Assembly: GCA_016190985.1 (NCBI GenBank)
Contig: JACPPI010000004.1
Coordinates: forward strand, 1-64,000
DNA from: Opitutia bacterium
GTDB taxonomy: Bacteria; Verrucomicrobiota; Verrucomicrobiia; Opitutales; Opitutaceae
Length of the DNA stretch: 64,000 nucleotides
Direction: 5' to 3'
The position numbers and the translations under genes were made by a program. This document shows, in pieces, positions 1 to 64,000 of this stretch; position 1 is the first letter of the stretch; every line of letters starts with the position of its first letter. The notes beneath the pieces were generated by a model. The model did no database searches and was not told the origin of the DNA. It saw only the letters and a list, made by a program, of their open reading frames with translations.

Positions 1-96
1 GCGGGCCACCTCGCTGGGCCCCTTGCCCTGCTCGAACAGTCGGCCGGCTTTCAACCGGCGCTTTTCCATCGCGGCATGATCTCGTTGTTTGGCCAT
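1..96 (-). CDS. IS630-like transposase / winged-helix protein, N-terminal fragment at window edge
   Basis: Reading leftward from an ATG at 96, 32 codons run off the window edge without a stop. The peptide begins MAKQRDHAAMEKRRLKAGRL and continues with a Lys/Arg-rich helix and 'KGPSEVAR', which looks like the first helices of the helix-turn-helix that opens IS630-type transposases. Only the DNA-binding start is visible, so the catalytic DDE part and element ends cannot be checked. An ordinary HTH regulator is the alternative. Confidence 0.45.
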   Translation of the reverse strand, partial: MAKQRDHAAMEKRRLKAGRLFEQGKGPSEVAR

Positions 97-184
97 GCCC
101 GACCCAAACACCTGTCAGTCTATTAGGCGAGTCTTAATAGAACTGCCTGACCCGGTTCAGCCCGGTCTGCCCCGTCCTCCAGCC

Positions 185-1381
185 TCAGGCCGCGGCCAGT
201 TCCAGCACGCGGAGCGCCTGCTGCAACTCGCGGCGCATCTCGGCGAGCGCGGCCTTGGCCTCGTCGAACTGCGCGATGGCCCGGCCGGTGTATTCCGCCT
301 TTCTCTCGGCATACTCCGTCTTCATCGCTCCGGCTTTCTCGGCATACTGGGCCTTCAGGGCGCCGGCCCGGCCGGCATATTCCGCCTTCAACGCCGCCCA
401 GCGCTCGCCGAGCTCGTGCAGCTTCGCGTCCGAGGCCTGCAACAGCTCATGGAGCCGGGCGTTGGCGCCGACCTTGGAGCAGGCCAGGCGCTCGCCGAGC
501 CGCCGCCGGGTGTCGGTGAGTTGCGTCAGCAGGATCTTTTCCTCCGGCACGCTGCGCAGGTCGCGCACGAGGCCGAGTTTCGCCAGCGTCCAGATCGTCC
601 ACTTCGTCGGGTCCCACTGCCACCATTTCACCGCGTTGCGGTAGTCGTGCTGAAACTCGTGGTGGTAGTTGTGGTAGCCCTCGCCGAAGGTGAAGATCGC
701 CATGATCCAGCTGTCCCGCGCGCTGCATTTGTCCGAGTAGGGCTGGCTGCCGATGGTGTGACAGAGCGAATTGATGAAAAAGGTCATGTGTTGGACCGCC
801 GTCACGCGGGCGACGCCGGCGAGCAGCAGGCCGCCGAGCGCGCCCGTCCAGCCCGCATGCCAGTAGCCCAGCAGCGCCGGGAGCACGAAGCCCACCCCCA
901 CCGCGACCGGCACGTAGAAACGGTCCTGCAGCATGAAGAGGCGGTCCTTGCGCAGGTCCGCGATGTTGTCGAGCGGGGGCTCGGCATCGAGCTTGAAAAG
1001 GATCCACCCCATGTGCGCATACCAGAAGCCCTGGGAAATGTCGTAGGGGTCCATCTCGCCGTCCACATGCTTGTGGTGGCGCCGGTGGTCGGAGACCCAG
1101 TGCATCGCGCTGTTCTCAAAGGCGGCCGCCCCGAAAACCAGCGTGACCAGCCGCACCGGCCAGCTGGCCTTGAACGCCATATGCGAGAACAGCCGGTGGT
1201 AACCGAGCGTGATGCTCAGCCCGGTGGCGCTGAAGAAGGCCAGAAACATCGCCACTTGGAACAGGTCCACGCCGCAGACCCACAGGTAGGCGGGCACCGC
1301 CGTGCAGGTCAGCACCAGGGTGCCGATCAGAAACGAGCTGTTGGTCCAGTTGATGCGGGAGGCGGGCAGGCGGAAGGGCAT
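185..1381 (-). CDS. acyl-CoA (delta-9 type) fatty acid desaturase with C-terminal coiled-coil tail
   Basis: Membrane di-iron desaturase that introduces a double bond into acyl-CoA chains. The ATG at 1381 gives 398 residues beginning MPFRLPAS; an upstream in-frame start adds 14 unlikely residues. The three histidine boxes are visible: HRLFSH (62-67), HRRHHKH (about 99-105) and HNYHH (237-241). Hydrophobic stretches lie before box 1 and between boxes 2 and 3, as in the family. The last 110 or so residues are unusual: a long helical region rich in Ala, Glu, Lys and Tyr with a repeating A-E-Y-A-G/E-R/K pattern. The core enzyme is about 280 residues, so this tail is an extension of unknown role. 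It stands alone, downstream of nothing co-directional. Confidence 0.9.
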   Translation of the reverse strand: MPFRLPASRINWTNSSFLIGTLVLTCTAVPAYLWVCGVDLFQVAMFLAFFSATGLSITLGYHRLFSHMAFKASWPVRLVTLVFGAAAFENSAMHWVSDHRRHHKHVDGEMDPYDISQGFWYAHMGWILFKLDAEPPLDNIADLRKDRLFMLQDRFYVPVAVGVGFVLPALLGYWHAGWTGALGGLLLAGVARVTAVQHMTFFINSLCHTIGSQPYSDKCSARDSWIMAIFTFGEGYHNYHHEFQHDYRNAVKWWQWDPTKWTIWTLAKLGLVRDLRSVPEEKILLTQLTDTRRRLGERLACSKVGANARLHELLQASDAKLHELGERWAALKAEYAGRAGALKAQYAEKAGAMKTEYAERKAEYTGRAIAQFDEAKAALAEMRRELQQALRVLELAAA

Positions 1382-1550
1382 GATCTGCCATCGTGCGGAT
1401 GCTCCGCCCCGGCGCGAGAGCAATTCGTGGAATAAATCCGCCGGGCGCCCGTCAATTTTTGAACGCCCGCTGCCGCCACCACCCCGGTGGTTGTCCTCCG
1501 CCGGCCACGCGCCTCGCCTTTCGCCTGCGCCGCGTCAGGTCCCGGGAAAC

Positions 1551-2912
1551 TCAGACCGCGTGCTGCGCGATGAACGCCTTGATCGCCGCCGCGTCGGCCG
1601 GCAGGCGGTGCTTCACGATTGCGCGGGCCTTGAGCGCCTCCAAGGCCGGATGCGCCGGGGTCTGGCCGGTGGCGGCGCGGATGGCGTCGGGGAATTTCGC
1701 CGGGTGCGCCGTGGCCAGCACCACGCTGGTGCGCGCCGGATTCAGCTCCTTGAAGGCGCAGGCCGTGTGCGGGTCCACGATGTAGCGGTGCTGCCCGTAA
1801 ACCCGGCGGATGACGCCGCTGATTTCCTCGTCAGTCGCGCGCGATGCGCTGAACGTGGCCTTGTTGAGCACGTCGAACCGGTAGGCGCCGGTGGCCTTGA
1901 TCTGCGCCATGACGGGGCGCACGCGCGTCGGGTTTTCGTCCAGCGCATAGTAGAGGAAACGCTCGAAGTTTGACGCCACCTGGATGTCCATCGAGGGCGC
2001 GAGGCTGGGTTGCACGGCCTCGCTGCGGTATTCGGCGGTGTTGAAGAGCCGGTGCAGGATGTCGTTCCGGTTGGTCGCCACCTTGAAGCCGCGGGCCGGC
2101 ATGCCCATCCGGTGCAGCAGCCAGCCGGCGAAGACATTGCCGAAATTGCCCGTCGGCACGACGAACTCGACGCTGCCCCGGTCGGCCGCCGGCAGCCGCA
2201 GCCACGCCGAGAGATAATAGACGCACTGCCCGAGCACGCGGGCGATGTTCACCGAGTTGACGGCGGACAGACGGTGCTTGGCGGCATACTCACTGTCGCC
2301 GAAGATTTCCTTCAGCACCCGCTGCGCGTCGTCAAAGCTGCCGTCGAGGGCGATCGCGTGGACGTTGGCCGCGCCGGTGCAGGTCATCTGCCGCTCCTGC
2401 AGGGCGGAAATGCGTCCTTCCGGATACAGGATGAAGATCGCGGTGCGGGGCTTGCCCAGCAGGCCGTGGATGGCCGCCGCGCCGGTGTCGCCCGAGGTGG
2501 CGCCGAGCACGTTGATCCCCTGCCCGCGCTGCGCGCACTGGTGCCCGTAGAGGTTGCCCAGCAGTTGCAGCGCGAAATCCTTGAAGGCCAGCGTGGGCCC
2601 ATGGAACAGCTCCAGCACATGCAGCTTGTCGTCGAGCTTGCGCAGCGGCGCGAGCGTGTCGGCCAAGCCGAAGGTGCCGTAGGTTTTCTGGACAATGCCG
2701 CGCAGCGTCGCCGGCTCGATGTCGGTGGCGAACAGGCGGAGGAATTCAAACGCCAGGTCCGCATAGCCGAGCGGCTCCCACTGCGGCAGGTGCGCGGCGA
2801 GGTTTGGCAACTTTTCCGGCAGGAACAACCCGCCGTCGGGCGCGAGCCCGATCGCCACGGCTTCGGAAAAGCCGACGGGCTCGGTCTGGCCGCGCGTGCT
2901 GACGAATTTCAT
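1551..2912 (-). CDS. thrC: threonine synthase
   Basis: PLP enzyme converting O-phosphohomoserine to threonine, the last step of the pathway. It has 453 residues, normal for the longer fungal/proteobacterial type. The N-terminal MKFVSTRG and the PLP lysine K111 in 'LAFKDFALQL' are typical, followed by the Gly/Ser phosphate loop 'GATSGDTGAAA'. lysC lies about 155 bases upstream on the same strand, so the first and last steps of threonine synthesis are neighbours. The gap between them carries two repeat units rather than obvious control signals, so co-transcription is uncertain. Confidence 0.95.
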   Translation of the reverse strand: MKFVSTRGQTEPVGFSEAVAIGLAPDGGLFLPEKLPNLAAHLPQWEPLGYADLAFEFLRLFATDIEPATLRGIVQKTYGTFGLADTLAPLRKLDDKLHVLELFHGPTLAFKDFALQLLGNLYGHQCAQRGQGINVLGATSGDTGAAAIHGLLGKPRTAIFILYPEGRISALQERQMTCTGAANVHAIALDGSFDDAQRVLKEIFGDSEYAAKHRLSAVNSVNIARVLGQCVYYLSAWLRLPAADRGSVEFVVPTGNFGNVFAGWLLHRMGMPARGFKVATNRNDILHRLFNTAEYRSEAVQPSLAPSMDIQVASNFERFLYYALDENPTRVRPVMAQIKATGAYRFDVLNKATFSASRATDEEISGVIRRVYGQHRYIVDPHTACAFKELNPARTSVVLATAHPAKFPDAIRAATGQTPAHPALEALKARAIVKHRLPADAAAIKAFIAQHAV

Positions 2913-2927
2913 GCGGATTTGCTAGTT

Positions 2928-2950
2928 ATTCTGAGCGAAGCGAAGAATCC
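2928..2950. repeat. dispersed repeat family A, half unit
   Basis: One arm of the repeat found in fuller palindromic form at 20651, 29245, 45137 and 48485: ATTCTGAGCG followed by AAGCGAAGAATCC. Here the inverted partner arm is missing and a family B element follows directly. Confidence 0.75.
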
Positions 2951-2988
2951 AGCGGCAGGCCATCAGAAAGTCATGAGATTCAACAGGT

Positions 2989-3060
2989 GGAGGCGGGACC
3001 ATCAGTCCCGCATGATCCCGGCTGCGAAAGGCCAACCACGGGACTGATGGTCCCGCCTCC
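2989..3060. repeat. family B element: 22-bp perfect inverted repeats around a 28-bp centre
   Basis: Left arm 2989-3010 (GGAGGCGGGACCATCAGTCC and two more bases) and right arm 3039-3060 are exact reverse complements. Each arm can also fold alone (GGGAC/GTCCC). It sits between lysC and thrC. The same arm recurs inside dus at 46688, so this is a dispersed element, possibly MITE-like, rather than a gene-specific terminator. Confidence 0.8.
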
Positions 3061-3068
3061 ATGAGAAC

Positions 3069-4283
3069 TCACTTGCTCAGCCCGAACGCCTCGTGGGCGG
3101 CGCGCACGGCCTCGTCGGCCTTGGCCCGGTCCACCGCGAGCGTGATCTTGATCTCCGAGGTGCCGATGAGCTGGATGTTGATGCCCTTGTCGCCCAAAGC
3201 CGTGAACAGCGCCGCCGCCACGCCGGCGTGGGTGCGCATGCCGACGCCGACCACCGAGAGCTTGGCGATGTTGTCAAAGGCCTTGATCGAGCCGCCGCCG
3301 AGCTTCTTCAGCACGGGCGGCAGCACCTTGACGGCGTTCTGCGCGTCGTCGCGCTGCACGGTGAAGGTCAGGTCCACGCCGCCGGTGTGGGCGACGTTCT
3401 GCACGATCATGTCCACGTTGATGCTGGCGTCGGCCAGCGCGGTGAAGATGGTGGCGGCGGAGCTGGGCTTGTCGGGCAGCCCGCTGATGACGACCTTGGC
3501 CTGGTCCTTGTCGACGGCGACGCCGCGGACGACGACTTTTTCCATGTAGGCGACTTCTTCTTTCACGATGGTTCCTGGGTTGTGGTTGAAACTGGAGCGG
3601 ACCTCGAACACGACGCCGTATTTCTTGGCGAACTCGACGGAGCGGGACTGCATGACCTTGGAGCCGAGGCTGGCCAGCTCGAGCATCTCGTCGTAGCTGA
3701 TCTCCCCGATCTTCTGCGCGCTCCTCACGATGCGCGGGTCGGCGGTGTAGACGCCGTCCACATCGGTGTAGATCTCGCACTTGTCGGCGCGGCAGGCGGC
3801 GGCCAGCGCGATGGCCGTCAGGTCGGAGCCGCCGCGCCCGAGCGTGGTGATCTGGCCGGCCTCGTTGATGCCCTGGAAGCCGGCGACGATGACGACCTTG
3901 CCGGCCTTGAGGTCCTGCATGATGCCCTTGGGCACGATCTGCTTGATCTTGGCCTTGGTGAAAACCTGGTCGGTGAGGATGCCCGCCTGCGCGCCGGTGT
4001 AGGACACCGCCGGCACGCCGATCGCGTGCAGCGCCATGGCGGTGAGGGCGATGGTCTCCTGCTCGCCGATGGCCAAGAGCATGTCCATCTCACGCGTGTC
4101 GGGACGGTCGTTGATGGACTTGGCCCGGGCGATCAGCTCGTTGGTCACGCCCGAGCGGGCCGACACCACCACGACGAGGCCATGGCCCTCCGCCTGCGTC
4201 TTGCGGATGCGTTGCGCCACATTCTTGATGCGGTCGACGTCACCCACCGACGTGCCGCCGTATTTCTGGACGATAAGGGCCAT
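3069..4283 (-). CDS. lysC: aspartate kinase
   Basis: Phosphorylates aspartate, the entry to lysine, threonine and methionine synthesis. The start at 4283 gives 404 residues beginning MALIVQKYGGTSVG, the diagnostic N-terminal nucleotide-binding motif KYGGTSV. Further kinase motifs are visible (VVVVSARSGVTN, GRGGSDLTA, YTDVDGVYTADPR). Two ACT domains form the C-terminal third, including VVGVGMRTHAGVAA, typical of the feedback-inhibited class. Length matches monofunctional aspartokinases. Upstream of thrC on the same strand. Confidence 0.95.
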   Translation of the reverse strand: MALIVQKYGGTSVGDVDRIKNVAQRIRKTQAEGHGLVVVVSARSGVTNELIARAKSINDRPDTREMDMLLAIGEQETIALTAMALHAIGVPAVSYTGAQAGILTDQVFTKAKIKQIVPKGIMQDLKAGKVVIVAGFQGINEAGQITTLGRGGSDLTAIALAAACRADKCEIYTDVDGVYTADPRIVRSAQKIGEISYDEMLELASLGSKVMQSRSVEFAKKYGVVFEVRSSFNHNPGTIVKEEVAYMEKVVVRGVAVDKDQAKVVISGLPDKPSSAATIFTALADASINVDMIVQNVAHTGGVDLTFTVQRDDAQNAVKVLPPVLKKLGGGSIKAFDNIAKLSVVGVGMRTHAGVAAALFTALGDKGINIQLIGTSEIKITLAVDRAKADEAVRAAHEAFGLSK

Positions 4284-4380
4284 GACTGGGAACCCCGTTA
4301 ATGGTCCGGGCGGTCGCGTTTTGGCAAGGCGCGAGTGCGGACCTTGCGTCATATGTAACCGCCGAACCCGCATGAGCGGG

Positions 4381-5037
4381 TCAGGGCTGCGCCGGCGGTT
4401 TCTTGGCAAACTTGTTCTCGGTGCCGTTGAGCAGGCGCCTGATGTTCTCGTGGTGGCGGAGGATGACAAAGCCGCCGAGCACCGACGCGATGACGCTGAT
4501 GGCGACGTGATAAGGCAGCAGCCAACTGGCTGCGACAACGGCGACCGCCGCGAGGAGCGAGGCCAGCGAGACATAGCGGAAGGCGAAGAACACAACGACC
4601 CACGTCACCCCGGCAATGCCACAAGCCAGCGGCATGAGGACCACGAGCCCGCCCGCCGCCGTGGCGACGCCCTTGCCGCCCCGGAATTTGGTGAAGAGTG
4701 AAAACGAATGGCCGATAACGGCCGCCACCACGCCAATCAGGGACATCACAAACCAATCCGGCTTCGGATGGTTGGGAAAGTAATACCACTGCCACTCTGT
4801 AACGGCTCGATCCAAGATCGGCCAGCCGGTGGCCGCCGCGCCCTTCAGCACATCGAGCACAAGGACGGTGTTGCCCGCCTTGGCGCCGAGCGTGCGCTTG
4901 ACGTTGGTCGCCCCGGGATTGCCGCTGCCGACCTTGAAGATGTCCACGCCGTGCGCCCGCGCCACGAGGTAGCCGAAGGGCAGCGACCCGAGGACATAGC
5001 CGATGACGGCGGCAGCGAATAACCAGGCGTTGAACAT
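4381..5037 (-). CDS. plsY: acyl-phosphate:glycerol-3-phosphate acyltransferase
   Basis: Integral membrane enzyme that acylates glycerol-3-phosphate with acyl-phosphate, the product of PlsX (encoded at 17488). It has 218 residues and about five to six membrane segments. The three conserved loops are recognisable: GSLPFGYLVA with a nearby GSGNPGATNV, and KFRGGKGVAT. It lies about 100 bases downstream of lysC, same strand. The C-terminus is hydrophilic (NGTENKFAKKPPAQP). Confidence 0.93.
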   Translation of the reverse strand: MFNAWLFAAAVIGYVLGSLPFGYLVARAHGVDIFKVGSGNPGATNVKRTLGAKAGNTVLVLDVLKGAAATGWPILDRAVTEWQWYYFPNHPKPDWFVMSLIGVVAAVIGHSFSLFTKFRGGKGVATAAGGLVVLMPLACGIAGVTWVVVFFAFRYVSLASLLAAVAVVAASWLLPYHVAISVIASVLGGFVILRHHENIRRLLNGTENKFAKKPPAQP

Positions 5038-5129
5038 CAGGAATTGACCGCCCCAGCCTGCGGGAGGGGGCGAGGACCGGTCAACCCCTAAGGGCCGGCC
5101 ACTGCGAGTCGTGAGGCCGCCGGCCCGGC

Positions 5130-7265
5130 CTAATTCGCCCCGGTGCCGGTGAAGTGCAGCGCGAAGGCGAACTTGTCGGCCGTCTCCTCGATGATCTTGG
5201 CGATGGGTTTGCCCGCGCCGTGGCCGGCGTTGGTCTCGATGCGAATGAGCAGCGGCGAGGGGTTGGCCGGGTTGGCCGCCTGCAAGGCGGCGGCATACTT
5301 GAACGAGTGGCCCGGATGCACCCGGTCGTCGTGGTCGCCGGTCGTGACCATGATGGCCGGATAGGTGACGCCACGCTTCACGTTGTGCACCGGAGAATAG
5401 CCCAGCAGATACTTGGCCATCGCCGGTTCATCGGACGAGCCGTAGTCGCTGGCCCAGGCCCAGCCGATGGTGAATTTCTGGAAGCGCATCATGTCCATGA
5501 CGCCGACGGCGGGAAACGCCACACGGGCGAGGTCGGGCCGCTGGTTGACCACCGCGCCGACGAGTAGCCCGCCATTGGACCCTCCGCTGATGACGAGCTT
5601 GTCGTGCGCGGTGTATTTCTCGCTCACGAGGTAATCGCCGGCGGCGATGAAATCGTCGAAGACATTCTGCTTGTGGTCGCGCGTGCCGGCGAGATGCCAC
5701 TCCTTGCCGTATTCGCCGCCACCGCGCAGGCTGGCCTGCGCGTAGACCCCGCCGAATTCCAGCCAGGCGAGGTTGCTGGTCGAGAACGTGGGCTTCATCG
5801 AGATGTTGAAGCCGCCGTAGGCGTAGAGCAGCGTCGGGTGCGAGCCGTCCAGCTTGAGGCCCTTGCGCGCCGTGATGAACATCGGGACCTTGGTGCCGTC
5901 CTTCGAGGCGCAGAAGACCTGCCTCGTCTCGTAGATGTTGGGATCGAACGCGACCTTCGGGGCCTGATAGACCTCGGTGCGGCCGCTGGCGAGGTCGTGG
6001 CGGAAGCTGGTCGTCGGATACACGAACGAGGTGTAGCTGAAAAACAGCTCAGGCTCGTCCTCCCGGCCGGTGAAGCCGCCCACCGTGCCGACGCCGGGCA
6101 GCTCGATGTCGCGCACGGGGCTGCCGTCGAGCGCATAGACCGACAGCCGGCTCCGCGCATCCTGCAGGTAGTTCACCACGAACTTGCCGCCGATCATCGC
6201 GGTGGACTCCATCACATTCTTCGACTCGGGCACGAGCGTCCGCCAGTTGGCGCGGTCCGGGTGCCCCAGGTCGATGGCGATGATGCGATGGCGCGTGGCG
6301 TCCAGGTCCGTATCCACGTAGAGAACCGGACCCGAGTTGCCGATGACCGCATACTGGGCCTCGAGCACATCGATGAGGCGCACGACCTCGCCCTGCACCT
6401 GGGGCCGTTGAGGATCTTTCAGATCCAGATAATGGAGACGGTGCCGCGTGTCCGTGCCTTGCGAGACCCGGATGATGAGGTAGCGTCCGTCCTCGGTGAC
6501 ACTTCCGCCCAGGCCCCATTTGGGTTCGTCGGGCCGCTCGTAGACCAACAGGTCGTCCGTCTGGGCGGTGCCGATGCGGTGATAATAGATCTTCTGGTTG
6601 GCCAGGTCGCTGAAGACCTGGTTGCCCTCCCGGCGCGGCTCCGGGTAGCGCGAGTAGAAGAAACCTTTGCCGTCCTTCGTCCAGCTGAAGCCGGAGAACT
6701 TCACCCACTTGATGACATCCGCTGTGTCCCGGCCGGTGGCGAGGTCGAGCACGCGGAACTCGTTCCAATCCGACCCGGCGGTCGCGAGCGCGTAGCCGAG
6801 CCACTTGCCGTCCGGGGAAGGCGAGGTGTTGGCCAGCGCCACCGTGCCGTCTTTCGCCAGCGTGTTCGGATCGAGCAGCAGCCGCCCCTCGGCCGCGAGG
6901 CTGTCCTTCACGTAGAGCGGCGACTGGTTCTGCAGGCCGCTGTTGAAGGTGTAGAAATAGCGGCCGCCCTCCTTCCGCGGCAGGCTGAAACGCGGATAAT
7001 TCACCAGCTCGGTCAGCCGTTGTTTGATCGCCTCGCGCCGCGGCAGGTTTTTCAGAAACCCGAAGGTCGTGTCGTTCTGCGCGCCGACCCAGGCCTTGGT
7101 GTCGGCGGCGTCGACATCCTCCAGCCAGCGGTAGGGATCGGCGACCTTGGTGCCGTGGTAGTCATCCGTGTGCTCGACGGCCTTGGTGGCGGGGTAAGTG
7201 ACGGCCGCAAACGCCAGGACCGGCGCGAGGGCTGCCACGAGGGGAAGGCGGGCAAGTTTTCGCAT
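5130..7265 (-). CDS. secreted prolyl oligopeptidase family serine peptidase (S9A)
   Basis: Cuts after proline in short peptides. The ATG at 7265 gives 711 residues; the frame stays open far upstream but that part has no recognisable content. A signal peptide (MRKLARLPLVAALAPVLAFA) is followed directly by the S9A N-terminal signature YPATKAVEHTDDYHG and DPYRWLEDVD, then the beta-propeller and the C-terminal hydrolase. Catalytic residues are visible: S563 in SGGSNGGLL, D646 in GDHDDRV and H682 in AGHGAG. Length equals classical prolyl oligopeptidases. The signal peptide suggests a periplasmic location. Confidence 0.93.
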   Translation of the reverse strand: MRKLARLPLVAALAPVLAFAAVTYPATKAVEHTDDYHGTKVADPYRWLEDVDAADTKAWVGAQNDTTFGFLKNLPRREAIKQRLTELVNYPRFSLPRKEGGRYFYTFNSGLQNQSPLYVKDSLAAEGRLLLDPNTLAKDGTVALANTSPSPDGKWLGYALATAGSDWNEFRVLDLATGRDTADVIKWVKFSGFSWTKDGKGFFYSRYPEPRREGNQVFSDLANQKIYYHRIGTAQTDDLLVYERPDEPKWGLGGSVTEDGRYLIIRVSQGTDTRHRLHYLDLKDPQRPQVQGEVVRLIDVLEAQYAVIGNSGPVLYVDTDLDATRHRIIAIDLGHPDRANWRTLVPESKNVMESTAMIGGKFVVNYLQDARSRLSVYALDGSPVRDIELPGVGTVGGFTGREDEPELFFSYTSFVYPTTSFRHDLASGRTEVYQAPKVAFDPNIYETRQVFCASKDGTKVPMFITARKGLKLDGSHPTLLYAYGGFNISMKPTFSTSNLAWLEFGGVYAQASLRGGGEYGKEWHLAGTRDHKQNVFDDFIAAGDYLVSEKYTAHDKLVISGGSNGGLLVGAVVNQRPDLARVAFPAVGVMDMMRFQKFTIGWAWASDYGSSDEPAMAKYLLGYSPVHNVKRGVTYPAIMVTTGDHDDRVHPGHSFKYAAALQAANPANPSPLLIRIETNAGHGAGKPIAKIIEETADKFAFALHFTGTGAN

Positions 7266-7358
7266 CCGTAGAAAAAAACGCCGGAACTGTTCCGGCGCAA
7301 GCCAACGCCGGGCGCAGCGCGGGATTGCACCAGGCGGGCTTGGCGTTACGCTGCCACC

Positions 7359-7973
7359 GTGCCCACCCTCCTCTCCCCCGCCGAACGCCTGCGCCGCCAG
7401 GTCGCCTTCATAACCGAGGTCGACAAGCTCAAGGAGGTTTTCCGCCAGACCGTCGTGACCCAGAGCCGCCGCGCCGAGAACAGCGCCGAGCATTCCTGGC
7501 ACTTCGCGCTCATGGTCGTCGTGCTCGCCGAGCACTCCAACCACCAGCCGCTCGACGTGCTCCGCATCCTGAAGATGGTGCTCATCCACGACCTCGTGGA
7601 GATCGACGCCGGCGACACCTTCGCCTACGACGCCAGGAACATGGCCGACCAGCACGAGCGCGAGGCGGTGGCCGCGACCCGCATCTTCGGCCTGCTGCCG
7701 CCCGACCAGGCCGCGGAGTTTCGCGCGCTGTGGGACGAGTTCGAGGCGCAGCAGACGCCCGAGGCGAAATTCGCCATGGCCTGCGACCGCTTCCACCCGA
7801 TGCTCCTCAACTGCCTGACCGACGGCCACGCCTGGCAGAAGCATGGCGTCACCCAGGATCGCGTGCTGGCGCGCAACGCCCGCGTCGCCGACGGCTCGCA
7901 GACGATCTGGGAATACGCCGTGCGAATGATCGACGACGCCGTCGGCAAGGGCCACCTGCGGCCGAAACCCTGA
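7359..7973 (+). CDS. HD domain hydrolase, YfbR/HDDC2-like 5'-nucleotidase
   Basis: Has 204 residues from a GTG at 7359, the only sensible start before the conserved region. The HD-superfamily metal ligands appear in order: H in SAEHSWH (about 45), HD in LIHDLVEIDAGD (about 75), and a later Asp in the helical region. The spacing resembles the HDDC2/YfbR group, which hydrolyses deoxynucleoside monophosphates. Substrate cannot be read from sequence. It is divergent from the peptidase gene (about 93 bases between starts) and is followed by a GNAT gene 12 bases on, probably the same transcript. Confidence 0.85.
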   Translation: MPTLLSPAERLRRQVAFITEVDKLKEVFRQTVVTQSRRAENSAEHSWHFALMVVVLAEHSNHQPLDVLRILKMVLIHDLVEIDAGDTFAYDARNMADQHEREAVAATRIFGLLPPDQAAEFRALWDEFEAQQTPEAKFAMACDRFHPMLLNCLTDGHAWQKHGVTQDRVLARNARVADGSQTIWEYAVRMIDDAVGKGHLRPKP

Positions 7974-7985
7974 GTCCTTCGCTCC

Positions 7986-8471
7986 ATGCTGCGTTCCGCC
8001 ACACTCACCGACGACGACGCCCTTGCCGACATCTACAACCACTATGTCGCGCACACCATCATCACGTTCGAAGAGGAGGCCGTCACCGCCGCCGACATGG
8101 CCGCGCGGATCGCCGAGACCCTCGACGCCAGCCGCCCGTGGTTCGTGTGGGAGGAGCAGGGCCGGGTGCTGGGCTACAGTTACGCCAGCGGCTGGAAATC
8201 GCGCTGCTCCTACCGCTTCTCGCTCGAGACCACGGTCTATCTCGACAAGGACGCCACCGGCCGCGGCCTCGGCACCAGGCTCTACACCGCGCTGATCGAC
8301 AGCCTGCGCCAGACCAAGACCCATGCCCTTATCGGCGGCATCTCCCTGCCTAACGCCGCCAGCGTCGCCCTGCACGAAAAGCTCGGCTTCGCCAAGATCG
8401 GCCACTTCAAGCAGGTCGGCTGGAAGTTCGGGCAATGGATCGACGTCGGCTACTGGGAGTTGATGCTCTGA
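7986..8471 (+). CDS. GNAT N-acetyltransferase, phosphinothricin acetyltransferase-like
   Basis: 161-residue cytosolic acetyl-CoA-dependent N-acetyltransferase. It opens with the pattern of Pat/MddA-type enzymes (A-D-IYNHYV, then W at about 53). The acetyl-CoA loop is 'KDATGRGLGTRLY', and NAASVALHEKLGF is the usual C-terminal motif. The family detoxifies phosphinothricin or methionine sulfoximine and related amines, but the actual substrate is unknown. It begins 12 bases after the HD gene, with a pyrimidine-rich leader (CCTTCGCTCC) and no Shine-Dalgarno sequence. Confidence 0.88.
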   Translation: MLRSATLTDDDALADIYNHYVAHTIITFEEEAVTAADMAARIAETLDASRPWFVWEEQGRVLGYSYASGWKSRCSYRFSLETTVYLDKDATGRGLGTRLYTALIDSLRQTKTHALIGGISLPNAASVALHEKLGFAKIGHFKQVGWKFGQWIDVGYWELML

Positions 8472-8497
8472 GTTGAGGCCCGGCGATTTTCCGACGG

Positions 8498-8550
8498 GTA
8501 GGGCGCGTCGGCCCGCTGCGCCGCAGCGGAGCGAGCCGCTCCGCCCTACC
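8498..8550. repeat. inverted repeat with GGTAGGGCG / CGCCCTACC ends
   Basis: GGTAGGGCG at the left end pairs with CGCCCTACC at the right; the centre is itself palindromic and GC-rich. A partial relative with the same left end occurs at 46136. It probably acts as a hairpin after the GNAT gene. Confidence 0.65.
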
Positions 8551-8626
8551 CTGTTTCGGGATTGTCCGCTATTGGTTTGCGGCCGGCGCCGCACGCCGCT
8601 TGAGTTCCGCCAGGACCATCCCTTGC

Positions 8627-9979
8627 ATGGACAAAAACATCCGCTGGCTGCTGACCGAGATCGAACGCTGGAAGGCGGACGGCCTGGTCACTCCCGAGCA
8701 GGCCGACCGCCTGCGCCAACGTTACGACCAGCCGCCGGTGCCAGCCACGTCAGCGACAACGCTCGCCGCTCCGGCCGAGAGCGTGCCGTGGGGGCTGCTC
8801 GTCTTCTCCACGGCCGGCGCGATCATCATCGGCCTCGGCGTCATCCTGCTCTTCGCCTACAACTGGGCCGAGATTCCGAAGGCCGGCAAACTCGCGCTGG
8901 TCTTCGGCGCGATCATCGCGGCCCACGCCGGCGGCCTCCGGCTGCTGGCGCAACCGGGCTGGAAACCAAAACTCGGCGAGGCGCTCACCGCGCTCGGCAC
9001 GATGTTCTACGGCGCCGGCATCTGGCTGGTCGCCCAGATCTACAACATCGACGAGCACTACCCCAACGGCTTCCTGTTCTGGGCGCTCGGCGCGCTCGCC
9101 ATGGCTTGGGCCCTCCGCTCCACGGCCAACGGCCTGCTCGCCGTCATCCTGCTCACGGTCTGGGGCGGCTGCGAGGCCTTTGATTTCCGCGCGCCCGAGT
9201 TCTGGGCGATCCTGCTGGTCGCGGGCGGCCTGCTGCCCCTGGCCTGGAAACAACGCTCCATCCTCCTGCTGGCCGCCACGCTCGCCGCCATCCAGTTCCT
9301 GCTCGCCGTCAATGTCGTCCACTGGGGCGGCGGCGCCCACGCTTTCACCGCCACACTGGCGTGGGCCGTCCTGTTGGTCGCGGCAGCCCGGCTGACGGAC
9401 GCCGACCGGCCGGAATTCGTCGGCGCATCCACCGTGATGGCGTTCTTCGGCTTTGGCGCGTTCTTCGGCTGCGCCTACCTGCTGTCCTTCCACGCCGCCG
9501 CCGACGGTCTCCTCGACTGGGCCCGGCAACGCGGCCCGCGCCCCGCCTTGGCCCACGCCTTCGGCTGGACGCTCTTCACCGCCGGCCTCGCCGGGTGGAG
9601 CTGGCTCGCCCGCCGCAGCCTCCGGCAAAAGGAATTCGCGATCCACCGCGAGGACTGGCTGCTGCCCATCGCCCTGCTCTACTGCTTCGGCCTGGCCGGC
9701 ACGGGCGCACGCGACTGGGCGCTGTTCGTGTCGTGGTCTTTCAACCTGATGCTGCTCGGCCTCGCGATCATGTGGATCTGGCGCGGTTGCCAGGAAAGCC
9801 GGGTGCGGCCGACCGTGCTGGGCTCGCTGATCCTGAGCGCCGTGGTGCTGGCGCGCTATTTTGACCTGTTCCAGAGCCTCGCCGCGCGCGGTCTGGCCTT
9901 CATCCTCCTCGGCACCTTCTTCGTCGCCGAGGCGATGTTTTACCGGAAAATGCGGCAGGCCAAGGGAGGGGGCGCATGA
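8627..9979 (+). CDS. DUF2157 multi-pass membrane protein
   Basis: The ATG at 8627 gives 450 residues beginning MDKNIRWLLTEIERWKADGL. The N-terminal 45 residues are a soluble helical segment of the type that opens DUF2157 proteins (W..dGLVT.EQA..L...Y). About ten to twelve hydrophobic helices follow. The function of the family is unknown. The stop overlaps the next start (ATGA), and a GDYXXLXY protein follows, the usual partner of DUF2157/DUF4401 proteins, so the two probably form one membrane complex. Confidence 0.85.
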   Translation: MDKNIRWLLTEIERWKADGLVTPEQADRLRQRYDQPPVPATSATTLAAPAESVPWGLLVFSTAGAIIIGLGVILLFAYNWAEIPKAGKLALVFGAIIAAHAGGLRLLAQPGWKPKLGEALTALGTMFYGAGIWLVAQIYNIDEHYPNGFLFWALGALAMAWALRSTANGLLAVILLTVWGGCEAFDFRAPEFWAILLVAGGLLPLAWKQRSILLLAATLAAIQFLLAVNVVHWGGGAHAFTATLAWAVLLVAAARLTDADRPEFVGASTVMAFFGFGAFFGCAYLLSFHAAADGLLDWARQRGPRPALAHAFGWTLFTAGLAGWSWLARRSLRQKEFAIHREDWLLPIALLYCFGLAGTGARDWALFVSWSFNLMLLGLAIMWIWRGCQESRVRPTVLGSLILSAVVLARYFDLFQSLAARGLAFILLGTFFVAEAMFYRKMRQAKGGGA

Positions 9980-11025
9980 AACCCGCCCTCCTCGTCGCCG
10001 CCTTGCAGGTGCTCGTGCTGGCCTTCATGGCCGGCCAGCGCGAATGGATCTCCCGCACCGGCACGCCGCTCGTTCTGCGCACCGCACCGGTCGACCCCAA
10101 CGACCCGATGCGCGGCGCCTATGTGCGCCTGACCTACGAGGCCAGCTTCGTGCCCGCCGCCCTGTGTCGCGGCGCAGTTGCCAAATGGATGATGACCCCC
10201 GGCTACAGCGGCCTGCTGGCCGTGCGGGACCGCGTCGTCTACGCCGCCATGAACATCAACCCCCACGGCCTCGCGGAGCTGACCTCGCTCAGTGACACGC
10301 CGCCCGCCACCGGCCCCTGCCTCCGCGGCCGCGTGGTGAGCGCCGACACCAGCGGGGTCAATGTCCGCTACGGCATCGAGGCGCTGTTCATGCACAAGAG
10401 CGCGGCGCAAAAGATGGAAGAAACCAGCGTCAAGAAGGCCGGCGCGCCGATGGATGTCACCGTCGCCGTCGGCTCGTCCGGCATCGCCGTGCTCAAGGAC
10501 ACCGCGTGGGAGCCGCTCGGCATCACCTTCGCCCTCGACCCGCGGCCGCGCCGCGACAACAACGACCCGCAGCGCTGGCAGCCGCAGCCGCTCACGGGCC
10601 TCACCGTCACGCTGCACAACTACGGCGACCAGGAACTCGCCGTCGTGGACCTGCCCGGCGCGCAGTCCTTCCGCCTGGTGCGAAACACCCGGATGACGGG
10701 CGGCAACTATGTCTGGGCCGGCGAGAAAACAACCGACCGGCCTGTGCCGACGGCGGCCGACATCGTCGTGCTCAAGCCCGGCGCCAAGCACTCGGTCCAC
10801 CTCGATTTCACCCAGCCGCAATGGTGGGTCGTGGACACCCGCAAGCCCGAGGCCGGGCCGATGCCGCTGCAAAAGATACCTCAACAGGACGCCTGGTCCG
10901 CCAGTTTCCGGCTCGAATACGCCCCGCCCTCCGTCGAAAAAATCCGCGGCCTGCCCCACGCCGACCTCATCCGCCACGCCCCGCTCCGCTCCCGCGCCTT
11001 CAACGCCAATCAGGGCGTGGATTGA
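9976..11025 (+). CDS. GDYXXLXY domain protein
   Basis: 349 residues with an N-terminal hydrophobic signal or anchor (LLVAALQVLVLAFMAG) and then VLRTAPVDPNDPMRGAYVRLTYE, a version of the GDYxxLxY motif with Ala in place of Asp. The family is exported or membrane-anchored and of unknown function. It is translationally coupled to the DUF2157 gene by a 4-base overlap. The C-terminal half (after about 160) is an extra beta-rich region not found in the short members of the family. Confidence 0.8.
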   Translation: MKPALLVAALQVLVLAFMAGQREWISRTGTPLVLRTAPVDPNDPMRGAYVRLTYEASFVPAALCRGAVAKWMMTPGYSGLLAVRDRVVYAAMNINPHGLAELTSLSDTPPATGPCLRGRVVSADTSGVNVRYGIEALFMHKSAAQKMEETSVKKAGAPMDVTVAVGSSGIAVLKDTAWEPLGITFALDPRPRRDNNDPQRWQPQPLTGLTVTLHNYGDQELAVVDLPGAQSFRLVRNTRMTGGNYVWAGEKTTDRPVPTAADIVVLKPGAKHSVHLDFTQPQWWVVDTRKPEAGPMPLQKIPQQDAWSASFRLEYAPPSVEKIRGLPHADLIRHAPLRSRAFNANQGVD

Positions 11026-11043
11026 ATAATTGAGCACATTGGA

Positions 11044-11832
11044 ATGAAGACCGAAAAACATCTGGGGCGAAATCAAGTATTTGAACTCCTCGGAGCTAAA
11101 CCCACAAATCCGCGCTGGTCGTGGTGCGCTCTTGCTCAAAACCGCCGGGGAGCTGTCTTCACGATTTGGGAAGACGAGATCACTCACGGACGAAGCCGAC
11201 TAACATGGAGGCATTATGAAGCGCAAAACAGACCGGGCGCCTCTGATAAGGCACGAATTCTAGCTATCGTTCTAAAGGGAAACATACCAGCATACGGTCT
11301 TATCTGTGTGGCCGTGGACCCCACGGCATCGCCGCGTCGAATAAAAGAAGTAAAGAGCCAGTTTCTTGTGCGCCTTAAAATCGAAGGGGAATCAGACGAG
11401 ATTTATGCCGAGCATGTAGGAAAGGTGCATGTGCTTGAGGCAGCCCGGGAGATCTTGGGCTATCCTCAAGAAAACCAGGACGGGCTGGTTGATCTTACCC
11501 AGGCTCCTACCGGCAATGTGACGCCTGACCGCGCTTTAAGCATTGGAACGCGAGTCATCCGTGACCCCAAAGTGCGAGCCTTTGTCCTCCGGCGCGCCGG
11601 AGGGAAATGCGAATATTGTGGCGAGCTTGGTTTCAAGACAGCTTCACAAACTCACTACGTTGAAGCCCATCACATCATTTCATTGGCCGATGCCGGTAAA
11701 GACACACTGGATAACGTGATCGCGCTATGTCCGAAGCATCACAGAGAGGCCCATTTCGGCGCTGAAGCTGAGCGCCTGGAACAAGAATTCGTGGAACGAA
11801 TTAAGGCCCTCGCATCAGTATTACCAAAATAA
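11044..11832 (+). CDS. HNH endonuclease with an unassigned N-terminal domain
   Basis: 262 residues. The C-terminal 80 residues form an HNH (beta-beta-alpha-metal) nuclease with zinc-type cysteines: C189/C192 (CEYC), the pair H209-H210 in VEAHHIISL, N224, and C229-P-x-H-H (CPKHHREAH). Residues 1-150 match no domain I recognise and contain aromatic residues (WSWCAL, TIWEDEI, WRHY). Such N-terminal modules in stand-alone HNH proteins are often DNA-modification readers. Base composition differs from its neighbours: I counted 60 G/C in the 120 bases 11161-11280, in a region otherwise strongly GC-rich. It was therefore probably acquired, and a toxin-antitoxin pair follows. Confidence 0.82.
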   Translation: MKTEKHLGRNQVFELLGAKPTNPRWSWCALAQNRRGAVFTIWEDEITHGRSRLTWRHYEAQNRPGASDKARILAIVLKGNIPAYGLICVAVDPTASPRRIKEVKSQFLVRLKIEGESDEIYAEHVGKVHVLEAAREILGYPQENQDGLVDLTQAPTGNVTPDRALSIGTRVIRDPKVRAFVLRRAGGKCEYCGELGFKTASQTHYVEAHHIISLADAGKDTLDNVIALCPKHHREAHFGAEAERLEQEFVERIKALASVLPK

Positions 11833-11940
11833 ACCCAGCTCAAATCCTCGAAGCTCTCAAGCTCAAGACGAACAGCCGGCGATAGGTTCTGCCACCATGT
11901 CGTCGGCCTGGCCGGCGAGGAATCGCCGATGCGGCGGGCC

Positions 11941-12357
11941 TCAGAGTTTCACGCCTCGCTTGATGGCGTCGGTCAGCGAACGGCACTGCCGGGGAAACGC
12001 TTTGAGCACATCCTTGTCCTCCGTCACCAACACCACCCCCAGGGCGTCGGCCAGCGCCACAAACTCGCAGTCGTAGGCGGTGCATCTTGACCGGGCCACC
12101 AGTTCAAGCACGGCCCGGTCTGAGACCGTGTGTTCGCCTCCAATCAGGCAAAGGGCGGCTTCCTTCATCAGCCGCTCTGCTTCATTCAGGGAGGTCAACC
12201 CCCGGCGCAGGCTGCCCGCGAGCACGTTGTGGAATTCCGACCGCCAGAGCGGCGGCATCATCCATTCCGGATCAATCCGCAACAACTGCTCGGTGGCGGC
12301 CGTCCGCTCCCCGCGGACGACATGATAAGTGAGGATATTTGTATCAATGACGATCAC
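11941..12357 (-). CDS. PIN domain toxin, VapC family
   Basis: 138-residue predicted ribonuclease. It begins MIVIDTNILTYHVV, the canonical PIN opening with the first acidic metal ligand (D5), followed by E42-type ('RSEFHNVL') and a late acidic cluster (CEFVALADALG, TEDKDVL). Start is a GTG whose last bases overlap the antitoxin stop (GTGA), so the pair is translationally coupled. In VapBC systems the toxin cleaves tRNA or rRNA; this target is not predictable. Confidence 0.88.
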   Translation of the reverse strand: MIVIDTNILTYHVVRGERTAATEQLLRIDPEWMMPPLWRSEFHNVLAGSLRRGLTSLNEAERLMKEAALCLIGGEHTVSDRAVLELVARSRCTAYDCEFVALADALGVVLVTEDKDVLKAFPRQCRSLTDAIKRGVKL

Positions 12358-12596
12358 TCCCGACCCTCGCGCTTGAAGGCATCGATTTGCTCCGGCGTAA
12401 GCTGAAGCTTGATGGACTCACGCAGGCGTCGGGTTCGTTCGATCATGGCCTCGACATCCACGCGCCGGGAGGGGGCGACGGCCTCCTCCAGCACGGCGAT
12501 GACCTCCTGATTGAGGCTGCGCTTGTGCCGCGCCGCGCGGGATTTGAGGGAGCGGTGCAGGGAGGCCGGCAGGGACTTCAGGGTGATGGCTGGCAT
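12354..12596 (-). CDS. ribbon-helix-helix antitoxin of the adjacent PIN toxin (FitA/VapB-like)
   Basis: 80 residues. The N-terminus MPAITLKSLPASLHRSLKSR has the strand-helix pattern of Arc/CopG DNA-binding proteins and resembles FitA-type antitoxins (ITLK.LP..L...LK..A). The C-terminal tail (LTPEQIDAFKREGRE) would bind and neutralise the PIN protein. It is first in the operon and overlaps the toxin by four bases. Autoregulation by the pair is usual for the family. Confidence 0.85.
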   Translation of the reverse strand: MPAITLKSLPASLHRSLKSRAARHKRSLNQEVIAVLEEAVAPSRRVDVEAMIERTRRLRESIKLQLTPEQIDAFKREGRE

Positions 12597-12680
12597 AATG
12601 CCACCAAAATGGTTTCGCCCGGCGGGTTGTCAACGGCGCACCGCACGACCACGCCCGCGACAGACGGCCAAGCAGCCCTG

Positions 12681-13355
12681 CTAGGCAGAACCCGGCTTTG
12701 GGGGCGTGCTGGCGGCCTGTCCCGGTTCCGCCAGCTTGCCGCGGAAGTCGCCCGATTGTTCCCATTTGCCCTGGGCCATCGTGACGGCGACGGAGGCCGT
12801 GCGCTGCAGGGCGAGCGCGTCGGCATTGGCGGGCTGGAGGCGCAGCGCCTCGTCGGCGGCATGGACGGCGTCCTTGGCGCGGCCGGCGGCGAGATAGGCG
12901 CCGCTGAGCGACACCCACACATCCGGCCGGTCGTGGTCGAGGTCACAGGCGGCCTCGTAGGCGAACACCGCCGTCTCCGGCCAGCCGAGCGCCACCGCCG
13001 CCTGCCCGAGCAGCCCAAGCGCGGCCGTGCTCTGCGGGTCGCGGCGCAACAGCTTCTCGGCGTTGACCAGCGCGGCGCGGGGATCGTCCTTCAGTTTCAT
13101 GCTCCCGCCGAGGAGAAAGGGCGCGTTGGACACGGCCTGGACCATCTTGGACAGGCCGCCGGTGCGCGTGGCGGCCAGCTTGAGCAGGGCCGCCCGCTCC
13201 AGCTTCCGCACGCCCAAGCAGCCCGGCTGCTCTTCAAGGATCTTGGCGCACAGCTCCGCCGCCTGCGCGGGTTTGCCCCGATCAAAAGCGGCCCGTGCGC
13301 TCTCCGCCTGCTTCTGCAGGGCGAAACTCAGGGCGGTGACGGGAACCTCGGGCAT
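12681..13355 (-). CDS. tetratricopeptide repeat protein
   Basis: 224 residues with about four TPR-like helical pairs: 20-53, then 94-125 (RAALVNAEKLLRRDPQSTAA), 127-160 and 162-195. No signal peptide, so probably cytosolic. The end is abrupt and low-complexity (GQAASTPPKPGSA), which could mean a truncated copy of a longer TPR protein. No partner gene identifies a role. Confidence 0.75.
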   Translation of the reverse strand: MPEVPVTALSFALQKQAESARAAFDRGKPAQAAELCAKILEEQPGCLGVRKLERAALLKLAATRTGGLSKMVQAVSNAPFLLGGSMKLKDDPRAALVNAEKLLRRDPQSTAALGLLGQAAVALGWPETAVFAYEAACDLDHDRPDVWVSLSGAYLAAGRAKDAVHAADEALRLQPANADALALQRTASVAVTMAQGKWEQSGDFRGKLAEPGQAASTPPKPGSA

Positions 13356-13365
13356 ACGGCTGAAC

Positions 13366-13450
13366 TAACCACTGATTGCACAGATTGCACGGATGGATTC
13401 CGTGCACAGGGCCGCCTGGCATTATCCGTGATCATCAGTGAAATCCGTGG
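13366..13450. repeat. dispersed repeat family D
   Basis: Begins TAACCACTGATTGCACAGAT and ends with GTGAAATCCGTGG after ATCCGTGATCATC. The same words (ACAGAT, ATCCGTG, CCGTGG) recur at 63266-63339 and in short form at 52154-52179. It fills the gap between glmM and the TPR gene. Confidence 0.65.
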
Positions 13451-13458
13451 CCAAAAAA

Positions 13459-14808
13459 CTAAACGACCTCCAGGTCGGCGCGGGCGGCGGCGGCGAGCTG
13501 ATCCATGGCCTGCTGAACAATGGCGCCGGTCGGGCCCTCGACCAGCAGCCGCAGCTTGGGTTCCGTGCCGGAATAGCGGACGAGCACCCGGCCCTGCGTC
13601 CCGAGCCGCGCCTCGACGGCGCGGATGGCCGCCGGCAGCGTGGGCAGCGACTCCAGCGGCTTCTTGTCCTTCACTTGCAAGGCCAGCGATTGCTGCGGGA
13701 ATTTCCTCAGCGCCCGGCGCAAAACCGAGAGGGGCTGCCCGGTGGCGAGCATGACCCCGATCACCTTGAGCGCGGCGACGAGGCCGTCGCCCGTGGGCGA
13801 CACATCCGAGCAGATCACATGGCCGGACGACTCGCCGCCGAGGTTGGCGCCCTCGGCCAACATGCGCTCGATGACATAGCGGTCGCCGACGGGCGTGCGG
13901 CAGACCCGGCCGCCGGCGGCGGTCACGGCGGCATCGACCCCGAGATTGCTCTGCACGGTCACGACGAGCGTCTTGCTCGCCAACCGGCCGTGCTTGAGCG
14001 CGTGCAGCGCGAGGATCGTCAGCAACTCGTCGCCATCGAGCACGCTGCCAGCCTCGTCGCACAGGACGCAGCGGTCGCCATCGCCGTCGTGGGCGATGCC
14101 GAGCCGGGCACCGTGCGCTTTCACGGCGGCGCACATTTTCTCCGGATGCTCGCTGCCGACCCCGGCGTTGATGTTCGTGCCGTCCGGTTCGGCTCCGATG
14201 CAAAGCAGATCCGCCCCGGCCTTGCGCAGGGCCGCGCTGCTGGTCTGCGCCGCCGCGCCGTTGGCGGCATCGAGCACGATCTTCCAGCCCGTCAGCTGGG
14301 CCGGCAACAGCTTGCCCGCAGACGCGAGGTAGTCGGCGATCCCGTCGAGCTTCGGCCGCGGTGTGACCGTGGGGCTCATCCGCGCCGCCGGCATGAGCTG
14401 CTCGATCAGCGCCTCCTCGGCGTCGGTCAGCTTCATGCCGCCCGGGCCAAAGAACTTGATGCCGTTGTCGGCGGCGGGATTGTGCGAGGCGGTGATGACG
14501 ACGCCGAGGGCCGCCTGCTGTTTGCGCACCGCCAGCGCCACGGCCGGTGTGGGCAGCACGTCGAGCGAGAACACCTCGCCGCCGGCGTAAGCCAGGCCGT
14601 CGGCGACGGCCTGTGCGAGCGAAGCGCCCGAGGCGCGGGTGTCGCGGCCGATCACCACCCGGCCGGCGGAACCGGTGGCGGCCTTGAGCCACCACCCGGC
14701 CGCCGCGCCGAGCCGCCACGCGAAGGTCTCGTTCATCGTGGCGCCGCCGTAGGGGCCGCGCACGCCGTCAGTGCCGAAGTAGAGACGTTTGGGAGAGGAG
14801 GAATTCAT
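13459..14808 (-). CDS. glmM: phosphoglucosamine mutase
   Basis: Interconverts glucosamine-6-phosphate and glucosamine-1-phosphate, feeding UDP-GlcNAc for peptidoglycan and lipopolysaccharide. The start at 14808 gives 449 residues beginning MNSSSPKRLYFGTDGVRG; upstream in-frame codons come from a family A repeat. The phosphoserine loop is ITASHNP (S108), the Mg loop DGDGDR (241-246), the sugar-binding loop GESSGH, and the C-terminal phosphate loop RYSGTEPKLR. All motifs are intact and the length is typical. Confidence 0.95.
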   Translation of the reverse strand: MNSSSPKRLYFGTDGVRGPYGGATMNETFAWRLGAAAGWWLKAATGSAGRVVIGRDTRASGASLAQAVADGLAYAGGEVFSLDVLPTPAVALAVRKQQAALGVVITASHNPAADNGIKFFGPGGMKLTDAEEALIEQLMPAARMSPTVTPRPKLDGIADYLASAGKLLPAQLTGWKIVLDAANGAAAQTSSAALRKAGADLLCIGAEPDGTNINAGVGSEHPEKMCAAVKAHGARLGIAHDGDGDRCVLCDEAGSVLDGDELLTILALHALKHGRLASKTLVVTVQSNLGVDAAVTAAGGRVCRTPVGDRYVIERMLAEGANLGGESSGHVICSDVSPTGDGLVAALKVIGVMLATGQPLSVLRRALRKFPQQSLALQVKDKKPLESLPTLPAAIRAVEARLGTQGRVLVRYSGTEPKLRLLVEGPTGAIVQQAMDQLAAAARADLEVV

Positions 14809-14955
14809 TGGCCGCAAAGAGGCACCATAGCCACTTGAGTTTGCCGGCGGGAAAATACCGGGCGCCCATAGGCGCATCGAGAGTTGCATTCGCATAGGGG
14901 AATCTTGTGCCTTTTGGCGGCAAAAATGCCTTGGGCTTGGTGCGGGGACTGGGCT

Positions 14956-14981
14956 GGATTCTTCACTTCGTTCGGAATGAC
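14956..14981. repeat. dispersed repeat family A, half unit
   Basis: GGATTCTTCACTTCGTTCGG then AATGAC: the right-hand arm of family A. It lies between trpD and glmM and is translated as CHSERSEES in the extended glmM frame. Confidence 0.75.
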
Positions 14982-14990
14982 AAATCAAGG

Positions 14991-16034
14991 TCAACGGTAG
15001 AATTCGCGGGTCGCGGCGATCTTCTTCGCCACGGCGCCGCCGAGCAGGAGTTCCCGCGCGGGGCCCAGCCCGGAGGTGATGTCCAGGGTGCGCCCGGCCA
15101 CGTGCAGCGCCAGCGCCGCATTCAGCACGATGGTGTCGACCAGGCCGGCCGGGCCGCGTCCGGCCAGAAGCGCGTCGACGATGGCCAGGTTGGCCGCGAC
15201 ATCCCCGCCTTTAAGATCACTGAACTCCGCCGTGGGCAGGCCGAAAGTCTCCGCGCCCCAGACACCGCGGATTTCGCGCAGACGGCCGACGCCCTGGACA
15301 TGATTGGCCGTGGCGGTGGTGAACTCGTCGATGCCCGTCCCCGCGCCGATGACGCCGTGGCCGACGAGGCCCGCCGGCTGGCCCAGTTCGTCGAGCGTCA
15401 GGGCGAGCTTTCTCACCATGTCAGGGGCATACACCCCGAGCAGGATGCTGGCGGGCCGGCCCGGATTGATGAGCGGCCCGAGGATGTTGAAGACCGTGCG
15501 CCGACCCGACCCCGCGAGCAGTTTGCGGGCGGGCCCGACGTGCTGGAAGGCCGGATGGTAATTCGGGGCGAAGAAGAAGACGTAGCCCAACTGGTCGAGC
15601 GCGCGGCGCAGCTTCCCAGGCGGCGCGGCGAGGTCGACCCCGAGCGCCGCGAGCAGGTCGGCGCTGCCGCACCTGGAGGTGATGCCTCGGTTGCCGTGCT
15701 TCATCACCGGCACGCCCGCGCTGGCCACCACCAGCGTGACGAGACTGGAGATGTTGAACCCGCCCGCGTGGTCGCCGCCGGTGCCGACGATGTCGATGGC
15801 GCGCGGGGCCCAGGCCTCGACCCCGGGGTTGACGGCCATGGCGCGAAATTCACGCGCGAAGCCGGCGATCTCGGCGGGGGTCTCGCCCTTGTCGGCGAGT
15901 GCGGCCAGGAAGGCGGCCTTCGCCGCGTCGGCCTCGGCCGGCGAACCCAGCGCGGCGGCGGCGGCGGCCACTTCGTCCGCCGCCAGGTCGTGCAGGGCGT
16001 TCAACTTGGTGGTGAGCTCGGTCAGGGCGGCCAT
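14991..16034 (-). CDS. trpD: anthranilate phosphoribosyltransferase
   Basis: Joins anthranilate and PRPP in tryptophan synthesis. The ATG at 16034 gives 347 residues; another ATG at 16055 would add seven. The glycosyltransferase family 3 motifs are clear: GTGGDHAGGFNISS (PRPP loop, normally GTGGDG), KHGNRGITSRCGSADLL and NILGPLINP. The usual second Gly of GTGGDG is His here. No other trp gene adjoins; uppP is transcribed divergently, about 85 bases away. Confidence 0.94.
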   Translation of the reverse strand: MAALTELTTKLNALHDLAADEVAAAAAALGSPAEADAAKAAFLAALADKGETPAEIAGFAREFRAMAVNPGVEAWAPRAIDIVGTGGDHAGGFNISSLVTLVVASAGVPVMKHGNRGITSRCGSADLLAALGVDLAAPPGKLRRALDQLGYVFFFAPNYHPAFQHVGPARKLLAGSGRRTVFNILGPLINPGRPASILLGVYAPDMVRKLALTLDELGQPAGLVGHGVIGAGTGIDEFTTATANHVQGVGRLREIRGVWGAETFGLPTAEFSDLKGGDVAANLAIVDALLAGRGPAGLVDTIVLNAALALHVAGRTLDITSGLGPARELLLGGAVAKKIAATREFYR

Positions 16035-16118
16035 CGGAGAGCCGAGCAGAAGCATTTCGCCCGGACTGAGCAAAGCATAATTCTCGACAGCCGAGCACCT
16101 TTGCGCGGACACTGCCGC

Positions 16119-17135
16119 GTGCATTTTTTGCCCCGCAACCTCTGCGCCGGCCTCTTGCTGGCCGCGGCATTGGCCGTGAAAGGCTTCGCGCTCAGCATCA
16201 CGGGCGAGCCGCCCCCGCCGCCGGTCGCCGAGCTGAGCGCGACCGACGCCATCGTGCTGGGCGTCGTGGAGGGCGTGACCGAGTTCCTGCCCATCTCGTC
16301 GACCGGCCACCTGATCATCGTCAACCAGATGCTCGGGCTCGAATCCGAAAAGCAGCTCACCGACCGCGCGGGCCGGCCGCTGTGGCACAAGCCGCCGTCG
16401 CGGGAAAATCCCGCCGGCGTGCCGCTGACGCTCAAGCTCGCGGCCGACACCTACACCGTCGTCATCCAGGTCGGCGCGATCGCCGCGGTGATGCTGCTCT
16501 ATTGGCGGCAGGTGCTGTCGATGTTCATCGGCCTGCTGGGCCGGAGCAGCGCGGGCTTCCGGCTGTTGCGCAACGTGCTGCTCGCGTTTTTCCCGGTGGC
16601 GATCGCCGGCCTGCTGCTGCACGGCCTGATCGACCGCTATCTGTTTTCCAACTGGGCGGTCATCGCCGCGTTGATCGCCGGGGCGCTGCTCATGCTGTGG
16701 GCGGAGCGCTGGCGCCGGGCGAACAGCGGCCTCGGCTTCTCCAAGGGCGATCCGTCCGACCTGACCCCGCGCAAGGCCCTGGGCATCGGGCTCGCCCAAT
16801 GCCTGGCCCTCTGGCCCGGCACGAGTCGCTCGATGGTCACGATCATCGGCGGCTATCTGGCCGGCCTGAATCCCGCCAAGGCGGCCGAATTCAGCTTCCT
16901 CGTCGGCCTGCCGGTGCTGGCGGGGGCGGCGGTGTTCAAGGCCGCGAAAACCGGCCCGGCCATGATCGAGGTTTTTGGCTGGACCAACGCCCTGCTGGGG
17001 GCGGGCGTGGCCGCGATCTCCGCGCTGCTGGCGGTCAAATTCCTCGTCCATATCATCGCGCGGCACGGTCTCGCGGGATTCGCGTATTACCGGCTGCTGC
17101 TGGCCTTTGGGCTGATTCTGGCCGCGCTTTTCTGA
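16119..17135 (+). CDS. uppP: undecaprenyl-diphosphatase
   Basis: Membrane phosphatase recycling undecaprenyl pyrophosphate for peptidoglycan and polysaccharide synthesis. A GTG at 16119 gives 338 residues (TTG at 16128 is possible). Family motifs are intact: EGVTEFLPISSTGHL and the PGTSRSM loop in ALWPGTSRSMVTIIGG. Two oddities relative to the usual length of about 270: an N-terminal hydrophobic leader (LLLAAALAVKGFALS) before the first family helix, and about 30 hydrophilic residues inserted after LIIVNQMLG. Followed by rpmF. Confidence 0.93.
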   Translation: MHFLPRNLCAGLLLAAALAVKGFALSITGEPPPPPVAELSATDAIVLGVVEGVTEFLPISSTGHLIIVNQMLGLESEKQLTDRAGRPLWHKPPSRENPAGVPLTLKLAADTYTVVIQVGAIAAVMLLYWRQVLSMFIGLLGRSSAGFRLLRNVLLAFFPVAIAGLLLHGLIDRYLFSNWAVIAALIAGALLMLWAERWRRANSGLGFSKGDPSDLTPRKALGIGLAQCLALWPGTSRSMVTIIGGYLAGLNPAKAAEFSFLVGLPVLAGAAVFKAAKTGPAMIEVFGWTNALLGAGVAAISALLAVKFLVHIIARHGLAGFAYYRLLLAFGLILAALF

Positions 17136-17162
17136 CCCGGGCGGACCGGGGCGACATAACTC

Positions 17163-17191
17163 TTGACGGCCCCCGGCGCCAACCTTACGAC
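17163..17191 (+). promoter_or_regulatory. possible sigma-70 promoter for rpmF-plsX-fabH
   Basis: TTGACG (17163-17168), a 17-base spacer and TACGAC (17186-17191), a weak -10. A TATATAAC run at 17201 is an alternative -10 without a good -35. The position, between uppP and rpmF, suits a promoter. Confidence 0.3.
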
Positions 17192-17258
17192 CCTCGTCTT
17201 TATATAACAAAAAAGCGCCGGCTTTCCCGACCCGCCGCAGTCCACACCACCTTTCTTT

Positions 17259-17435
17259 ATGGCCAATCCGAAACGCAAACAGTCCAAACGCCGCAGCGCC
17301 AACCGCCGGGCCGCCAACGCCCTTCGCGCCCCCCAATTTGCCAAGGACACCGACGGCGGCTCATTCCGCCCGCACCGCGTGAACCCCAAGACGGGCATCT
17401 ACCGCGGCCGCCAGGTCCTCAACGTCGAGGTCTGA
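17259..17435 (+). CDS. rpmF: 50S ribosomal protein L32
   Basis: 58-residue basic ribosomal protein. It begins MANPKRKQSKRRSANRRAAN, matching the L32 N-terminus (A-x-PKRK.SKsr...RR), and ends GRQVLNVEV. The central zinc-type cysteines found in some L32 proteins are absent, as in many Gram-negatives. plsX starts 52 bases downstream, giving the widespread rpmF-plsX-fabH order; the usual upstream DUF177 (yceD) gene is missing here. The leader CCACCTTTCTTT directly before the ATG is pyrimidine-rich with no Shine-Dalgarno sequence. Confidence 0.95.
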   Translation: MANPKRKQSKRRSANRRAANALRAPQFAKDTDGGSFRPHRVNPKTGIYRGRQVLNVEV

Positions 17436-17487
17436 ACAGTCCGCCGGGTCCAGTTTTCCCGCCATTAACCCCGAGACGGCCAGCGCC

Positions 17488-18546
17488 ATGACCGCTCACG
17501 CCCGCATTGCGGTGGACGCGATGGGAGGCGACCTCGGGCCATCGGAAGTCGTCGAGGCTGTCAAACTCGCGCTGGCCGACCCCACGATCAACCCGATCAC
17601 GCTCATCGGGGACCAGGCCGTGTTGGAGCCGCTGGTCACCGCCGCCGGCCTGGCCGGCCATCCCAGACTCTCCCTCGCGCACGCCTCCGAGGTGATCACG
17701 ATGGAGGACAAGCCCCTGCGGGCCATCGCGCGCAAGAAGGACTCCTCCATGGTGCGCGGCTTCAACCTGATCAAGGACGGCACCGCCGCCGCGTTCGTCA
17801 GCTCCGGCAACACCGGCGCCCTCATGGCCGGCAGCAAGCTCATCGTCGGCTCCATCGGCGGCGTCGACCGCCCCGTGCTCGGCGCCGTCATTCCGCGCGA
17901 GAACGGCCATTTCATCCTGATCGACGCCGGCGCCAACCCCGAGGCGGCCGCCGAGCATCTGGTGCACAACGCCATCCTCGGCTCCGACTACGCGCGGGTC
18001 ATCCTCGGCTGCGAGGCCCCGCGCGTCGGCCTGCTCACCATCGGCACCGAGGAGGGCAAGGGCACCGCGCTGACCACCGAGGCGAACCTCCTGCTGAAAA
18101 AAATCGGCGGCCTCGTCAACTACGTCGGCCCCATCGAGGGCTTCCAGGTGTTCCGCGACCAGGTGGACGTGGTCGTGTGCGACGGCTTTGTCGGCAACAC
18201 GCTCCTCAAGACCTGGGAGTCGCTCGCCAAGTTCATCAGCGGCATGCTGCGCGACGAGATCAGACGCAACCCCGTGCGCCTGCTGGGCGGCGCGCTCGCC
18301 AAGGGGGCCTTCGACGTGCTGAAGGCCCGCATGAACCCCGACGCCTACGGCGGCGCGCCCCTGCTCGGCGTGCGCGGCAACATCCTCAAGGCCCACGGCT
18401 CGTCCAACCGGCATGCCTGGGTCAGCGCCATCCGCGCCGCCGCCAAGGTCATCCGCCAGGACCTTTATCACCGCATCGAGGCCGACGTCGCCAGCGCCAA
18501 CACGCTCATGGCGGCCCCGCCGCAACCGGCCCCGGCCGCCAGCTGA
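17488..18546 (+). CDS. plsX: phosphate acyltransferase
   Basis: Makes acyl-phosphate from acyl-ACP, the substrate of PlsY (encoded at 4381). It has 352 residues and begins with the family signature IAVDAMGGDLGP. Other conserved blocks: SSGNTGALMA, DAGANPE, GNEEGKG-like 'GTEEGKG', CDGFVGN and AHGSSN. The C-terminus is Pro/Ala-rich. It sits between rpmF and fabH; fabH starts eight bases after its stop. Confidence 0.96.
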   Translation: MTAHARIAVDAMGGDLGPSEVVEAVKLALADPTINPITLIGDQAVLEPLVTAAGLAGHPRLSLAHASEVITMEDKPLRAIARKKDSSMVRGFNLIKDGTAAAFVSSGNTGALMAGSKLIVGSIGGVDRPVLGAVIPRENGHFILIDAGANPEAAAEHLVHNAILGSDYARVILGCEAPRVGLLTIGTEEGKGTALTTEANLLLKKIGGLVNYVGPIEGFQVFRDQVDVVVCDGFVGNTLLKTWESLAKFISGMLRDEIRRNPVRLLGGALAKGAFDVLKARMNPDAYGGAPLLGVRGNILKAHGSSNRHAWVSAIRAAAKVIRQDLYHRIEADVASANTLMAAPPQPAPAAS

Positions 18547-18554
18547 TTTTCCCC

Positions 18555-19541
18555 ATGGCCTCTGTCATCATCGCCGGAGTCGGCTCCTACGCGCCCGAGA
18601 AGGTGCTCACCAACGACGACCTCTCCAAGATCGTCGACACCTCGGACGAGTGGATCTTCAGCCGCTCCGGCATCCGCGAGCGCCGCATCGCCGCCGCGGA
18701 CGAGGCCTGCTCCGACCTCGCCGTCAAGGCCGCCACCGCCGCGCTCGCCGACGCCAGGATGAAGGCCGGCGACATCGACCTGCTCATCATCGCCACGGCG
18801 TCGCCCGACACCCCCCTGCCCTCGACCGCCTGCTACGTGCAGCACAAGCTCGGCGTGCCGGCCCATGCGACCTGCTTCGACATCGCCGCCGCCTGCTCCG
18901 GCTTCCTCTACGCCCTCGAGATCGCCTACGGCCAGCTGCTCACCAACCGTTACAAGCGCGCCCTCATCATCGGCGCGGAGAAACTCTCCTCCGTCACCGA
19001 CTGGACCGACCGCACCACCTGCGTGCTCTTCGGCGACGCCGCCGGCGCCGCCGTGCTCCACAAGGTCGACCAGCCCGGCATCGGCATCCTCGGCTCCGAC
19101 CTCGGCGCCGACGGCGAGTTCGCCGACAACCTCTACATCTCCGCCGGCGGCAGCAAGCGCCCGGCCGACGCCCAGTCCGTGGCCGAGCGCGCCCACTGCA
19201 TCCGCATGAACGGCCGCGAGGTCTTCAAGAGCGCCGTGCGCGTCATGGAGACCGTCGCCCGGGAAATGATGGAACAACACAACCTCACGCCTGACCAAAT
19301 CAACCTCGTGATCCCCCACCAGGCCAACATCCGCATCATCGAGTCGCTCGCCTCCAGCCTGAAGGTGCCGATGGAGCGCGTCTACGTGAACCTCGACCGC
19401 TACGGCAACACCTCCTCCGCCTCCATCCCGCTCGCCCTCGACGAGGCCCGCCGCGCCGGCCGCATCCAGCCCGGCGACCTCACCCTCCTCGTCGCCTTTG
19501 GCGCTGGCTTGACCTACGGCGCCACTCTTATTCGCTGGTGA
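18555..19541 (+). CDS. fabH: 3-oxoacyl-ACP synthase III
   Basis: Starts fatty acid elongation by condensing acetyl-CoA with malonyl-ACP. The ATG at 18555 gives 328 residues beginning MASVIIAGVGSYAPEKVLTN. The Cys-His-Asn triad is visible: C114 in AAACSGFLYA, His in IPHQANIRI, Asn in YGNTSSASIP. Typical length. Eight bases after plsX, with leader GATTTTCCCC; the stop overlaps a possible GTG start of the next gene. Confidence 0.96.
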   Translation: MASVIIAGVGSYAPEKVLTNDDLSKIVDTSDEWIFSRSGIRERRIAAADEACSDLAVKAATAALADARMKAGDIDLLIIATASPDTPLPSTACYVQHKLGVPAHATCFDIAAACSGFLYALEIAYGQLLTNRYKRALIIGAEKLSSVTDWTDRTTCVLFGDAAGAAVLHKVDQPGIGILGSDLGADGEFADNLYISAGGSKRPADAQSVAERAHCIRMNGREVFKSAVRVMETVAREMMEQHNLTPDQINLVIPHQANIRIIESLASSLKVPMERVYVNLDRYGNTSSASIPLALDEARRAGRIQPGDLTLLVAFGAGLTYGATLIRW

Positions 19542-19552
19542 CCACCCGTTTC

Positions 19553-20629
19553 ATGCGCCGCCTTTCCCTCTCCCTCCTCCTCGCCGCCTCCGCTGCCTCG
19601 CTTCTGGTTCCGGCCCGCCTGGCCGCCGACCTCGTCTGGACCCCGCAGGGGGGCTGGAAGGCCGAGGGCGGCGTGCTCGCCGAATTCACCGGCGAACAGG
19701 GCCGCAACGCCCTCGACTCGATGAACAAGGCCCGCGCCGCCGAGGAATCCGGCCACGCCAGGTCCGCCCTGAAGCTCTACCTCGGCGTCCAGAAGAGGTA
19801 TCCCAATTCCGTCTTCGCCCCGGAGGCGCTCTACCGCGCCGGCCGCATCCAGCAGCAGCGCCTCGCCTACTACCAGGCCTTCGAGACCTACCAGCAGATG
19901 GTGTCCCGTTATCCGAACTCGGAAAAGTTCACCCAGGTCATCGGCGAGCAGTATCGCATCGCCTCGGATCTCTTCGCCGGCAAGCGGCCCCGCCTCTGGG
20001 GCTTCCTGCCGGGGTTCAAGAACCGCGATCGCGCCCTCGAGTTTTTCGAGACCATCGTGAAGTCCGCCCCTTTCAGCGACTATGCCCCGCTCTCGCTGAT
20101 GAACGCCTCCCGCGGCTACAAGCAGAAAGGCGAGACCGAGGCCGCGATCGACGCCCTCGACCGCATGATCAACACCTACCCGCGCAGCACCCTCACGCCC
20201 GACGCCTACCTCAAGATCGCCGAGACCCACGCCTCGCTCGTGGACGGTCCGCTCTACGACCAGGCCTCCACCAAGCAGGCCGTCACCTACTACGAGGACT
20301 ACATGATCCTCTTCCCCGGCGACGCCGGCATGGTCCAGGCGGAGAGCGGCCTCGACAAAATGAAAACCGTCCTGGCCCGGAGCAAGCTGACCATCGCCGA
20401 CTACTACTACAAGCATCGCAGGAACTACAAGGCCGCCCGGGTCTTCTACAACGAGGCGATCACCGTCTATCCCGACTCGGCCGTGGCCAAACAGGCGCGC
20501 GAGAAGCTGGTCGATATCGACGCCAAGCTCGAAGCCCAGGCCGCGGTGGCGGCCGGCCAGCCCGCGCCCCAGTCGGCCGCGCCCAAGGCCGCCGAGCCCA
20601 AGAAGAAAAAGCGTTTCCTGCTGTTCTGA
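19553..20629 (+). CDS. BamD-like outer membrane assembly TPR protein
   Basis: 358 residues from the ATG at 19553 (a GTG at 19538 overlapping the fabH stop would add five). The signal peptide MRRLSLSLLLAASAASLLVP precedes AARLAAD; no clear lipobox is seen. Four to five TPR-like units of the BamD/YfiO kind follow (ALKLYLGVQKRYPNSVFAPEALYRAG; YYQAFETYQQMVSRYPNS; ALDRMINTYPRSTLTPDAYL; ARVFYNEAITVYPDS). The C-terminal tail is Ala/Pro/Lys-rich. The missing lipidation cysteine distinguishes it from classical BamD. The next gene encodes an LptE-like lipoprotein, so both probably serve the outer membrane. Confidence 0.78.
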   Translation: MRRLSLSLLLAASAASLLVPARLAADLVWTPQGGWKAEGGVLAEFTGEQGRNALDSMNKARAAEESGHARSALKLYLGVQKRYPNSVFAPEALYRAGRIQQQRLAYYQAFETYQQMVSRYPNSEKFTQVIGEQYRIASDLFAGKRPRLWGFLPGFKNRDRALEFFETIVKSAPFSDYAPLSLMNASRGYKQKGETEAAIDALDRMINTYPRSTLTPDAYLKIAETHASLVDGPLYDQASTKQAVTYYEDYMILFPGDAGMVQAESGLDKMKTVLARSKLTIADYYYKHRRNYKAARVFYNEAITVYPDSAVAKQAREKLVDIDAKLEAQAAVAAGQPAPQSAAPKAAEPKKKKRFLLF

Positions 20630-20650
20630 GGAAAATCCCGGCCTCGTTTC

Positions 20651-20734
20651 TGTCATCCTGAGCGCAGCGTAGAATCCAGTGCCCTCGGATGCCATGTTCG
20701 CCCACTCTGGATCCTTCGCTGCGCTGAGAATGAC
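20651..20734. repeat. dispersed repeat family A, full palindromic unit overlapping the next gene start
   Basis: Left arm TGTCATCCTGAGCGCAGCGT then AGAATCC; right arm GGATCCTTCGCTGCGCTGAG then AATGAC. The ATG inside the right arm (20730) is the start codon used by the LptE-like gene. Confidence 0.8.
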
Positions 20735-21251
20735 TCGGGCGGGATTTCTGTTCTCCGTCCTCTGTTCTCTGACCGCGGTCCTCTGCTTCACCGCCTGCGC
20801 CCACTACCGGCTGGGCCCGGGTGCCGCCCCGAAGTTCTCCACCCTCTTCATCGCGCCGGTCACGACGGAGGCGCTGCTTCCCCAGGCCCGCGAGCTTGTG
20901 ACCACCCAGCTCCGCGAGGCTTTTCTCCGCGACGGCCGGGTCACGCTGGTCAACTCGCCCGCCCAGGCCGACGCCGTGCTGCAGCTCTCGCTCACGGGCT
21001 ACGACCGGACGGTGGCGGTCTCGCGGCAGGACGACACCGGCCTCGCGCGGCGTTTCGATGTCACCCTCCGCGCCCAGGCCACGCTGACCGACCGGCGCAC
21101 CAAGCAGGCCTTCTTCACCCAGCGCCCGGTGACCGCCAAGCGCGGCATCTTCACCGACAGCGGCCTGGTGCCCGCCGAGTTCCAGGGGCTGCCGCTGCTC
21201 GCCGAGCAACTGGCCGTCGAGGCGACGCACGCGGTGCTCGACACCTGGTGA
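20730..21251 (+). CDS. LptE-like LPS-assembly lipoprotein
   Basis: 173 residues from the ATG at 20730. A hydrophobic signal ends in the lipobox-like CFTAC, so the mature protein would be lipidated at that Cys and anchored in the outer membrane. After it come YRLGPG, FSTLFIAPV and LVTTQLREAFLRDGRVTLV, the fold pattern of the LptE/secreted LptE-like family that plugs the LptD barrel. The start codon lies in a dispersed family A repeat, and the signal peptide coding region (20749-20790) consists of the C/T-rich family C repeat. It follows the BamD-like gene. Confidence 0.75.
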   Translation: MTRAGFLFSVLCSLTAVLCFTACAHYRLGPGAAPKFSTLFIAPVTTEALLPQARELVTTQLREAFLRDGRVTLVNSPAQADAVLQLSLTGYDRTVAVSRQDDTGLARRFDVTLRAQATLTDRRTKQAFFTQRPVTAKRGIFTDSGLVPAEFQGLPLLAEQLAVEATHAVLDTW

Positions 21252-21252
21252 T

Positions 21253-21307
21253 GGAGGCGGGGTGCCCCCACCCCGCAGGATACGGCGGCCGAGGGCGTCC
21301 GCCCTCC
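21253..21307. repeat. family B-related GC-rich inverted repeat
   Basis: Begins GGAGGCGGGGTGCCCCCACC and ends GGGCGTCCGCCCTCC, so the ends GGAGG/CCTCC pair and each half folds on itself. It resembles the element at 2989-3060. Located directly after the LptE-like stop codon. A family C C/T-rich tract (21339-21370) follows, up to the rpe start. Confidence 0.65.
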
Positions 21308-21370
21308 ACGATGAAACAAATGGTTGAGCCTTGGCTGGCCTCCGTCATCTGTCTTCTGACCTCTGACCTC

Positions 21371-22033
21371 ATGCCGCTTCCTCCCCTCCTCGCTCCTTCC
21401 CTCCTCGCCGGCGACCACGCCAACCTCGCGGCCAGCGCCCGGGCCGTGGCGGACTGCGGCGCGCCCTGGCTGCATTGCGACATCATGGACGGGCATTTCG
21501 TGCCCAACCTGACCTTCGGCCCCGAAACCCTCGCCGCGCTGCGCCGCGCGGGCTCCAAGCTGTTCCTCGACACGCACCTGATGCTCGCCGAGCCGCAGAA
21601 ATACATCGGGCCCTTTGCCCAGGCGGGCGCCAACCTGATCAGCATCCACATCGAGCCCGCTTACGACCATCGCGGCACCCTCGCCCGCATCCGCCGGCTC
21701 GGCTGCCAATGCGGCATCGTGGTGAATCCCGGCACGCCCGCTTCGTCCATCGAGCATCTGCTGGGCGACGTTGATCTCGTGCTCGTGATGACCGTGCAAC
21801 CCGGCTTCGGCGGCCAGCCCTTCCGGCGCGACATGCTGCCCAAGCTCCGCGAAATCGACGGCTGGCGGCGCGCGCGCGGCCTGGATTTCCGCCTCGAGGT
21901 CGATGGCGGCATCGATCTCGCCACCGCCCGCGAATGCCGCGCCGCCGGCGCGGACACGCTGGTCGCCGGCACCTCGTTCTTCAAGGCGGCGGACAAGGCC
22001 GCGTTTGCCGCGGAGATTCTCCGGCCGGCCTGA
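21371..22033 (+). CDS. rpe: ribulose-phosphate 3-epimerase
   Basis: Interconverts ribulose-5-phosphate and xylulose-5-phosphate. The ATG at 21371 gives 220 residues beginning MPLPPLLAPSLLAGDHANL. TIM-barrel motifs are intact: LHCDIMDGHFVPNLTFGP, DTHLM, VMTVQPGFGGQ, EVDGGI and AGTSFF. The leader is a C/T-rich family C repeat. The stop overlaps the next start (TGATG), so the GNAT gene is probably translated from the same message. Confidence 0.95.
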   Translation: MPLPPLLAPSLLAGDHANLAASARAVADCGAPWLHCDIMDGHFVPNLTFGPETLAALRRAGSKLFLDTHLMLAEPQKYIGPFAQAGANLISIHIEPAYDHRGTLARIRRLGCQCGIVVNPGTPASSIEHLLGDVDLVLVMTVQPGFGGQPFRRDMLPKLREIDGWRRARGLDFRLEVDGGIDLATARECRAAGADTLVAGTSFFKAADKAAFAAEILRPA

Positions 22034-22494
22034 TGTCCGCCCTCGAACACCGCCACGGCGCCTACCTGATTTCCGACGACCCTGCGCGTCTGGATGCCGT
22101 CGCCATCCATGGTTACCTGACCCGTTCGTATTGGAGCGAAAACATCCCGCTCGAGACCGTGCAACGGGCCTTGCACGGCTCGCTGTGCATCGGAGCCTAC
22201 GCCGCCGGCGGCGAACAGGTCGGGCTCGTGCGCATCATCTCCGACCACGCCACCTACGCTTATCTCTGCGATGTCTATGTGTTGGAGGAGCACCGCGGCC
22301 ACGGCCTGGCCAAGACCATGCTCGCCCTGACCCTGCGCCATCCGAAGCTGCAAGGCCTGCGCACCTGGAGCCTCCGCACCCGCGACGCCCACGGCCTCTA
22401 CGCGCCCTTCGGCTTCAAGCCGGTCGAACACCCCGAGAGCTACATGGTCCTGCGCTTCCCCGACGTTTACCGGCAGGTCGGCGACGACGAATAA
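22033..22494 (+). CDS. GNAT family N-acetyltransferase
   Basis: 153 residues from the ATG at 22033 overlapping the rpe stop. The acetyl-CoA binding region is VYVLEEHRGHGLAKTML (R/Q-x-x-G-x-G/A type), with LYAPFGFKPVEHPESYM near the end. The N-terminal YLISDDPARLD and LTRSYWSENIP are typical of a small, widespread GNAT subgroup of unknown substrate. Its stop abuts the stop of the convergent solute-binding gene. Confidence 0.88.
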   Translation: MSALEHRHGAYLISDDPARLDAVAIHGYLTRSYWSENIPLETVQRALHGSLCIGAYAAGGEQVGLVRIISDHATYAYLCDVYVLEEHRGHGLAKTMLALTLRHPKLQGLRTWSLRTRDAHGLYAPFGFKPVEHPESYMVLRFPDVYRQVGDDE

Positions 22495-24126
22495 TCAGCG
22501 CGCCGCCGCCCGGGCGAGTTCCGCCGCCTTCTGATATTGGGCGCGGAACCGGCCGGCGAGTTCGCGGGCCAGGAGAATTTCATCGACGCGGTTCTTGGAA
22601 GTCAGGGCCGGCACGATGCGGTCTTTCATCCGGGGATACGACACCGCCGACAGGTCGTTCAGCACCGCGACCGCATCCGGCGGAAACCCGGCCCGGATTA
22701 TTTCCTTCCACGCCGCCACCAGCTCGGGATGCGGATCAAGGCACATGACGCGGACGATGAAAGCCATCGCCCGGAATTTCTCCCCGCCGGTCCAGGCGCC
22801 GTTGTAGATGAGCGGGTTGGCCCCGGCATAGGGATCCACCCCGGGATCGGAACGGTATTTGTCGAACTCCGGGACGTAGAAATCGCGGCGGATGGGCAGC
22901 CGCCGCAGCTCATAGCGGTCGGGCCCGCCGGGCGTGCCCGGCCGGAAATTCCACAGTTTCTGCGCCTCCATCGAGAGCGCATACTCGATGAACGCCAGCG
23001 CCGCCTTCGCATTGGGCGCGCCGCGCAAGACCGCCATCGGGTCGGGCGAAAGCACGGTGCCATCCGGCGGCGAATGATAGCCGATGCGCCCGGGCGATCC
23101 GTCCACCCGCCGCGCGCCGCCCTGGAAACTGCCGCGCCCGTAGAAATCGATGCACATGCCGACGGCGGAGTTGCCCTGCACGACATCGATGGGCGGCTTC
23201 TGCGAGGTGTCGGTGAAATAGCGCGCATTGGCCCCGGCCAGTTGCAGCAGCCGCAGGCCGCTGATCCAACCGGCCTCGACCGCCTGCGCCTCCAGGCTCG
23301 CCCGGCCACGGCCCGTCTCCTTTTCGAGCCGGGTCCATTCCCGGTGGATGTGCTGCTGGATGACATTCTCAAAGGCCTTCGCCATGGAGCTGCTCTTCGT
23401 CGGGTCGCACAGCGCGATCTCGCCCTGCAACCGGGGATTCGCCAGGTCGTCCCAGTTGCGCGGCTCCTGCGTGATGCCGAGCCGCTGCAACGAGTCGCGG
23501 TTGTAGATCATGCCGTAGCTGCTCAGCACATCGCCGACCCACAGCCCCCGCTGGTCCCAATAGGGTTCGCCCGTGAAGGACTGCGGAATCACATCGTCGC
23601 GAAACCACTCGGGATGCAGCCGCATGATGCCCGAATCCACCAGCCTCCCCGCGTTGGCCTGGCGGATAAAATCAAAGCTGCCGCCGCCAAAAAAAACATC
23701 GATGCCGCAACTGACAGCGGATTCCAGGAAAGCCCGCCGCGCGGCCAGGGCCGCCGTGTCGTCCTCCGGGGTCTGGTCCGGCGTGAGGCCGGGGTTGGTG
23801 AAGGCCGCCTGCACCTCCGTGCTCCAGGCACGGCCGAGCTTCTTCGTCCAGTGGTTCTGGAAGGCGGAGACGTATTCGGACTCGAGAAACCGGGTGATCT
23901 CGCTGGTGCCGCCGATGACGCGCCAGTCGATGGCCACCGTCTTGCCGGTGCGGGCGCGATACCATTCGCGAAAGCCGCGGGCATACTCGTAGCGCAGAGC
24001 CTCGTTGTGCGGCGTGATGATGACCAGAACCTCGTCCGCGCGCTCGACGGGCGCGTGTCCCGGGCGGAAGAGGAACGGCAGCCCGACCACCGCCAGCAGG
24101 GCGATGATGATGAGAGCGCGCTTCAT
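22495..24126 (-). CDS. ABC transporter substrate-binding protein (family 1, iron/Fbp-like)
   Basis: 543 residues with an N-terminal signal or anchor (ALIIIALLAVVGLPFLF). The periplasmic-binding fold is suggested by VLVIITPHNEALRYEYARGF near the start, GSFDFIRQANAGRLV, NWDDLANPRLQGEIALCDP (the 'dL.dpk.kGkia..dP' block of Fbp/ThiB-type proteins) and ALAFIEYALS. Ligand unknown; with the neighbouring ATPase, a metal or sugar phosphate is plausible. It is about 150 residues longer than most members. The co-directional ATPase gene is upstream, but no permease lies between them. Confidence 0.82.
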   Translation of the reverse strand: MKRALIIIALLAVVGLPFLFRPGHAPVERADEVLVIITPHNEALRYEYARGFREWYRARTGKTVAIDWRVIGGTSEITRFLESEYVSAFQNHWTKKLGRAWSTEVQAAFTNPGLTPDQTPEDDTAALAARRAFLESAVSCGIDVFFGGGSFDFIRQANAGRLVDSGIMRLHPEWFRDDVIPQSFTGEPYWDQRGLWVGDVLSSYGMIYNRDSLQRLGITQEPRNWDDLANPRLQGEIALCDPTKSSSMAKAFENVIQQHIHREWTRLEKETGRGRASLEAQAVEAGWISGLRLLQLAGANARYFTDTSQKPPIDVVQGNSAVGMCIDFYGRGSFQGGARRVDGSPGRIGYHSPPDGTVLSPDPMAVLRGAPNAKAALAFIEYALSMEAQKLWNFRPGTPGGPDRYELRRLPIRRDFYVPEFDKYRSDPGVDPYAGANPLIYNGAWTGGEKFRAMAFIVRVMCLDPHPELVAAWKEIIRAGFPPDAVAVLNDLSAVSYPRMKDRIVPALTSKNRVDEILLARELAGRFRAQYQKAAELARAAAR

Positions 24127-24134
24127 GGGTGCAT

Positions 24135-24210
24135 TGTCATCGCGAGCCCGGCGGCGCCGGGCGTGGCGATCCAGCTGGATTGCCTCGTCGCTGTGCTCCT
24201 CGCAATGACA
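24135..24210. repeat. dispersed repeat, family A-like variant
   Basis: TGTCATCGCGAGC at the left and GCTCCTCGCAATGACA at the right are imperfect inverted arms; the internal GGCGATCCAGCTGGATTGCC is nearly palindromic. It fills the gap between ATPase and solute-binding genes. Confidence 0.65.
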
Positions 24211-24219
24211 GCCATAAAT

Positions 24220-25293
24220 TCAGCGCGCCAGCACGACCACGTCTTCCGGCGCCACTGTCGCATAGAGCTCGCCACGCGAGGGGCCGTCCACGAACCGCGG
24301 GTTACGCTCAAAGATCTTCAGCGCCGTGCCGTTACTGGTGACGAATTCGTATTGCGCCACCTCGCCCAGGTAGGTCGATTGCCCGATGCGGCCCCTGATG
24401 ACATTGCGCGACTCCGGGTTGCGATGCAGCTCCCAGCACTCCGGCCGGATGGAGACCGTGACCTCCGCGCCTTCCGGCGGCCGGTGGCCCGGATCGCCGA
24501 CCACGCCTTCAAAACGACCGGCGGCGGTCTCGACTGTCACATGCTGTCCGGTCAGGCCGAGCACCTTGCCCGGGAGAAAATCTGTTTCGCCGATAAAATT
24601 GGCCACGGTTTTGCATGTCGGGCGCTTGTAGACCTCGCGCGGGGTGCCGACTTGCAGGATGCGCCCGCCATCCAGTATCGCCATGCGGTCGGCGATGGAG
24701 AGCGCCTCCTTCTGGTCGTGGGTGACGTAGACGGTCGTCAGCTTGAACTCCTGGCACACGCGGCGGATTTCCGAGCGCATCTCGAGCCGGAGCTTCGCGT
24801 CGAGGTTGGACAGAGGCTCGTCGAGCAGCAGGCAGCGCGGGCGGATGACGAGCGCGCGGGCCAGCGCGATGCGCTGCTGCTGCCCGCCGGAAAGCTGGTT
24901 GGGTTTGCGGTCGGCATATGGCTCCATGCGCACCGACGCCAGGGCCTCGGCCACCCGCCGACGGCGCTCCGCCTCCGGCACCTTGCGCTCCTCCAATCCG
25001 AAGGCGACATTGCCCGCCACGGTCATGTGCGGCCAGAGCGCGTAGCTCTGAAACATCATGCCGGTGTTCCGCTTGTGCGGCGCGAGGCGCGTCACGTCCT
25101 CGTCGCCAAAGAGGATGCGGCCTTTCTCCGGGATATAGAACCCCGCGAGGCTCCGGAGCAGCGTGGTCTTGCCGCAGCCGCTCGGCCCCAGCAGGAAGAA
25201 CAGCTCGCCGGGATTGATCGTCAGGTCGAGGGCCTGAAGCGCGACGACACTCCCGAATTGCTTGGTCAGTTGCTCAACCTGGATGGAAATCAT
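24220..25293 (-). CDS. ABC transporter ATP-binding protein (PotA/FbpC-like)
   Basis: The ATG at 25293 gives 357 residues beginning MISIQVEQLTKQFGSVVAL. Walker A GPSGCGKTT, Q-loop FQSYALWPHM, signature LSGGQQQRIALARAL, Walker B CLLLDEPLSNLD and H-loop YVTHDQ are all present. The C-terminal TOBE region (NFIGETDFLPGKV, SIRPE) puts it in the CUT1/Fe/polyamine importer class. It energises uptake for the solute-binding protein encoded just downstream; the permease must be elsewhere. Confidence 0.92.
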   Translation of the reverse strand: MISIQVEQLTKQFGSVVALQALDLTINPGELFFLLGPSGCGKTTLLRSLAGFYIPEKGRILFGDEDVTRLAPHKRNTGMMFQSYALWPHMTVAGNVAFGLEERKVPEAERRRRVAEALASVRMEPYADRKPNQLSGGQQQRIALARALVIRPRCLLLDEPLSNLDAKLRLEMRSEIRRVCQEFKLTTVYVTHDQKEALSIADRMAILDGGRILQVGTPREVYKRPTCKTVANFIGETDFLPGKVLGLTGQHVTVETAAGRFEGVVGDPGHRPPEGAEVTVSIRPECWELHRNPESRNVIRGRIGQSTYLGEVAQYEFVTSNGTALKIFERNPRFVDGPSRGELYATVAPEDVVVLAR

Positions 25294-25414
25294 GAGGGAT
25301 AGACACGCGCCCGGGCGAGGCAACCGCTCGCTCCCAGGTAAGTCAAAAAAATAACCCCGGGCGCTTGGCTCAACAGATATTGCCTTCGGGCAGTCTCGCG
25401 CCTTTTGTCCCGCA

Positions 25415-25978
25415 ATGCCCTCCCTGAAAGGTCCGCCCGAACTCAAGCACCTTGACCACATCCTCGTTACTCCGCTGGCCATCAAGCGCCGCATCGCCGC
25501 CTTGGGCGTCCAGCTGAACCGCGACTACGCCAGGAAGGACCTGATGGTCGTGGCCATCGTCAACGGCGCGCTGATCTTCACCGCCGACCTGCTGCGCCAG
25601 ATGCGCAGCCCGCTGCGGCTCGACTGCCTGCGTGCCTCCAGCTATCACGACGGCACCAAGGCGGTCCATGAGCCCCGGATCTTCGACTCCATGAAGCTCG
25701 ACGTGAAGGACCAGCACGTGCTCCTCGTCGACGACATCCTCGACACGGGCCGGACGCTCGCGGCCGTGGCCGGGCTCATCAAGGACAAGGGTGCGCTCTC
25801 CGTGAAGACCTGCGTGCTACTGGACAAGAAAGCGCGCCGCGCCGTGCCCTTCGAGGCGGACTATGTGGGCTTCGAAATCCCCAACGAGTTTGTCGTGGGC
25901 TACGGCCTCGATTTCAACGAACGCTACCGGAACCTCCCCTGCATCGGCGTCCTGAAGCCGAAATACTACGCCGCCTAA
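25415..25978 (+). CDS. hpt: hypoxanthine phosphoribosyltransferase
   Basis: Purine salvage enzyme joining hypoxanthine or guanine to PRPP. It has 187 residues. The PRPP loop is VLLVDDILDTGRTL, the N-terminal phosphate-binding turn is IVNGALIF, and the flexible-loop SY is in ASSYHDGT. DYVGFEIPNEFVVGYGLDF near the C-terminus is diagnostic for HPRT over other phosphoribosyltransferases. Monocistronic, just upstream of a tRNA gene. Confidence 0.95.
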   Translation: MPSLKGPPELKHLDHILVTPLAIKRRIAALGVQLNRDYARKDLMVVAIVNGALIFTADLLRQMRSPLRLDCLRASSYHDGTKAVHEPRIFDSMKLDVKDQHVLLVDDILDTGRTLAAVAGLIKDKGALSVKTCVLLDKKARRAVPFEADYVGFEIPNEFVVGYGLDFNERYRNLPCIGVLKPKYYAA

Positions 25979-26026
25979 AATGCCTTGCACTCCCCCGGCC
26001 CCGGCCTTTGCTTGCCGGCTCACCCC

Positions 26027-26116
26027 GGAGAGATGGCCGAGTGGCTGAAGGCACAGCTTTGCTAAAGCTGCATAGGGGAAACTCTATCGAGGGTTCGAAT
26101 CCCTCTCTCTCCGCCA
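26027..26116 (+). tRNA. tRNA-Ser (anticodon GCT), CCA encoded
   Basis: Acceptor stem GGAGAGA (26027-26033) pairs with TCTCTCC (26106-26112); discriminator G at 26113 and genomic CCA at 26114-26116. The anticodon stem CAGCT/AGCTG flanks loop TTGCTAA, giving anticodon GCT for AGC/AGU. A long variable arm (CATAGGGGAAACTCTATC) marks a class II tRNA. T-loop GGTTCGAATCC is standard. Confidence 0.95.
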
Positions 26117-26143
26117 CTTTCTTTCCAAGGTGGAAAGAAAAGT
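26116..26143 (+). terminator. hairpin after tRNA-Ser, possible terminator
   Basis: ACTTTCTTTCC (26116-26126) can pair with GGAAAGAAAAGT (26132-26143, one bulged A) around AAGGT, immediately after the tRNA 3' end. There is no T-run downstream on the plus strand, so termination or 3' processing is inferred from position only. Confidence 0.4.
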
Positions 26144-26256
26144 GCCCTCCGAAACGATGGCGCCGGTGGGCTTGTCCATTCACTGCAGCGCATGTCCCGG
26201 CAAATGTGCCGCCCCGGACCTGGCGACTGCTGCGTGAATCCGGGACCCGCCCGACC

Positions 26257-26293
26257 TTGACACCGCGCGCAAGTCCGGGCCCCTTGGTGTCAA
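26257..26293. promoter_or_regulatory. TTGACACC / GGTGTCAA inverted repeat upstream of cystathionine beta-synthase
   Basis: Perfect 8-base arms at 26257-26264 and 26286-26293 separated by 21 bases, ending 32 bases before the start codon. The left arm contains a perfect TTGACA but no well-spaced -10. It could be an operator or a leader stem. Confidence 0.35.
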
Positions 26294-26325
26294 TATCGCT
26301 TCAAGTCATAAGCCCCCACCCGCGC

Positions 26326-27681
<1,356 letters not shown>

Positions 27682-27691
27682 TCTTCCTTCC

Positions 27692-28831
27692 ATGGGCTTC
27701 CAAACAGATGCTATCCACGCCGGCCAGCAGCCGGACCCGACGACCGGCGCGGTCATGATGCCGATCTACCAGACCTCCACCTACGCGATGGAGGAACTGG
27801 GCAAGCACAAGGGCTACGACTACGGCCGCACGATCAATCCCACGCGCGTCGCCTTGGAGAAGAACCTCGCCACCCTTGAGAACGGCAAGCACGGCCTCGC
27901 CTTCGCCAGCGGCCTGGCCGCCACCACCGCCGTCTCGATGCTCCTCAGCGTCGGCGACCACGTCATCGTGACCAACAACGTCTATGGCGGCACGTTCCGC
28001 TACTTCGACAAGGTCATGAAGCGCTACGGCCTCACCTTCTCGTGGGTCGACACCTCCAACCCGGAGCACATCCGCGCCGCCCTCACGCCCGCCACGAAGA
28101 TGATCTTCGTCGAGACGCCGACGAACCCGATGCTCAACCTCACCGACCTCAAGGCGGTGGCCGAGATCGGAAAAAAGCACGGCGCGATCACCGTCTGCGA
28201 CAACACCTTCATGAGCCCGTATTTTCAGCGCCCGCTGGAGTTCGGCATCGACCTCGTGCTCCACAGCACGACGAAATACATCAACGGCCACAGCGACGTC
28301 ATCGGCGGCATCGTCGTCACGCGGTCGGACGACCTGCACACGAAGCTCCGCTTCCTGCAAAACGCCGCGGGTGGCGTGCCCGGCCCGATGGACTGCTTCT
28401 TCATCCTCCGCGCCACCAAGACCCTCGCCCTGCGGATGCGCCAGCATGAGATCGGCGCGCGCGAGGTCGCCAAGTTTCTCGCCGGCCATCCCAAGGTGCA
28501 GAAGGTCTACTACCCCGGCCTGACCACGCATCCGCACCACGAACTCGCCAAGAGGCAAATGAGCGGCTTCGGCGGCATGGTGTCGGCGGAACTCGGGTCA
28601 CTCGAGGCCGGCAAGCGCTTTGCCCGCAGCGTGAGGCTCTTCGCCCTCGCCGAGAGCCTCGGCGGCGTCGAGAGCCTGCTCTGCCATCCGGTCAGCATGA
28701 CGCACGGCTCCGTGCCCGTGGAAGAACGCCTGAAGTTCGGCCTCACCGACGGACTCGTGCGTTTCTCGGTCGGCTGCGAGGATGTCGAGGACATCATCGC
28801 CGACATCAGGCAGGCGCTCGAGCAGGTTTAA
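27692..28831 (+). CDS. cystathionine gamma-synthase / gamma-lyase (Cys/Met metabolism PLP enzyme)
   Basis: 379 residues of the trans-sulfuration PLP family. PLP lysine K195 in HSTTKYINGHSD; YGRTINPTR near the start; ETPTNPMLNLTD. Whether it makes cystathionine (MetB) or cleaves it (MetC/CGL) cannot be settled by motif. Because it is 10 bases after a beta-synthase, the gamma-lyase direction (cysteine production) is the more economical reading. Leader CTGATCTTCCTTCC is pyrimidine-rich. Confidence 0.92.
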   Translation: MGFQTDAIHAGQQPDPTTGAVMMPIYQTSTYAMEELGKHKGYDYGRTINPTRVALEKNLATLENGKHGLAFASGLAATTAVSMLLSVGDHVIVTNNVYGGTFRYFDKVMKRYGLTFSWVDTSNPEHIRAALTPATKMIFVETPTNPMLNLTDLKAVAEIGKKHGAITVCDNTFMSPYFQRPLEFGIDLVLHSTTKYINGHSDVIGGIVVTRSDDLHTKLRFLQNAAGGVPGPMDCFFILRATKTLALRMRQHEIGAREVAKFLAGHPKVQKVYYPGLTTHPHHELAKRQMSGFGGMVSAELGSLEAGKRFARSVRLFALAESLGGVESLLCHPVSMTHGSVPVEERLKFGLTDGLVRFSVGCEDVEDIIADIRQALEQV

Positions 28832-28847
28832 GGCCTGCCCGAGCCGT

Positions 28848-29210
28848 TCAGGCATCGCGGTGGACCGTGCCGGGCGCAAAGGCCGGCAGGCAGACCGCGA
28901 TATATTCGGCGCCGTCGGGGTGCGGCGTGGAGTATTGCACCCATTCGCCGGGGACCGTGTGCACCGCCTGGCCGGCCTTGACGGTGAGTGTGCCCGTGTT
29001 GGTCTTCACCTGCAACTCGCCGCGCAGGACGACGGTGTATTCGTCGAACTCGGGCGTCTGGCCGGGCTCGACCCAGCCGCCCGGGCTGCGCATGCGGGCG
29101 ATGCTGGTGGCAGTCGTGCCGCTGTTCACGCGGCCGAAGAACTCCTCGATCAGCTTGGGCTTGTTGCCGGCGGCCTCGATGACGGTGGGCTTGGTAATGA
29201 GTTTGGCCAT
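28848..29210 (-). CDS. small cupin domain protein
   Basis: 120 residues forming one cupin barrel: GGWVEPGQTPEFDEYTVVLRGEL is cupin motif 1 with Glu/Asp in place of the usual His ligands, and AGQAVHTVPGEWVQY is motif 2 (H in VHTVPG). Probable small-molecule binding or simple isomerase; function unknown. It lies between the transsulfuration genes (convergent) and ahcY-metK (same strand), with a family A repeat on its 5' side. Confidence 0.82.
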   Translation of the reverse strand: MAKLITKPTVIEAAGNKPKLIEEFFGRVNSGTTATSIARMRSPGGWVEPGQTPEFDEYTVVLRGELQVKTNTGTLTVKAGQAVHTVPGEWVQYSTPHPDGAEYIAVCLPAFAPGTVHRDA

Positions 29211-29244
29211 GGGGGACAGAGAGGGAGAACAGATTACGGAAACG

Positions 29245-29327
29245 TGTCATTCTGAGCGCAGCGAAGAATCCATGCCGATGGACGCTTGCGGTCGCGTTGC
29301 CGGATTCTTCGCTTCGCTCAGAATGAC
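29245..29327. repeat. dispersed repeat family A, full palindromic unit
   Basis: Left arm TGTCATTCTGAGCGCAGCGA then AGAATCC; right arm GGATTCTTCGCTTCGCTCAG then AATGAC. The arms are near-perfect inverted repeats around a 30-base centre. It sits between the cupin gene and ahcY. Confidence 0.85.
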
Positions 29328-29359
29328 GAATAAGGCGGACCGGGAGGCCCGCCTTGGGA

Positions 29360-30781
29360 TCAGTATCTATAGTGTTCGGGCTTGTAGGGCCCGCCGACCG
29401 GGACGCCGAGATACTCGGCCTGCTCCTTGGTGAGCGTGGTCAGCTTGGCGCCGATCTTCTCGAGGTGCAGGCGCGCGACCTCCTCGTCGAGGTGCTTGGG
29501 CAGGCGGTAGACGCCGATCTTATAGGCGTCCTTGTTCTTCCAGAGATCAAGCTGGGCGAGCGTCTGGTTGGTGAAGCTGTTCGACATGACGAACGACGGG
29601 TGGCCGGTGGCGCAACCGAGATTCACGAGGCGGCCCTCTGCCAGCAGGTAGATGCTGTTCCCCTGCGGGAACGCATACATGTCGTATTGGGGCTTGATGT
29701 TCGTGCGCTTGGCGTCGGAGGTGTTGAGTTTGTCGACCTGGATCTCGTTGTCGAAATGGCCGATGTTGCAGACGATCGCCTGGTCCTTCATCCGGCGCAT
29801 GTGCTCGAGCGTGATGATGTCCTTGTTGCCCGTCGTGGTGACGTAGATGTCGGCCGTGCCGAGCGTGGACTCGATGGTGTTGACCTCGAAGCCCTCCATC
29901 GCGGCCTGCAGGGCGTTGATGGGATCGATCTCGGTGACGATGACGCGGGCGCCAAAGCCCTTGAGGGAAAAGGCGGAGCCCTTGCCGACATCGCCGTAGC
30001 CGCAGACGCAGGCGACCTTGCCCGCGATCATGACGTCGGTGGCGCGCTTCAGGCCGTCGGCGAGCGACTCGCGGCAGCCGTAGAGGTTGTCGAACTTGGA
30101 CTTGGTGACGGAGTCGTTCACGTTGATGGCGGGAACGCGGAGCTTGCCCTTCTCCAGCATCTGGTAGAGGCGGTGGACGCCGGTGGTGGTCTCCTCGGAG
30201 ACGCCGCGCCATTCCTTGGCGATGGTCGTCCACTTGAGCGGGTCCTCCTTGTGGACGCGCTTGAGGACGTTCTTGATGACCTGCTCCTCGTGGGAGGTGG
30301 ACGGGGTGTTCACCCAGTCGCTGCCTTCCTCGAACTCGCAGCCCTTGTGGATCAGGAGGGTGACGTCACCGCCGTCGTCAACGACGAGCTGCGGGCCTTT
30401 GCCGCCGGGGAAAGTGACGGCTTCAAGCGTGAGATCCCAATATTCCTCAAGGGACTCGCCCTTCCAGGCGAAGACGGGAGTGCCGGACTTGGCGATGGCG
30501 GCGGCGGCGTGATCCTGGGTGGAGAAGATATTGCACGAACACCAGCGCACGTCAGCGCCCAGCTCCTTGAGCGTCTCGATGAGGACGGCGGTCTGGATCG
30601 TCATGTGCAGCGAGCCGGTGATGCGCACGCCTTGGAGGGGCTTGGACGGGCCGAACTTCTTGCGGACGGAGATCAGGCCGGGCATCTCGTGCTCGGCAAT
30701 GGAGATCTCCTTGCGGCCCCAGTCGGCCTGGGTGATGTCCTTGACCTTGAAATCGGCGCGCGGAGTGGTGGTGGTAGCCAT
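29360..30781 (-). CDS. ahcY: adenosylhomocysteinase
   Basis: Hydrolyses S-adenosylhomocysteine to adenosine and homocysteine using bound NAD. The start at 30781 gives 473 residues. The NAD loop is [33 protein letters not shown] and the C-terminal [10 protein letters not shown]...PEHYRY are conserved, including the terminal Lys-x-x-x-YR type end. It contains the extra loop ([19 protein letters not shown]) of the longer bacterial form. metK is 20 bases upstream on the same strand, so the pair makes and clears the methyl donor cycle. Confidence 0.96.
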
Positions 30782-30801
30782 AATGGTGAGGAGGATGAGG
30801 G

Positions 30802-31968
<1,167 letters not shown>

Positions 31969-32009
31969 AGGCGGCCACCAAACAGCCTGCCGGGGTGCGG
32001 CGCAAGTAG

Positions 32010-32040
32010 ATTATCAACGTATGCAGATTGCATGATACAA
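32010..32040 (-). promoter_or_regulatory. possible metK promoter with palindrome
   Basis: Read on the minus strand: TTGTAT (32040-32035), 19 bases, GATAAT (32015-32010). The spacer contains the palindrome ATGCAATCTGCAT (32021-32033), a plausible regulator site. The spacing is longer than ideal. Confidence 0.3.
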
Positions 32041-32113
32041 ACAAATAAGGCAGCTAAACCGAGTCCCGCTATTGCCATAAGTGGCTTGTATCTTGCAGAT
32101 TTGGCCATCGCTT

Positions 32114-32476
32114 ATGACCGACGGCCACACCTTGAACCCCGCCGCCATCCAGGCCCTGCGCGACCTCAGTCCGGACGGGGGCCAGGAATTTTTCCAAGAA
32201 CTCGTCGCCATCTACCTGGCAGACACCCCGAAGCACCTGGCCCAGTTGGAGGACGCGCTTAACCGGCAGGATGCTGCCGTCGCAAGGCGGGCCGCCCACA
32301 CGATGAAAGGCAGCTCGGGTAACTTCGGGGCGGAGGAACTCGCGAAACTGGCCCACGAAATCGAGAAGGCCTGCAAATCGAGCAATGTCGCCGCAGCAAC
32401 AGCCCTCCTCCCCGAATTCAGAAAACAATTCGCCACCGTTGTCGCGGCGCTCAAGCAGGTCGCTGCCGACGGTTAG
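32114..32476 (+). CDS. stand-alone HPt (histidine phosphotransfer) protein
   Basis: 120-residue four-helix HPt domain from the ATG at 32114. The phosphorylated His is H62 in RRAAHTMKGSSGNFGA, a textbook HPt signature. It would relay phosphate between a hybrid kinase and a response regulator, but neither is encoded within this window, so its partners are elsewhere. A secreted DUF1573 protein gene begins nine bases after its stop. Confidence 0.9.
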   Translation: MTDGHTLNPAAIQALRDLSPDGGQEFFQELVAIYLADTPKHLAQLEDALNRQDAAVARRAAHTMKGSSGNFGAEELAKLAHEIEKACKSSNVAAATALLPEFRKQFATVVAALKQVAADG

Positions 32477-32485
32477 CCGATTTTC

Positions 32486-33136
32486 ATGCTCCGACGCCTG
32501 TCATTTCTCGTGCTCCTGCTGACCGGAACTTTGCCGCCCTGCGCGGCACTCGAATGGCAAACCCGGACCCTCGAGTTCACCACGGCGCCTTTCCAGGCGG
32601 CCCAGGAAGCGGTCTTCCGATTCACCAACACCAGCGACAGACCGGTCAGGGTGCTCGCAGTGGAGAGCAACTGCGATTGCCTTGAGGCACGGGCCGACCA
32701 GGCGATCTATCCGCCACGCTCCCGGGGCACAATCCGGACCACTTTCACGATCGGCACCCGATTGGGGCTGTATGAGCGCTGGATCAAAGTCGTGACAGAT
32801 GAAAACCACGAGCCCGTGCGCCTGCTGTTGCGAATCGAGGTTCCGGAGCTGGTCGTCCTCGCGCCCCACAGCGTGGCTTGGAGGATAAACGAAGCGCCCG
32901 ATGAAAAATCCGTCGAATTGGCGGTAATTCCGGGACTGCGGATAGAGTTCACCGGGGTGCAATCATCGAACGGCGCCTTTGCCGCCCGCCTTGAAACCAT
33001 TGAAGCCGGCCGGCGCTACCGCGTGCATCTCAAGCCGCCGGGCACCGCGCAGCCGGCCAATGCCGCGTTTCGGCTCCAGGGCCGGGCCTCGTCCGGACAG
33101 GATGTCATGGTCAGCGCTTACGGCAATGTGCGCTAG
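32486..33136 (+). CDS. DUF1573-type exported protein
   Basis: 216 residues with a signal peptide (LSFLVLLLTGTLPPCAA). The segment EAVFRFTNTSDRPVRVLAVESNCDCLEA is the DUF1573 motif (F.ftN....pv.i..v.tsCgC), here with CDC in place of CGC. Such domains are Ig-like beta sandwiches on exported proteins. Function unknown. It is probably in one transcript with the HPt gene; the leader is CCGATTTTC. Confidence 0.78.
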   Translation: MLRRLSFLVLLLTGTLPPCAALEWQTRTLEFTTAPFQAAQEAVFRFTNTSDRPVRVLAVESNCDCLEARADQAIYPPRSRGTIRTTFTIGTRLGLYERWIKVVTDENHEPVRLLLRIEVPELVVLAPHSVAWRINEAPDEKSVELAVIPGLRIEFTGVQSSNGAFAARLETIEAGRRYRVHLKPPGTAQPANAAFRLQGRASSGQDVMVSAYGNVR

Positions 33137-33154
33137 GGTGGGCCGGGATCCGGG

Positions 33155-34084
33155 TCAGCGGAAGTAATTCTTCTGTTTCTCCGAGATGGGCAAGCCCGCC
33201 CGCTCCATCACAGCGAGCATGTCCTCCCAGGCATCGCGCTTGATCTTTCTTGCCCCCGCGCTGACGAGCCCCTCCTGGCGCAAAAGATACGAAGGGTGAT
33301 AGGTGGCGCGCAGGGGCGTGGCCGCATATGAATGCCAGGCGCCGCGGGCCGCACCCATGGATTTGAACTGCTCCGGTCCCAGCAACCCATCCACCGCGGT
33401 TTTGCCCAGCGCCACCAGCACGCGCGGCTGGATGATGGCGATCTGGGCGCGGATAAAAGGCAGGCAATAGGCCATCTCCTCCGCGGTCGGCGGGCGGTTG
33501 CCGGTCTGCGAGCCGTCGGGGTTGCGCGCGCCCATCTCCGGCCGCCAGTTGAGGATGTTGCCGATGTAGACCTGGCCGCGCTCAAGGCCCATGGCCTTGA
33601 TCATCTTGTTCAGCAGCTGTCCGGCACGGCCGACGAACGGCTCGCCTTGCTCCTCCTCATCGCCGCCGGGCGCCTCGCCGACGAACATGATGGCTGCGTC
33701 CAGATTGCCCACGCCAAAGACAACCCTCTTCCCCGGACAGACGCGGGCGCGGCAAACACTGTCGTTCAAAACCCGGTCCCGAAGAAAATCCCACCGCGCC
33801 TGCTTGTCGCCCTCGGGAAGTTTGATCTCCGGCGCGGCGGGCGCCACGGGAACGCCCGCCACCGTGGCGACCGAACGGGCGGTGACGGGTCGCGGAGTTT
33901 CCGCGACGCCCAACGCCGCCACCGCAACCGGCGCGATGGCAGCTTCGGTCTCCGCCCGCACGGCCGTCACCGCTTCGCGCAATTGCGCCAGCCCCTCTTC
34001 CGTGACAGACACGGTGCGCTGGCCGCCGGCTTTCAGGCGGCGGAGCTCATCATTGAGGGCGAGCAGATGGGTGCGGGTGGTCAT
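33155..34084 (-). CDS. uracil-DNA glycosylase superfamily, family 4-like
   Basis: 309 residues, of which the C-terminal 200 are the glycosylase; residues 1-90 are a helical, Ala/Val-rich extension. Motif 1 is [20 protein letters not shown], and the C-terminal HPSYLLR matches motif 2. Family 4 enzymes bind a 4Fe-4S cluster with four cysteines: here C111 and C116 (C-x4-C) and C207 are present, but the usual KCRPP cysteine is W180 (NWRPE). Cluster binding is therefore doubtful. ribE lies six bases downstream. Confidence 0.85.
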
Positions 34085-34090
34085 GGTCGA

Positions 34091-34687
34091 TCAGGTCGGG
34101 CGCGCCGCATTGATCTTCTCGACATATTTCGCCAGCAGGTCGAATTCGAGGTTGACCGTGTCGCCGGCCCTTTTGCCCGGCAGGTTTGTGGCCGCGAGTG
34201 TGTGGGGTATGAGCCACACCGCAAAGGAACCGCCTTTGACCTCCGCTACCGTCAACGAGATGCCGTCAATGGCCACGCTGCCCTTGTAGACGAGGTAGCG
34301 GGCAAAACCGGCGGGAACTCCCACCTGAAGAAAATGGTCCTTGCCGCGCGGCTCGAACACCTCGATCCGGCCGGGCGCGTCGATGTGACCGGAAACAAAA
34401 TGCCCGCCGAGCCGGCTGTCGGCCCGCAAACTGCGCTCCAGGTTGACCAGGTCGCCGGGCGCGAGCCGGGCGAAGTTGGTGAGCCGGCGCGTTTCCTCGA
34501 GCACATCAAACCACACGTGAGCGGCGTCAAACCGTATCACGGTCAGGCAGCAGCCGTTGACCGCCACGCTGTCTCCCGGCTTCACGTCCGTCAGCACCCG
34601 TTGGGCGGCAATCTGCAGCTGCCAGGAATCTTTGCCTTGGGTGAAGGCCGCGACGCGGCCGGTTTCCTCGATGATGCCGGTGAACAT
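34091..34687 (-). CDS. ribE: riboflavin synthase (alpha subunit)
   Basis: Dismutates two 6,7-dimethyl-8-ribityllumazine molecules into riboflavin. It has 198 residues in two homologous barrels: [13 protein letters not shown] and [13 protein letters not shown] in the first, [12 protein letters not shown] and [12 protein letters not shown] in the second. Complete and of normal length. The only riboflavin gene in the window; no FMN riboswitch was recognised upstream. Confidence 0.95.
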
Positions 34688-34760
34688 GGGCAGCGCGATT
34701 CAGCTCAAATGGTGGGCAGACTTGTGCATGGCTGGTGTTGACCAGGGGCGGCTCGTAAAA

Positions 34761-36139
34761 TCAGTTGAGTTTGACGCGCAGCACCTGGGTCTCGCCGCCG
34801 CGCCGCACGAGCAACACGAATTCCGCGCGGGCCTTGTCCGACTCGATGGCGGCGAGCTTCGCCACGGCCTCGGCATATGTCTTGATTTCCACGCCGTCGA
34901 TCTCGCGCACCCAGTCGTCGGGCCGGAGCCCCGCGGTGGCCACGGCGCTGCCGGGTTTGACAAAATGCACCATGGCACCCTCCGTGCTGCCGGGCGCGGC
35001 CCGGTGCATGATGCCGTCGTTGTAGAGAAACTCCCGGGCCGTGAACCCGAGCCGCTCAAAGTAGGTGCGCTCGGCCTCGCGCACCAGCTTGGGCTCGTCG
35101 CCGAGAGTGACGCTGAGCTCGATGCGCTTGCCGCCGCGCAGCACGGAGAGCGACAGCTTGTCACCCGGCCGATGCCGCAGGAGTTCCTGGCCGAAATACC
35201 CGACGACGACGCGGTCGGGCTTCAAATGGGGCAAAGGCTGGCCGTCCACGGCGAGGACAATGTCGCGCTCCTGGAGGCCGGCCAGGTCGGCCGGGCTGGA
35301 CTTCATGATGTCGCTCACCACCACGCCGGACTGATTCTCGAGCTTGAGCAGCTTGGCCACCTCGGGATCCATCGGCTGCAGGCCGTAGGCGCCGAACCAG
35401 GCGATCGGCCGGCCGGTGGCCGACTGCGGGATGCGGCCGAGATACGGCAGCACCTCGCCGGCGAGCAGGACGACGCTGCTCTCCTCGACGTTCACGAGCA
35501 CGATGGGATTGCCGCGCTGGTTGCGGGAGAAGATCAGGAAATTCTGCCCGAAGGAGGTCTGGGCAATGCCCGCCAGTTCGCCGGCGGCATTGAACACCGG
35601 CAGGCCCGGTCCGGCCACATCGCTCCCGAGGATCGCGGTGGTCTGCGGCAATTTCATCAGCACCGCCACGCGCGAACTCAGGAAATACGGCTGGAAATCC
35701 TCGTCCTTGTTGCGGAGGCCGATGCCCCAGAGTTCATCGCTCAACGTCGGTTCGGATTTGATGGCGGGCCACCGGGTGACCGGCACCAGATCGGCGAGCA
35801 TTTTCCCGGACGCCCGCACAAAATGCCAGCTGGTGAGCGCATCCTGTCCCAGATAGGCCGCCGGGGCCGAGTCGCCGCCGCCGGGACGGTAAACCTTGAA
35901 GTCCCGGAGCTGGCCCGGGGCGACACCGGGCCCGATGGCCGCGCCGGGCAGGATGATGGTGCCTTTCTCGTCCACCACCGTGCCGAGCACCGTGACCGGC
36001 TGGCGCTCGGTTTCGGTCTGCACAAAAAATTCCACGGCCACGGCCGATTTCAGCCGCTCGTTGAACAGCTCGGGCAAAGGCGCCGCCGCCCGCATGAGCG
36101 CGACCACCGGCAGGAAAAGCGATACGGGGCGGAGCAAGG

Positions 36140-36143
<4 letters not shown>
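34761..36143 (-). CDS. HtrA-like PDZ protein with degenerate protease domain
   Basis: The ATG at 36143 gives 460 residues with a signal peptide (LLRPVSLFLPVVALMRAAAPL). The overall order is trypsin-like domain (about 25-240) then two PDZ domains (about 255-345 and 380-460). The catalytic centre looks lost: the GNSGGP serine region reads AGPGLPVFNAAGELAGIAQ, with no Ser at the expected place, and no TNAHVV-type histidine is seen. Its start overlaps the stop of the active HtrA gene (ATGA), so the two are co-translated. Likely a regulatory or chaperone partner. Confidence 0.8.
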
Positions 36144-37495
<1,352 letters not shown>

Positions 37496-37516
37496 TGTGG
37501 CGGGTTTTAACTATCG

Positions 37517-40081
37517 ATGGCTACCAACTGCAAAGACTACGACTTTCTCCAAATCGAGCCGCATTGGCAATCTTTCTGGGAGAAAACCAAGGCATTTAAA
37601 GCCGAGAATGGCGCGGCCAAGCCGAAATTCTACGTGCTGGACATGTTCCCCTACCCGTCGGGGTCCGGCCTGCACATCGGCCACCCCGAGGGCTATACCG
37701 CCACCGACATCCTGGCCCGCTACAAGCGCGCCCGCGGCTTCAATGTCCTCCACCCGATCGGCTGGGACGCCTTTGGCCTGCCCGCCGAGCAGCACGCGGT
37801 CAAGACCGGCACGCACCCCGCCGCCAACACGCAGAACAACATCGTCAACTTCCGCCGCCAGATCAAGGCACTGGGCTTTTCCTACGACTGGGACCGCGAG
37901 GTCGACACGACCGATCCGAAATACTTCCGCTGGACGCAGTGGATTTTCCTCCAGCTCTTCAGGAAGGGCCTGGCCTACGTCGACGAGCGCCCCGTGTGGT
38001 GGTGCCCGGAGCTTCGCACCGTGCTCGCCAATGAGGAGATTGTCGACGGCAAGTCGGAGGTCGGCGGTTACCCTGTCGAGCGCCGCAATCTCCGCCAGTG
38101 GGTGCTGCGCATCACCGCCTACGCCGAGCAGTTGATCGACGGCCTCCAGGGCGTCGACTGGCCCGACTCGACCAAGCGCATGCAGGAAGCCTGGATCGGC
38201 CGCAGCGAGGGCGCCGAAGTGATCTTCAAGCTCGAGGACCCGAAGCTCGGCGACCTGAAAATATTCACCACGCGGCCCGACACCCTCTTCGGCTGCACCT
38301 ACATGGTCGTGGCGCCCGAGCACCCGCTTGTGGATTCCCTCACGGTGTCCGCACAGCGCGAGACCGTGAAAGCCTATCGGTTCAAGGCCGCGAGCAAGAG
38401 CGACCTCGAGCGCACGGACCTCGCCAAGGACAAGAGCGGTGTCTTCTCCGGCAGCTATGCCATCAACCCGGTCAACGGCGCGAAGGTGCCCATCTGGATC
38501 GCCGACTACGTGCTCATGGGCTACGGCACCGGCGCCATCATGGCGGTGCCGGCGCATGACGAGCGGGACTACGAGTTTGCCAAGCAATACGACCTGCCCA
38601 TCCCGCGTGTGATCGCCGCGACCGATGGCCGCGACACCCTGCCTTACACTGGCGACGGCAAGCTCATCAATTCACCCGGTTACGACGGTCTGAGCTGGCC
38701 CGGGGCAAAGAAGAAAATCACCGCCGATCTCGCCGCGCGCGGTGCCGGCAAGGGCACAGTCAACTACAAGCTCCGCGACTGGCTGTTCTCGCGGCAGCGC
38801 TACTGGGGCGAACCGTTTCCCGTCGTATGGGTCACCGAGGCCGACTACCGTCGCGCCGCCACAATGCGCAAAGACCTCCCGGCGCAACCCGTGACGTTTG
38901 CCGAGAGCGGCGTCACGCACTACGCGCTGCCGTTGCCGGACGCGGCGCTGCCACTTCAGTTGCCCGACGTGCAGTCCTACCTGCCGAGCGGCACCGGCGA
39001 GAGTCCGCTCGCCAACGAGACCGCGTGGCTCGAAATCTGGTTCGATGTCACGACCGGGGCCTCCGTGCCCGCCACACAGCCGCAACCGGCCGGCGAGGCC
39101 TGGGTGCGCGCCCGCCGCGAGACCAACACCATGCCGCAATGGGCCGGCTCGTGCTGGTATTACCTGCGCTTCCTCGATCCGCAGAACTCCGCCGCCATCG
39201 CCAGCCCCGAGGCGCTGAAGTATTGGGGTGTGCCCGACCTTTACGTCGGCGGCGCCGAGCATGCCGTGCTCCACCTGCTTTACGCCCGCTTCTGGCACAA
39301 GGTGATGTTCGACCTCGGCGTCGTGCCACAGGCCGAGCCGTTCCAGAAACTCTTCCACCAAGGCATCATCCTCGGCGAGGACGGCGTAAAAATGTCCAAG
39401 AGCCGTGGCAACGTGGTGAACCCGGACGACATCATCAAGGCCTACGGCGCCGACTCGCTGCGGCTTTATCTGATGTTCCTCGGGCCGCTCGAGGCGATGA
39501 AGCCATGGAACACCAAGGGCATCGAGGGCGTGAGCCGCTTCCTGAAAAAGATCTGGCGCGAATGCCTCACCGAGGAAGGCGCGGTCAACCCACGCATCAC
39601 CACGGCCGGCGCGCTTTCGCCCGAAGCCGACAAGGCCCTGCACGAGACGATCAAGAAGGTCGGCGAGGACGTCGAGGCGCTCAAATTCAACACCGCGATC
39701 TCGCAGATGATGATCCTCGGCAATGCGCTCCAGAAGGAGCCGGCCGTGCCGCGAGCCGTGATGCTTGATTTGCTCCGCCTGCTCGCCCCGTTTGCGCCAC
39801 ACCTCGCGGAAGAACTCTGGGCGCGGCTCGGGCAGAGCGGCTCAATCATGAGCGCCGGCTGGCCGACATATGAGGCAACCAGGCTCGTCTCGAGCACCAT
39901 GACCATCGTGATCCAGGTCAATGGCAAACACCGCGGAGATCTCTGTGTTGATGTCGGTGTCAGCGAAACCGAGTTGATTCAGTTGGCTTCAGCCAACCCC
40001 AAGGTAAGGCCTCATATTGCCGACAGGCCCCTCAAACGGACTATTTATATTAAGGGGCGGCTTATTAATCTGCTGGTCTAG
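37517..40081 (+). CDS. leuS: leucyl-tRNA synthetase
   Basis: Class I synthetase of 854 residues. HIGH motif at 53-56 (LHIGHPEGY), KMSKS at 625-629 ([15 protein letters not shown]). The CP1 editing domain between them has the expected [13 protein letters not shown] and [15 protein letters not shown]. The C-terminal domain ends with [11 protein letters not shown]. Full length for a bacterial LeuRS. The leader GGGTTTTAACTATCG has no Shine-Dalgarno sequence. Confidence 0.97.
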
Positions 40082-40204
40082 AACAGTATGCCGTCGCTGC
40101 GAAATAGGTGAATTTACTCTTGCACTAGGTGTTACACCCTAGTTGAATTCGGGATTAATAAGAAGCAGTTCGCCACAAGTCCCAACTTTGCTATTTATTA
40201 ATAC
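40082..40204 (+). promoter_or_regulatory. AT-rich leader of the polysaccharide export operon with palindrome
   Basis: This 123-base gap is markedly AT-richer than its surroundings. It contains the palindrome CTAGGTGTTACACCCTAG (40125-40142, one unpaired C), overlapped on the left by TTGCAC (40120-40125), a possible -35. Runs GATTAATAAG and TATTTATTAATAC lie closer to the FecR-like start. A regulator site over a promoter is plausible, but the exact -10 is unclear. Confidence 0.35.
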
Positions 40205-41146
40205 ATGCAGGCCATGAAAACAAAACTCATCCGCACAGTCGCAGCATGCATCGCTGCGGGGCTGATTGTGGCGCCTCACGCCATGGCGCAACGGCAGTTG
40301 GGCAAGAAAAAAGGGCCGACGAGCAAAATCTATCTGGCGGAGGCGGTCGGCGACAGTGAGATCCAGAACGGCGAAAAAATCTACGCGGCAAAACAGGCGA
40401 CGGCCTTCGATGCGCCGGGCACTGTCATCGAGACCAAAGCCGGCGCGCATAACGCGTTCGTCTATTCGAATGGCACCGGCATGTTCGTCGATGAGAACAC
40501 CCGTGTGGAGATCGACCGCTTTGTCCAGGAGCCCTTCAAACCGGATCGCAATTCTCCGGCCGACGCTCCTTTCGAGCCCTCGATCTCCCAAAGCGCTGTC
40601 CATGTCGCGCATGGAGCGGTGGGCGTCTGCACCAGCCAGCTCGTCTCGGGCAGCTCCATGTTGTATTCCACGCCGGAGGCCGCGGTGAATATCCGCGGCG
40701 GGAAAGTGTCGATTCAGGCCAACCCCAGCGAAACCGTCATCGACCTGCTGGAAGGCGATGTCACCGTGCGCGGCGGCAGCAAGGACATCGGCGGCCAGAT
40801 TCTCCGGGCCGGGGAACGCGCCGTGGTGCGGGCTACACCAAGCGGCCAACCATCCATCACCATCAGCCGCATACCTCCGGAGGCGATGCAGGCGTCTGAC
40901 GAGCGTGTGAGTGTGGCTTGCAACGCCAAAAAGACCGTGACTTTCGAGATCATTGAGAAAAAAGCCGAGGAAGGCCTTGATGCGCCTCCAAGTGCGTCCA
41001 CGCCAGGCAGCACACCCGATGCTCCCCCGGCAGCGGATGACTCAGCGGGCGCCGGCGGCACCCAGGAAATAGTTGTCAAACCCACCGTCCCGGCTGACCC
41101 GCCGATCAATATTGTCGTCAGCCCTGATCGGCTGCCGGGCACTTAA
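40205..41146 (+). CDS. exported FecR-domain protein
   Basis: 313 residues (start at 40214 would remove three). A signal peptide (LIRTVAACIAAGLIVAPHAMA) leads into a FecR-type beta domain: AGAHNAFVYSNGTGMFVDENTRVEI, then PEAAVNIRGGKVSIQ and VIDLLEGDVTVRGG. The C-terminal 60 residues are Pro/Ala-rich and disordered. Classical FecR proteins are inner-membrane sigma regulators; this type is fully exported and often sits with exopolysaccharide genes, as here. It is the first gene of a run of four with short gaps ending in a Wzc-like kinase. Confidence 0.8.
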   Translation: MQAMKTKLIRTVAACIAAGLIVAPHAMAQRQLGKKKGPTSKIYLAEAVGDSEIQNGEKIYAAKQATAFDAPGTVIETKAGAHNAFVYSNGTGMFVDENTRVEIDRFVQEPFKPDRNSPADAPFEPSISQSAVHVAHGAVGVCTSQLVSGSSMLYSTPEAAVNIRGGKVSIQANPSETVIDLLEGDVTVRGGSKDIGGQILRAGERAVVRATPSGQPSITISRIPPEAMQASDERVSVACNAKKTVTFEIIEKKAEEGLDAPPSASTPGSTPDAPPAADDSAGAGGTQEIVVKPTVPADPPINIVVSPDRLPGT

Positions 41147-41168
41147 GCGCCAGCATCCTGATCCTGAC

Positions 41169-42299
41169 GTGAAATCGCCCTCCACCGCCAAGACCAACCT
41201 GCTCTTGCTGTGCGCCCTGTTGCTCAGCCTGGCCCCGGCCCGTGCCCTGCTCAATGTCGACGGTTCGCGGAACCAGCTTTTTGTTTTCGGGAATGTCACC
41301 TTTGGCCATGACTCGAACGTGTTCTCCGATGCGACCGGCCGGAGCGACTCCACCATGGCCGGCGCGGTAGGCGTCCAGATGAAGCGCCGGGCTGGCGTCA
41401 TCGCGGTCGATGCCACGGCAACCCTGGGCTACATTTACTTCGGAAAATTCTCGGACCAAAACGCCCTGAACCCCAACTTCCACATTGAGCTCAACAAAAC
41501 CGCCGGGCGCACCACTGGCGACCTGACTGTCAGCGCCTATCGGCAGAGCCGGGCCGACAGCTCCGTCAATCTGCGCACCAGCTCCTGGAACTTTCCGATC
41601 GGGCTTAACTTCAAATACCCGGTCAACGACAAATACTATTTCACTTCGCAAACCACCTACCTGCGCCGGCGCTACGTGGACAGCAACGCGCTCGCCAACC
41701 TGACGGATTACTCGCAGGGATTTGACGTGTATTACGTCTACACCTCGAAGCTCGACCTTCTCGGCGGCTATCGCATTCGTGTTTCCCAGACCACCCTCAG
41801 CAAGGGCACCACCGATCATTGGTTCAACCTGGGAGCCACAGGCTCGCTGTTTGCCAAGCTGAACGGCAGCGTGCGCCTGGGGTATCAGGTCCGCAATGTC
41901 GACGGTGCCGGCAGCTACAGCCACATCAATGCGGTCGCGAGCGTGGGGTGGCCCATCACGCGAAAGATCAACCTGGCCGGGACCGTCAGCCGGGACTTCA
42001 ACACCATTGCCACCGGCGTGTCGGTGGATTCCACGGCCGTCTCGCTTCGCGCCAGCTACAATTTCAAGCGGCAGATCGAGTTTCTCGGCGGAGTGGCCTA
42101 CGGCCGCAACTCTTTCCTGGGAACACCGCCGCCCGTCCGGCGCGACACTTTCTTCAGTTACGACGTGGGGGCACGCTACAAGATGAACGAGCACCTGCAG
42201 GTCGCGGCGACCTATACCTTCTTCCGCAACTGGTCCACCTTTGAGTTTTCGGACTTCAAGCGGGACGCCGTTACTATCGACATCTCCAGCCGCTACTGA
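41169..42299 (+). CDS. outer-membrane beta-barrel protein of the polysaccharide export operon
   Basis: The GTG at 41169 gives 376 residues with a signal peptide (TNLLLLCALLLSLAPARALL). Alternating hydrophobic/aromatic strands run to the C-terminus, which ends in the aromatic residue preferred for BAM recognition (VTIDISSRY, penultimate RY). About 16 amphipathic strands can be counted roughly. No family symbol can be given safely; it resembles the barrels encoded beside Wza/Wzc homologues. Next start is six bases downstream. Confidence 0.75.
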   Translation: MKSPSTAKTNLLLLCALLLSLAPARALLNVDGSRNQLFVFGNVTFGHDSNVFSDATGRSDSTMAGAVGVQMKRRAGVIAVDATATLGYIYFGKFSDQNALNPNFHIELNKTAGRTTGDLTVSAYRQSRADSSVNLRTSSWNFPIGLNFKYPVNDKYYFTSQTTYLRRRYVDSNALANLTDYSQGFDVYYVYTSKLDLLGGYRIRVSQTTLSKGTTDHWFNLGATGSLFAKLNGSVRLGYQVRNVDGAGSYSHINAVASVGWPITRKINLAGTVSRDFNTIATGVSVDSTAVSLRASYNFKRQIEFLGGVAYGRNSFLGTPPPVRRDTFFSYDVGARYKMNEHLQVAATYTFFRNWSTFEFSDFKRDAVTIDISSRY

Positions 42300-42305
42300 A
42301 ACCGC

Positions 42306-42929
42306 ATGAAACCGACCCGCGCATTCCTTGCCCTCCTGGCCGCCTTCCTGCTCTGCGGCGGCTTGCCGCTGCTCGGCCAGGGCCCAGGGGTTAATAACAA
42401 GAAAAACTACATTCACACCCTCGGGCTGGCCGATCGCGTGCGCATCAGCGTCTATCAGGAGGAAGACCTCGCCAGCCTGACCCGCATCGACGCCCGCGGC
42501 CGGGTCAACATGCCTCTGCTCGGCGAAATTGTCATCGGCGGCATGACCGTCGTGGAAGCGCAGGCCGCCATCGAAAACGCCTACAAGGAAGGCCGCTACC
42601 TCCGCAATCCCCAGGTTACCATCAGCGTCGAGGAGTATGCGCCCCGCGAGGTGTCCATCTCCGGCGCGATCCGCAACCCGGGCCGTTTCACCCTGCCGAT
42701 CGAATCCACCCTGACCGTGGTCGAGCTGGTCACCAAGGCCGGCGGCATCACCGACATCGGCAAAGGCACGGCGGTCACCGTCACCCGTTTCCTGCCCGAT
42801 GGCACCAAGAAGGTTTTCACTCTCGATGTGGACAGCGTCATCCGGGGCAAGAAGGACACCAAGTCGGATGACAGCTCATTGGTCCTCCTGCCCGGGGACA
42901 ATGTCTATGTGCCGGAGCGATTGATCTGA
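42306..42929 (+). CDS. polysaccharide export protein (Wza-like, Poly_export + SLBB)
   Basis: 207 residues, shorter than full Wza. Signal peptide with hydrophobic core LALLAAFLLCGGLPLLG; a Cys sits inside the core but not in a convincing lipobox. Poly_export domain: YIHTLGLADRVRISVYQEEDL and GRVNMPLLGEIVIGGMTVVEA. One SLBB domain: VSISGAIRNPGRFTLPIESTLTVVE with GGITDIGKGT. It likely forms the periplasmic/outer-membrane part of the export channel with the upstream barrel. The kinase gene starts three bases after the stop. Confidence 0.88.
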   Translation: MKPTRAFLALLAAFLLCGGLPLLGQGPGVNNKKNYIHTLGLADRVRISVYQEEDLASLTRIDARGRVNMPLLGEIVIGGMTVVEAQAAIENAYKEGRYLRNPQVTISVEEYAPREVSISGAIRNPGRFTLPIESTLTVVELVTKAGGITDIGKGTAVTVTRFLPDGTKKVFTLDVDSVIRGKKDTKSDDSSLVLLPGDNVYVPERLI

Positions 42930-42932
42930 CCC

Positions 42933-45116
42933 ATGTCCACCCTCGACGCACCGCTCGCCGCCCCCGCCAAGCCTGCCGCCTCGCCCTCCCTCCACGGCAA
43001 TGACAGCCAGGTGATCGAGCGGCGTTCCCTCCGGGATTATTACATCATCCTCCGGGAGCGGCTTTGGATCGCCCTCCCCATCGCCCTGCTGGTGGCGCTG
43101 TCGGTCGGGTATTACCAGGCGCAGGAAGTCCCGATGTATTCGAGCACGGCCACCATGCAGTTTGATCGGCCCGACCGCGTGGTGCAAAACGAGGCTGTCG
43201 TCGACAGCACCATCCGGTCCGAAATCGACCTCAACACCTACATCCAGATCCTCCACAGTGGCAAACTCCGCACCATGGTCGCGCAGTCGCTCACCCCCGA
43301 AGAGATCAAGCTGCTCCAGCGCCCCTACCTCAAGAACCTCGCGCCCGGCGCCAACCCTCCCTCCGTGGGCGAACTGCTGGGCGGCATGGCCGCCCTTTCC
43401 ACCCGCAACAGTTTCCTCATCACCATCAAGGTCGACAACCGCGACGCCGAGGGGGCCGCGCTGATCGCCAATCGCTTCGTCTCCCAGTTTGTGCGCTATC
43501 TGGCCGAGAATGTCGGCGACCGGAATGAATTTGCCGTCGATTACCTCCGCAGCCGCGCCAAGGAGCTGCAGCAGGAGGCCGAGGCCGCCGAGGCCAGGCT
43601 CCAGGATTACCGCCGCAAGCACAACCTCGTCTCGCTGGACAACAGCATGAGCATCGTGGGCGAGCGCCTCCGCACCGTGAATGCCGCGCTCACCGGCGCC
43701 CGCCTCGCCCGCCTCGATATCGAGACCCTGCTCAGCCAGATCGAAAAGATGCAGAGGGAAAACCCCGCCAACCTGCTCGAGATCGGCTACATTTCCGCCT
43801 ACGGCAACGTCCCGGGCCTCAAGAACCAGCTGGCCGAGCTGAACAAGCAGCAGACCATCCTCAGCGAGCGTTACCTTGAGCGCCACCCGAAGATGGTCGA
43901 GCTCGCCAATGCCATCGACGTCGTCACCGCGCAGATCACCCGCAACATCGAGCAGTCCATTTCCGATCTGCGCACCCAATACGTCAAGCTCCAGGACACC
44001 GAGGCCTCCTACATCAAGGAATACCAGGCGGCCGAGAAGGACAACCTCCGCCTCGGCGACCTCTCGGTGGATTTCAAGAGCCTTGAGAGCCAGGCCAACG
44101 TCGCGAAGAACAACTACGTCGAGATCCTCAACCGCCTCAACCAGGTCACCACCTCGAAGAACCTCGAGAACATCCCCGTCAAGCCGCTCGACGCCGCCCG
44201 CCCCGCCGGCAGCCCTTTCACCCCCAACCTCCGGAATATCCTCAAGACCAGCATCGGCCTCGGCGTGATCGTCTTTGCCGGCGTCGCCATCGGCCTCAGC
44301 TTTCTCGACGACCGCGTCAAGAGCGCCTGGGACATCGAGGGCTTCATCGGCGCCCACCTGCTCGGCATCATCCCCGAGCTGGGCGACGTGCCCGACACCG
44401 AGAAGCACTCGCTCGTCAACAGCAACCGCACCTCGCCCGGCTCCGAGGCGTTCCTGAGCGTCTACAGCGCCGTCAAGATCCAGTCGAAACTCGACTTCCC
44501 CAAGGCCATCCTCGTCACCAGCACCATCCCCGGCGAGGGCAAGACGATGATCAGCTGCAACCTCGCGGCCTCCTTCGCCCGCCACGGCAAAAAAGTCCTG
44601 CTCCTGGACTGCGACATGCGCCGGCCGATGTTGCACCGCCATTTCAAGCTCACCAACGAGGCCGGCCTCATCGCCTGGTTCGAGGCCGGGGCCAGGATCC
44701 CCGCCGATCCCTTCACCGATGCCACGCTCGGCCTCACCAAGGTCGACGAAAACCTCTACCTCCTCCGCTCCGGCGGCCGCTCCAAGAGCCCCACGGAGCT
44801 GCTCGAGACCGCCGTCTTCGGCCAGTTCATCGAGGCCATGAAGCAGCACTTCGACCTGATCGTCGTCGACTCGCCGCCCATGGGCGCCGTCACCGACTCG
44901 GTGCTCATCGCCGAGCGCACCGACGAGGTCCTCTACGTCTGCCGCTTCAACCGCGCCTATCGCAAGCACATCCGCCTCTACATCAAGCAGCTCAAGGAGA
45001 GCAAAAACGAGCTGCTGGGCATCGTGCTGAACGGCCTGTCCGCGCGCCGCATCGAGTATTACAGCAATTACCGCTACTACCGCAGCTACAAGAAATACTA
45101 CGGATCACAGTCGTAG
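42933..45116 (+). CDS. polysaccharide co-polymerase / tyrosine autokinase (Wzc-like)
   Basis: 727 residues. Wzz domain with two membrane helices (about 45-65 and 430-452), long coiled coil between them, then GNVR-like region NYVEILNRLNQ. The cytosolic BY-kinase has Walker A TIPGEGKTM, Walker A' LLLDCDMRRPM and Walker B LIVVDSPPMG. It ends with a tyrosine cluster of eight Tyr in the last 20 residues (YYSNYRYYRSYKKYY), the autophosphorylation tail. It controls chain length and export. No Wzb phosphatase and no glycosyltransferases are nearby. Confidence 0.93.
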   Translation: MSTLDAPLAAPAKPAASPSLHGNDSQVIERRSLRDYYIILRERLWIALPIALLVALSVGYYQAQEVPMYSSTATMQFDRPDRVVQNEAVVDSTIRSEIDLNTYIQILHSGKLRTMVAQSLTPEEIKLLQRPYLKNLAPGANPPSVGELLGGMAALSTRNSFLITIKVDNRDAEGAALIANRFVSQFVRYLAENVGDRNEFAVDYLRSRAKELQQEAEAAEARLQDYRRKHNLVSLDNSMSIVGERLRTVNAALTGARLARLDIETLLSQIEKMQRENPANLLEIGYISAYGNVPGLKNQLAELNKQQTILSERYLERHPKMVELANAIDVVTAQITRNIEQSISDLRTQYVKLQDTEASYIKEYQAAEKDNLRLGDLSVDFKSLESQANVAKNNYVEILNRLNQVTTSKNLENIPVKPLDAARPAGSPFTPNLRNILKTSIGLGVIVFAGVAIGLSFLDDRVKSAWDIEGFIGAHLLGIIPELGDVPDTEKHSLVNSNRTSPGSEAFLSVYSAVKIQSKLDFPKAILVTSTIPGEGKTMISCNLAASFARHGKKVLLLDCDMRRPMLHRHFKLTNEAGLIAWFEAGARIPADPFTDATLGLTKVDENLYLLRSGGRSKSPTELLETAVFGQFIEAMKQHFDLIVVDSPPMGAVTDSVLIAERTDEVLYVCRFNRAYRKHIRLYIKQLKESKNELLGIVLNGLSARRIEYYSNYRYYRSYKKYYGSQS

Positions 45117-45136
45117 GCCGTGTTTGCAGAACCGGT

Positions 45137-45223
45137 TGTCATTCTGAGCGCCGCGAAGAATCCACGGCATCGCGTGCAATATTGTGGGCGAAAGCATGGA
45201 TTCCTCGCTTCGTTCAGAATGAC
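45137..45223. repeat. dispersed repeat family A, full palindromic unit
   Basis: Left arm TGTCATTCTGAGCGCCGCGA then AGAATCC; right arm GGATTCCTCGCTTCGTTCAG then AATGAC. It lies between the Wzc-like gene and lpxI. A C/T-rich stretch with GTAGTCCGTAGTCCTGTCGTC follows up to the lpxI start. Confidence 0.85.
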
Positions 45224-45297
45224 GGAATGGGAGCGGCCGCAAAGCAGTCCGGGATTGTCGTCCGGTCGGCAGTAGTCCGTAGTCCTGTCGTCTCGCC

Positions 45298-46134
45298 ATG
45301 CCTTCCGCCTACCTGCCCAGGGATTTTGACTCCAAGCGCCCGGTCGCCCTCATCGCCGGTCGCGGGCGTTATCCGGTCATCACCGCCGCCGCCATCCGCG
45401 CCGCCGGCGTGCCCCTGCGGCTCATCGCCATGGACGACGAGACCGAACTCGCCCTCATCGCCAGCTTCCCGGAATCCGAGCGCGTCACGCTGAACGTCGG
45501 CCAGGTCGGCAGGATGCTCGACACCCTGAAAGCCTTCGGCGCCGGCTACGCCCTCATGGCCGGCCAGGTGAAGCCCAAGAAGCTCTTCCACGGCCTCGTG
45601 CCGGACCTCAAGGCCGCCTCGATCCTGTTCTCGCTCAAACGCCGCAACGCCGAGACCATCTTCGGCGCCATCGCGGCCGAGATCGAGAAGCTCGGCGTCA
45701 CGCTGCTCGACGCCCGCGCCTTCATCGACGATCACCTCGCCACCGTCGGCGCCATGACCGGCAAGCTCGGCCTCGACGACGAATACGTGCAGCACGGCAT
45801 CCATATCGCCCGCGAGATCGCCCGGCTCGACATCGGCCAGGGTTGCGTCGTCCGCAAGGGCACCGTCCTCGCCGTCGAGGCCTTCGAGGGCACCGACGAC
45901 ATGCTGCGCCGCGCCGGCACGTTCAAGACCGACGAAACCCTCTTCGTGAAGACCGTGAAGGCCAACCAAGATTTCCGCTTCGATGTGCCGGTGTTCGGGC
46001 TGCGCACACTGGAGACCATGCACGCCGCCGGCCTTCACGCCGCCGCCCTCGAGGCCGGCAAAGTCATCGTCCTCGATAAGCCCGCCGTCCTCACACAAGC
46101 CAAGGCCTGGGACATCACTTTGCATGGCTTTTGA
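45298..46134 (+). CDS. lpxI: UDP-2,3-diacylglucosamine pyrophosphatase, LpxI type
   Basis: Hydrolyses UDP-2,3-diacylglucosamine to lipid X in lipid A synthesis, replacing LpxH. It has 278 residues. N-terminal VALIAGRGRYPVITAAAIRA, the middle MAGQVKPKKLF, and the C-terminal VRKGTVLAVEAFEGTDDMLRRAG and VKTVKANQDFRFDVPVFG are the family landmarks. Conserved Asp residues of the active site lie in the last block region (D in FEGTDDML). Full length. Confidence 0.93.
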   Translation: MPSAYLPRDFDSKRPVALIAGRGRYPVITAAAIRAAGVPLRLIAMDDETELALIASFPESERVTLNVGQVGRMLDTLKAFGAGYALMAGQVKPKKLFHGLVPDLKAASILFSLKRRNAETIFGAIAAEIEKLGVTLLDARAFIDDHLATVGAMTGKLGLDDEYVQHGIHIAREIARLDIGQGCVVRKGTVLAVEAFEGTDDMLRRAGTFKTDETLFVKTVKANQDFRFDVPVFGLRTLETMHAAGLHAAALEAGKVIVLDKPAVLTQAKAWDITLHGF

Positions 46135-46135
46135 C

Positions 46136-46169
46136 TGGTAGGGCGAGTCCTCCGGACGAGCCGCGCCTG
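46136..46169. repeat. partial GGTAGGGCG-type repeat
   Basis: GGTAGGGCGAGTCC paired imperfectly with CCGGACGAGCCGC. Shares its left end with the element at 8498. Lies between lpxI and the bifunctional nuclease gene. Confidence 0.45.
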
Positions 46170-46205
46170 ACTTGCACTTTCCTCCCCCACCAGCACCTTT
46201 TCCCC

Positions 46206-46676
46206 ATGCCCGCCGACATTGTCGAAGTCTCCATCAAAGGCCTGATGCCCACGGCCAACGGCTGCGCCGTGTTCCTCGGCAACGACGACAAGACCTTTGT
46301 CATCTACGTGGATCCCAGCGTCGGCAGCGCGATCTCGATGACGATCAACGGCGTCAAGAAAGAGCGGCCGCTCACCCACGACCTCATCGGCCACCTGCTC
46401 ATGGGCTTCGAGATCGGCCTCGAGCGCATCATCATCAACGACGTCAACGACGGCACCTACTTCGCCCGCGTCATCCTGCATATGCAGAACGAACTGGGGC
46501 GCAAATTCCTCGAGCTCGACGCCCGCCCGAGTGATTCCATCGTCCTTGCACTCCAGCAGAAGCGCCCGATTTTCGTCGCCCGCAAGGTCTTCGACCTCGT
46601 CGAGGACATGTCCGAGATCCTCGAGCGCGTGCTCAAGCAGCAGAAAGAAGAGCCCAAGGACGAGGGCGACCAGTGA
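46206..46676 (+). CDS. bifunctional nuclease family protein (DUF151/BFN)
   Basis: 156 residues from the ATG at 46206. The BFN domain is shown by CAVFLGNDDKTFVIYVDPSVG, the block HDLIGHLLMGFEIGLERIIIND and LDARPSDSIVLALQQKRPIFV (the conserved LDaRPSDAiaLAl motif). The family was named for RNase/DNase activity; the physiological role in bacteria is unsettled. Acidic/Lys tail (QKEEPKDEGDQ). Leader CACCTTTTCCCC is pyrimidine-rich. dus overlaps its end by four bases. Confidence 0.9.
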   Translation: MPADIVEVSIKGLMPTANGCAVFLGNDDKTFVIYVDPSVGSAISMTINGVKKERPLTHDLIGHLLMGFEIGLERIIINDVNDGTYFARVILHMQNELGRKFLELDARPSDSIVLALQQKRPIFVARKVFDLVEDMSEILERVLKQQKEEPKDEGDQ

Positions 46677-47839
46677 GTTCCGCCGATGGAGGCGGGACCA
46701 TCAGTCCCGCAGGTTCGGCCTCGCGCGTCCTGCCCGGCCTCCTGCCCGGCCAGCCCCTCACCGCGCTGGCCCCGATGCAGGACGTCACCGACCTGCCCTT
46801 TATGCGCGTCATGGCGCACTACGGCGCGCCGGACTATTTCTTCACCGAGTTCTTCCGCGTCCACGGCCAGTCGCGCCCCGAGAAGCACATCCTCCGTTCC
46901 CTGGTGGAGAACCAGACGGGCCGGCCGGTGTTCGCCCAGCTCATCGGCGAGGACGTGACCCACATGGTCCGCACCGTGAAAGAGCTGCTGTCGTATCCCA
47001 TCGCCGGCATCGACCTCAACATGGGCTGCCCGGCGCCCAAGATCTACAAGAAGAACGTCGGCGGCGGCCTGCTGCGCGACCCGGCCAGGATCGACACGCT
47101 CCTCGGCGCGCTCCGCGACGCCGTGCCCGGCCTGTTCACCGTCAAGATGCGCATCGGATTCGACTCGACCGAGAACTATGAGCGTGTCCTCGGCCTGATC
47201 AACAAGCACGGCGTCGATCTGCTCAGCGTCCACGGCCGCACGGTGAAGGAAGGCTACCGCAGCAATGTGCACTACGACCACATCGCGATCGCGGTGCGCA
47301 CCGTCCGCTGCCCCGTGCTGGCCAACGGCAACATCACATCAGCCGACAAGGCCGCCGCCGTGCTCGCCGAGACCGGCGCCGCCGGCGTCATGCTCGGCCG
47401 CCATGCCATCCGCAACCCGTGGATCTTCCGGCAATGTCGGGAGCGGTTTGCCACCAGCGCTACCCACACCGCCTCACGCCCCCTCTCCTCTGTCCTCTGT
47501 CCTCCGTCCTCTGTCTTCGCCCCCACCCTCGCCGACGTCCGCGAATACATCGCCCGTCTCTACCGCGAAACGCAGACGCCTGACATTCCCGAAAGGGCAC
47601 ATGTCGCCAAGATGAAGAAATACCTGAACTTCGTCGGCCAGAGCGTGGACGCCGAGGGCAAGTTCCTGCACGAGATGCGCCGCGCCATGACCGAGACCGA
47701 GCTCTTCGCCGTGTGCGACCGGCATCTGCTCACCGAACCGACCAAACCATTCGCCACGGAGCCCTACCCCGGCATCATCGCCCGCCCCAACTGCGAGACC
47801 CCGGTCGAGAGCTGCTCGCTCGACACGGTGACGGCTTGA
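46673..47839 (+). CDS. dus: tRNA-dihydrouridine synthase carrying two repeat-derived insertions
   Basis: FMN enzyme reducing uridines in tRNA. A GTG at 46673, overlapping the previous stop, gives 388 residues. Family landmarks: LAPMQDVTDLPFMRV, LNMGCPAPKIYKKNVGGGLL (catalytic Cys in GCPAP), VHGRT, NGNI and MLGRHAIRNPWIF. Residues about 6-15 are encoded by a family B repeat (46688-46710), and residues 270-282 (PLSSVLCPPSSVF) by a C/T-rich family C repeat (47481-47518), both kept in frame. The second falls in the linker between barrel and helical domain. Confidence 0.92.
   Translation: MSSADGGGTISPAGSASRVLPGLLPGQPLTALAPMQDVTDLPFMRVMAHYGAPDYFFTEFFRVHGQSRPEKHILRSLVENQTGRPVFAQLIGEDVTHMVRTVKELLSYPIAGIDLNMGCPAPKIYKKNVGGGLLRDPARIDTLLGALRDAVPGLFTVKMRIGFDSTENYERVLGLINKHGVDLLSVHGRTVKEGYRSNVHYDHIAIAVRTVRCPVLANGNITSADKAAAVLAETGAAGVMLGRHAIRNPWIFRQCRERFATSATHTASRPLSSVLCPPSSVFAPTLADVREYIARLYRETQTPDIPERAHVAKMKKYLNFVGQSVDAEGKFLHEMRRAMTETELFAVCDRHLLTEPTKPFATEPYPGIIARPNCETPVESCSLDTVTA
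46688..46710 (+). repeat. family B repeat arm inside dus
   Basis: GGAGGCGGGACCATCAGTCC plus CGC: identical to the left arm of the element at 2989-3010. Here it is a single arm translated within the dus N-terminus (GGGTISPAG). Confidence 0.85.
47481..47518 (+). repeat. family C C/T-rich degenerate repeat inside dus
   Basis: Tandem-like CTCTGTCCTCTGTCCTCCGT followed by CCTCTGTCTTC. Related tracts at 20749-20790 (in the LptE-like signal peptide) and 21339-21370 (before rpe). Confidence 0.75.
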
Positions 47840-47915
47840 AGTCTGGAGCGCGGGCGACTCCTCCCGCAGGTTTGAAAACCGCAGCGAGGTCGCTGCGGCT
47901 CCAATTCGTCAGGCC

Positions 47916-48452
47916 CTACTCCAGCCCCAGCGCCTTGCGGCCGGTGTCGGAGATCATCTGCGGCGTCCATTGCGGATCCCACACGATGTGCACCTTGGCG
48001 GACTCGACATCGGGCAATTTGGAAATCTTCTGTCGCGCGTCCTCGGCGATGACCGGGCCCATACCGCAACCGGGCGCCGTGAGCGTCATCTTCACCTCGA
48101 GGATGTGTTTGCCCGCCGGGGTCTTCTCGACGGCGAGGTCGTAAACCAACCCGAGATCGACGATGTTGACGGGAATCTCGGGATCAAAGCAGGTTTTGAG
48201 CGCAGCCCAAACCGCTTCTTCGCTGAATTCGGTGGCCCCGGCCGCCGGCTGCTCGGCCTTGGCGCTGTAGCCGCCGATGGCGCCGCTATCGGCCACGGCG
48301 ATCTGAAACAGGCCGTGGTCGGCGCGCACGGTGACGTTGCCGCCGAGCGTCTGTGTGATGAAGACGCTCGTGCCGGCCTTGAGCGTGACCTTGTCGCCCG
48401 CCGGGATGACGGTCGCGGGGCAGTCGCGGATGAGGGTGTGGTCCTGGGGCAT
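47916..48452 (-). CDS. SufT-like Fe-S assembly protein (DUF59/MIP18 domain)
   Basis: The ATG at 48452 gives 178 residues (a TTG at 48476 is possible). The N-terminal part, with RDCPATVIPAGDKVTLKAG, is the extra domain of SufT proteins; the C-terminal MIP18/DUF59 domain has DPEIPVNIVDLGLVYDL and MTLTAPGCGMGPVIAEDAR. The conserved Cys in TAPGCGMG is present. SufT helps mature Fe-S proteins, but no suf genes adjoin here. Confidence 0.88.
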   Translation of the reverse strand: MPQDHTLIRDCPATVIPAGDKVTLKAGTSVFITQTLGGNVTVRADHGLFQIAVADSGAIGGYSAKAEQPAAGATEFSEEAVWAALKTCFDPEIPVNIVDLGLVYDLAVEKTPAGKHILEVKMTLTAPGCGMGPVIAEDARQKISKLPDVESAKVHIVWDPQWTPQMISDTGRKALGLE

Positions 48453-48484
48453 GGGCGGAATAGGGCGTTTCTTCAAACCCGGTT

Positions 48485-48578
48485 TGTCATTCTGAGCGGA
48501 GCGATGAATCCATCGGAATCAGTCTGCATGACAGGGGAGCGATAATCCAACTGGATTCTTCACTTCGTTCAGAATGAC
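48485..48578. repeat. dispersed repeat family A, full palindromic unit
   Basis: Left arm TGTCATTCTGAGCGGAGCGA then TGAATCC; right arm GGATTCTTCACTTCGTTCAG then AATGAC. It occupies the gap between the SufT-like gene and sppA. Confidence 0.85.
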
Positions 48579-48613
48579 AGGAAGTGGATGTTTGGTGGGT
48601 TTGAATACACGCC

Positions 48614-50461
48614 CTAGTTCAACAGCAACTCAAACGGCAGCCGCACGTAGAGTCCGCGCGGGTCATTGAAGCTGCCAAGTGATTTCAACTGGGCTTTCAG
48701 TTCGCCGAAAAATGCCCCGACCGGCCCGCTGAAGGACTGCTCCCGGCGGCGCGGATCAAAGGCTTCGGCGAACTGCTCGGCGAACTGCTTCTTGCGCGGA
48801 TACTCCGCCACCCGGAAATTGTCGCCGAGGCCCGCCTTGGCGGCGGTGTATTTGACCGCGTCGGCCAGGCCGCCGATCTCATCCACCAGCTTGAGCTTGA
48901 GCGCGTCGCGGCCGGACCAGACCCGGCCCTGCGCGATCTCCTCGACCACCTTGCGGTCGAGTTTGCGGGCATCGGTCACCTTGCCGATGAATTGCTCGTA
49001 GACCCAGTCCACCGCGGACTGGAAGACCGCCAGCTCTTCCTCGGTCTTGGGCCGGACGATGGTGGCGGCGTCGGCAAACTTGCCCGTCTTCACCGTGTCG
49101 AAGGTCAGCCCGAGTTTGTCGGTGGCGAGACCCTGGAGATTGAGGAACATCCCGAAGACGCCGATGGAGCCGGTGATGGTCGTCGGCTCGGCGAAGACCC
49201 GGTCGGCCGCCGTCGAAATCCAATAGCCGCCCGAGGCCGCCACCGTGCCCATCGAGACGGCGACGGGTTTAGTTTTGTGGACTAGGCGCAGCTCGCGCAA
49301 GATGGCCTCGGAGGCCGTGACGCTGCCGCCGGGGCTGTTCACCCGCAGCACGACGGCGCTGACGCTGTCGTCTTGCCGGATCTGCCGGAGCAGGCGCGAG
49401 GTCTTCTCGCCATACACATAGCCGTCCTCGTTGCCCGTGCCGTCGACGATCTCGCCCTCGGCGTAGACGATGGCGATCTTGCCGCGGCCGCCCGCGCCCA
49501 GCTCTAGCTTGCCCTCGGTCTGGCGCCGGGCCGTCAGCCCCGACTTGGAAACAAGGCGGGCGTAGTCTTTCAGCGCGACCTGCTTGAAGGGCTCCTTGGA
49601 ACCCTGCCGTCCGGTCGCGGCCTTCAACTCCGCGAGCACTTCGTCGACGTAGGCGACGCGGTCCACCAGCTTCAGCTTCAGGGCGTCTTCGGCCCGGATC
49701 AGGCCCTTGGCGTCCACGGCCTGCTGCCAGGCCCCGGCCGGCAGCTTGCGCGATTGCTCGATGGCCGCGGCCAAGGTCGCCCAGACATCGTCGAGCAGTT
49801 TCTGGATCTGCGCGCGGTTCTCAGGGCTCATGTCCTTGCGGGTGTAGGGCTCGACCGCGCTCTTGTATTTGCCGACGCGCGTGACCTGCACGCCGACGCC
49901 GAATTTCTCGAACGCCCCGGCCAGGAACATCGGCTGCGCAGCCAGGCCGGGCATGGCCACCGCGCCGTAGGGATCGAGCACCAGCTCGCTGGCGGTGGTG
50001 GCCAGATAATAGTCCCGGGAGCCGGCGAGCCCGAGATGGGCCTTCACCGGTTTGCCGGAAGCCCGGAAGGCCTCGAGCGCCTCGCGCACTTCCTTGAGGG
50101 CGGCGAACCCGGAGCCATAGCCGCTGGCCCGCATGGAACCGGTCAGATAGAGGCCCTTGATGGCGTCGTCCTTCGCGGCGGCCTGGAGCGCCCGGGTGAC
50201 CTCGCGCAACTGCAGCTGCCGCGGGGCCCGGCCGCCGAAGGCCTCCATCAGTTCATCCAGCCCCTCGACCTGCGTGGGCGCATCCTGGATATTGGCCGCC
50301 AGATCAAAGACGAGGTAGGAGCCGCTGGCCACCCCCACCGGTTTTTTCTGGCTCATGGCGGCGAAAAGGCCGACCAGAAGAAAGAAGCACGCGATGGCGC
50401 CAAACAGGAATACCAGAAGGGCGGACAGGGTCGCAAAGAATGAGGTGAAGAAGGCCTTCAT
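48614..50461 (-). CDS. sppA: signal peptide peptidase SppA, 67-kDa type
   Basis: Inner-membrane serine peptidase that degrades released signal peptides. It has 615 residues, the long form with two ClpP-like domains. An N-terminal membrane helix (residues 12-35) is followed by the N-domain holding the general base K200 in GKYKSAVEPY, and the C-domain with the nucleophile S410 in VAASGGYWIS. GSIGVFGMF and NSPGGSV are also conserved. The dyad arrangement matches the E. coli enzyme (Lys in the first domain, Ser in the second). Single gene, divergent from the next. Confidence 0.95.
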   Translation of the reverse strand: MKAFFTSFFATLSALLVFLFGAIACFFLLVGLFAAMSQKKPVGVASGSYLVFDLAANIQDAPTQVEGLDELMEAFGGRAPRQLQLREVTRALQAAAKDDAIKGLYLTGSMRASGYGSGFAALKEVREALEAFRASGKPVKAHLGLAGSRDYYLATTASELVLDPYGAVAMPGLAAQPMFLAGAFEKFGVGVQVTRVGKYKSAVEPYTRKDMSPENRAQIQKLLDDVWATLAAAIEQSRKLPAGAWQQAVDAKGLIRAEDALKLKLVDRVAYVDEVLAELKAATGRQGSKEPFKQVALKDYARLVSKSGLTARRQTEGKLELGAGGRGKIAIVYAEGEIVDGTGNEDGYVYGEKTSRLLRQIRQDDSVSAVVLRVNSPGGSVTASEAILRELRLVHKTKPVAVSMGTVAASGGYWISTAADRVFAEPTTITGSIGVFGMFLNLQGLATDKLGLTFDTVKTGKFADAATIVRPKTEEELAVFQSAVDWVYEQFIGKVTDARKLDRKVVEEIAQGRVWSGRDALKLKLVDEIGGLADAVKYTAAKAGLGDNFRVAEYPRKKQFAEQFAEAFDPRRREQSFSGPVGAFFGELKAQLKSLGSFNDPRGLYVRLPFELLLN

Positions 50462-50595
50462 GGCGGCGAAGCTAGGCAGCCGGCCCGCTTCCGCCAGCGA
50501 AAAGCGGCGGCCGGCGGCGCCGCCATATTGCGCCCAAACGCGTTTGGCGCACTCCCAGCCTTCCCTTGCGCCCGAAACCCCTTCATGCTCCGTCC

Positions 50596-52089
50596 ATGAG
50601 TGAGAAAAAGGAACTGCTCACAACCAACCGCAAGGCGCTGACCATCAATCTGGAGGGCACACGCTACGGCACCATCGCGGAAATCGGCGCCGGCCAGGAA
50701 GTGTCCCGCATCTTTTTCCAGGTCGGCGGCGCCTCCGGTTCCATCGCGAAGACCATGTCGGCCTACGACATGACCTTCAGCGACGCCATCTACGGCAAGG
50801 CCCCGCGCTACGTCTCGCGCGAGCGGCTGCTGACGATGCTCGACCACGAATACCGGCTGCTCAAGGAGCGCCTCTCCGACAAGCGCGGCGATCGCACCCG
50901 GTTTTTCGTCTTCGCCGACACGGTCACGGCCAAGAGCTTCAAGGGCACCAACGACGGGCACGGCTGGCTCGGCGTCCGTTTCCAGCACGACCCCTTGTCC
51001 GAGCCGAGTGAGATCATCATCCATGTCCGCATGTGGGACAAGGAGAACATCCTCCAGCAGCAGGCGCTGGGCATCGTCGGCGTCAACCTCATCTACGGCG
51101 CCTTCAACTACGCCGCCAACCCCCTGGAACTGGTCCCCTCCCTCGTCGACAACATCGGCACCGACCGCATTGAGATCGACATGCTGCGGGTCAGCGGCCC
51201 GGCCTTCGCCCACATCGACAACCGTCTCCTCTCCCTGCGCCTCGTGCAGCACGGCCTCACCAACGCCGTGATGTTCGCCCCCAACGGCGACGTGCTCCAG
51301 CCCTCCGAGGTGCTGCACCACAAGACCGTGCTCGTCGAGCGCGGCAGCTTCCGCCCCGTGACACATGTCAACGTCGACATGCTCAACTGCGCCACCGCCC
51401 AGTTCATGCAGGAGCCGATGGTCAAGGGCAAGGAGATGCTCGTCCTCATGGAAATCACCATGAACAACCTGCTCGCCGAGGGCGACCTCGACGCCGCCGA
51501 CTTCCTCGCCCGGGTCGACATGCTCGGCCACATCGGGTTCACGACGCTCATCTCCAACTATTCGGAGTTCTACCGGCTCGTCTCCTATTTCCGGCGCTAC
51601 ACCAAGGAGATGATCGGCGTCGCGATGGGCATCAACAACCTCCTCGAGATCTTCAACGAGAAATACTACGAGGACCTCGAGGGCGGCATCCTCGAGTCCA
51701 TGGGCCGCATGTTCCGCCACGCGGTGAAACTCTACATCTACCCGATGCGGCAGGACGCCTACGACCGCTACCTGGCCAGCGGCCACCCCGCCACCGCGCA
51801 CGCCCACCACCCCGACCACGCCTTCGCCGCGGGCATCATGATCACCGCCCGGAATCTGCAGGTCACCAGCAGCCTGCAAAATCTCTACGCGCACCTGCTC
51901 GAGAACCACAACGTCGACTGCATCACCGGCAGCAACCCCGACTACCTGAACATCTTCTCCCGCGATGTGCTCAATCGCATCAAGTCCGGGGACGATTCCT
52001 GGGAAAAGATGGTGCCGGCCAAGGTCGCCGACTTCATCAGGCAGCGCAAACTGCTCGGCTACGGCGCCCAGACCCCGGCCGCCGGCTGA
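50596..52089 (+). CDS. large conserved cytosolic protein of unknown function
   Basis: The ATG at 50596 gives 497 residues beginning MSEKKELLTTNRKALTINLE. No signal peptide, membrane helix or coiled coil. The sequence is rich in conserved-looking motifs such as YGTIAEIGAGQEVSRIFFQVGGASG, SAYDMTFSDAIYG, SRERLLTMLDHEY and VERGSFRPVTHVNVDMLN, but no nucleotide-binding or catalytic signature that I know. I believe similar proteins occur in cyanobacteria and other phyla under inconsistent names, so any enzyme name should be distrusted. The C-terminal part has helix-rich segments (EKYYEDLEGGILESMGRMF). Monocistronic. Confidence 0.75.
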   Translation: MSEKKELLTTNRKALTINLEGTRYGTIAEIGAGQEVSRIFFQVGGASGSIAKTMSAYDMTFSDAIYGKAPRYVSRERLLTMLDHEYRLLKERLSDKRGDRTRFFVFADTVTAKSFKGTNDGHGWLGVRFQHDPLSEPSEIIIHVRMWDKENILQQQALGIVGVNLIYGAFNYAANPLELVPSLVDNIGTDRIEIDMLRVSGPAFAHIDNRLLSLRLVQHGLTNAVMFAPNGDVLQPSEVLHHKTVLVERGSFRPVTHVNVDMLNCATAQFMQEPMVKGKEMLVLMEITMNNLLAEGDLDAADFLARVDMLGHIGFTTLISNYSEFYRLVSYFRRYTKEMIGVAMGINNLLEIFNEKYYEDLEGGILESMGRMFRHAVKLYIYPMRQDAYDRYLASGHPATAHAHHPDHAFAAGIMITARNLQVTSSLQNLYAHLLENHNVDCITGSNPDYLNIFSRDVLNRIKSGDDSWEKMVPAKVADFIRQRKLLGYGAQTPAAG

Positions 52090-52153
52090 ACGCCTCCGTT
52101 CCCAAGACCGTCATTCTTCGCCATGCCCAGGATGACACGGTGAGGGGATTATT

Positions 52154-52179
52154 TTCCGTGTGTTCCGTGTGTTCCGTGG
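52154..52179. repeat. short tandem TTCCGTGTG repeat (family D fragment)
   Basis: Three near-copies of TTCCGTGTG ending in CCGTGG. Shares words with the family D elements at 13366 and 63266. Immediately upstream of the dapF-like gene. Confidence 0.5.
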
Positions 52180-52199
52180 TTTAAGCCTTTCCCCTCTTC

Positions 52200-53057
52200 A
52201 TGCGCTTCTTCAAATACCACGCCCTCGGCAACGACTACCTTGTGCTGAATCCCGCCGATTTCCCCGGCTGGACGCAGCCGACGGCCGAGCAGATCCGCGC
52301 CATCTGCCACCGCAATTTCGGGGCCGGCTCCGACGGCATCCTCTGGGGGCCGCTCCGCGCCAGCAAGGCGCAGTTCGGCCTGCGCATCTTCAACCCCGAC
52401 GGGTCCGAGGCGGAGAAGTCCGGCAACGGCCTGCGCATTTTCTCCCGCCACCTTTACGACCGGAAGCTCGCCACCGAAAAACCCTTCACCATCGAGACCC
52501 CCGGCGGTGTCGTGGAGTCGCGCGTCATGCAGCGCGGCCGGCTCATCACCGTCGACATGGGGCGGGTCACTTTCCAGAGCGACCAGATCCCCGTCGCCGG
52601 CCCGGTGCGCGAGGTGCTGAAGGAGAAATTCACCATTCAGGATCGCGAGTTCACCTATTGCGCCGCCGGCATCGGCAACCCGCATTGCGTGATGATCCTG
52701 CCGGAGGTTTCGCCCGGGCTGGCAAAGAAATACGGGCCGGACATCGAAGTGCATCCTAATTTTCCCAACCGCATCAACGTGCAGTTCCTGCGCGTCATTG
52801 ACCGGCAGAACGTGCGGATCGAGATCTGGGAGCGCGGCGCCGGCTACACCCTCGCCTCGGGCAGCAGTTCCAGCGCCTCGGCCGCCGTGGCCCACAAGCT
52901 CGGCCTGGTGGACGCCAAGCTCAGCGTGCACATGCCCGGCGGCCGGATCGGCATCGAGATCGCCCCCGACTTCGCCATCCGCATGACCGGACCCGTCACG
53001 CGTGTTGCCGAGGGCCGGCTGGACGCGGAACTGTTCTCCCATCCGTCGGTCACTTAG
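52200..53057 (+). CDS. diaminopimelate epimerase homologue lacking both catalytic cysteines
   Basis: 285 residues with the two-lobed DapF fold pattern: MRFFKYHALGNDYLVLN at the start, GSDGILWG, FNPDGSEAEKSGNGLR, AGIGNPHCVM and IWERGAGYTLASG. Ordinary DapF uses two cysteines, in GNGLRC and ETLACGTG. Here these positions are I80 (GNGLRIF) and S220 (TLASGSS). The only cysteines are C36, C154 and C163, none in those positions. Binding of a diaminopimelate-like ligand remains possible, but standard two-base epimerisation is not. It may be a different isomerase or a binding protein. The leader is TTTCCCCTCTTC. Confidence 0.82.
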   Translation: MRFFKYHALGNDYLVLNPADFPGWTQPTAEQIRAICHRNFGAGSDGILWGPLRASKAQFGLRIFNPDGSEAEKSGNGLRIFSRHLYDRKLATEKPFTIETPGGVVESRVMQRGRLITVDMGRVTFQSDQIPVAGPVREVLKEKFTIQDREFTYCAAGIGNPHCVMILPEVSPGLAKKYGPDIEVHPNFPNRINVQFLRVIDRQNVRIEIWERGAGYTLASGSSSSASAAVAHKLGLVDAKLSVHMPGGRIGIEIAPDFAIRMTGPVTRVAEGRLDAELFSHPSVT

Positions 53058-53135
53058 CGTCTGTCACTTAGCCTTTGACCACGCGCCAGGGCCGGTTAAA
53101 TCTGGCGCCAGCACCAAGGTTTTTTCTTCCCGGCC

Positions 53136-53741
53136 ATGCTCACCCGCCACCTCCTCCGCCTCGGCTTGTTGCTGGTCCTGCTGCCCCGGCCGGCGATCGC
53201 CACCATGGTGGATGCGCCGGACATCGACTCGCTCATCAGCCAGTCCGACTACATCGTGCGCGCCGTGGTCAAGGCGGCCACCCCCGAGTGGCGTGAACAC
53301 GCCGGTCGCCGCTACATCAGCACCAAGGTGGAACTGGAAATCCGCGAGGTCATCAAGGGCGCCCCGCCCGCCCGGCTGGTGCTGGACCTGATCGGGGGGC
53401 GCATCGGCGAGGAGGAGCTGGTCGTCGAGGGCCTGCCCCGCTTTGGTGTCGGCGACGATCAGATCCTCTTCGTCCACGGCGAGCAGCGGAAGATGTTTCC
53501 GCTGGTGGCCCTCATGCACGGCGTCTACCCCGTGTTTCGCGATGCCAAGACCGGCCAGGACTACGTCATGCGCAGCAACGGCCGGCCGCTCTACAGCGCG
53601 CAGGACGTATCCCTGCCCATGACCACGCCAACGGCGGCCCAGCAGCAGAATTCCGCCGCCCGCCCAATGACCGCCGCCACCTTTGCCCGGCAGATCCGGA
53701 ATCGCATCGCCGCGCAGTCCCCCGCCCAGCGTGAAAAATAA
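53136..53741 (+). CDS. exported protein of unknown function
   Basis: 201 residues with a signal peptide (LLRLGLLLVLLPRPAIA). The mature part is beta-rich: SQSDYIVRAVVKAATPEW, STKVELEIREVIKGAPPARLVL, GDDQILFVHGEQ. The C-terminal 40 residues are Ala/Gln/Pro-rich and probably disordered. No membrane anchor. The next gene, a putative metalloprotease, starts 11 bases before its stop, so the two are probably made together; this protein may be its inhibitor, chaperone or substrate. Confidence 0.7.
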   Translation: MLTRHLLRLGLLLVLLPRPAIATMVDAPDIDSLISQSDYIVRAVVKAATPEWREHAGRRYISTKVELEIREVIKGAPPARLVLDLIGGRIGEEELVVEGLPRFGVGDDQILFVHGEQRKMFPLVALMHGVYPVFRDAKTGQDYVMRSNGRPLYSAQDVSLPMTTPTAAQQQNSAARPMTAATFARQIRNRIAAQSPAQREK

Positions 53742-55158
53742 CCGCCAGCGGGTTCTCGTCGCCCTGCTCGCCGGCCTGCTGGCCGCCGCCACGGCGTGGG
53801 GCTTTGCCTATGTCACCAATTCTTCCACCGGCCTGCCGGTCAAATGGCCGTCGCCCGCCTATCCGCTGCGCATCATGCTCGGCACGAATCCCGGCGGCAC
53901 CATCGACTACGCCGCCGCCGCCCAGGCCGCCGCCCAGGATTGGAACGCCATCATCGGCGCCATCCAGTTCCAGGGCACCGTCGCGACCGGCACGGCGACT
54001 GACCGCAATCGCGTCAACGAACTGGTGTTTGCCGCGAACATTTTCGGGGAGGCCTTTGACACCAACACCCTCGCCGTCACCACCACCTGGCGCCTCGGCA
54101 ATGACCGGACCGAGGGCGACATCATCTTCAACTCCGCCCGCAATTGGGGCGCCTACAACGGCCCGACCCAGAGCGGTCTTGTCGACCTGAAGCGCGTGGC
54201 GCTCCACGAACTGGGGCACGCCCTCGGCCTGGATCACCCCGACGAGGCCGGACAGACCTTCAGCCCCCCGCTGCCGATCATGAACAGCCGGATCACCAGC
54301 AACGACACCCTGACCCCCGACGACGTCACCGCCGCGCAAAACCTCTACGGCCCCCCCGGCACGCCGCCCAACAACAATTTCGCCAACGCCACCGCGATCA
54401 CGCTCGCCAACAACGCCGCCACCGTCACCGGCTACAACACCAACGCCACCAAGGAACCCGGCGAGCCCAACCACGCCGACAACGCCGGCGGCCGCTCCGT
54501 GTGGTGGAAATGGACCGCGCCCTCCGCCGGCTCGGTCACGGCCGACACCCGCGGCAGTTATTCCGACACCACGCTCGGCGTCTACACCGGAAACTCCGTC
54601 AACGCGCTCACCACCATCGCGAGCAATGATGACATCAATCGCGGCATCGTGCAGGCCAGCACCGTGACGTTCAACGCAACCGGCGGCGTGACCTATTTCT
54701 TCGCCGTCGACGGTTTTGACGGCGATGTCTCCGGCCTCACCCTCAACCTGGCTTTCACCCAGGCCACCGGCACGCTGCCGACCATCACCGCGCAACCCGT
54801 CAGCGCCACCGTCACGGCCGGCGCCAGTGTCGTTTTCAGTGTCACCGCCACGGCCGGCGCCAGCCCCGTCACCTATCAATGGCAGTTCAACGGCGCCAAC
54901 CTGGTGGACGCCACCAGCTCGTCCCTCAGTCTGGTCGCCAGCAGCGCCAACGCGGGCACCTATGCCGTCATCGTCTCCACCACGGCCGGCTCGGTGTCCA
55001 GCAACACGGTCACCCTCACGGTCAACGCCGCGCCGCCCCCGCCCCCGCCCCCGCCTCCGCCCAGTTCCGGTGGCCGTGGCGGCGGCGGCGCGCCCAGCCT
55101 CTGGTTCTGGGGTGCCTTGAGCCTCCTCGGGCTGGCCCGCTTCCTCCGTCGCCGTTGA
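53731..55158 (+). CDS. matrixin-like metalloprotease with Ig-like domain and GlyGly-CTERM-type sorting tail
   Basis: 475 residues from a GTG at 53731. Signal segment LVALLAGLLAAATAWGFA. The zinc motif HELGHALGLDH (H159, H163, H169; HExxHxxGxxH) and Met-turn PIMNS (M184) identify a matrixin-type metzincin. Then a beta-rich domain (about 205-360) and an Ig-like domain (about 365-440: AGASVVFSVTATAGASPVTYQWQFNG). After a run of ten prolines comes SSGGRGGGGAP, one hydrophobic helix (LWFWGALSLLGLARF) and RRR. This tripartite tail is a GlyGly-CTERM-like sorting signal, and the next gene encodes a rhombosortase. Starts within the previous gene's last codons. Confidence 0.88.
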   Translation: MKNNRQRVLVALLAGLLAAATAWGFAYVTNSSTGLPVKWPSPAYPLRIMLGTNPGGTIDYAAAAQAAAQDWNAIIGAIQFQGTVATGTATDRNRVNELVFAANIFGEAFDTNTLAVTTTWRLGNDRTEGDIIFNSARNWGAYNGPTQSGLVDLKRVALHELGHALGLDHPDEAGQTFSPPLPIMNSRITSNDTLTPDDVTAAQNLYGPPGTPPNNNFANATAITLANNAATVTGYNTNATKEPGEPNHADNAGGRSVWWKWTAPSAGSVTADTRGSYSDTTLGVYTGNSVNALTTIASNDDINRGIVQASTVTFNATGGVTYFFAVDGFDGDVSGLTLNLAFTQATGTLPTITAQPVSATVTAGASVVFSVTATAGASPVTYQWQFNGANLVDATSSSLSLVASSANAGTYAVIVSTTAGSVSSNTVTLTVNAAPPPPPPPPPPSSGGRGGGGAPSLWFWGALSLLGLARFLRRR

Positions 55159-55163
55159 GCGCC

Positions 55164-55772
55164 ATGGAGCCGGCCTTGCCCACCGGGCGGCGGCACCGGC
55201 CTTGGATCTGCCTCGCCGCCGCCGCCGCCGCGCTCCTCATCCAGCTGAACCCGGCGTGGCGCGACGCCCTGCTCTACGACCGGGCCGCGCTGGCCCGGGG
55301 GGAAGTCTGGCGCGTGTGGACCGGCCACCTCGTCCACTTCGGCTGGCCGCATTTTGTCGCCGACACCGGCCTGCTGCTGATCCTGGGCTGGCTGCTGGCC
55401 GCGCGCCACGCGCGCTTCACCCGCCTCGCGCTAGCCTTCATGCCCGTGTTCATCGGCGCGGCGCTCTACTGGCTTGATCCGGCCATGCCGCGGTATGGCG
55501 GGCTCAGCGCCCTTGACCTCGGTTTGCTCGTCTATCTCGCCCTGCAGGGCTGGCAGCGCAACTGGGCCGACTGGTTCTGGCCCGCCGTGCTGGCGATCTA
55601 TGTCGGCGAGATCATTTTCGAAATCCACCAGGGCGGGCGCGGCGGCGGCATGATCCGGTTCGACGACCCGTCGATCCAAGTCGCGACCAGCGCTCATCTC
55701 GCCAGCGCCGCCTGCGCTCTGCTCTGCTGGCTGCCCGTCCGTTTCGGGCGGAAACAAGATCCTCCGCGGTGA
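55164..55772 (+). CDS. rrtA: rhombosortase (rhomboid-family C-terminal sorting protease)
   Basis: The ATG at 55164 gives 202 residues and about six membrane helices. Rhombosortase landmarks are visible: GHLVHFGWPHFVADTGLLL in helix 2, the catalytic Ser115 in YGGLSALDLG, and His178 in ATSAHLAS. Family members process proteins bearing a Gly-rich/helix/basic tail. Such a tail is encoded immediately upstream, five bases away, so enzyme and substrate are neighbours. Confidence 0.88.
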   Translation: MEPALPTGRRHRPWICLAAAAAALLIQLNPAWRDALLYDRAALARGEVWRVWTGHLVHFGWPHFVADTGLLLILGWLLAARHARFTRLALAFMPVFIGAALYWLDPAMPRYGGLSALDLGLLVYLALQGWQRNWADWFWPAVLAIYVGEIIFEIHQGGRGGGMIRFDDPSIQVATSAHLASAACALLCWLPVRFGRKQDPPR

Positions 55773-55785
55773 CGAGGCAATCGAG

Positions 55786-55861
55786 GGTGGAGCGCCTTGC
55801 CCCCGAGGCGCTTTTCCCGGGGCGAGCATCGTCCAGCGCGTTGAGGTCAACGCGCTCCACC
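55786..55861. repeat. inverted repeat with GGTGGAGCGC / GCGCTCCACC ends
   Basis: Ten-base perfect terminal arms (55786-55795, 55852-55861) around an internally palindromic centre. It fills the space between convergent rrtA and the redoxin gene and may also terminate both. Confidence 0.65.
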
Positions 55862-55886
55862 AGGTGGTGGCCGAACGGTTCCCCGC

Positions 55887-56504
55887 TCAGTTGGAATACT
55901 TGACCGAGCAGCCGTAGGGCGGGGAATTCGCCATCCCCACCGGCCGGCCCGCCTTCAGGTCGGCCAGCGCCGCGGACACGTAGTTGGTGGCCTTGGCGAT
56001 GTCCTGCGGTCTGCTCGAGCGGATGCTGTCGATGCCGCCGGCATAGACCGGCGTGCCATTGCCATCGATGACATACATGTGCGGCGTGGTGCGCGCGTCA
56101 TACAGCCGGCCCACCCTGCCATCTTGGTCCCGGCAGTAGGGGGCGTTGACGCCATGCTGCTTCTGCCATTGGGCGGCGGCGGCGTTGTCGTAGTCCCCCT
56201 CGGCGCCCGGATGAGCCGAGTTGATCTGCAGCCACACGACGCCATCGGCCATCGCCGCCGCGGAGGTCCGGGGCAGGTTCCCGCTTTTGTCGTAATGCTT
56301 CTTCACGAAAGGACAGTCGGGGTTGACCCACTCGAGCACCACGGTTTTGCCCTTGAACTCCGCGAGGGAGTGCCGGGCGCCCGTGATGTCGGTGAGGGTG
56401 AAGTCCGGCGCGGCCTGGCCCACCTCGGCGGTGGCGGCCAGTCCGGTGTTGAGCGCCGCGCAGCCGGCGGCGGCGAGGAGGAGGATTTTGGCCGGGGATT
56501 TCAT
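55887..56504 (-). CDS. exported AhpC/TSA-type redoxin
   Basis: 205 residues with a signal peptide (AKILLLAAAGCAALNTGLAA). The thioredoxin fold is shown by VGQAAPDFTLTDITGARHSL, GKTVVLEWVNPDCPFVKKHY and TTPHMYVIDGNGTPVYAGGID. The single redox Cys is in NPDCPFV, with no CxxC, so a peroxiredoxin-like or thiol-binding role is likely. A second Cys lies in the C-terminal tail (YGCSVKY). Known relatives are small periplasmic redoxins of unknown substrate. Confidence 0.87.
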   Translation of the reverse strand: MKSPAKILLLAAAGCAALNTGLAATAEVGQAAPDFTLTDITGARHSLAEFKGKTVVLEWVNPDCPFVKKHYDKSGNLPRTSAAAMADGVVWLQINSAHPGAEGDYDNAAAAQWQKQHGVNAPYCRDQDGRVGRLYDARTTPHMYVIDGNGTPVYAGGIDSIRSSRPQDIAKATNYVSAALADLKAGRPVGMANSPPYGCSVKYSN

Positions 56505-56640
56505 GGGGGAATGCGGAGTCGGAACATATTGCTCCGCCCTCCGCCGTCAAACTCCCGTGTGTCTGGCACCCGGAACCGCATGGCTCCGGCCAATTGCAAT
56601 TGCCCATTGCGGACTGTCCCCGGCTCCCTACTTTGACGGC

Positions 56641-58134
56641 GTGACCGGATGGCTCGCAGATTCTTTCCGTTTTTGGTGGGCCCTGTTCTATTGGAACACC
56701 CGCAAGACCTGGTTCCGCCTCCAAGGCGCGCACCGGGATGACTGCCCCTGCCAGGTATCGAGCGATTCGGGCCATGCGCGCGATTCGCGGTGCGAGGCCT
56801 CGGTCAACTGGCGCCAGCCGGCGCGCTTCCGCCGGGTCTGCCCGTTGCTGACCGAAACTCCGCAGGGCTGGCGCTGCGGCGTGAATGCGGAGAGCGCCCG
56901 CCCCTTCTGGGGCCGCGCCGCCGGCTACGCGGCCGCGCTGGCCGTGGTCCTCTACCTGGGCGGCACCCTCGCGGTTTTTGCCTTCCTGAAGCTGGCGCAC
57001 TACGATGCCAGTTACCTGGCGGTGGCGTGGCCGCCGCGCTGGCGCGAACTGCGGCGTTCGCAGGAGACCCTCTACGCCGGCCGCGCGCAGCGGGCGCTGC
57101 AGACGGGCAACTATCAGGAGGCCATCCTCGCCCTCGACATGGTCACCCGGTTGAACCCGCGCAACTACCAGGCCGGGCTCGCCCTCGCGGGCCTGTGCCA
57201 GTCCGCCGCCCAGCCTTTCCTCGCGGACCGCGTTTATGAACGCCTGATGCGTGATGTGCCCGAGCAGCGCCGGCCGACCGCGCAGATCTGGTTCCGCGCG
57301 CTGCTGGCCCGCGGCGCTTATGGCAAAATCCAGGAGCTCGCGCTCGTCATGCTGACCGAGGACCCCGCCGAGCGCGCGGCCTGGCTCAATGCGCTGCTTT
57401 TCTCGAGCCGGCACAACCATGATCCTGTCTTCCTCGGCAAGGTCGCGGCGGAGCAGCCGCATCTGCCCGATTGGTGCACCGAGTTGATCGGCCTTGAACG
57501 GCTCCTCCTGCAAAACCAACTGGAGGCCGCCCTGCCCCGGCTCACCCGGGTCCACCGTTCGCCCGCCACCGCCTACATTCCCTATTATCAGGTCGACCGT
57601 TTGCTGCGCCATGGCCGGGCCGATCAGGCCAACCACCTCCTGCAGGCCTATCAGGGCCCATTGCCGCCGGATGAAGCCGCCTTCCTCCGGCTGCGCATTT
57701 ATCGCGCGAAGGAGTGGGCCTCGCTGGCGGACTCGGAGTTCGACGGCCTGCTCAACTACCAGCTGGCTCCGCGGCTGATCGCCCAGTTTTGCGCCTACCT
57801 GATCAGCAACCCGGATCGCGCGCTGTTTGCCCGCTATTACGAGCGGCTGGCCGCGGCGGGCTTCCCGGTCAATGCCGACACCTTGCACCTCCATCAGGCC
57901 ACCTACCTGGCCGCCGTGCTGGCGGGTGAGGCCGGTTCGGCGGAGAAAATCGCCGCGCGCATCAACCAATTCACCGCTTCGGAAGCCCGCGCGCTCCACG
58001 GCCTGGGCACGCTGCTCAAAAACCGGGCGGACAATCCGCGCCTCGGGCGCATCCTGCCCCTGGTGCCTTTGCCGACGGAAGCGGTCTACGCCATCCTGGA
58101 CCGCCAGCCGGCTGCGGCCGTCCCCGGCAAATGA
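56641..58134 (+). CDS. Cys-rich TPR membrane protein next to the exosortase
   Basis: 497 residues from a GTG at 56641, the only plausible start after the upstream spacer. The N-terminal 80 residues contain five cysteines in CPC, SRCEA, RVCPLL and WRCGV, suggesting a metal-binding module facing the cytosol. A membrane helix follows (GYAAALAVVLYLGGTLAVFAFL, about 90-115). The remainder is alpha-helical repeats of TPR character (RAQRALQTGNYQEAILALDMVTRLNP). The stop overlaps the exosortase start (ATGA), so it is co-translated with the enzyme, as PrsT-type TPR proteins sometimes are with exosortases. Function unknown. Confidence 0.78.
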   Translation: MTGWLADSFRFWWALFYWNTRKTWFRLQGAHRDDCPCQVSSDSGHARDSRCEASVNWRQPARFRRVCPLLTETPQGWRCGVNAESARPFWGRAAGYAAALAVVLYLGGTLAVFAFLKLAHYDASYLAVAWPPRWRELRRSQETLYAGRAQRALQTGNYQEAILALDMVTRLNPRNYQAGLALAGLCQSAAQPFLADRVYERLMRDVPEQRRPTAQIWFRALLARGAYGKIQELALVMLTEDPAERAAWLNALLFSSRHNHDPVFLGKVAAEQPHLPDWCTELIGLERLLLQNQLEAALPRLTRVHRSPATAYIPYYQVDRLLRHGRADQANHLLQAYQGPLPPDEAAFLRLRIYRAKEWASLADSEFDGLLNYQLAPRLIAQFCAYLISNPDRALFARYYERLAAAGFPVNADTLHLHQATYLAAVLAGEAGSAEKIAARINQFTASEARALHGLGTLLKNRADNPRLGRILPLVPLPTEAVYAILDRQPAAAVPGK

Positions 58135-59747
58135 CCGCTGCCGAACCCGCCCCCCCGCCCCGTTCCGGTCGTCCGCCGCCGGCCGCGATCGCCGTCGCGA
58201 TCACGCTGCTCGGCCTCGTGGCCGCCTTCTGTGGGTTGCTCTGGCCGGAATGGCGGCGGAATCCCGATTTGTCCCACGCTTTTTTTGTCCCGCTGCTTTT
58301 CCTGCTGTTGATCCGCGAAAGCCGCCGGCACGGCACACCGCGCTGGTTGCCGGCAGGCGGGCCCGGCACGCCGGCGGTCGCCGCGGCGCTGCTGGCCGGC
58401 TTTTTGTCGTTCGCGCTCGCGGGCCTCTTTGCCGCCACGCTGGCGTGGACCCACGCCGTGCCCTGCGTCCTGCTCGCGGCGTCCCTCGGCAGTTTTCTCC
58501 TCGCGGGGCTGCTCATCTTCGCGGATGCGGGCTGGCGGCTCGTGCCTTTCAATTGGATCAGCCTCACGGCGATCAGCCTCTGGCTCCTCGTCTCGCCGAT
58601 ACCCGACGGCACCTATGCCCGCCTGACGTTCAGCCTGCAGCACTGGGTGACAAGCAGCGTGCTCAACATCCTGCAGCTCCTCGGCGTGCCGGCCCGCCAG
58701 CACGGCAACATCATCGAGCTGGCCACCACCAGTGTCGGCGTCGAGGAAGCCTGCAGCGGCGTCCGCAGCCTCGTTTCCTGCACCTTCGCGGGAATCTTCT
58801 TTGCCGGATGGCTGGTGCGGCGGCCCCTCGGCCGGCTGGTGCTCATCGGCGCCGCGCCGCTGCTGGCCCTGGGGATGAACTTCCTGCGCTCCCTCACCCT
58901 CACACTGCTGGCCAACGCCGGCACCGACATCAGCGGCTTCTGGCACGACGCCACCGGCTTTGCCATCCTTGGTGTCACGGCGGCGGTGCTGGCCGGCCTG
59001 GCGATTCTGTTTGAGACGAAGGATTCCGCCCCGGCGGCGACACCCGCCGCCAGCCCGGCCCCGGCTTCGCCCCCGCGAACACCGTTGCGTTTGTTCTGGT
59101 CCGCGACGGCCGGCACGCTGGCCCTGGCCGTGTTTTTTGTGCTCAGCGCCCGCCCCGCCGCCCGGCCCGCGCAGCCGCCGCCGGACCTGGCCGCCCTGCT
59201 GCCGGCGACCGCCGCCCCATGGGATGCGGTCACACCGAAGGATCTCTATCGGTTCACCAGCATTCTCCAGACGACGCACCTGATGGAGCGAACCTATCTG
59301 CGGCTCACCGCCCCCGGGCAGGTGACCCAGTTCACGGTTTATGTGGCGTATTGGGCGCCCGGGCAGACCTCGGTCAGCCAGGTCGCCTCGCACACCCCCG
59401 ACGCATGCTGGCCGGGCTCGGGGTGGACCGTGCAGCCGGCGACCGGAAAACCCGCACCGCCCGCGCTGCCGGGTTTGACCATTTCCCGCGGGGAGCAGCG
59501 CTTGTTCAAAAACCCGGCCGGATTTCCCCAGCATGTCTGGTTCTGGCATATCAACGACGGCCGCGTGATCAACTACCAGGATCCCTATTCCTTGCCCGCG
59601 CTTTTCCAGATCGCCCTGCGCCATGGGTTCCGGCGCGCGGGCGAACAATACTTCGTCCGCATTTCCAGCAACCGGCCCTGGGCGGAATTGCAGGGCGAGC
59701 CCCTCGTGCGGGAAATCTTCGCCAACCTGACCCGTATCGGCCTCTGA
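58131..59747 (+). CDS. exosortase fused to an EpsI-like domain
   Basis: 538 residues. The N-terminal 300 form an eight-helix exosortase: nucleophile C208 in VEEACSGVRSL, R253 in MNFLRSLTL, H272 in FWHDATG, matching the family's Cys-Arg-His triad. A Pro/Ala-rich linker (about 290-310) and another helix (LFWSATAGTLALAVFFVLSA) lead to a periplasmic EpsI/DUF3485-type domain with VYVAYWAPGQTSVSQVASHTPDACWPGSGW. Exosortases cut PEP-CTERM-like tails and re-attach the protein. No PEP-CTERM protein is seen in this window, so its substrates are elsewhere. A 30-residue reading frame follows one base after the stop. Confidence 0.92.
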   Translation: MTAAEPAPPPRSGRPPPAAIAVAITLLGLVAAFCGLLWPEWRRNPDLSHAFFVPLLFLLLIRESRRHGTPRWLPAGGPGTPAVAAALLAGFLSFALAGLFAATLAWTHAVPCVLLAASLGSFLLAGLLIFADAGWRLVPFNWISLTAISLWLLVSPIPDGTYARLTFSLQHWVTSSVLNILQLLGVPARQHGNIIELATTSVGVEEACSGVRSLVSCTFAGIFFAGWLVRRPLGRLVLIGAAPLLALGMNFLRSLTLTLLANAGTDISGFWHDATGFAILGVTAAVLAGLAILFETKDSAPAATPAASPAPASPPRTPLRLFWSATAGTLALAVFFVLSARPAARPAQPPPDLAALLPATAAPWDAVTPKDLYRFTSILQTTHLMERTYLRLTAPGQVTQFTVYVAYWAPGQTSVSQVASHTPDACWPGSGWTVQPATGKPAPPALPGLTISRGEQRLFKNPAGFPQHVWFWHINDGRVINYQDPYSLPALFQIALRHGFRRAGEQYFVRISSNRPWAELQGEPLVREIFANLTRIGL

Positions 59748-59748
59748 C

Positions 59749-59841
59749 ATGCCCTTCGCCGTCACCAGGAATGAGCGGATTGTCCTGGCCCTGCTGGCCT
59801 GCCTGCTCGCGGCCGGCCTCGTCATCTGGTGGCTGGTTTGA
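59749..59841 (+). CDS. 30-residue single-pass membrane peptide
   Basis: An ATG one base after the exosortase stop opens MPFAVTRNERIVLALLACLL and ends AAGLVIWWLV: a short basic N-terminus and one hydrophobic helix. Too small for standard gene callers. The spacing suggests translation by re-initiation from the exosortase message. Either a real small subunit of the sorting system or the remnant of a longer signal-anchored protein. Confidence 0.45.
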   Translation: MPFAVTRNERIVLALLACLLAAGLVIWWLV

Positions 59842-59943
59842 GCGGCTCCGCCGCGGGTGATCGGCTTCGGGATGGCGAGCATAATTTTCTCTCCGTCAAT
59901 TGACTCTTGTCTCCGGCGCGCAGGCGGAAAAACTGGCCGTCGC

Positions 59944-61134
59944 ATGATTATCAAACCGAAGGTCCGCGGCTTCGTCTGCGTGACCGCCCACCCCGCCGGT
60001 TGCGCCGCCCACATCCAGGAATGGATCGACCACGTGAAGGCCAAGGGCCCGATCAAGGGCGGCCCGAAGCGCGTCCTGGTCATCGGCGCCTCCACCGGCT
60101 ACGGCCTCGCCTCCCGCATCACGGCGGCCTTCGGCTCCGGCGCCGCCACGCTCGGCATCTTCTTCGAGCGCCCCTCCGAGGAGGGCCGCCCCGCCACCCC
60201 GGGCTGGTATAACTCCATCGCCTTCACCCGCGCCGCCCGGGCCGCCGGCCTCTGCGCCGGCAACATCAACGGCGACGCCTTCTCCGACGACATCAAGCAG
60301 CAGGCCCTCGCCGCCATAGCCCGCGACATGGGCGGCCCGATCGACCTGATCGTCTACTCCCTCGCCTCCCCGCGCCGCACGCACCCGCAGACCGGCGCCG
60401 TGCACAAGTCCGTCCTCAAGCCCCTCGGCGCGCCCTACACCAACAAGACCGTCGACACCGACAAGGGCATCGTCAGCGAGGTCACCATCGAGCCCGCCAA
60501 CGAGGCCGAGACCGCCGACACCGTCGCCGTCATGGGCGGCGAGGACTGGGAGCTGTGGATCCAGGCCCTGGCCGACGCCAAGCTGCTCGCCCCCGGCGCG
60601 ACCTCCGTCGCCTATTCCTACATCGGACCGGTCCACACCTGGCCCATCTACAAGGACGGCACCATCGGCCGGGCCAAGATCGACCTGGAGCGCGCCGCCC
60701 GCGCCATCGACGCCCGGCTCAAGGCCCACGGCAACGGCCGCGCCTTCATCTCCGTCAACAAGGCGCTCGTCACCCAGGCCAGCTCGGCCATCCCCGTCGT
60801 GCCGCTCTACATTTCCATCCTCTACAAGGTCATGAAGGCCGTCGGCACGCATGAGGGCTGCATCGAGCAGATGCAGCGCCTCTTCGCCACGCAGCTTTAC
60901 AACGGCCACGCGCCGAAGTTCGACCGCGAAGGCCGCGTCCGCGTCGACGACTGGGAAATGCGCCCGGAGATCCAGGAGGCCGTCTCGGGAATCTGGCCCC
61001 GCGTTACGACCGAAAACCTCGCCACGCTGACGGACATCGCCGGCTACCGCTCGGAGTTCCTCAAGCTCTTCGGCTTTGGCCTGCCCGGCGTGAACTACGA
61101 CGCCGAGGTCGAGCCGCACCAGACGATGCCGTAG
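59944..61134 (+). CDS. fabV: enoyl-ACP/trans-2-enoyl-CoA reductase, FabV type
   Basis: NADH-dependent final reductase of fatty acid elongation, distinct from FabI. The ATG at 59944 gives 396 residues beginning MIIKPKVRGFVCVTAHPAG, the FabV signature start. NAD loop VIGASTGYGLASRI; VYSLASPRR; and the diagnostic Y-x8-K active site in YKDGTIGRAK. The C-terminal GVNYDAEVEP is conserved. Full length. FabV enzymes resist triclosan. fabH lies 40 kb away, so the pathway is split. Confidence 0.95.
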   Translation: MIIKPKVRGFVCVTAHPAGCAAHIQEWIDHVKAKGPIKGGPKRVLVIGASTGYGLASRITAAFGSGAATLGIFFERPSEEGRPATPGWYNSIAFTRAARAAGLCAGNINGDAFSDDIKQQALAAIARDMGGPIDLIVYSLASPRRTHPQTGAVHKSVLKPLGAPYTNKTVDTDKGIVSEVTIEPANEAETADTVAVMGGEDWELWIQALADAKLLAPGATSVAYSYIGPVHTWPIYKDGTIGRAKIDLERAARAIDARLKAHGNGRAFISVNKALVTQASSAIPVVPLYISILYKVMKAVGTHEGCIEQMQRLFATQLYNGHAPKFDREGRVRVDDWEMRPEIQEAVSGIWPRVTTENLATLTDIAGYRSEFLKLFGFGLPGVNYDAEVEPHQTMP

Positions 61135-61138
61135 GCAT

Positions 61139-61191
61139 CTGTAGCGGCGCTCTATGAGCGCCGTCCGGCGGTCACAGACCGCCGCTACAGC
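61139..61191. repeat. inverted repeat with GTAGCGGCG / CGCCGCTAC ends
   Basis: CTGTAGCGGCG at the left pairs with CGCCGCTACAG at the right; the inner GGCGCTC/GAGCGCC also pairs. Located between fabV and dtd. Same design as the elements at 8498 and 55786. Confidence 0.7.
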
Positions 61192-61197
61192 CCTAGA

Positions 61198-61650
61198 ATG
61201 CGAGTAGTCATTCAACGAGTCTCTTCCGCCAGCGTGACCGTGGGCGGTCGCGTGACCGGCAAGATCGCCCGCGGTCTGCTCGTCTTCGTCGGCATCGAGG
61301 CCGCCGACACCGCCGCCGACGGCGAATGGCTGGCGGCAAAGCTGGCCGGGCTGCGGATCTTCGCTGACGGCGCGGGCCAGATGAACCCGTCTGTTGCTGA
61401 CATCGGTGGCGGCATTTTGCTCATCAGCCAGTTCACCCTGCACGCCAGCACGCAGAAGGGCACGCGGCCTTCGTTCAACGCCGCCGCCCGGCCGGAGCAC
61501 GCCCGGCCGCTCTACGAGCGATTCTTCGCGCAACTCTCCACTACCCTCGGCCGGCCGGTGCAATCAGGTGAATTCGGCGCCATGATGGAGGTCTCTCTCG
61601 TGAACGACGGCCCGGTGACGCTGATCATCGACTCCAAGCAGCGCGAATGA
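61198..61650 (+). CDS. dtd: D-aminoacyl-tRNA deacylase
   Basis: Removes D-amino acids mischarged to tRNA. It has 150 residues, complete. MRVVIQRVSSASVTVGG, GLLVFVGIE and the two catalytic loops ISQFTLHA(S/T)QKGTRPSF and GEFGAMMEVSLVNDGPVT are all present (cross-subunit Gly-Pro region NDGPVT). Starts seven bases after the palindromic repeat downstream of fabV. Confidence 0.95.
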   Translation: MRVVIQRVSSASVTVGGRVTGKIARGLLVFVGIEAADTAADGEWLAAKLAGLRIFADGAGQMNPSVADIGGGILLISQFTLHASTQKGTRPSFNAAARPEHARPLYERFFAQLSTTLGRPVQSGEFGAMMEVSLVNDGPVTLIIDSKQRE

Positions 61651-61660
61651 CCGGCGGGCT

Positions 61661-62485
61661 TTAAGGGCGCAGCAGCGGACGCACCTCGTCCGAGGTCAGG
61701 ATTCGGCTCGCATAGGTGAAGGTGCCCTGGTCGCGGATTTCCCGCGCCGCCGCATCCACTCCGGTGAGCGCGGCCCGATACAGCGATGCCGCGAGGCTGA
61801 TGCGCTTGACGCCCGCTGCCGCCAGCTCGGCCACGGTGAAGTTCATGCCCTTCATCCCGCCCATGAAATTGACCGGCTTCTTCACCGCCGCGCAAACCGC
61901 CCGGATGTCCTCCAGTTTCCGCAACCCGGGGGCAAACAGCACATCCGCTCCGGCCCGCTCGTAGGCCTGCAGGCGGCGGACCGTCTCGTCGAGACCGCCG
62001 ACATCATGCAGCAGGTTTTCAGTGCGCGCCGTCAGCACAAACCCAAGTCCCGTGCTCCGGGCCGCCTCCCCGGCGGCCGCCACTCGCTCCACGGCAAGAT
62101 TGAGGTCGTAGAGTGGATGGACCGGGTCGCCCGATGAGTCCTCGATCGAACCGCCCGCCAGCCCTGCGCCAGCTGCCAGCCGGATGGTCTCCGCCACCGT
62201 TGCCGTTGCGGCTCCGAATCCGTTCTCCAGGTCGGCCGAAACGGGCACATCCACCACCCCGGCAATCAGCCGGGCGTGCGCGAGCGCCTCATCGCGGGTG
62301 ATCGTGTTGTCCGCCTTGCCCAGCAAGGCCGCCGCCGCCGCGCTGGAGGTGGCCAGCGCGGTGAATCCCCGCGCCACGAGCAGCCGCGCCGACACGGCGT
62401 CCCACGGATTCGGAATCACAAATATGCCCGGTGCGGCGTGAAGCGCGCGGAAGCGTTTCGCCTTCTCCGCTTGAGTGATGTTCAT
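61661..62485 (-). CDS. isocitrate lyase / PEP mutase superfamily protein
   Basis: 274 residues of the alpha/beta-barrel family that cleaves or rearranges C-C or P-C bonds. PGIFVIPNPWDAVSARLLVARGF, TADLENGFG-like VSADLENGFG, LTARTENLL and PGLRKLEDIRAV mark the oxaloacetate hydrolase/PEP-mutase-like branch. The isocitrate lyase signature KKCGH is absent, so it is not isocitrate lyase itself. Substrate unknown. Convergent with dtd. Confidence 0.88.
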   Translation of the reverse strand: MNITQAEKAKRFRALHAAPGIFVIPNPWDAVSARLLVARGFTALATSSAAAAALLGKADNTITRDEALAHARLIAGVVDVPVSADLENGFGAATATVAETIRLAAGAGLAGGSIEDSSGDPVHPLYDLNLAVERVAAAGEAARSTGLGFVLTARTENLLHDVGGLDETVRRLQAYERAGADVLFAPGLRKLEDIRAVCAAVKKPVNFMGGMKGMNFTVAELAAAGVKRISLAASLYRAALTGVDAAAREIRDQGTFTYASRILTSDEVRPLLRP

Positions 62486-62583
62486 GCTGGCAACATGGGC
62501 TTTGGCGGCCGGCGCGCGAAGTGAATTCGCCCCGTCAGCCCATACCGCGCGCCGCCTTTAAGGACGAACACCGTGCAGGTGAT

Positions 62584-63273
62584 TTACTCGTCCCCGCCCG
62601 GCACGCTGATCGACTTGCCGTTGTCCTTGGGGCCGAGTTGCAAGATGAACGGCGCGGCGATTTTCGCCCACGCCTCGGCCTTGGGATGGTTCGCCGCTCC
62701 ATCGGGCCAGCACAGGCGCAGCATGTCGGTGTCGATCACGCCCGGATTCAACGGCACCGCGGCCATGCCAGCTGGCAACTCCTGCGCCAGTGACTTGGTC
62801 AGGCCTTCCATGGCGTATTTCGACGCGCAGTAAGGCGCCACCTCGGGCGAGGTGCTCCGGCCCCAGCCCGAGCTGAGGTTGACGATGACCCCGCTGCCGC
62901 GCGCCACCATCGCGGGCACGAAATGCCGGATGACATTCGCCACGCCCTTGATGTTCACGTCGATCAGCTGGTTGAATTCGCGGGCCGGGATTTTCCAGAG
63001 CGGCGCGGGCGTGTTCATGAGCGCGGCGTTGTTGATCAAAATGTCTGGAGCGCCGACCTTCGCGGCCCAGAGGGCCACACGATTCTCCTCCGCGACATCC
63101 AGCGCGGTGAAGTCGTGCGGCGCCGGATGGGTGAAACGCAGATTGAGCACCTCGGCGCTGCGGCCGCAGCCGATGACCGTGTGGCCGTTGGCGATATACC
63201 ACTCGGCCAGCGCACGACCGAGGCCGCGGGTGACGCCGGTGATCAGAACTATTTTCGAGGCCCCTTTAACCAC
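62584..63273 (-). CDS. short-chain dehydrogenase/reductase
   Basis: 229 residues from a GTG at 63273 (MVKGASKIVLITG). An ATG at 63330 would add 19 residues that are purely a family D repeat. NAD(P) loop TGVTRGLG, NNAAL motif, catalytic S in VNLSSGWG, Y and K in YCASKYAM. Typical SDR length. The first residues overlap the repeat, so the true start should be checked. Substrate unknown. Confidence 0.88.
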   Translation of the reverse strand: MVKGASKIVLITGVTRGLGRALAEWYIANGHTVIGCGRSAEVLNLRFTHPAPHDFTALDVAEENRVALWAAKVGAPDILINNAALMNTPAPLWKIPAREFNQLIDVNIKGVANVIRHFVPAMVARGSGVIVNLSSGWGRSTSPEVAPYCASKYAMEGLTKSLAQELPAGMAAVPLNPGVIDTDMLRLCWPDGAANHPKAEAWAKIAAPFILQLGPKDNGKSISVPGGDE

Positions 63274-63339
63274 AGATTTCACAGATAGACACGGATTCAG
63301 CCACGGGCAATCCGTGATAATCCGTGCCATCCGTGGTCA
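63266..63339. repeat. dispersed repeat family D overlapping the SDR start
   Basis: ACCACAGATTTCACAGATAG near one end and ATCCGTGATAATCCGTGCCA then TCCGTGG near the other; arms are imperfect inverted copies. Same family as 13366-13450. Confidence 0.7.
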
Positions 63340-63367
63340 AAAGGATCGGGACGGAAGGAAGGCAGCC

Positions 63368-63766
63368 TCAGCGGCTCTGCAGCCTGATCTTGTTCAGCCC
63401 CTGTTTGCGGCAGACATCCATCGCCTGGGTCACGAACCGCAGCGGCGTGTTCTCGTCCGAGCGGATGACGACGGTGATGTCCTTGGTCACGCTGCCGACC
63501 TGCCGCACGAGTTCGGCCAGCGTATCCATGCTCGCGGCCTTGCCGTTGAAATCCACCGCGCCCTCCTTGGTGATGCTGATGGTCAGCGATTCCTTCAGCT
63601 CGCTCTTGCCCGCGGTCTCCACCTTGGGGAGGGTGAGGTTCATGGTCGTGATCGTGCGGAACTGCATCGTGACAAACGCGAAGAAGATCAACATCACGAG
63701 CACGTCGATCAGCGGCACGAGGTTCATCTCGGGCCGCTTGCGCTTCTTGATGTAGAGGCCGGCCAT
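63368..63766 (-). CDS. ExbD/TolR biopolymer transport protein
   Basis: 132 residues with one N-terminal membrane helix (LVPLIDVLVMLIFFAFVTMQ), including the essential helix Asp in PLIDVLVML, and a periplasmic C-terminal domain. It works with an ExbB/TolQ channel to convert proton flow into force for outer-membrane processes. The partner gene is adjacent upstream with no gap. Whether this pair serves TonB or Tol-Pal cannot be told. Confidence 0.93.
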   Translation of the reverse strand: MAGLYIKKRKRPEMNLVPLIDVLVMLIFFAFVTMQFRTITTMNLTLPKVETAGKSELKESLTISITKEGAVDFNGKAASMDTLAELVRQVGSVTKDITVVIRSDENTPLRFVTQAMDVCRKQGLNKIRLQSR

Positions 63767-64000
63767 TTACTTGGCGTTGCAGGCGAGGATGCGCTCCAGC
63801 AGCAGGTCGAGCTTGGCGGCATAGTTCTCCACCTTGCGCTGGAGAAAGCCGGAGCCGACGAGCGAGGGAATGGCGATCGACAGGCCGATGACCGTGGCGG
63901 AAAGCGCCAGCGCCACGCCCTTGGTGAAGGCCACCGGGTCCGGCAGGCCGGTCTCGGGGGAAATCTGCGAGAAGACCTGCAGCAGGCCGGTCACGGTGCC
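63767..64000 (-). CDS. ExbB/TolQ/MotA proton channel, C-terminal part at window edge
   Basis: The visible 77 residues include GTVTGLLQVFSQISPETGLP and VALALSATVIGLSIAIPSLVG, the conserved last two helices of MotA/TolQ/ExbB proteins with the channel-lining Thr and Gly-rich turns. The gene continues beyond position 64000, so its N-terminus is missing. Its stop abuts the exbD start, so they are one operon. Confidence 0.92.
   Translation of the reverse strand, partial: GTVTGLLQVFSQISPETGLPDPVAFTKGVALALSATVIGLSIAIPSLVGSGFLQRKVENYAAKLDLLLERILACNAK

Follow-up and report, generated by a model that had tools for sequence, protein, structure and literature searches.

The three genes at 53136-55772 in the genome of an Opitutaceae bacterium raise the question of how a secreted bacterial metalloprotease may be kept inactive on its way out of the cell, and by what means it may be placed at the surface. 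We analysed them within a window of 64,000 nucleotides, which is the whole stretch of DNA under study, and favour, with fair confidence, a three-gene cassette that encodes a surface-sorted matrixin whose prodomain has been replaced by a separate TIMP-like inhibitor. The sorting part of this reading is well supported, and the inhibition is what we infer from predicted fold and gene context. The features on which the argument draws are the following:

53136-53741, + strand: TIMP-like (NTR/OB-fold) secreted protein of 201 aa, proposed matrixin inhibitor (from fold and gene context)
53136-53201, + strand: predicted signal peptide, residues 1-22 (..AIA then T), with mature N-terminus Thr23 (A-x-A rule)
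53731-55158, + strand: matrixin (M10) metalloprotease of 475 aa, GTG start (Pfam Peptidase_M10 and sequence)
54205-54237, + strand: zinc-binding motif HELGHALGLDH (HExxHxxGxxH) in the matrixin reading frame
55066-55155, + strand: tripartite sorting tail SGGRGGGGAPS-LWFWGALSLLGLARFL-RRR (family alignment A1; one significant match in this genome)
55164-55772, + strand: rhombosortase (TIGR03902) of 202 aa, multi-helix membrane protein (NCBIfam score and AlphaFold)
55506-55508, + strand: codon of catalytic Ser115 (invariant in 30 aligned sequences)
55695-55697, + strand: codon of catalytic His178 (AH motif kept in relatives that reach this position)

The initial annotation had described a matrixin and a rhombosortase separated by five bases, and this spacing is exact (55159-55163), with the matrixin frame ending at 55158 and the next ATG at 55164. 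It had placed the start of the feature at 53731, which has to be moved to 53136 since the gene 53136-53741 belongs to the cassette; thus it missed the TIMP-like partner immediately upstream, which together with the matrixin is conserved more widely than the rhombosortase, and it also missed that the genome has, at another site, one more rhombosortase with a target of its own. The start of the matrixin gene overlaps the end of the TIMP-like gene by 11 bases, and with the five-base gap before the rhombosortase gene this close packing makes translation of all three as a single operon probable. The order of TIMP-like gene, tailed matrixin and rhombosortase is kept in 24 of 37 independently fetched loci and is therefore not due to chance. 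Variations on this layout include seven loci (L064, L065, L066, L067, L044, L021 and L022) at which a clade-M and a clade-L rhombosortase follow the tailed matrixin directly in tandem, one of which (L044) carries two consecutive TIMP-like/matrixin pairs. Upstream, an open reading frame that resembles dapF by eye (diaminopimelate epimerase; 52200-53057, + strand) stops 78 bases short of the TIMP-like gene and may share a transcript with it.

The identity of the two enzymes is clear from family models. The matrixin scores 51.2 bits against Pfam Peptidase_M10 (cut-off 24), and its zinc motif is the only HExxHxxGxxH in the window among open reading frames of 60 aa or more; further domains are weak, namely Ig_3 at 35.0 bits and a sub-threshold PPC. 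The 202-residue protein, initially called rhomboid-like and proposed to be a rhombosortase, reaches 102.5 bits against TIGR03902, above the equivalog cut-off of 84, as well as 44.1 bits against Pfam Rhomboid, and contains the motifs GHLVHFG, GGLSALD (Ser115) and ATSAHLA (His178) that had been read from it. Its AlphaFold model (pLDDT 86) finds GlpG in all of its top PDB matches (E 5e-5), so that a rhomboid fold with a Ser115/His178 dyad is predicted. Asp67 aligns to Asn154, the oxyanion residue of GlpG, and Leu119, at Ser+4, aligns to GlpG Tyr205. The typical Ser+4 His is thus absent from this rhombosortase, and hardly any rhombosortase of the Opitutaceae has it, whichever of the three clades it belongs to. 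A His at this position occurs in "virtually all" rhombosortases, where it is characteristic rather than defining (PMC3237569).

The C-terminal end of the matrixin reads ...SSGGRGGGGAPSLWFWGALSLLGLARFLRRR, in which a Pro-rich linker precedes the tail (SGGRGGGGAPSLWFWGALSLLGLARFLRRR). The three-part layout recognised in the initial annotation is present in full, with a Gly-rich motif lacking Cys, a hydrophobic helix and a C-terminal basic cluster, and the signal is conserved: in 26 aligned family tails GGGGAP, WF and one Arg (R25) are invariant, giving the consensus SGGGGGGGAPSxWF-helix-basic. Its assignment to the GlyGly-CTERM signals did not survive in strict form, as the matrixin tail does not reach the curated cut-off of TIGR03501, with no hit either for the protein or at this genome position. 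A search of this genome with TIGR03501 gave a single weak match, not the matrixin and located elsewhere (C5:182227, 11.6 bits), and only 7 of the 26 family tails gave weak matches. Judged by its sequence, the tail is a GlyGly-CTERM-like variant and not a member of TIGR03501. Two other sorting systems were considered and rejected, MYXO-CTERM (TIGR03901) since the tail scores 15.8 bits against a cut-off of 20 and its motif has no Cys, and PEP-CTERM/exosortase processing since the tail lacks Pro-Glu-Pro and tracks the rhombosortase, even though an exosortase lies 2.4 kb downstream. This exosortase (58131-59747, + strand) carries an EpsI-like domain at its C-terminus (in Pfam, 132 bits for Exosortase_EpsH and 43 bits for DUF3485), and its best NCBIfam model is XrtD, with a score far under the cut-off of that model.

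Is the tail a target of the adjoining enzyme? In 27 of 37 loci with close relatives of the enzyme, the gene just upstream carries a GGGAP(S/G)xW(F) tail, and within this genome a profile built from the 26 tails finds the matrixin as its single significant match (E 1.5e-13), in agreement with what is predicted for a dedicated pair. The description as a dedicated pair, made in the initial annotation, holds for this genome and marks a local state only, because relatives have many copies of the tail: 37 of 120 genomes of the family are positive in the profile search, with 1 to 46 matches each. Where matches are numerous, Gly-rich repeats may account for some of them: in one tail-rich genome, G046, a strict pattern confirmed a clear C-terminal tail at 12 of the 18 places inspected. 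In a phylum-wide sample the tail was confined to Opitutaceae, where its motif GGGGGGAPSxWF marks out a group of rhombosortase targets that is uncatalogued and, in some genomes, large.

An alternative is that the tail does no more than anchor the protein in the membrane by its C-terminus and that the adjoining rhomboid is a housekeeping protease which does not act on it, a reading that could draw on the failure of the tail against TIGR03501 and on the missing Ser+4 His. We consider it very improbable, given that the enzyme exceeds the rhombosortase equivalog cut-off, that GGGGAPSxWF is kept across unrelated proteins (NHL-repeat proteins, for example) in a tail-rich genome, and that gain or loss of the tail goes with gain or loss of the enzyme clade. 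This last point rests on clade M, defined as rhombosortases with a score of 176 bits or more against the window protein and present in 37 of the 120 family genomes. Tail and clade M co-occur: 35 genomes have both, two the tail only, two the enzyme only and 81 neither (Fisher p 2e-25, relatedness ignored), and collapsing to genera leaves 14/1/1/33 (Fisher p 3e-10, relatedness likewise ignored). One of the two genomes with the tail only is a 68% complete assembly (G100), and the other rests on a weak match (G102, E 8e-4); three genera (g11, g16 and g45) hold both states and stay concordant for tail and enzyme. That the rhombosortase removes the tail of the matrixin is, on this evidence, highly probable.

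The tree sets clade M (100/99 support), whose unity is partly by construction because it was delimited by score, apart from a clade linked mostly to lipoproteins and from a third one, whose members lie next to a different tailed protein. In six loci (L007, L008, L012, L019, L023 and L028) the third-clade rhombosortase, with Ser at Ser+4, adjoins a protein that is conserved and has a tail of the GGGGGGALD type. On contig C10 (L002, G000:C10, 1456-2915, - strand), the second rhombosortase of the present genome (96 bits) overlaps the terminal part of a gene for a rhombotarget lipoprotein, which scores 297 bits against TIGR04179 (cut-off 150), and the genome thus contains a second dedicated pair of a rhombosortase and a known target lipoprotein.

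Gene neighbourhoods also bear on the fate of the matrixin. At locus L063 (60-5579) a pseudopilin/GspK/GspL/GspM cluster ends with the gene of the clade-M enzyme (32.9 bits for T2SSK_1st and 73.6 bits for T2SSF, with GspL and GspM scoring under their cut-offs), and elsewhere a rhombosortase of another clade follows GspL-GspM (L025) or a rhombosortase lies beside GspF (L057). At L057, the gene ahead of the rhombosortase encodes a DUF1501 protein whose tail reads GGGGGGVISLW. The position of rhombosortases in or beside type II secretion clusters agrees with VesB of Vibrio, which depends on the type II secretion system and whose tail is cleaved and replaced by an attached lipid (PMC6219818). In the present genome two secretins were found, both below the GspD cut-off, and no canonical GspK scored above its cut-off. 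VesB stays on the surface after removal of its tail (PMC6219818), as do the substrates of myxosortase (PMC11980579), and by this precedent we favour a matrixin that would be lipid-attached at the cell surface. Free release into the medium is the less probable outcome, for which one can cite VesC, released via self-cleavage in its linker (PMC13393428), together with the fact that the matrixin is itself a protease with a Pro-rich linker before its tail; the retention of VesB and of the myxosortase substrates speaks against it.

The question of how such a protease is kept in check leads to the first gene of the cassette. Because the zinc motif follows so closely after the stop of the TIMP-like gene, the matrixin has no space for a prodomain. 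The TIMP-like protein belongs to no Pfam or NCBIfam family, a search of 25 members against Pfam gave no TIMP match at E 10, and no TIMP was matched among PDB sequences, where the sole match, a spidroin at E 0.59, was dismissed; a plasmid collection held no relative of it. Its kinship is therefore visible in the fold only. An AlphaFold model built from the 25-sequence alignment (pLDDT 81.6) was compared by Foldseek with 350,542 PDB chains, and 21 of the 22 top matches were TIMP, NTR (PCOLCE) or agrin NtA structures, the other being an OB domain; the best were TIMP-1/2 (E 9.9e-4). TM-scores of the fold match are only about 0.35-0.55. The VIA list was made up of TIMPs, agrin NtA and complement C3/C4/C5 chains, the last aligned over their C345C (NTR) domains; N-TIMP-3 reached Z 8.4 (rmsd 3.1, 115 aligned). 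The model thus predicts an NTR/OB fold. As for sequence, these proteins would constitute a bacterial TIMP-like family that Pfam and NCBIfam do not recognise.

In TIMPs, the amino group of Cys1 coordinates the zinc, and the S1' pocket of the protease takes up residue 2, which is Thr or Ser. In the VIA register, several TIMP entries pair model residues 24/25 with TIMP residues 2/3, and Thr23, the predicted mature N-terminus, therefore takes the position of Cys1. Among 60 homologues, 56 have Ala just before the cleavage site (-1), 52 have Thr just after it (+1) and 54 have Thr or Ser at +2, while Val/Ile/Leu at +3 and Pro at +6 (Pro28) are common to all 60. The disulfides that TIMPs form with Cys1 and Cys3 have no counterpart, the residues being Thr23 and Val25, and cysteines are rare across the family. 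Since these cysteines and any sequence match are missing, we do not file the protein as a TIMP.

Beyond this genome, the TIMP-like gene lies directly before a matrixin on the same strand in 58 of 62 distinct copies (55/56 within the family), against a background of one zinc motif per 146 kb on both strands. The motif begins 455-584 bases past the TIMP-like stop in the 58 pairs, which leaves no room for a matrixin prodomain in any of them. Four TIMP-like copies have no downstream matrixin motif (L179, L180, L182 and L172), three of them outside the family. The pair also occurs in genomes without clade M, where the matrixin is tailless: by hand counts, the TIMP-like-linked matrixin bears the tail in 12 of 13 cases in clade-M genomes and in 0 of 24 elsewhere (p 7e-9). 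As far as sequences tell, the TIMP-like/matrixin pair is thus older or wider than the link to the rhombosortase, and the tail looks like an appendage acquired along with its enzyme by a pair already in place. The same matrixin, tailed and tailless in nature, provides a clean contrast for the function of the tail. Tailless TIMP-like-linked matrixins are also seen in clade-M genomes at L056 (and L026), L069 and L185, which may reflect recent loss or other targets of the enzyme.

That the TIMP-like protein inhibits the matrixin, by whatever route, is in our view the most likely reading, at somewhat better than even odds. Its main rival holds that only the rhombosortase/target pair forms a functional unit and that the TIMP-like protein is a chaperone, an activator or a substrate which the matrixin cuts and releases. 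The Listeria metzincin Mtz indeed cleaves and releases its TIMP-like partner Tim (PMC8235301), and NTR folds serve varied roles, with complement C345C domains ranking level with N-TIMP-3 in the VIA list. Such folds also occur in proteins that are not inhibitors of proteases, including complement C345C and agrin. Against this stand a free N-terminus predicted at the exact position of TIMP Cys1, with Thr/Ser at position 2, conserved across 60 homologues and needless for a generic chaperone, and the absence of prodomain space in all 58 pairs; we therefore regard the rival as less likely.

Under the preferred reading, inhibition by the TIMP-like protein, the following sequence of events can be proposed. 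Sec would carry both secreted proteins to the periplasm, where the C-terminal helix and RRR would hold the matrixin in the inner membrane and signal peptidase would free the TIMP-like N-terminus Thr23-(Met/Thr/Ser)24-Val25. The Thr23 wedge, placed like Cys1-Thr2-Cys3 of TIMP, would then chelate the catalytic zinc, and the prodomain-less matrixin would be silent until outside the cell. The rhombosortase would cut the matrixin near the Gly-rich motif, the new C-terminus may be joined to a phosphoethanolamine lipid as for VesB of Vibrio, and a type II secretion-like system would move the protein to the cell surface. This complete TIMP mechanism, in which a free N-terminus on the catalytic zinc silences the paired matrixin and the tail adds surface placement in the rhombosortase lineage, we put forward tentatively, at a little short of even confidence.

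Parts of the cassette have clear precedents. Haft and Varghese (2011) reported that genomes with a single target tend to have rhombosortase and target as neighbours, and they listed Opitutus terrae PB90-1 with such an adjacent pair, so that a dedicated rhombosortase pair in Opitutaceae was already known; Cupriavidus metallidurans has two rhombosortases that each adjoin their own target, like the genome described here (PMC3237569). With the GlyGly-CTERM/rhombosortase system (PMC3237569), including VesB/RssP of Vibrio cholerae (PMC6219818), the cassette shares a rhomboid-family enzyme, a tripartite Gly-rich tail and adjacency for a single target. It differs in the tail (GGGGGGAPSxWF, missed by TIGR03501), in Leu instead of His at Ser+4, in Asp67 at the position of GlpG Asn154, and in tail matches per genome, up to 46 in Opitutaceae relatives compared with at most 13 in the earlier survey (PMC3237569). 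The rhombosortase/tail part is accordingly a known system in a divergent form specific to this lineage; what goes beyond the 2011 core is the tail variant, the TIMP-like partner and, in some relatives, the placement of the rhombosortase gene within an operon for type II secretion. The TIGR04179 rhombotarget/rhombosortase pair, present in the same genome on C10, is likewise a dedicated enzyme/target pair with a variant tail, but with a clade-L rhombosortase, another target and another tail. Myxosortase/MYXO-CTERM (the metalloproteases MXAN_2677/2678, NF041905) resembles the cassette in a surface-sorted matrixin-like protease and a tripartite tail with weak model similarity, whereas its tail has an invariant Cys and its enzyme is not related to rhomboids.

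The new element is the TIMP-like part. In the open-licence literature, the only bacterial TIMP homologue that we found is that of Listeria. The Listeria Mtz-Tim pair likewise joins a bacterial metzincin to a TIMP-like protein, but it is Gram-positive, phage-derived and without a sorting tail, and Tim is a lipoprotein, recognised by Phyre2 only, that Mtz cleaves (PMC8235301). With the animal TIMP/MMP system, the cassette would share, as far as the model goes, the NTR/OB fold, a predicted free N-terminus placed where TIMPs chelate the zinc, a Thr/Ser as second residue and a matrixin partner; it differs from animal TIMPs in lacking the conserved cysteines, in Thr at position 1 and in an undetectable sequence similarity. 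If the inhibitor reading is true, bacteria own a dedicated, genomically linked counterpart of MMP/TIMP, and the age and origin of this control mechanism become testable by simple biochemistry.
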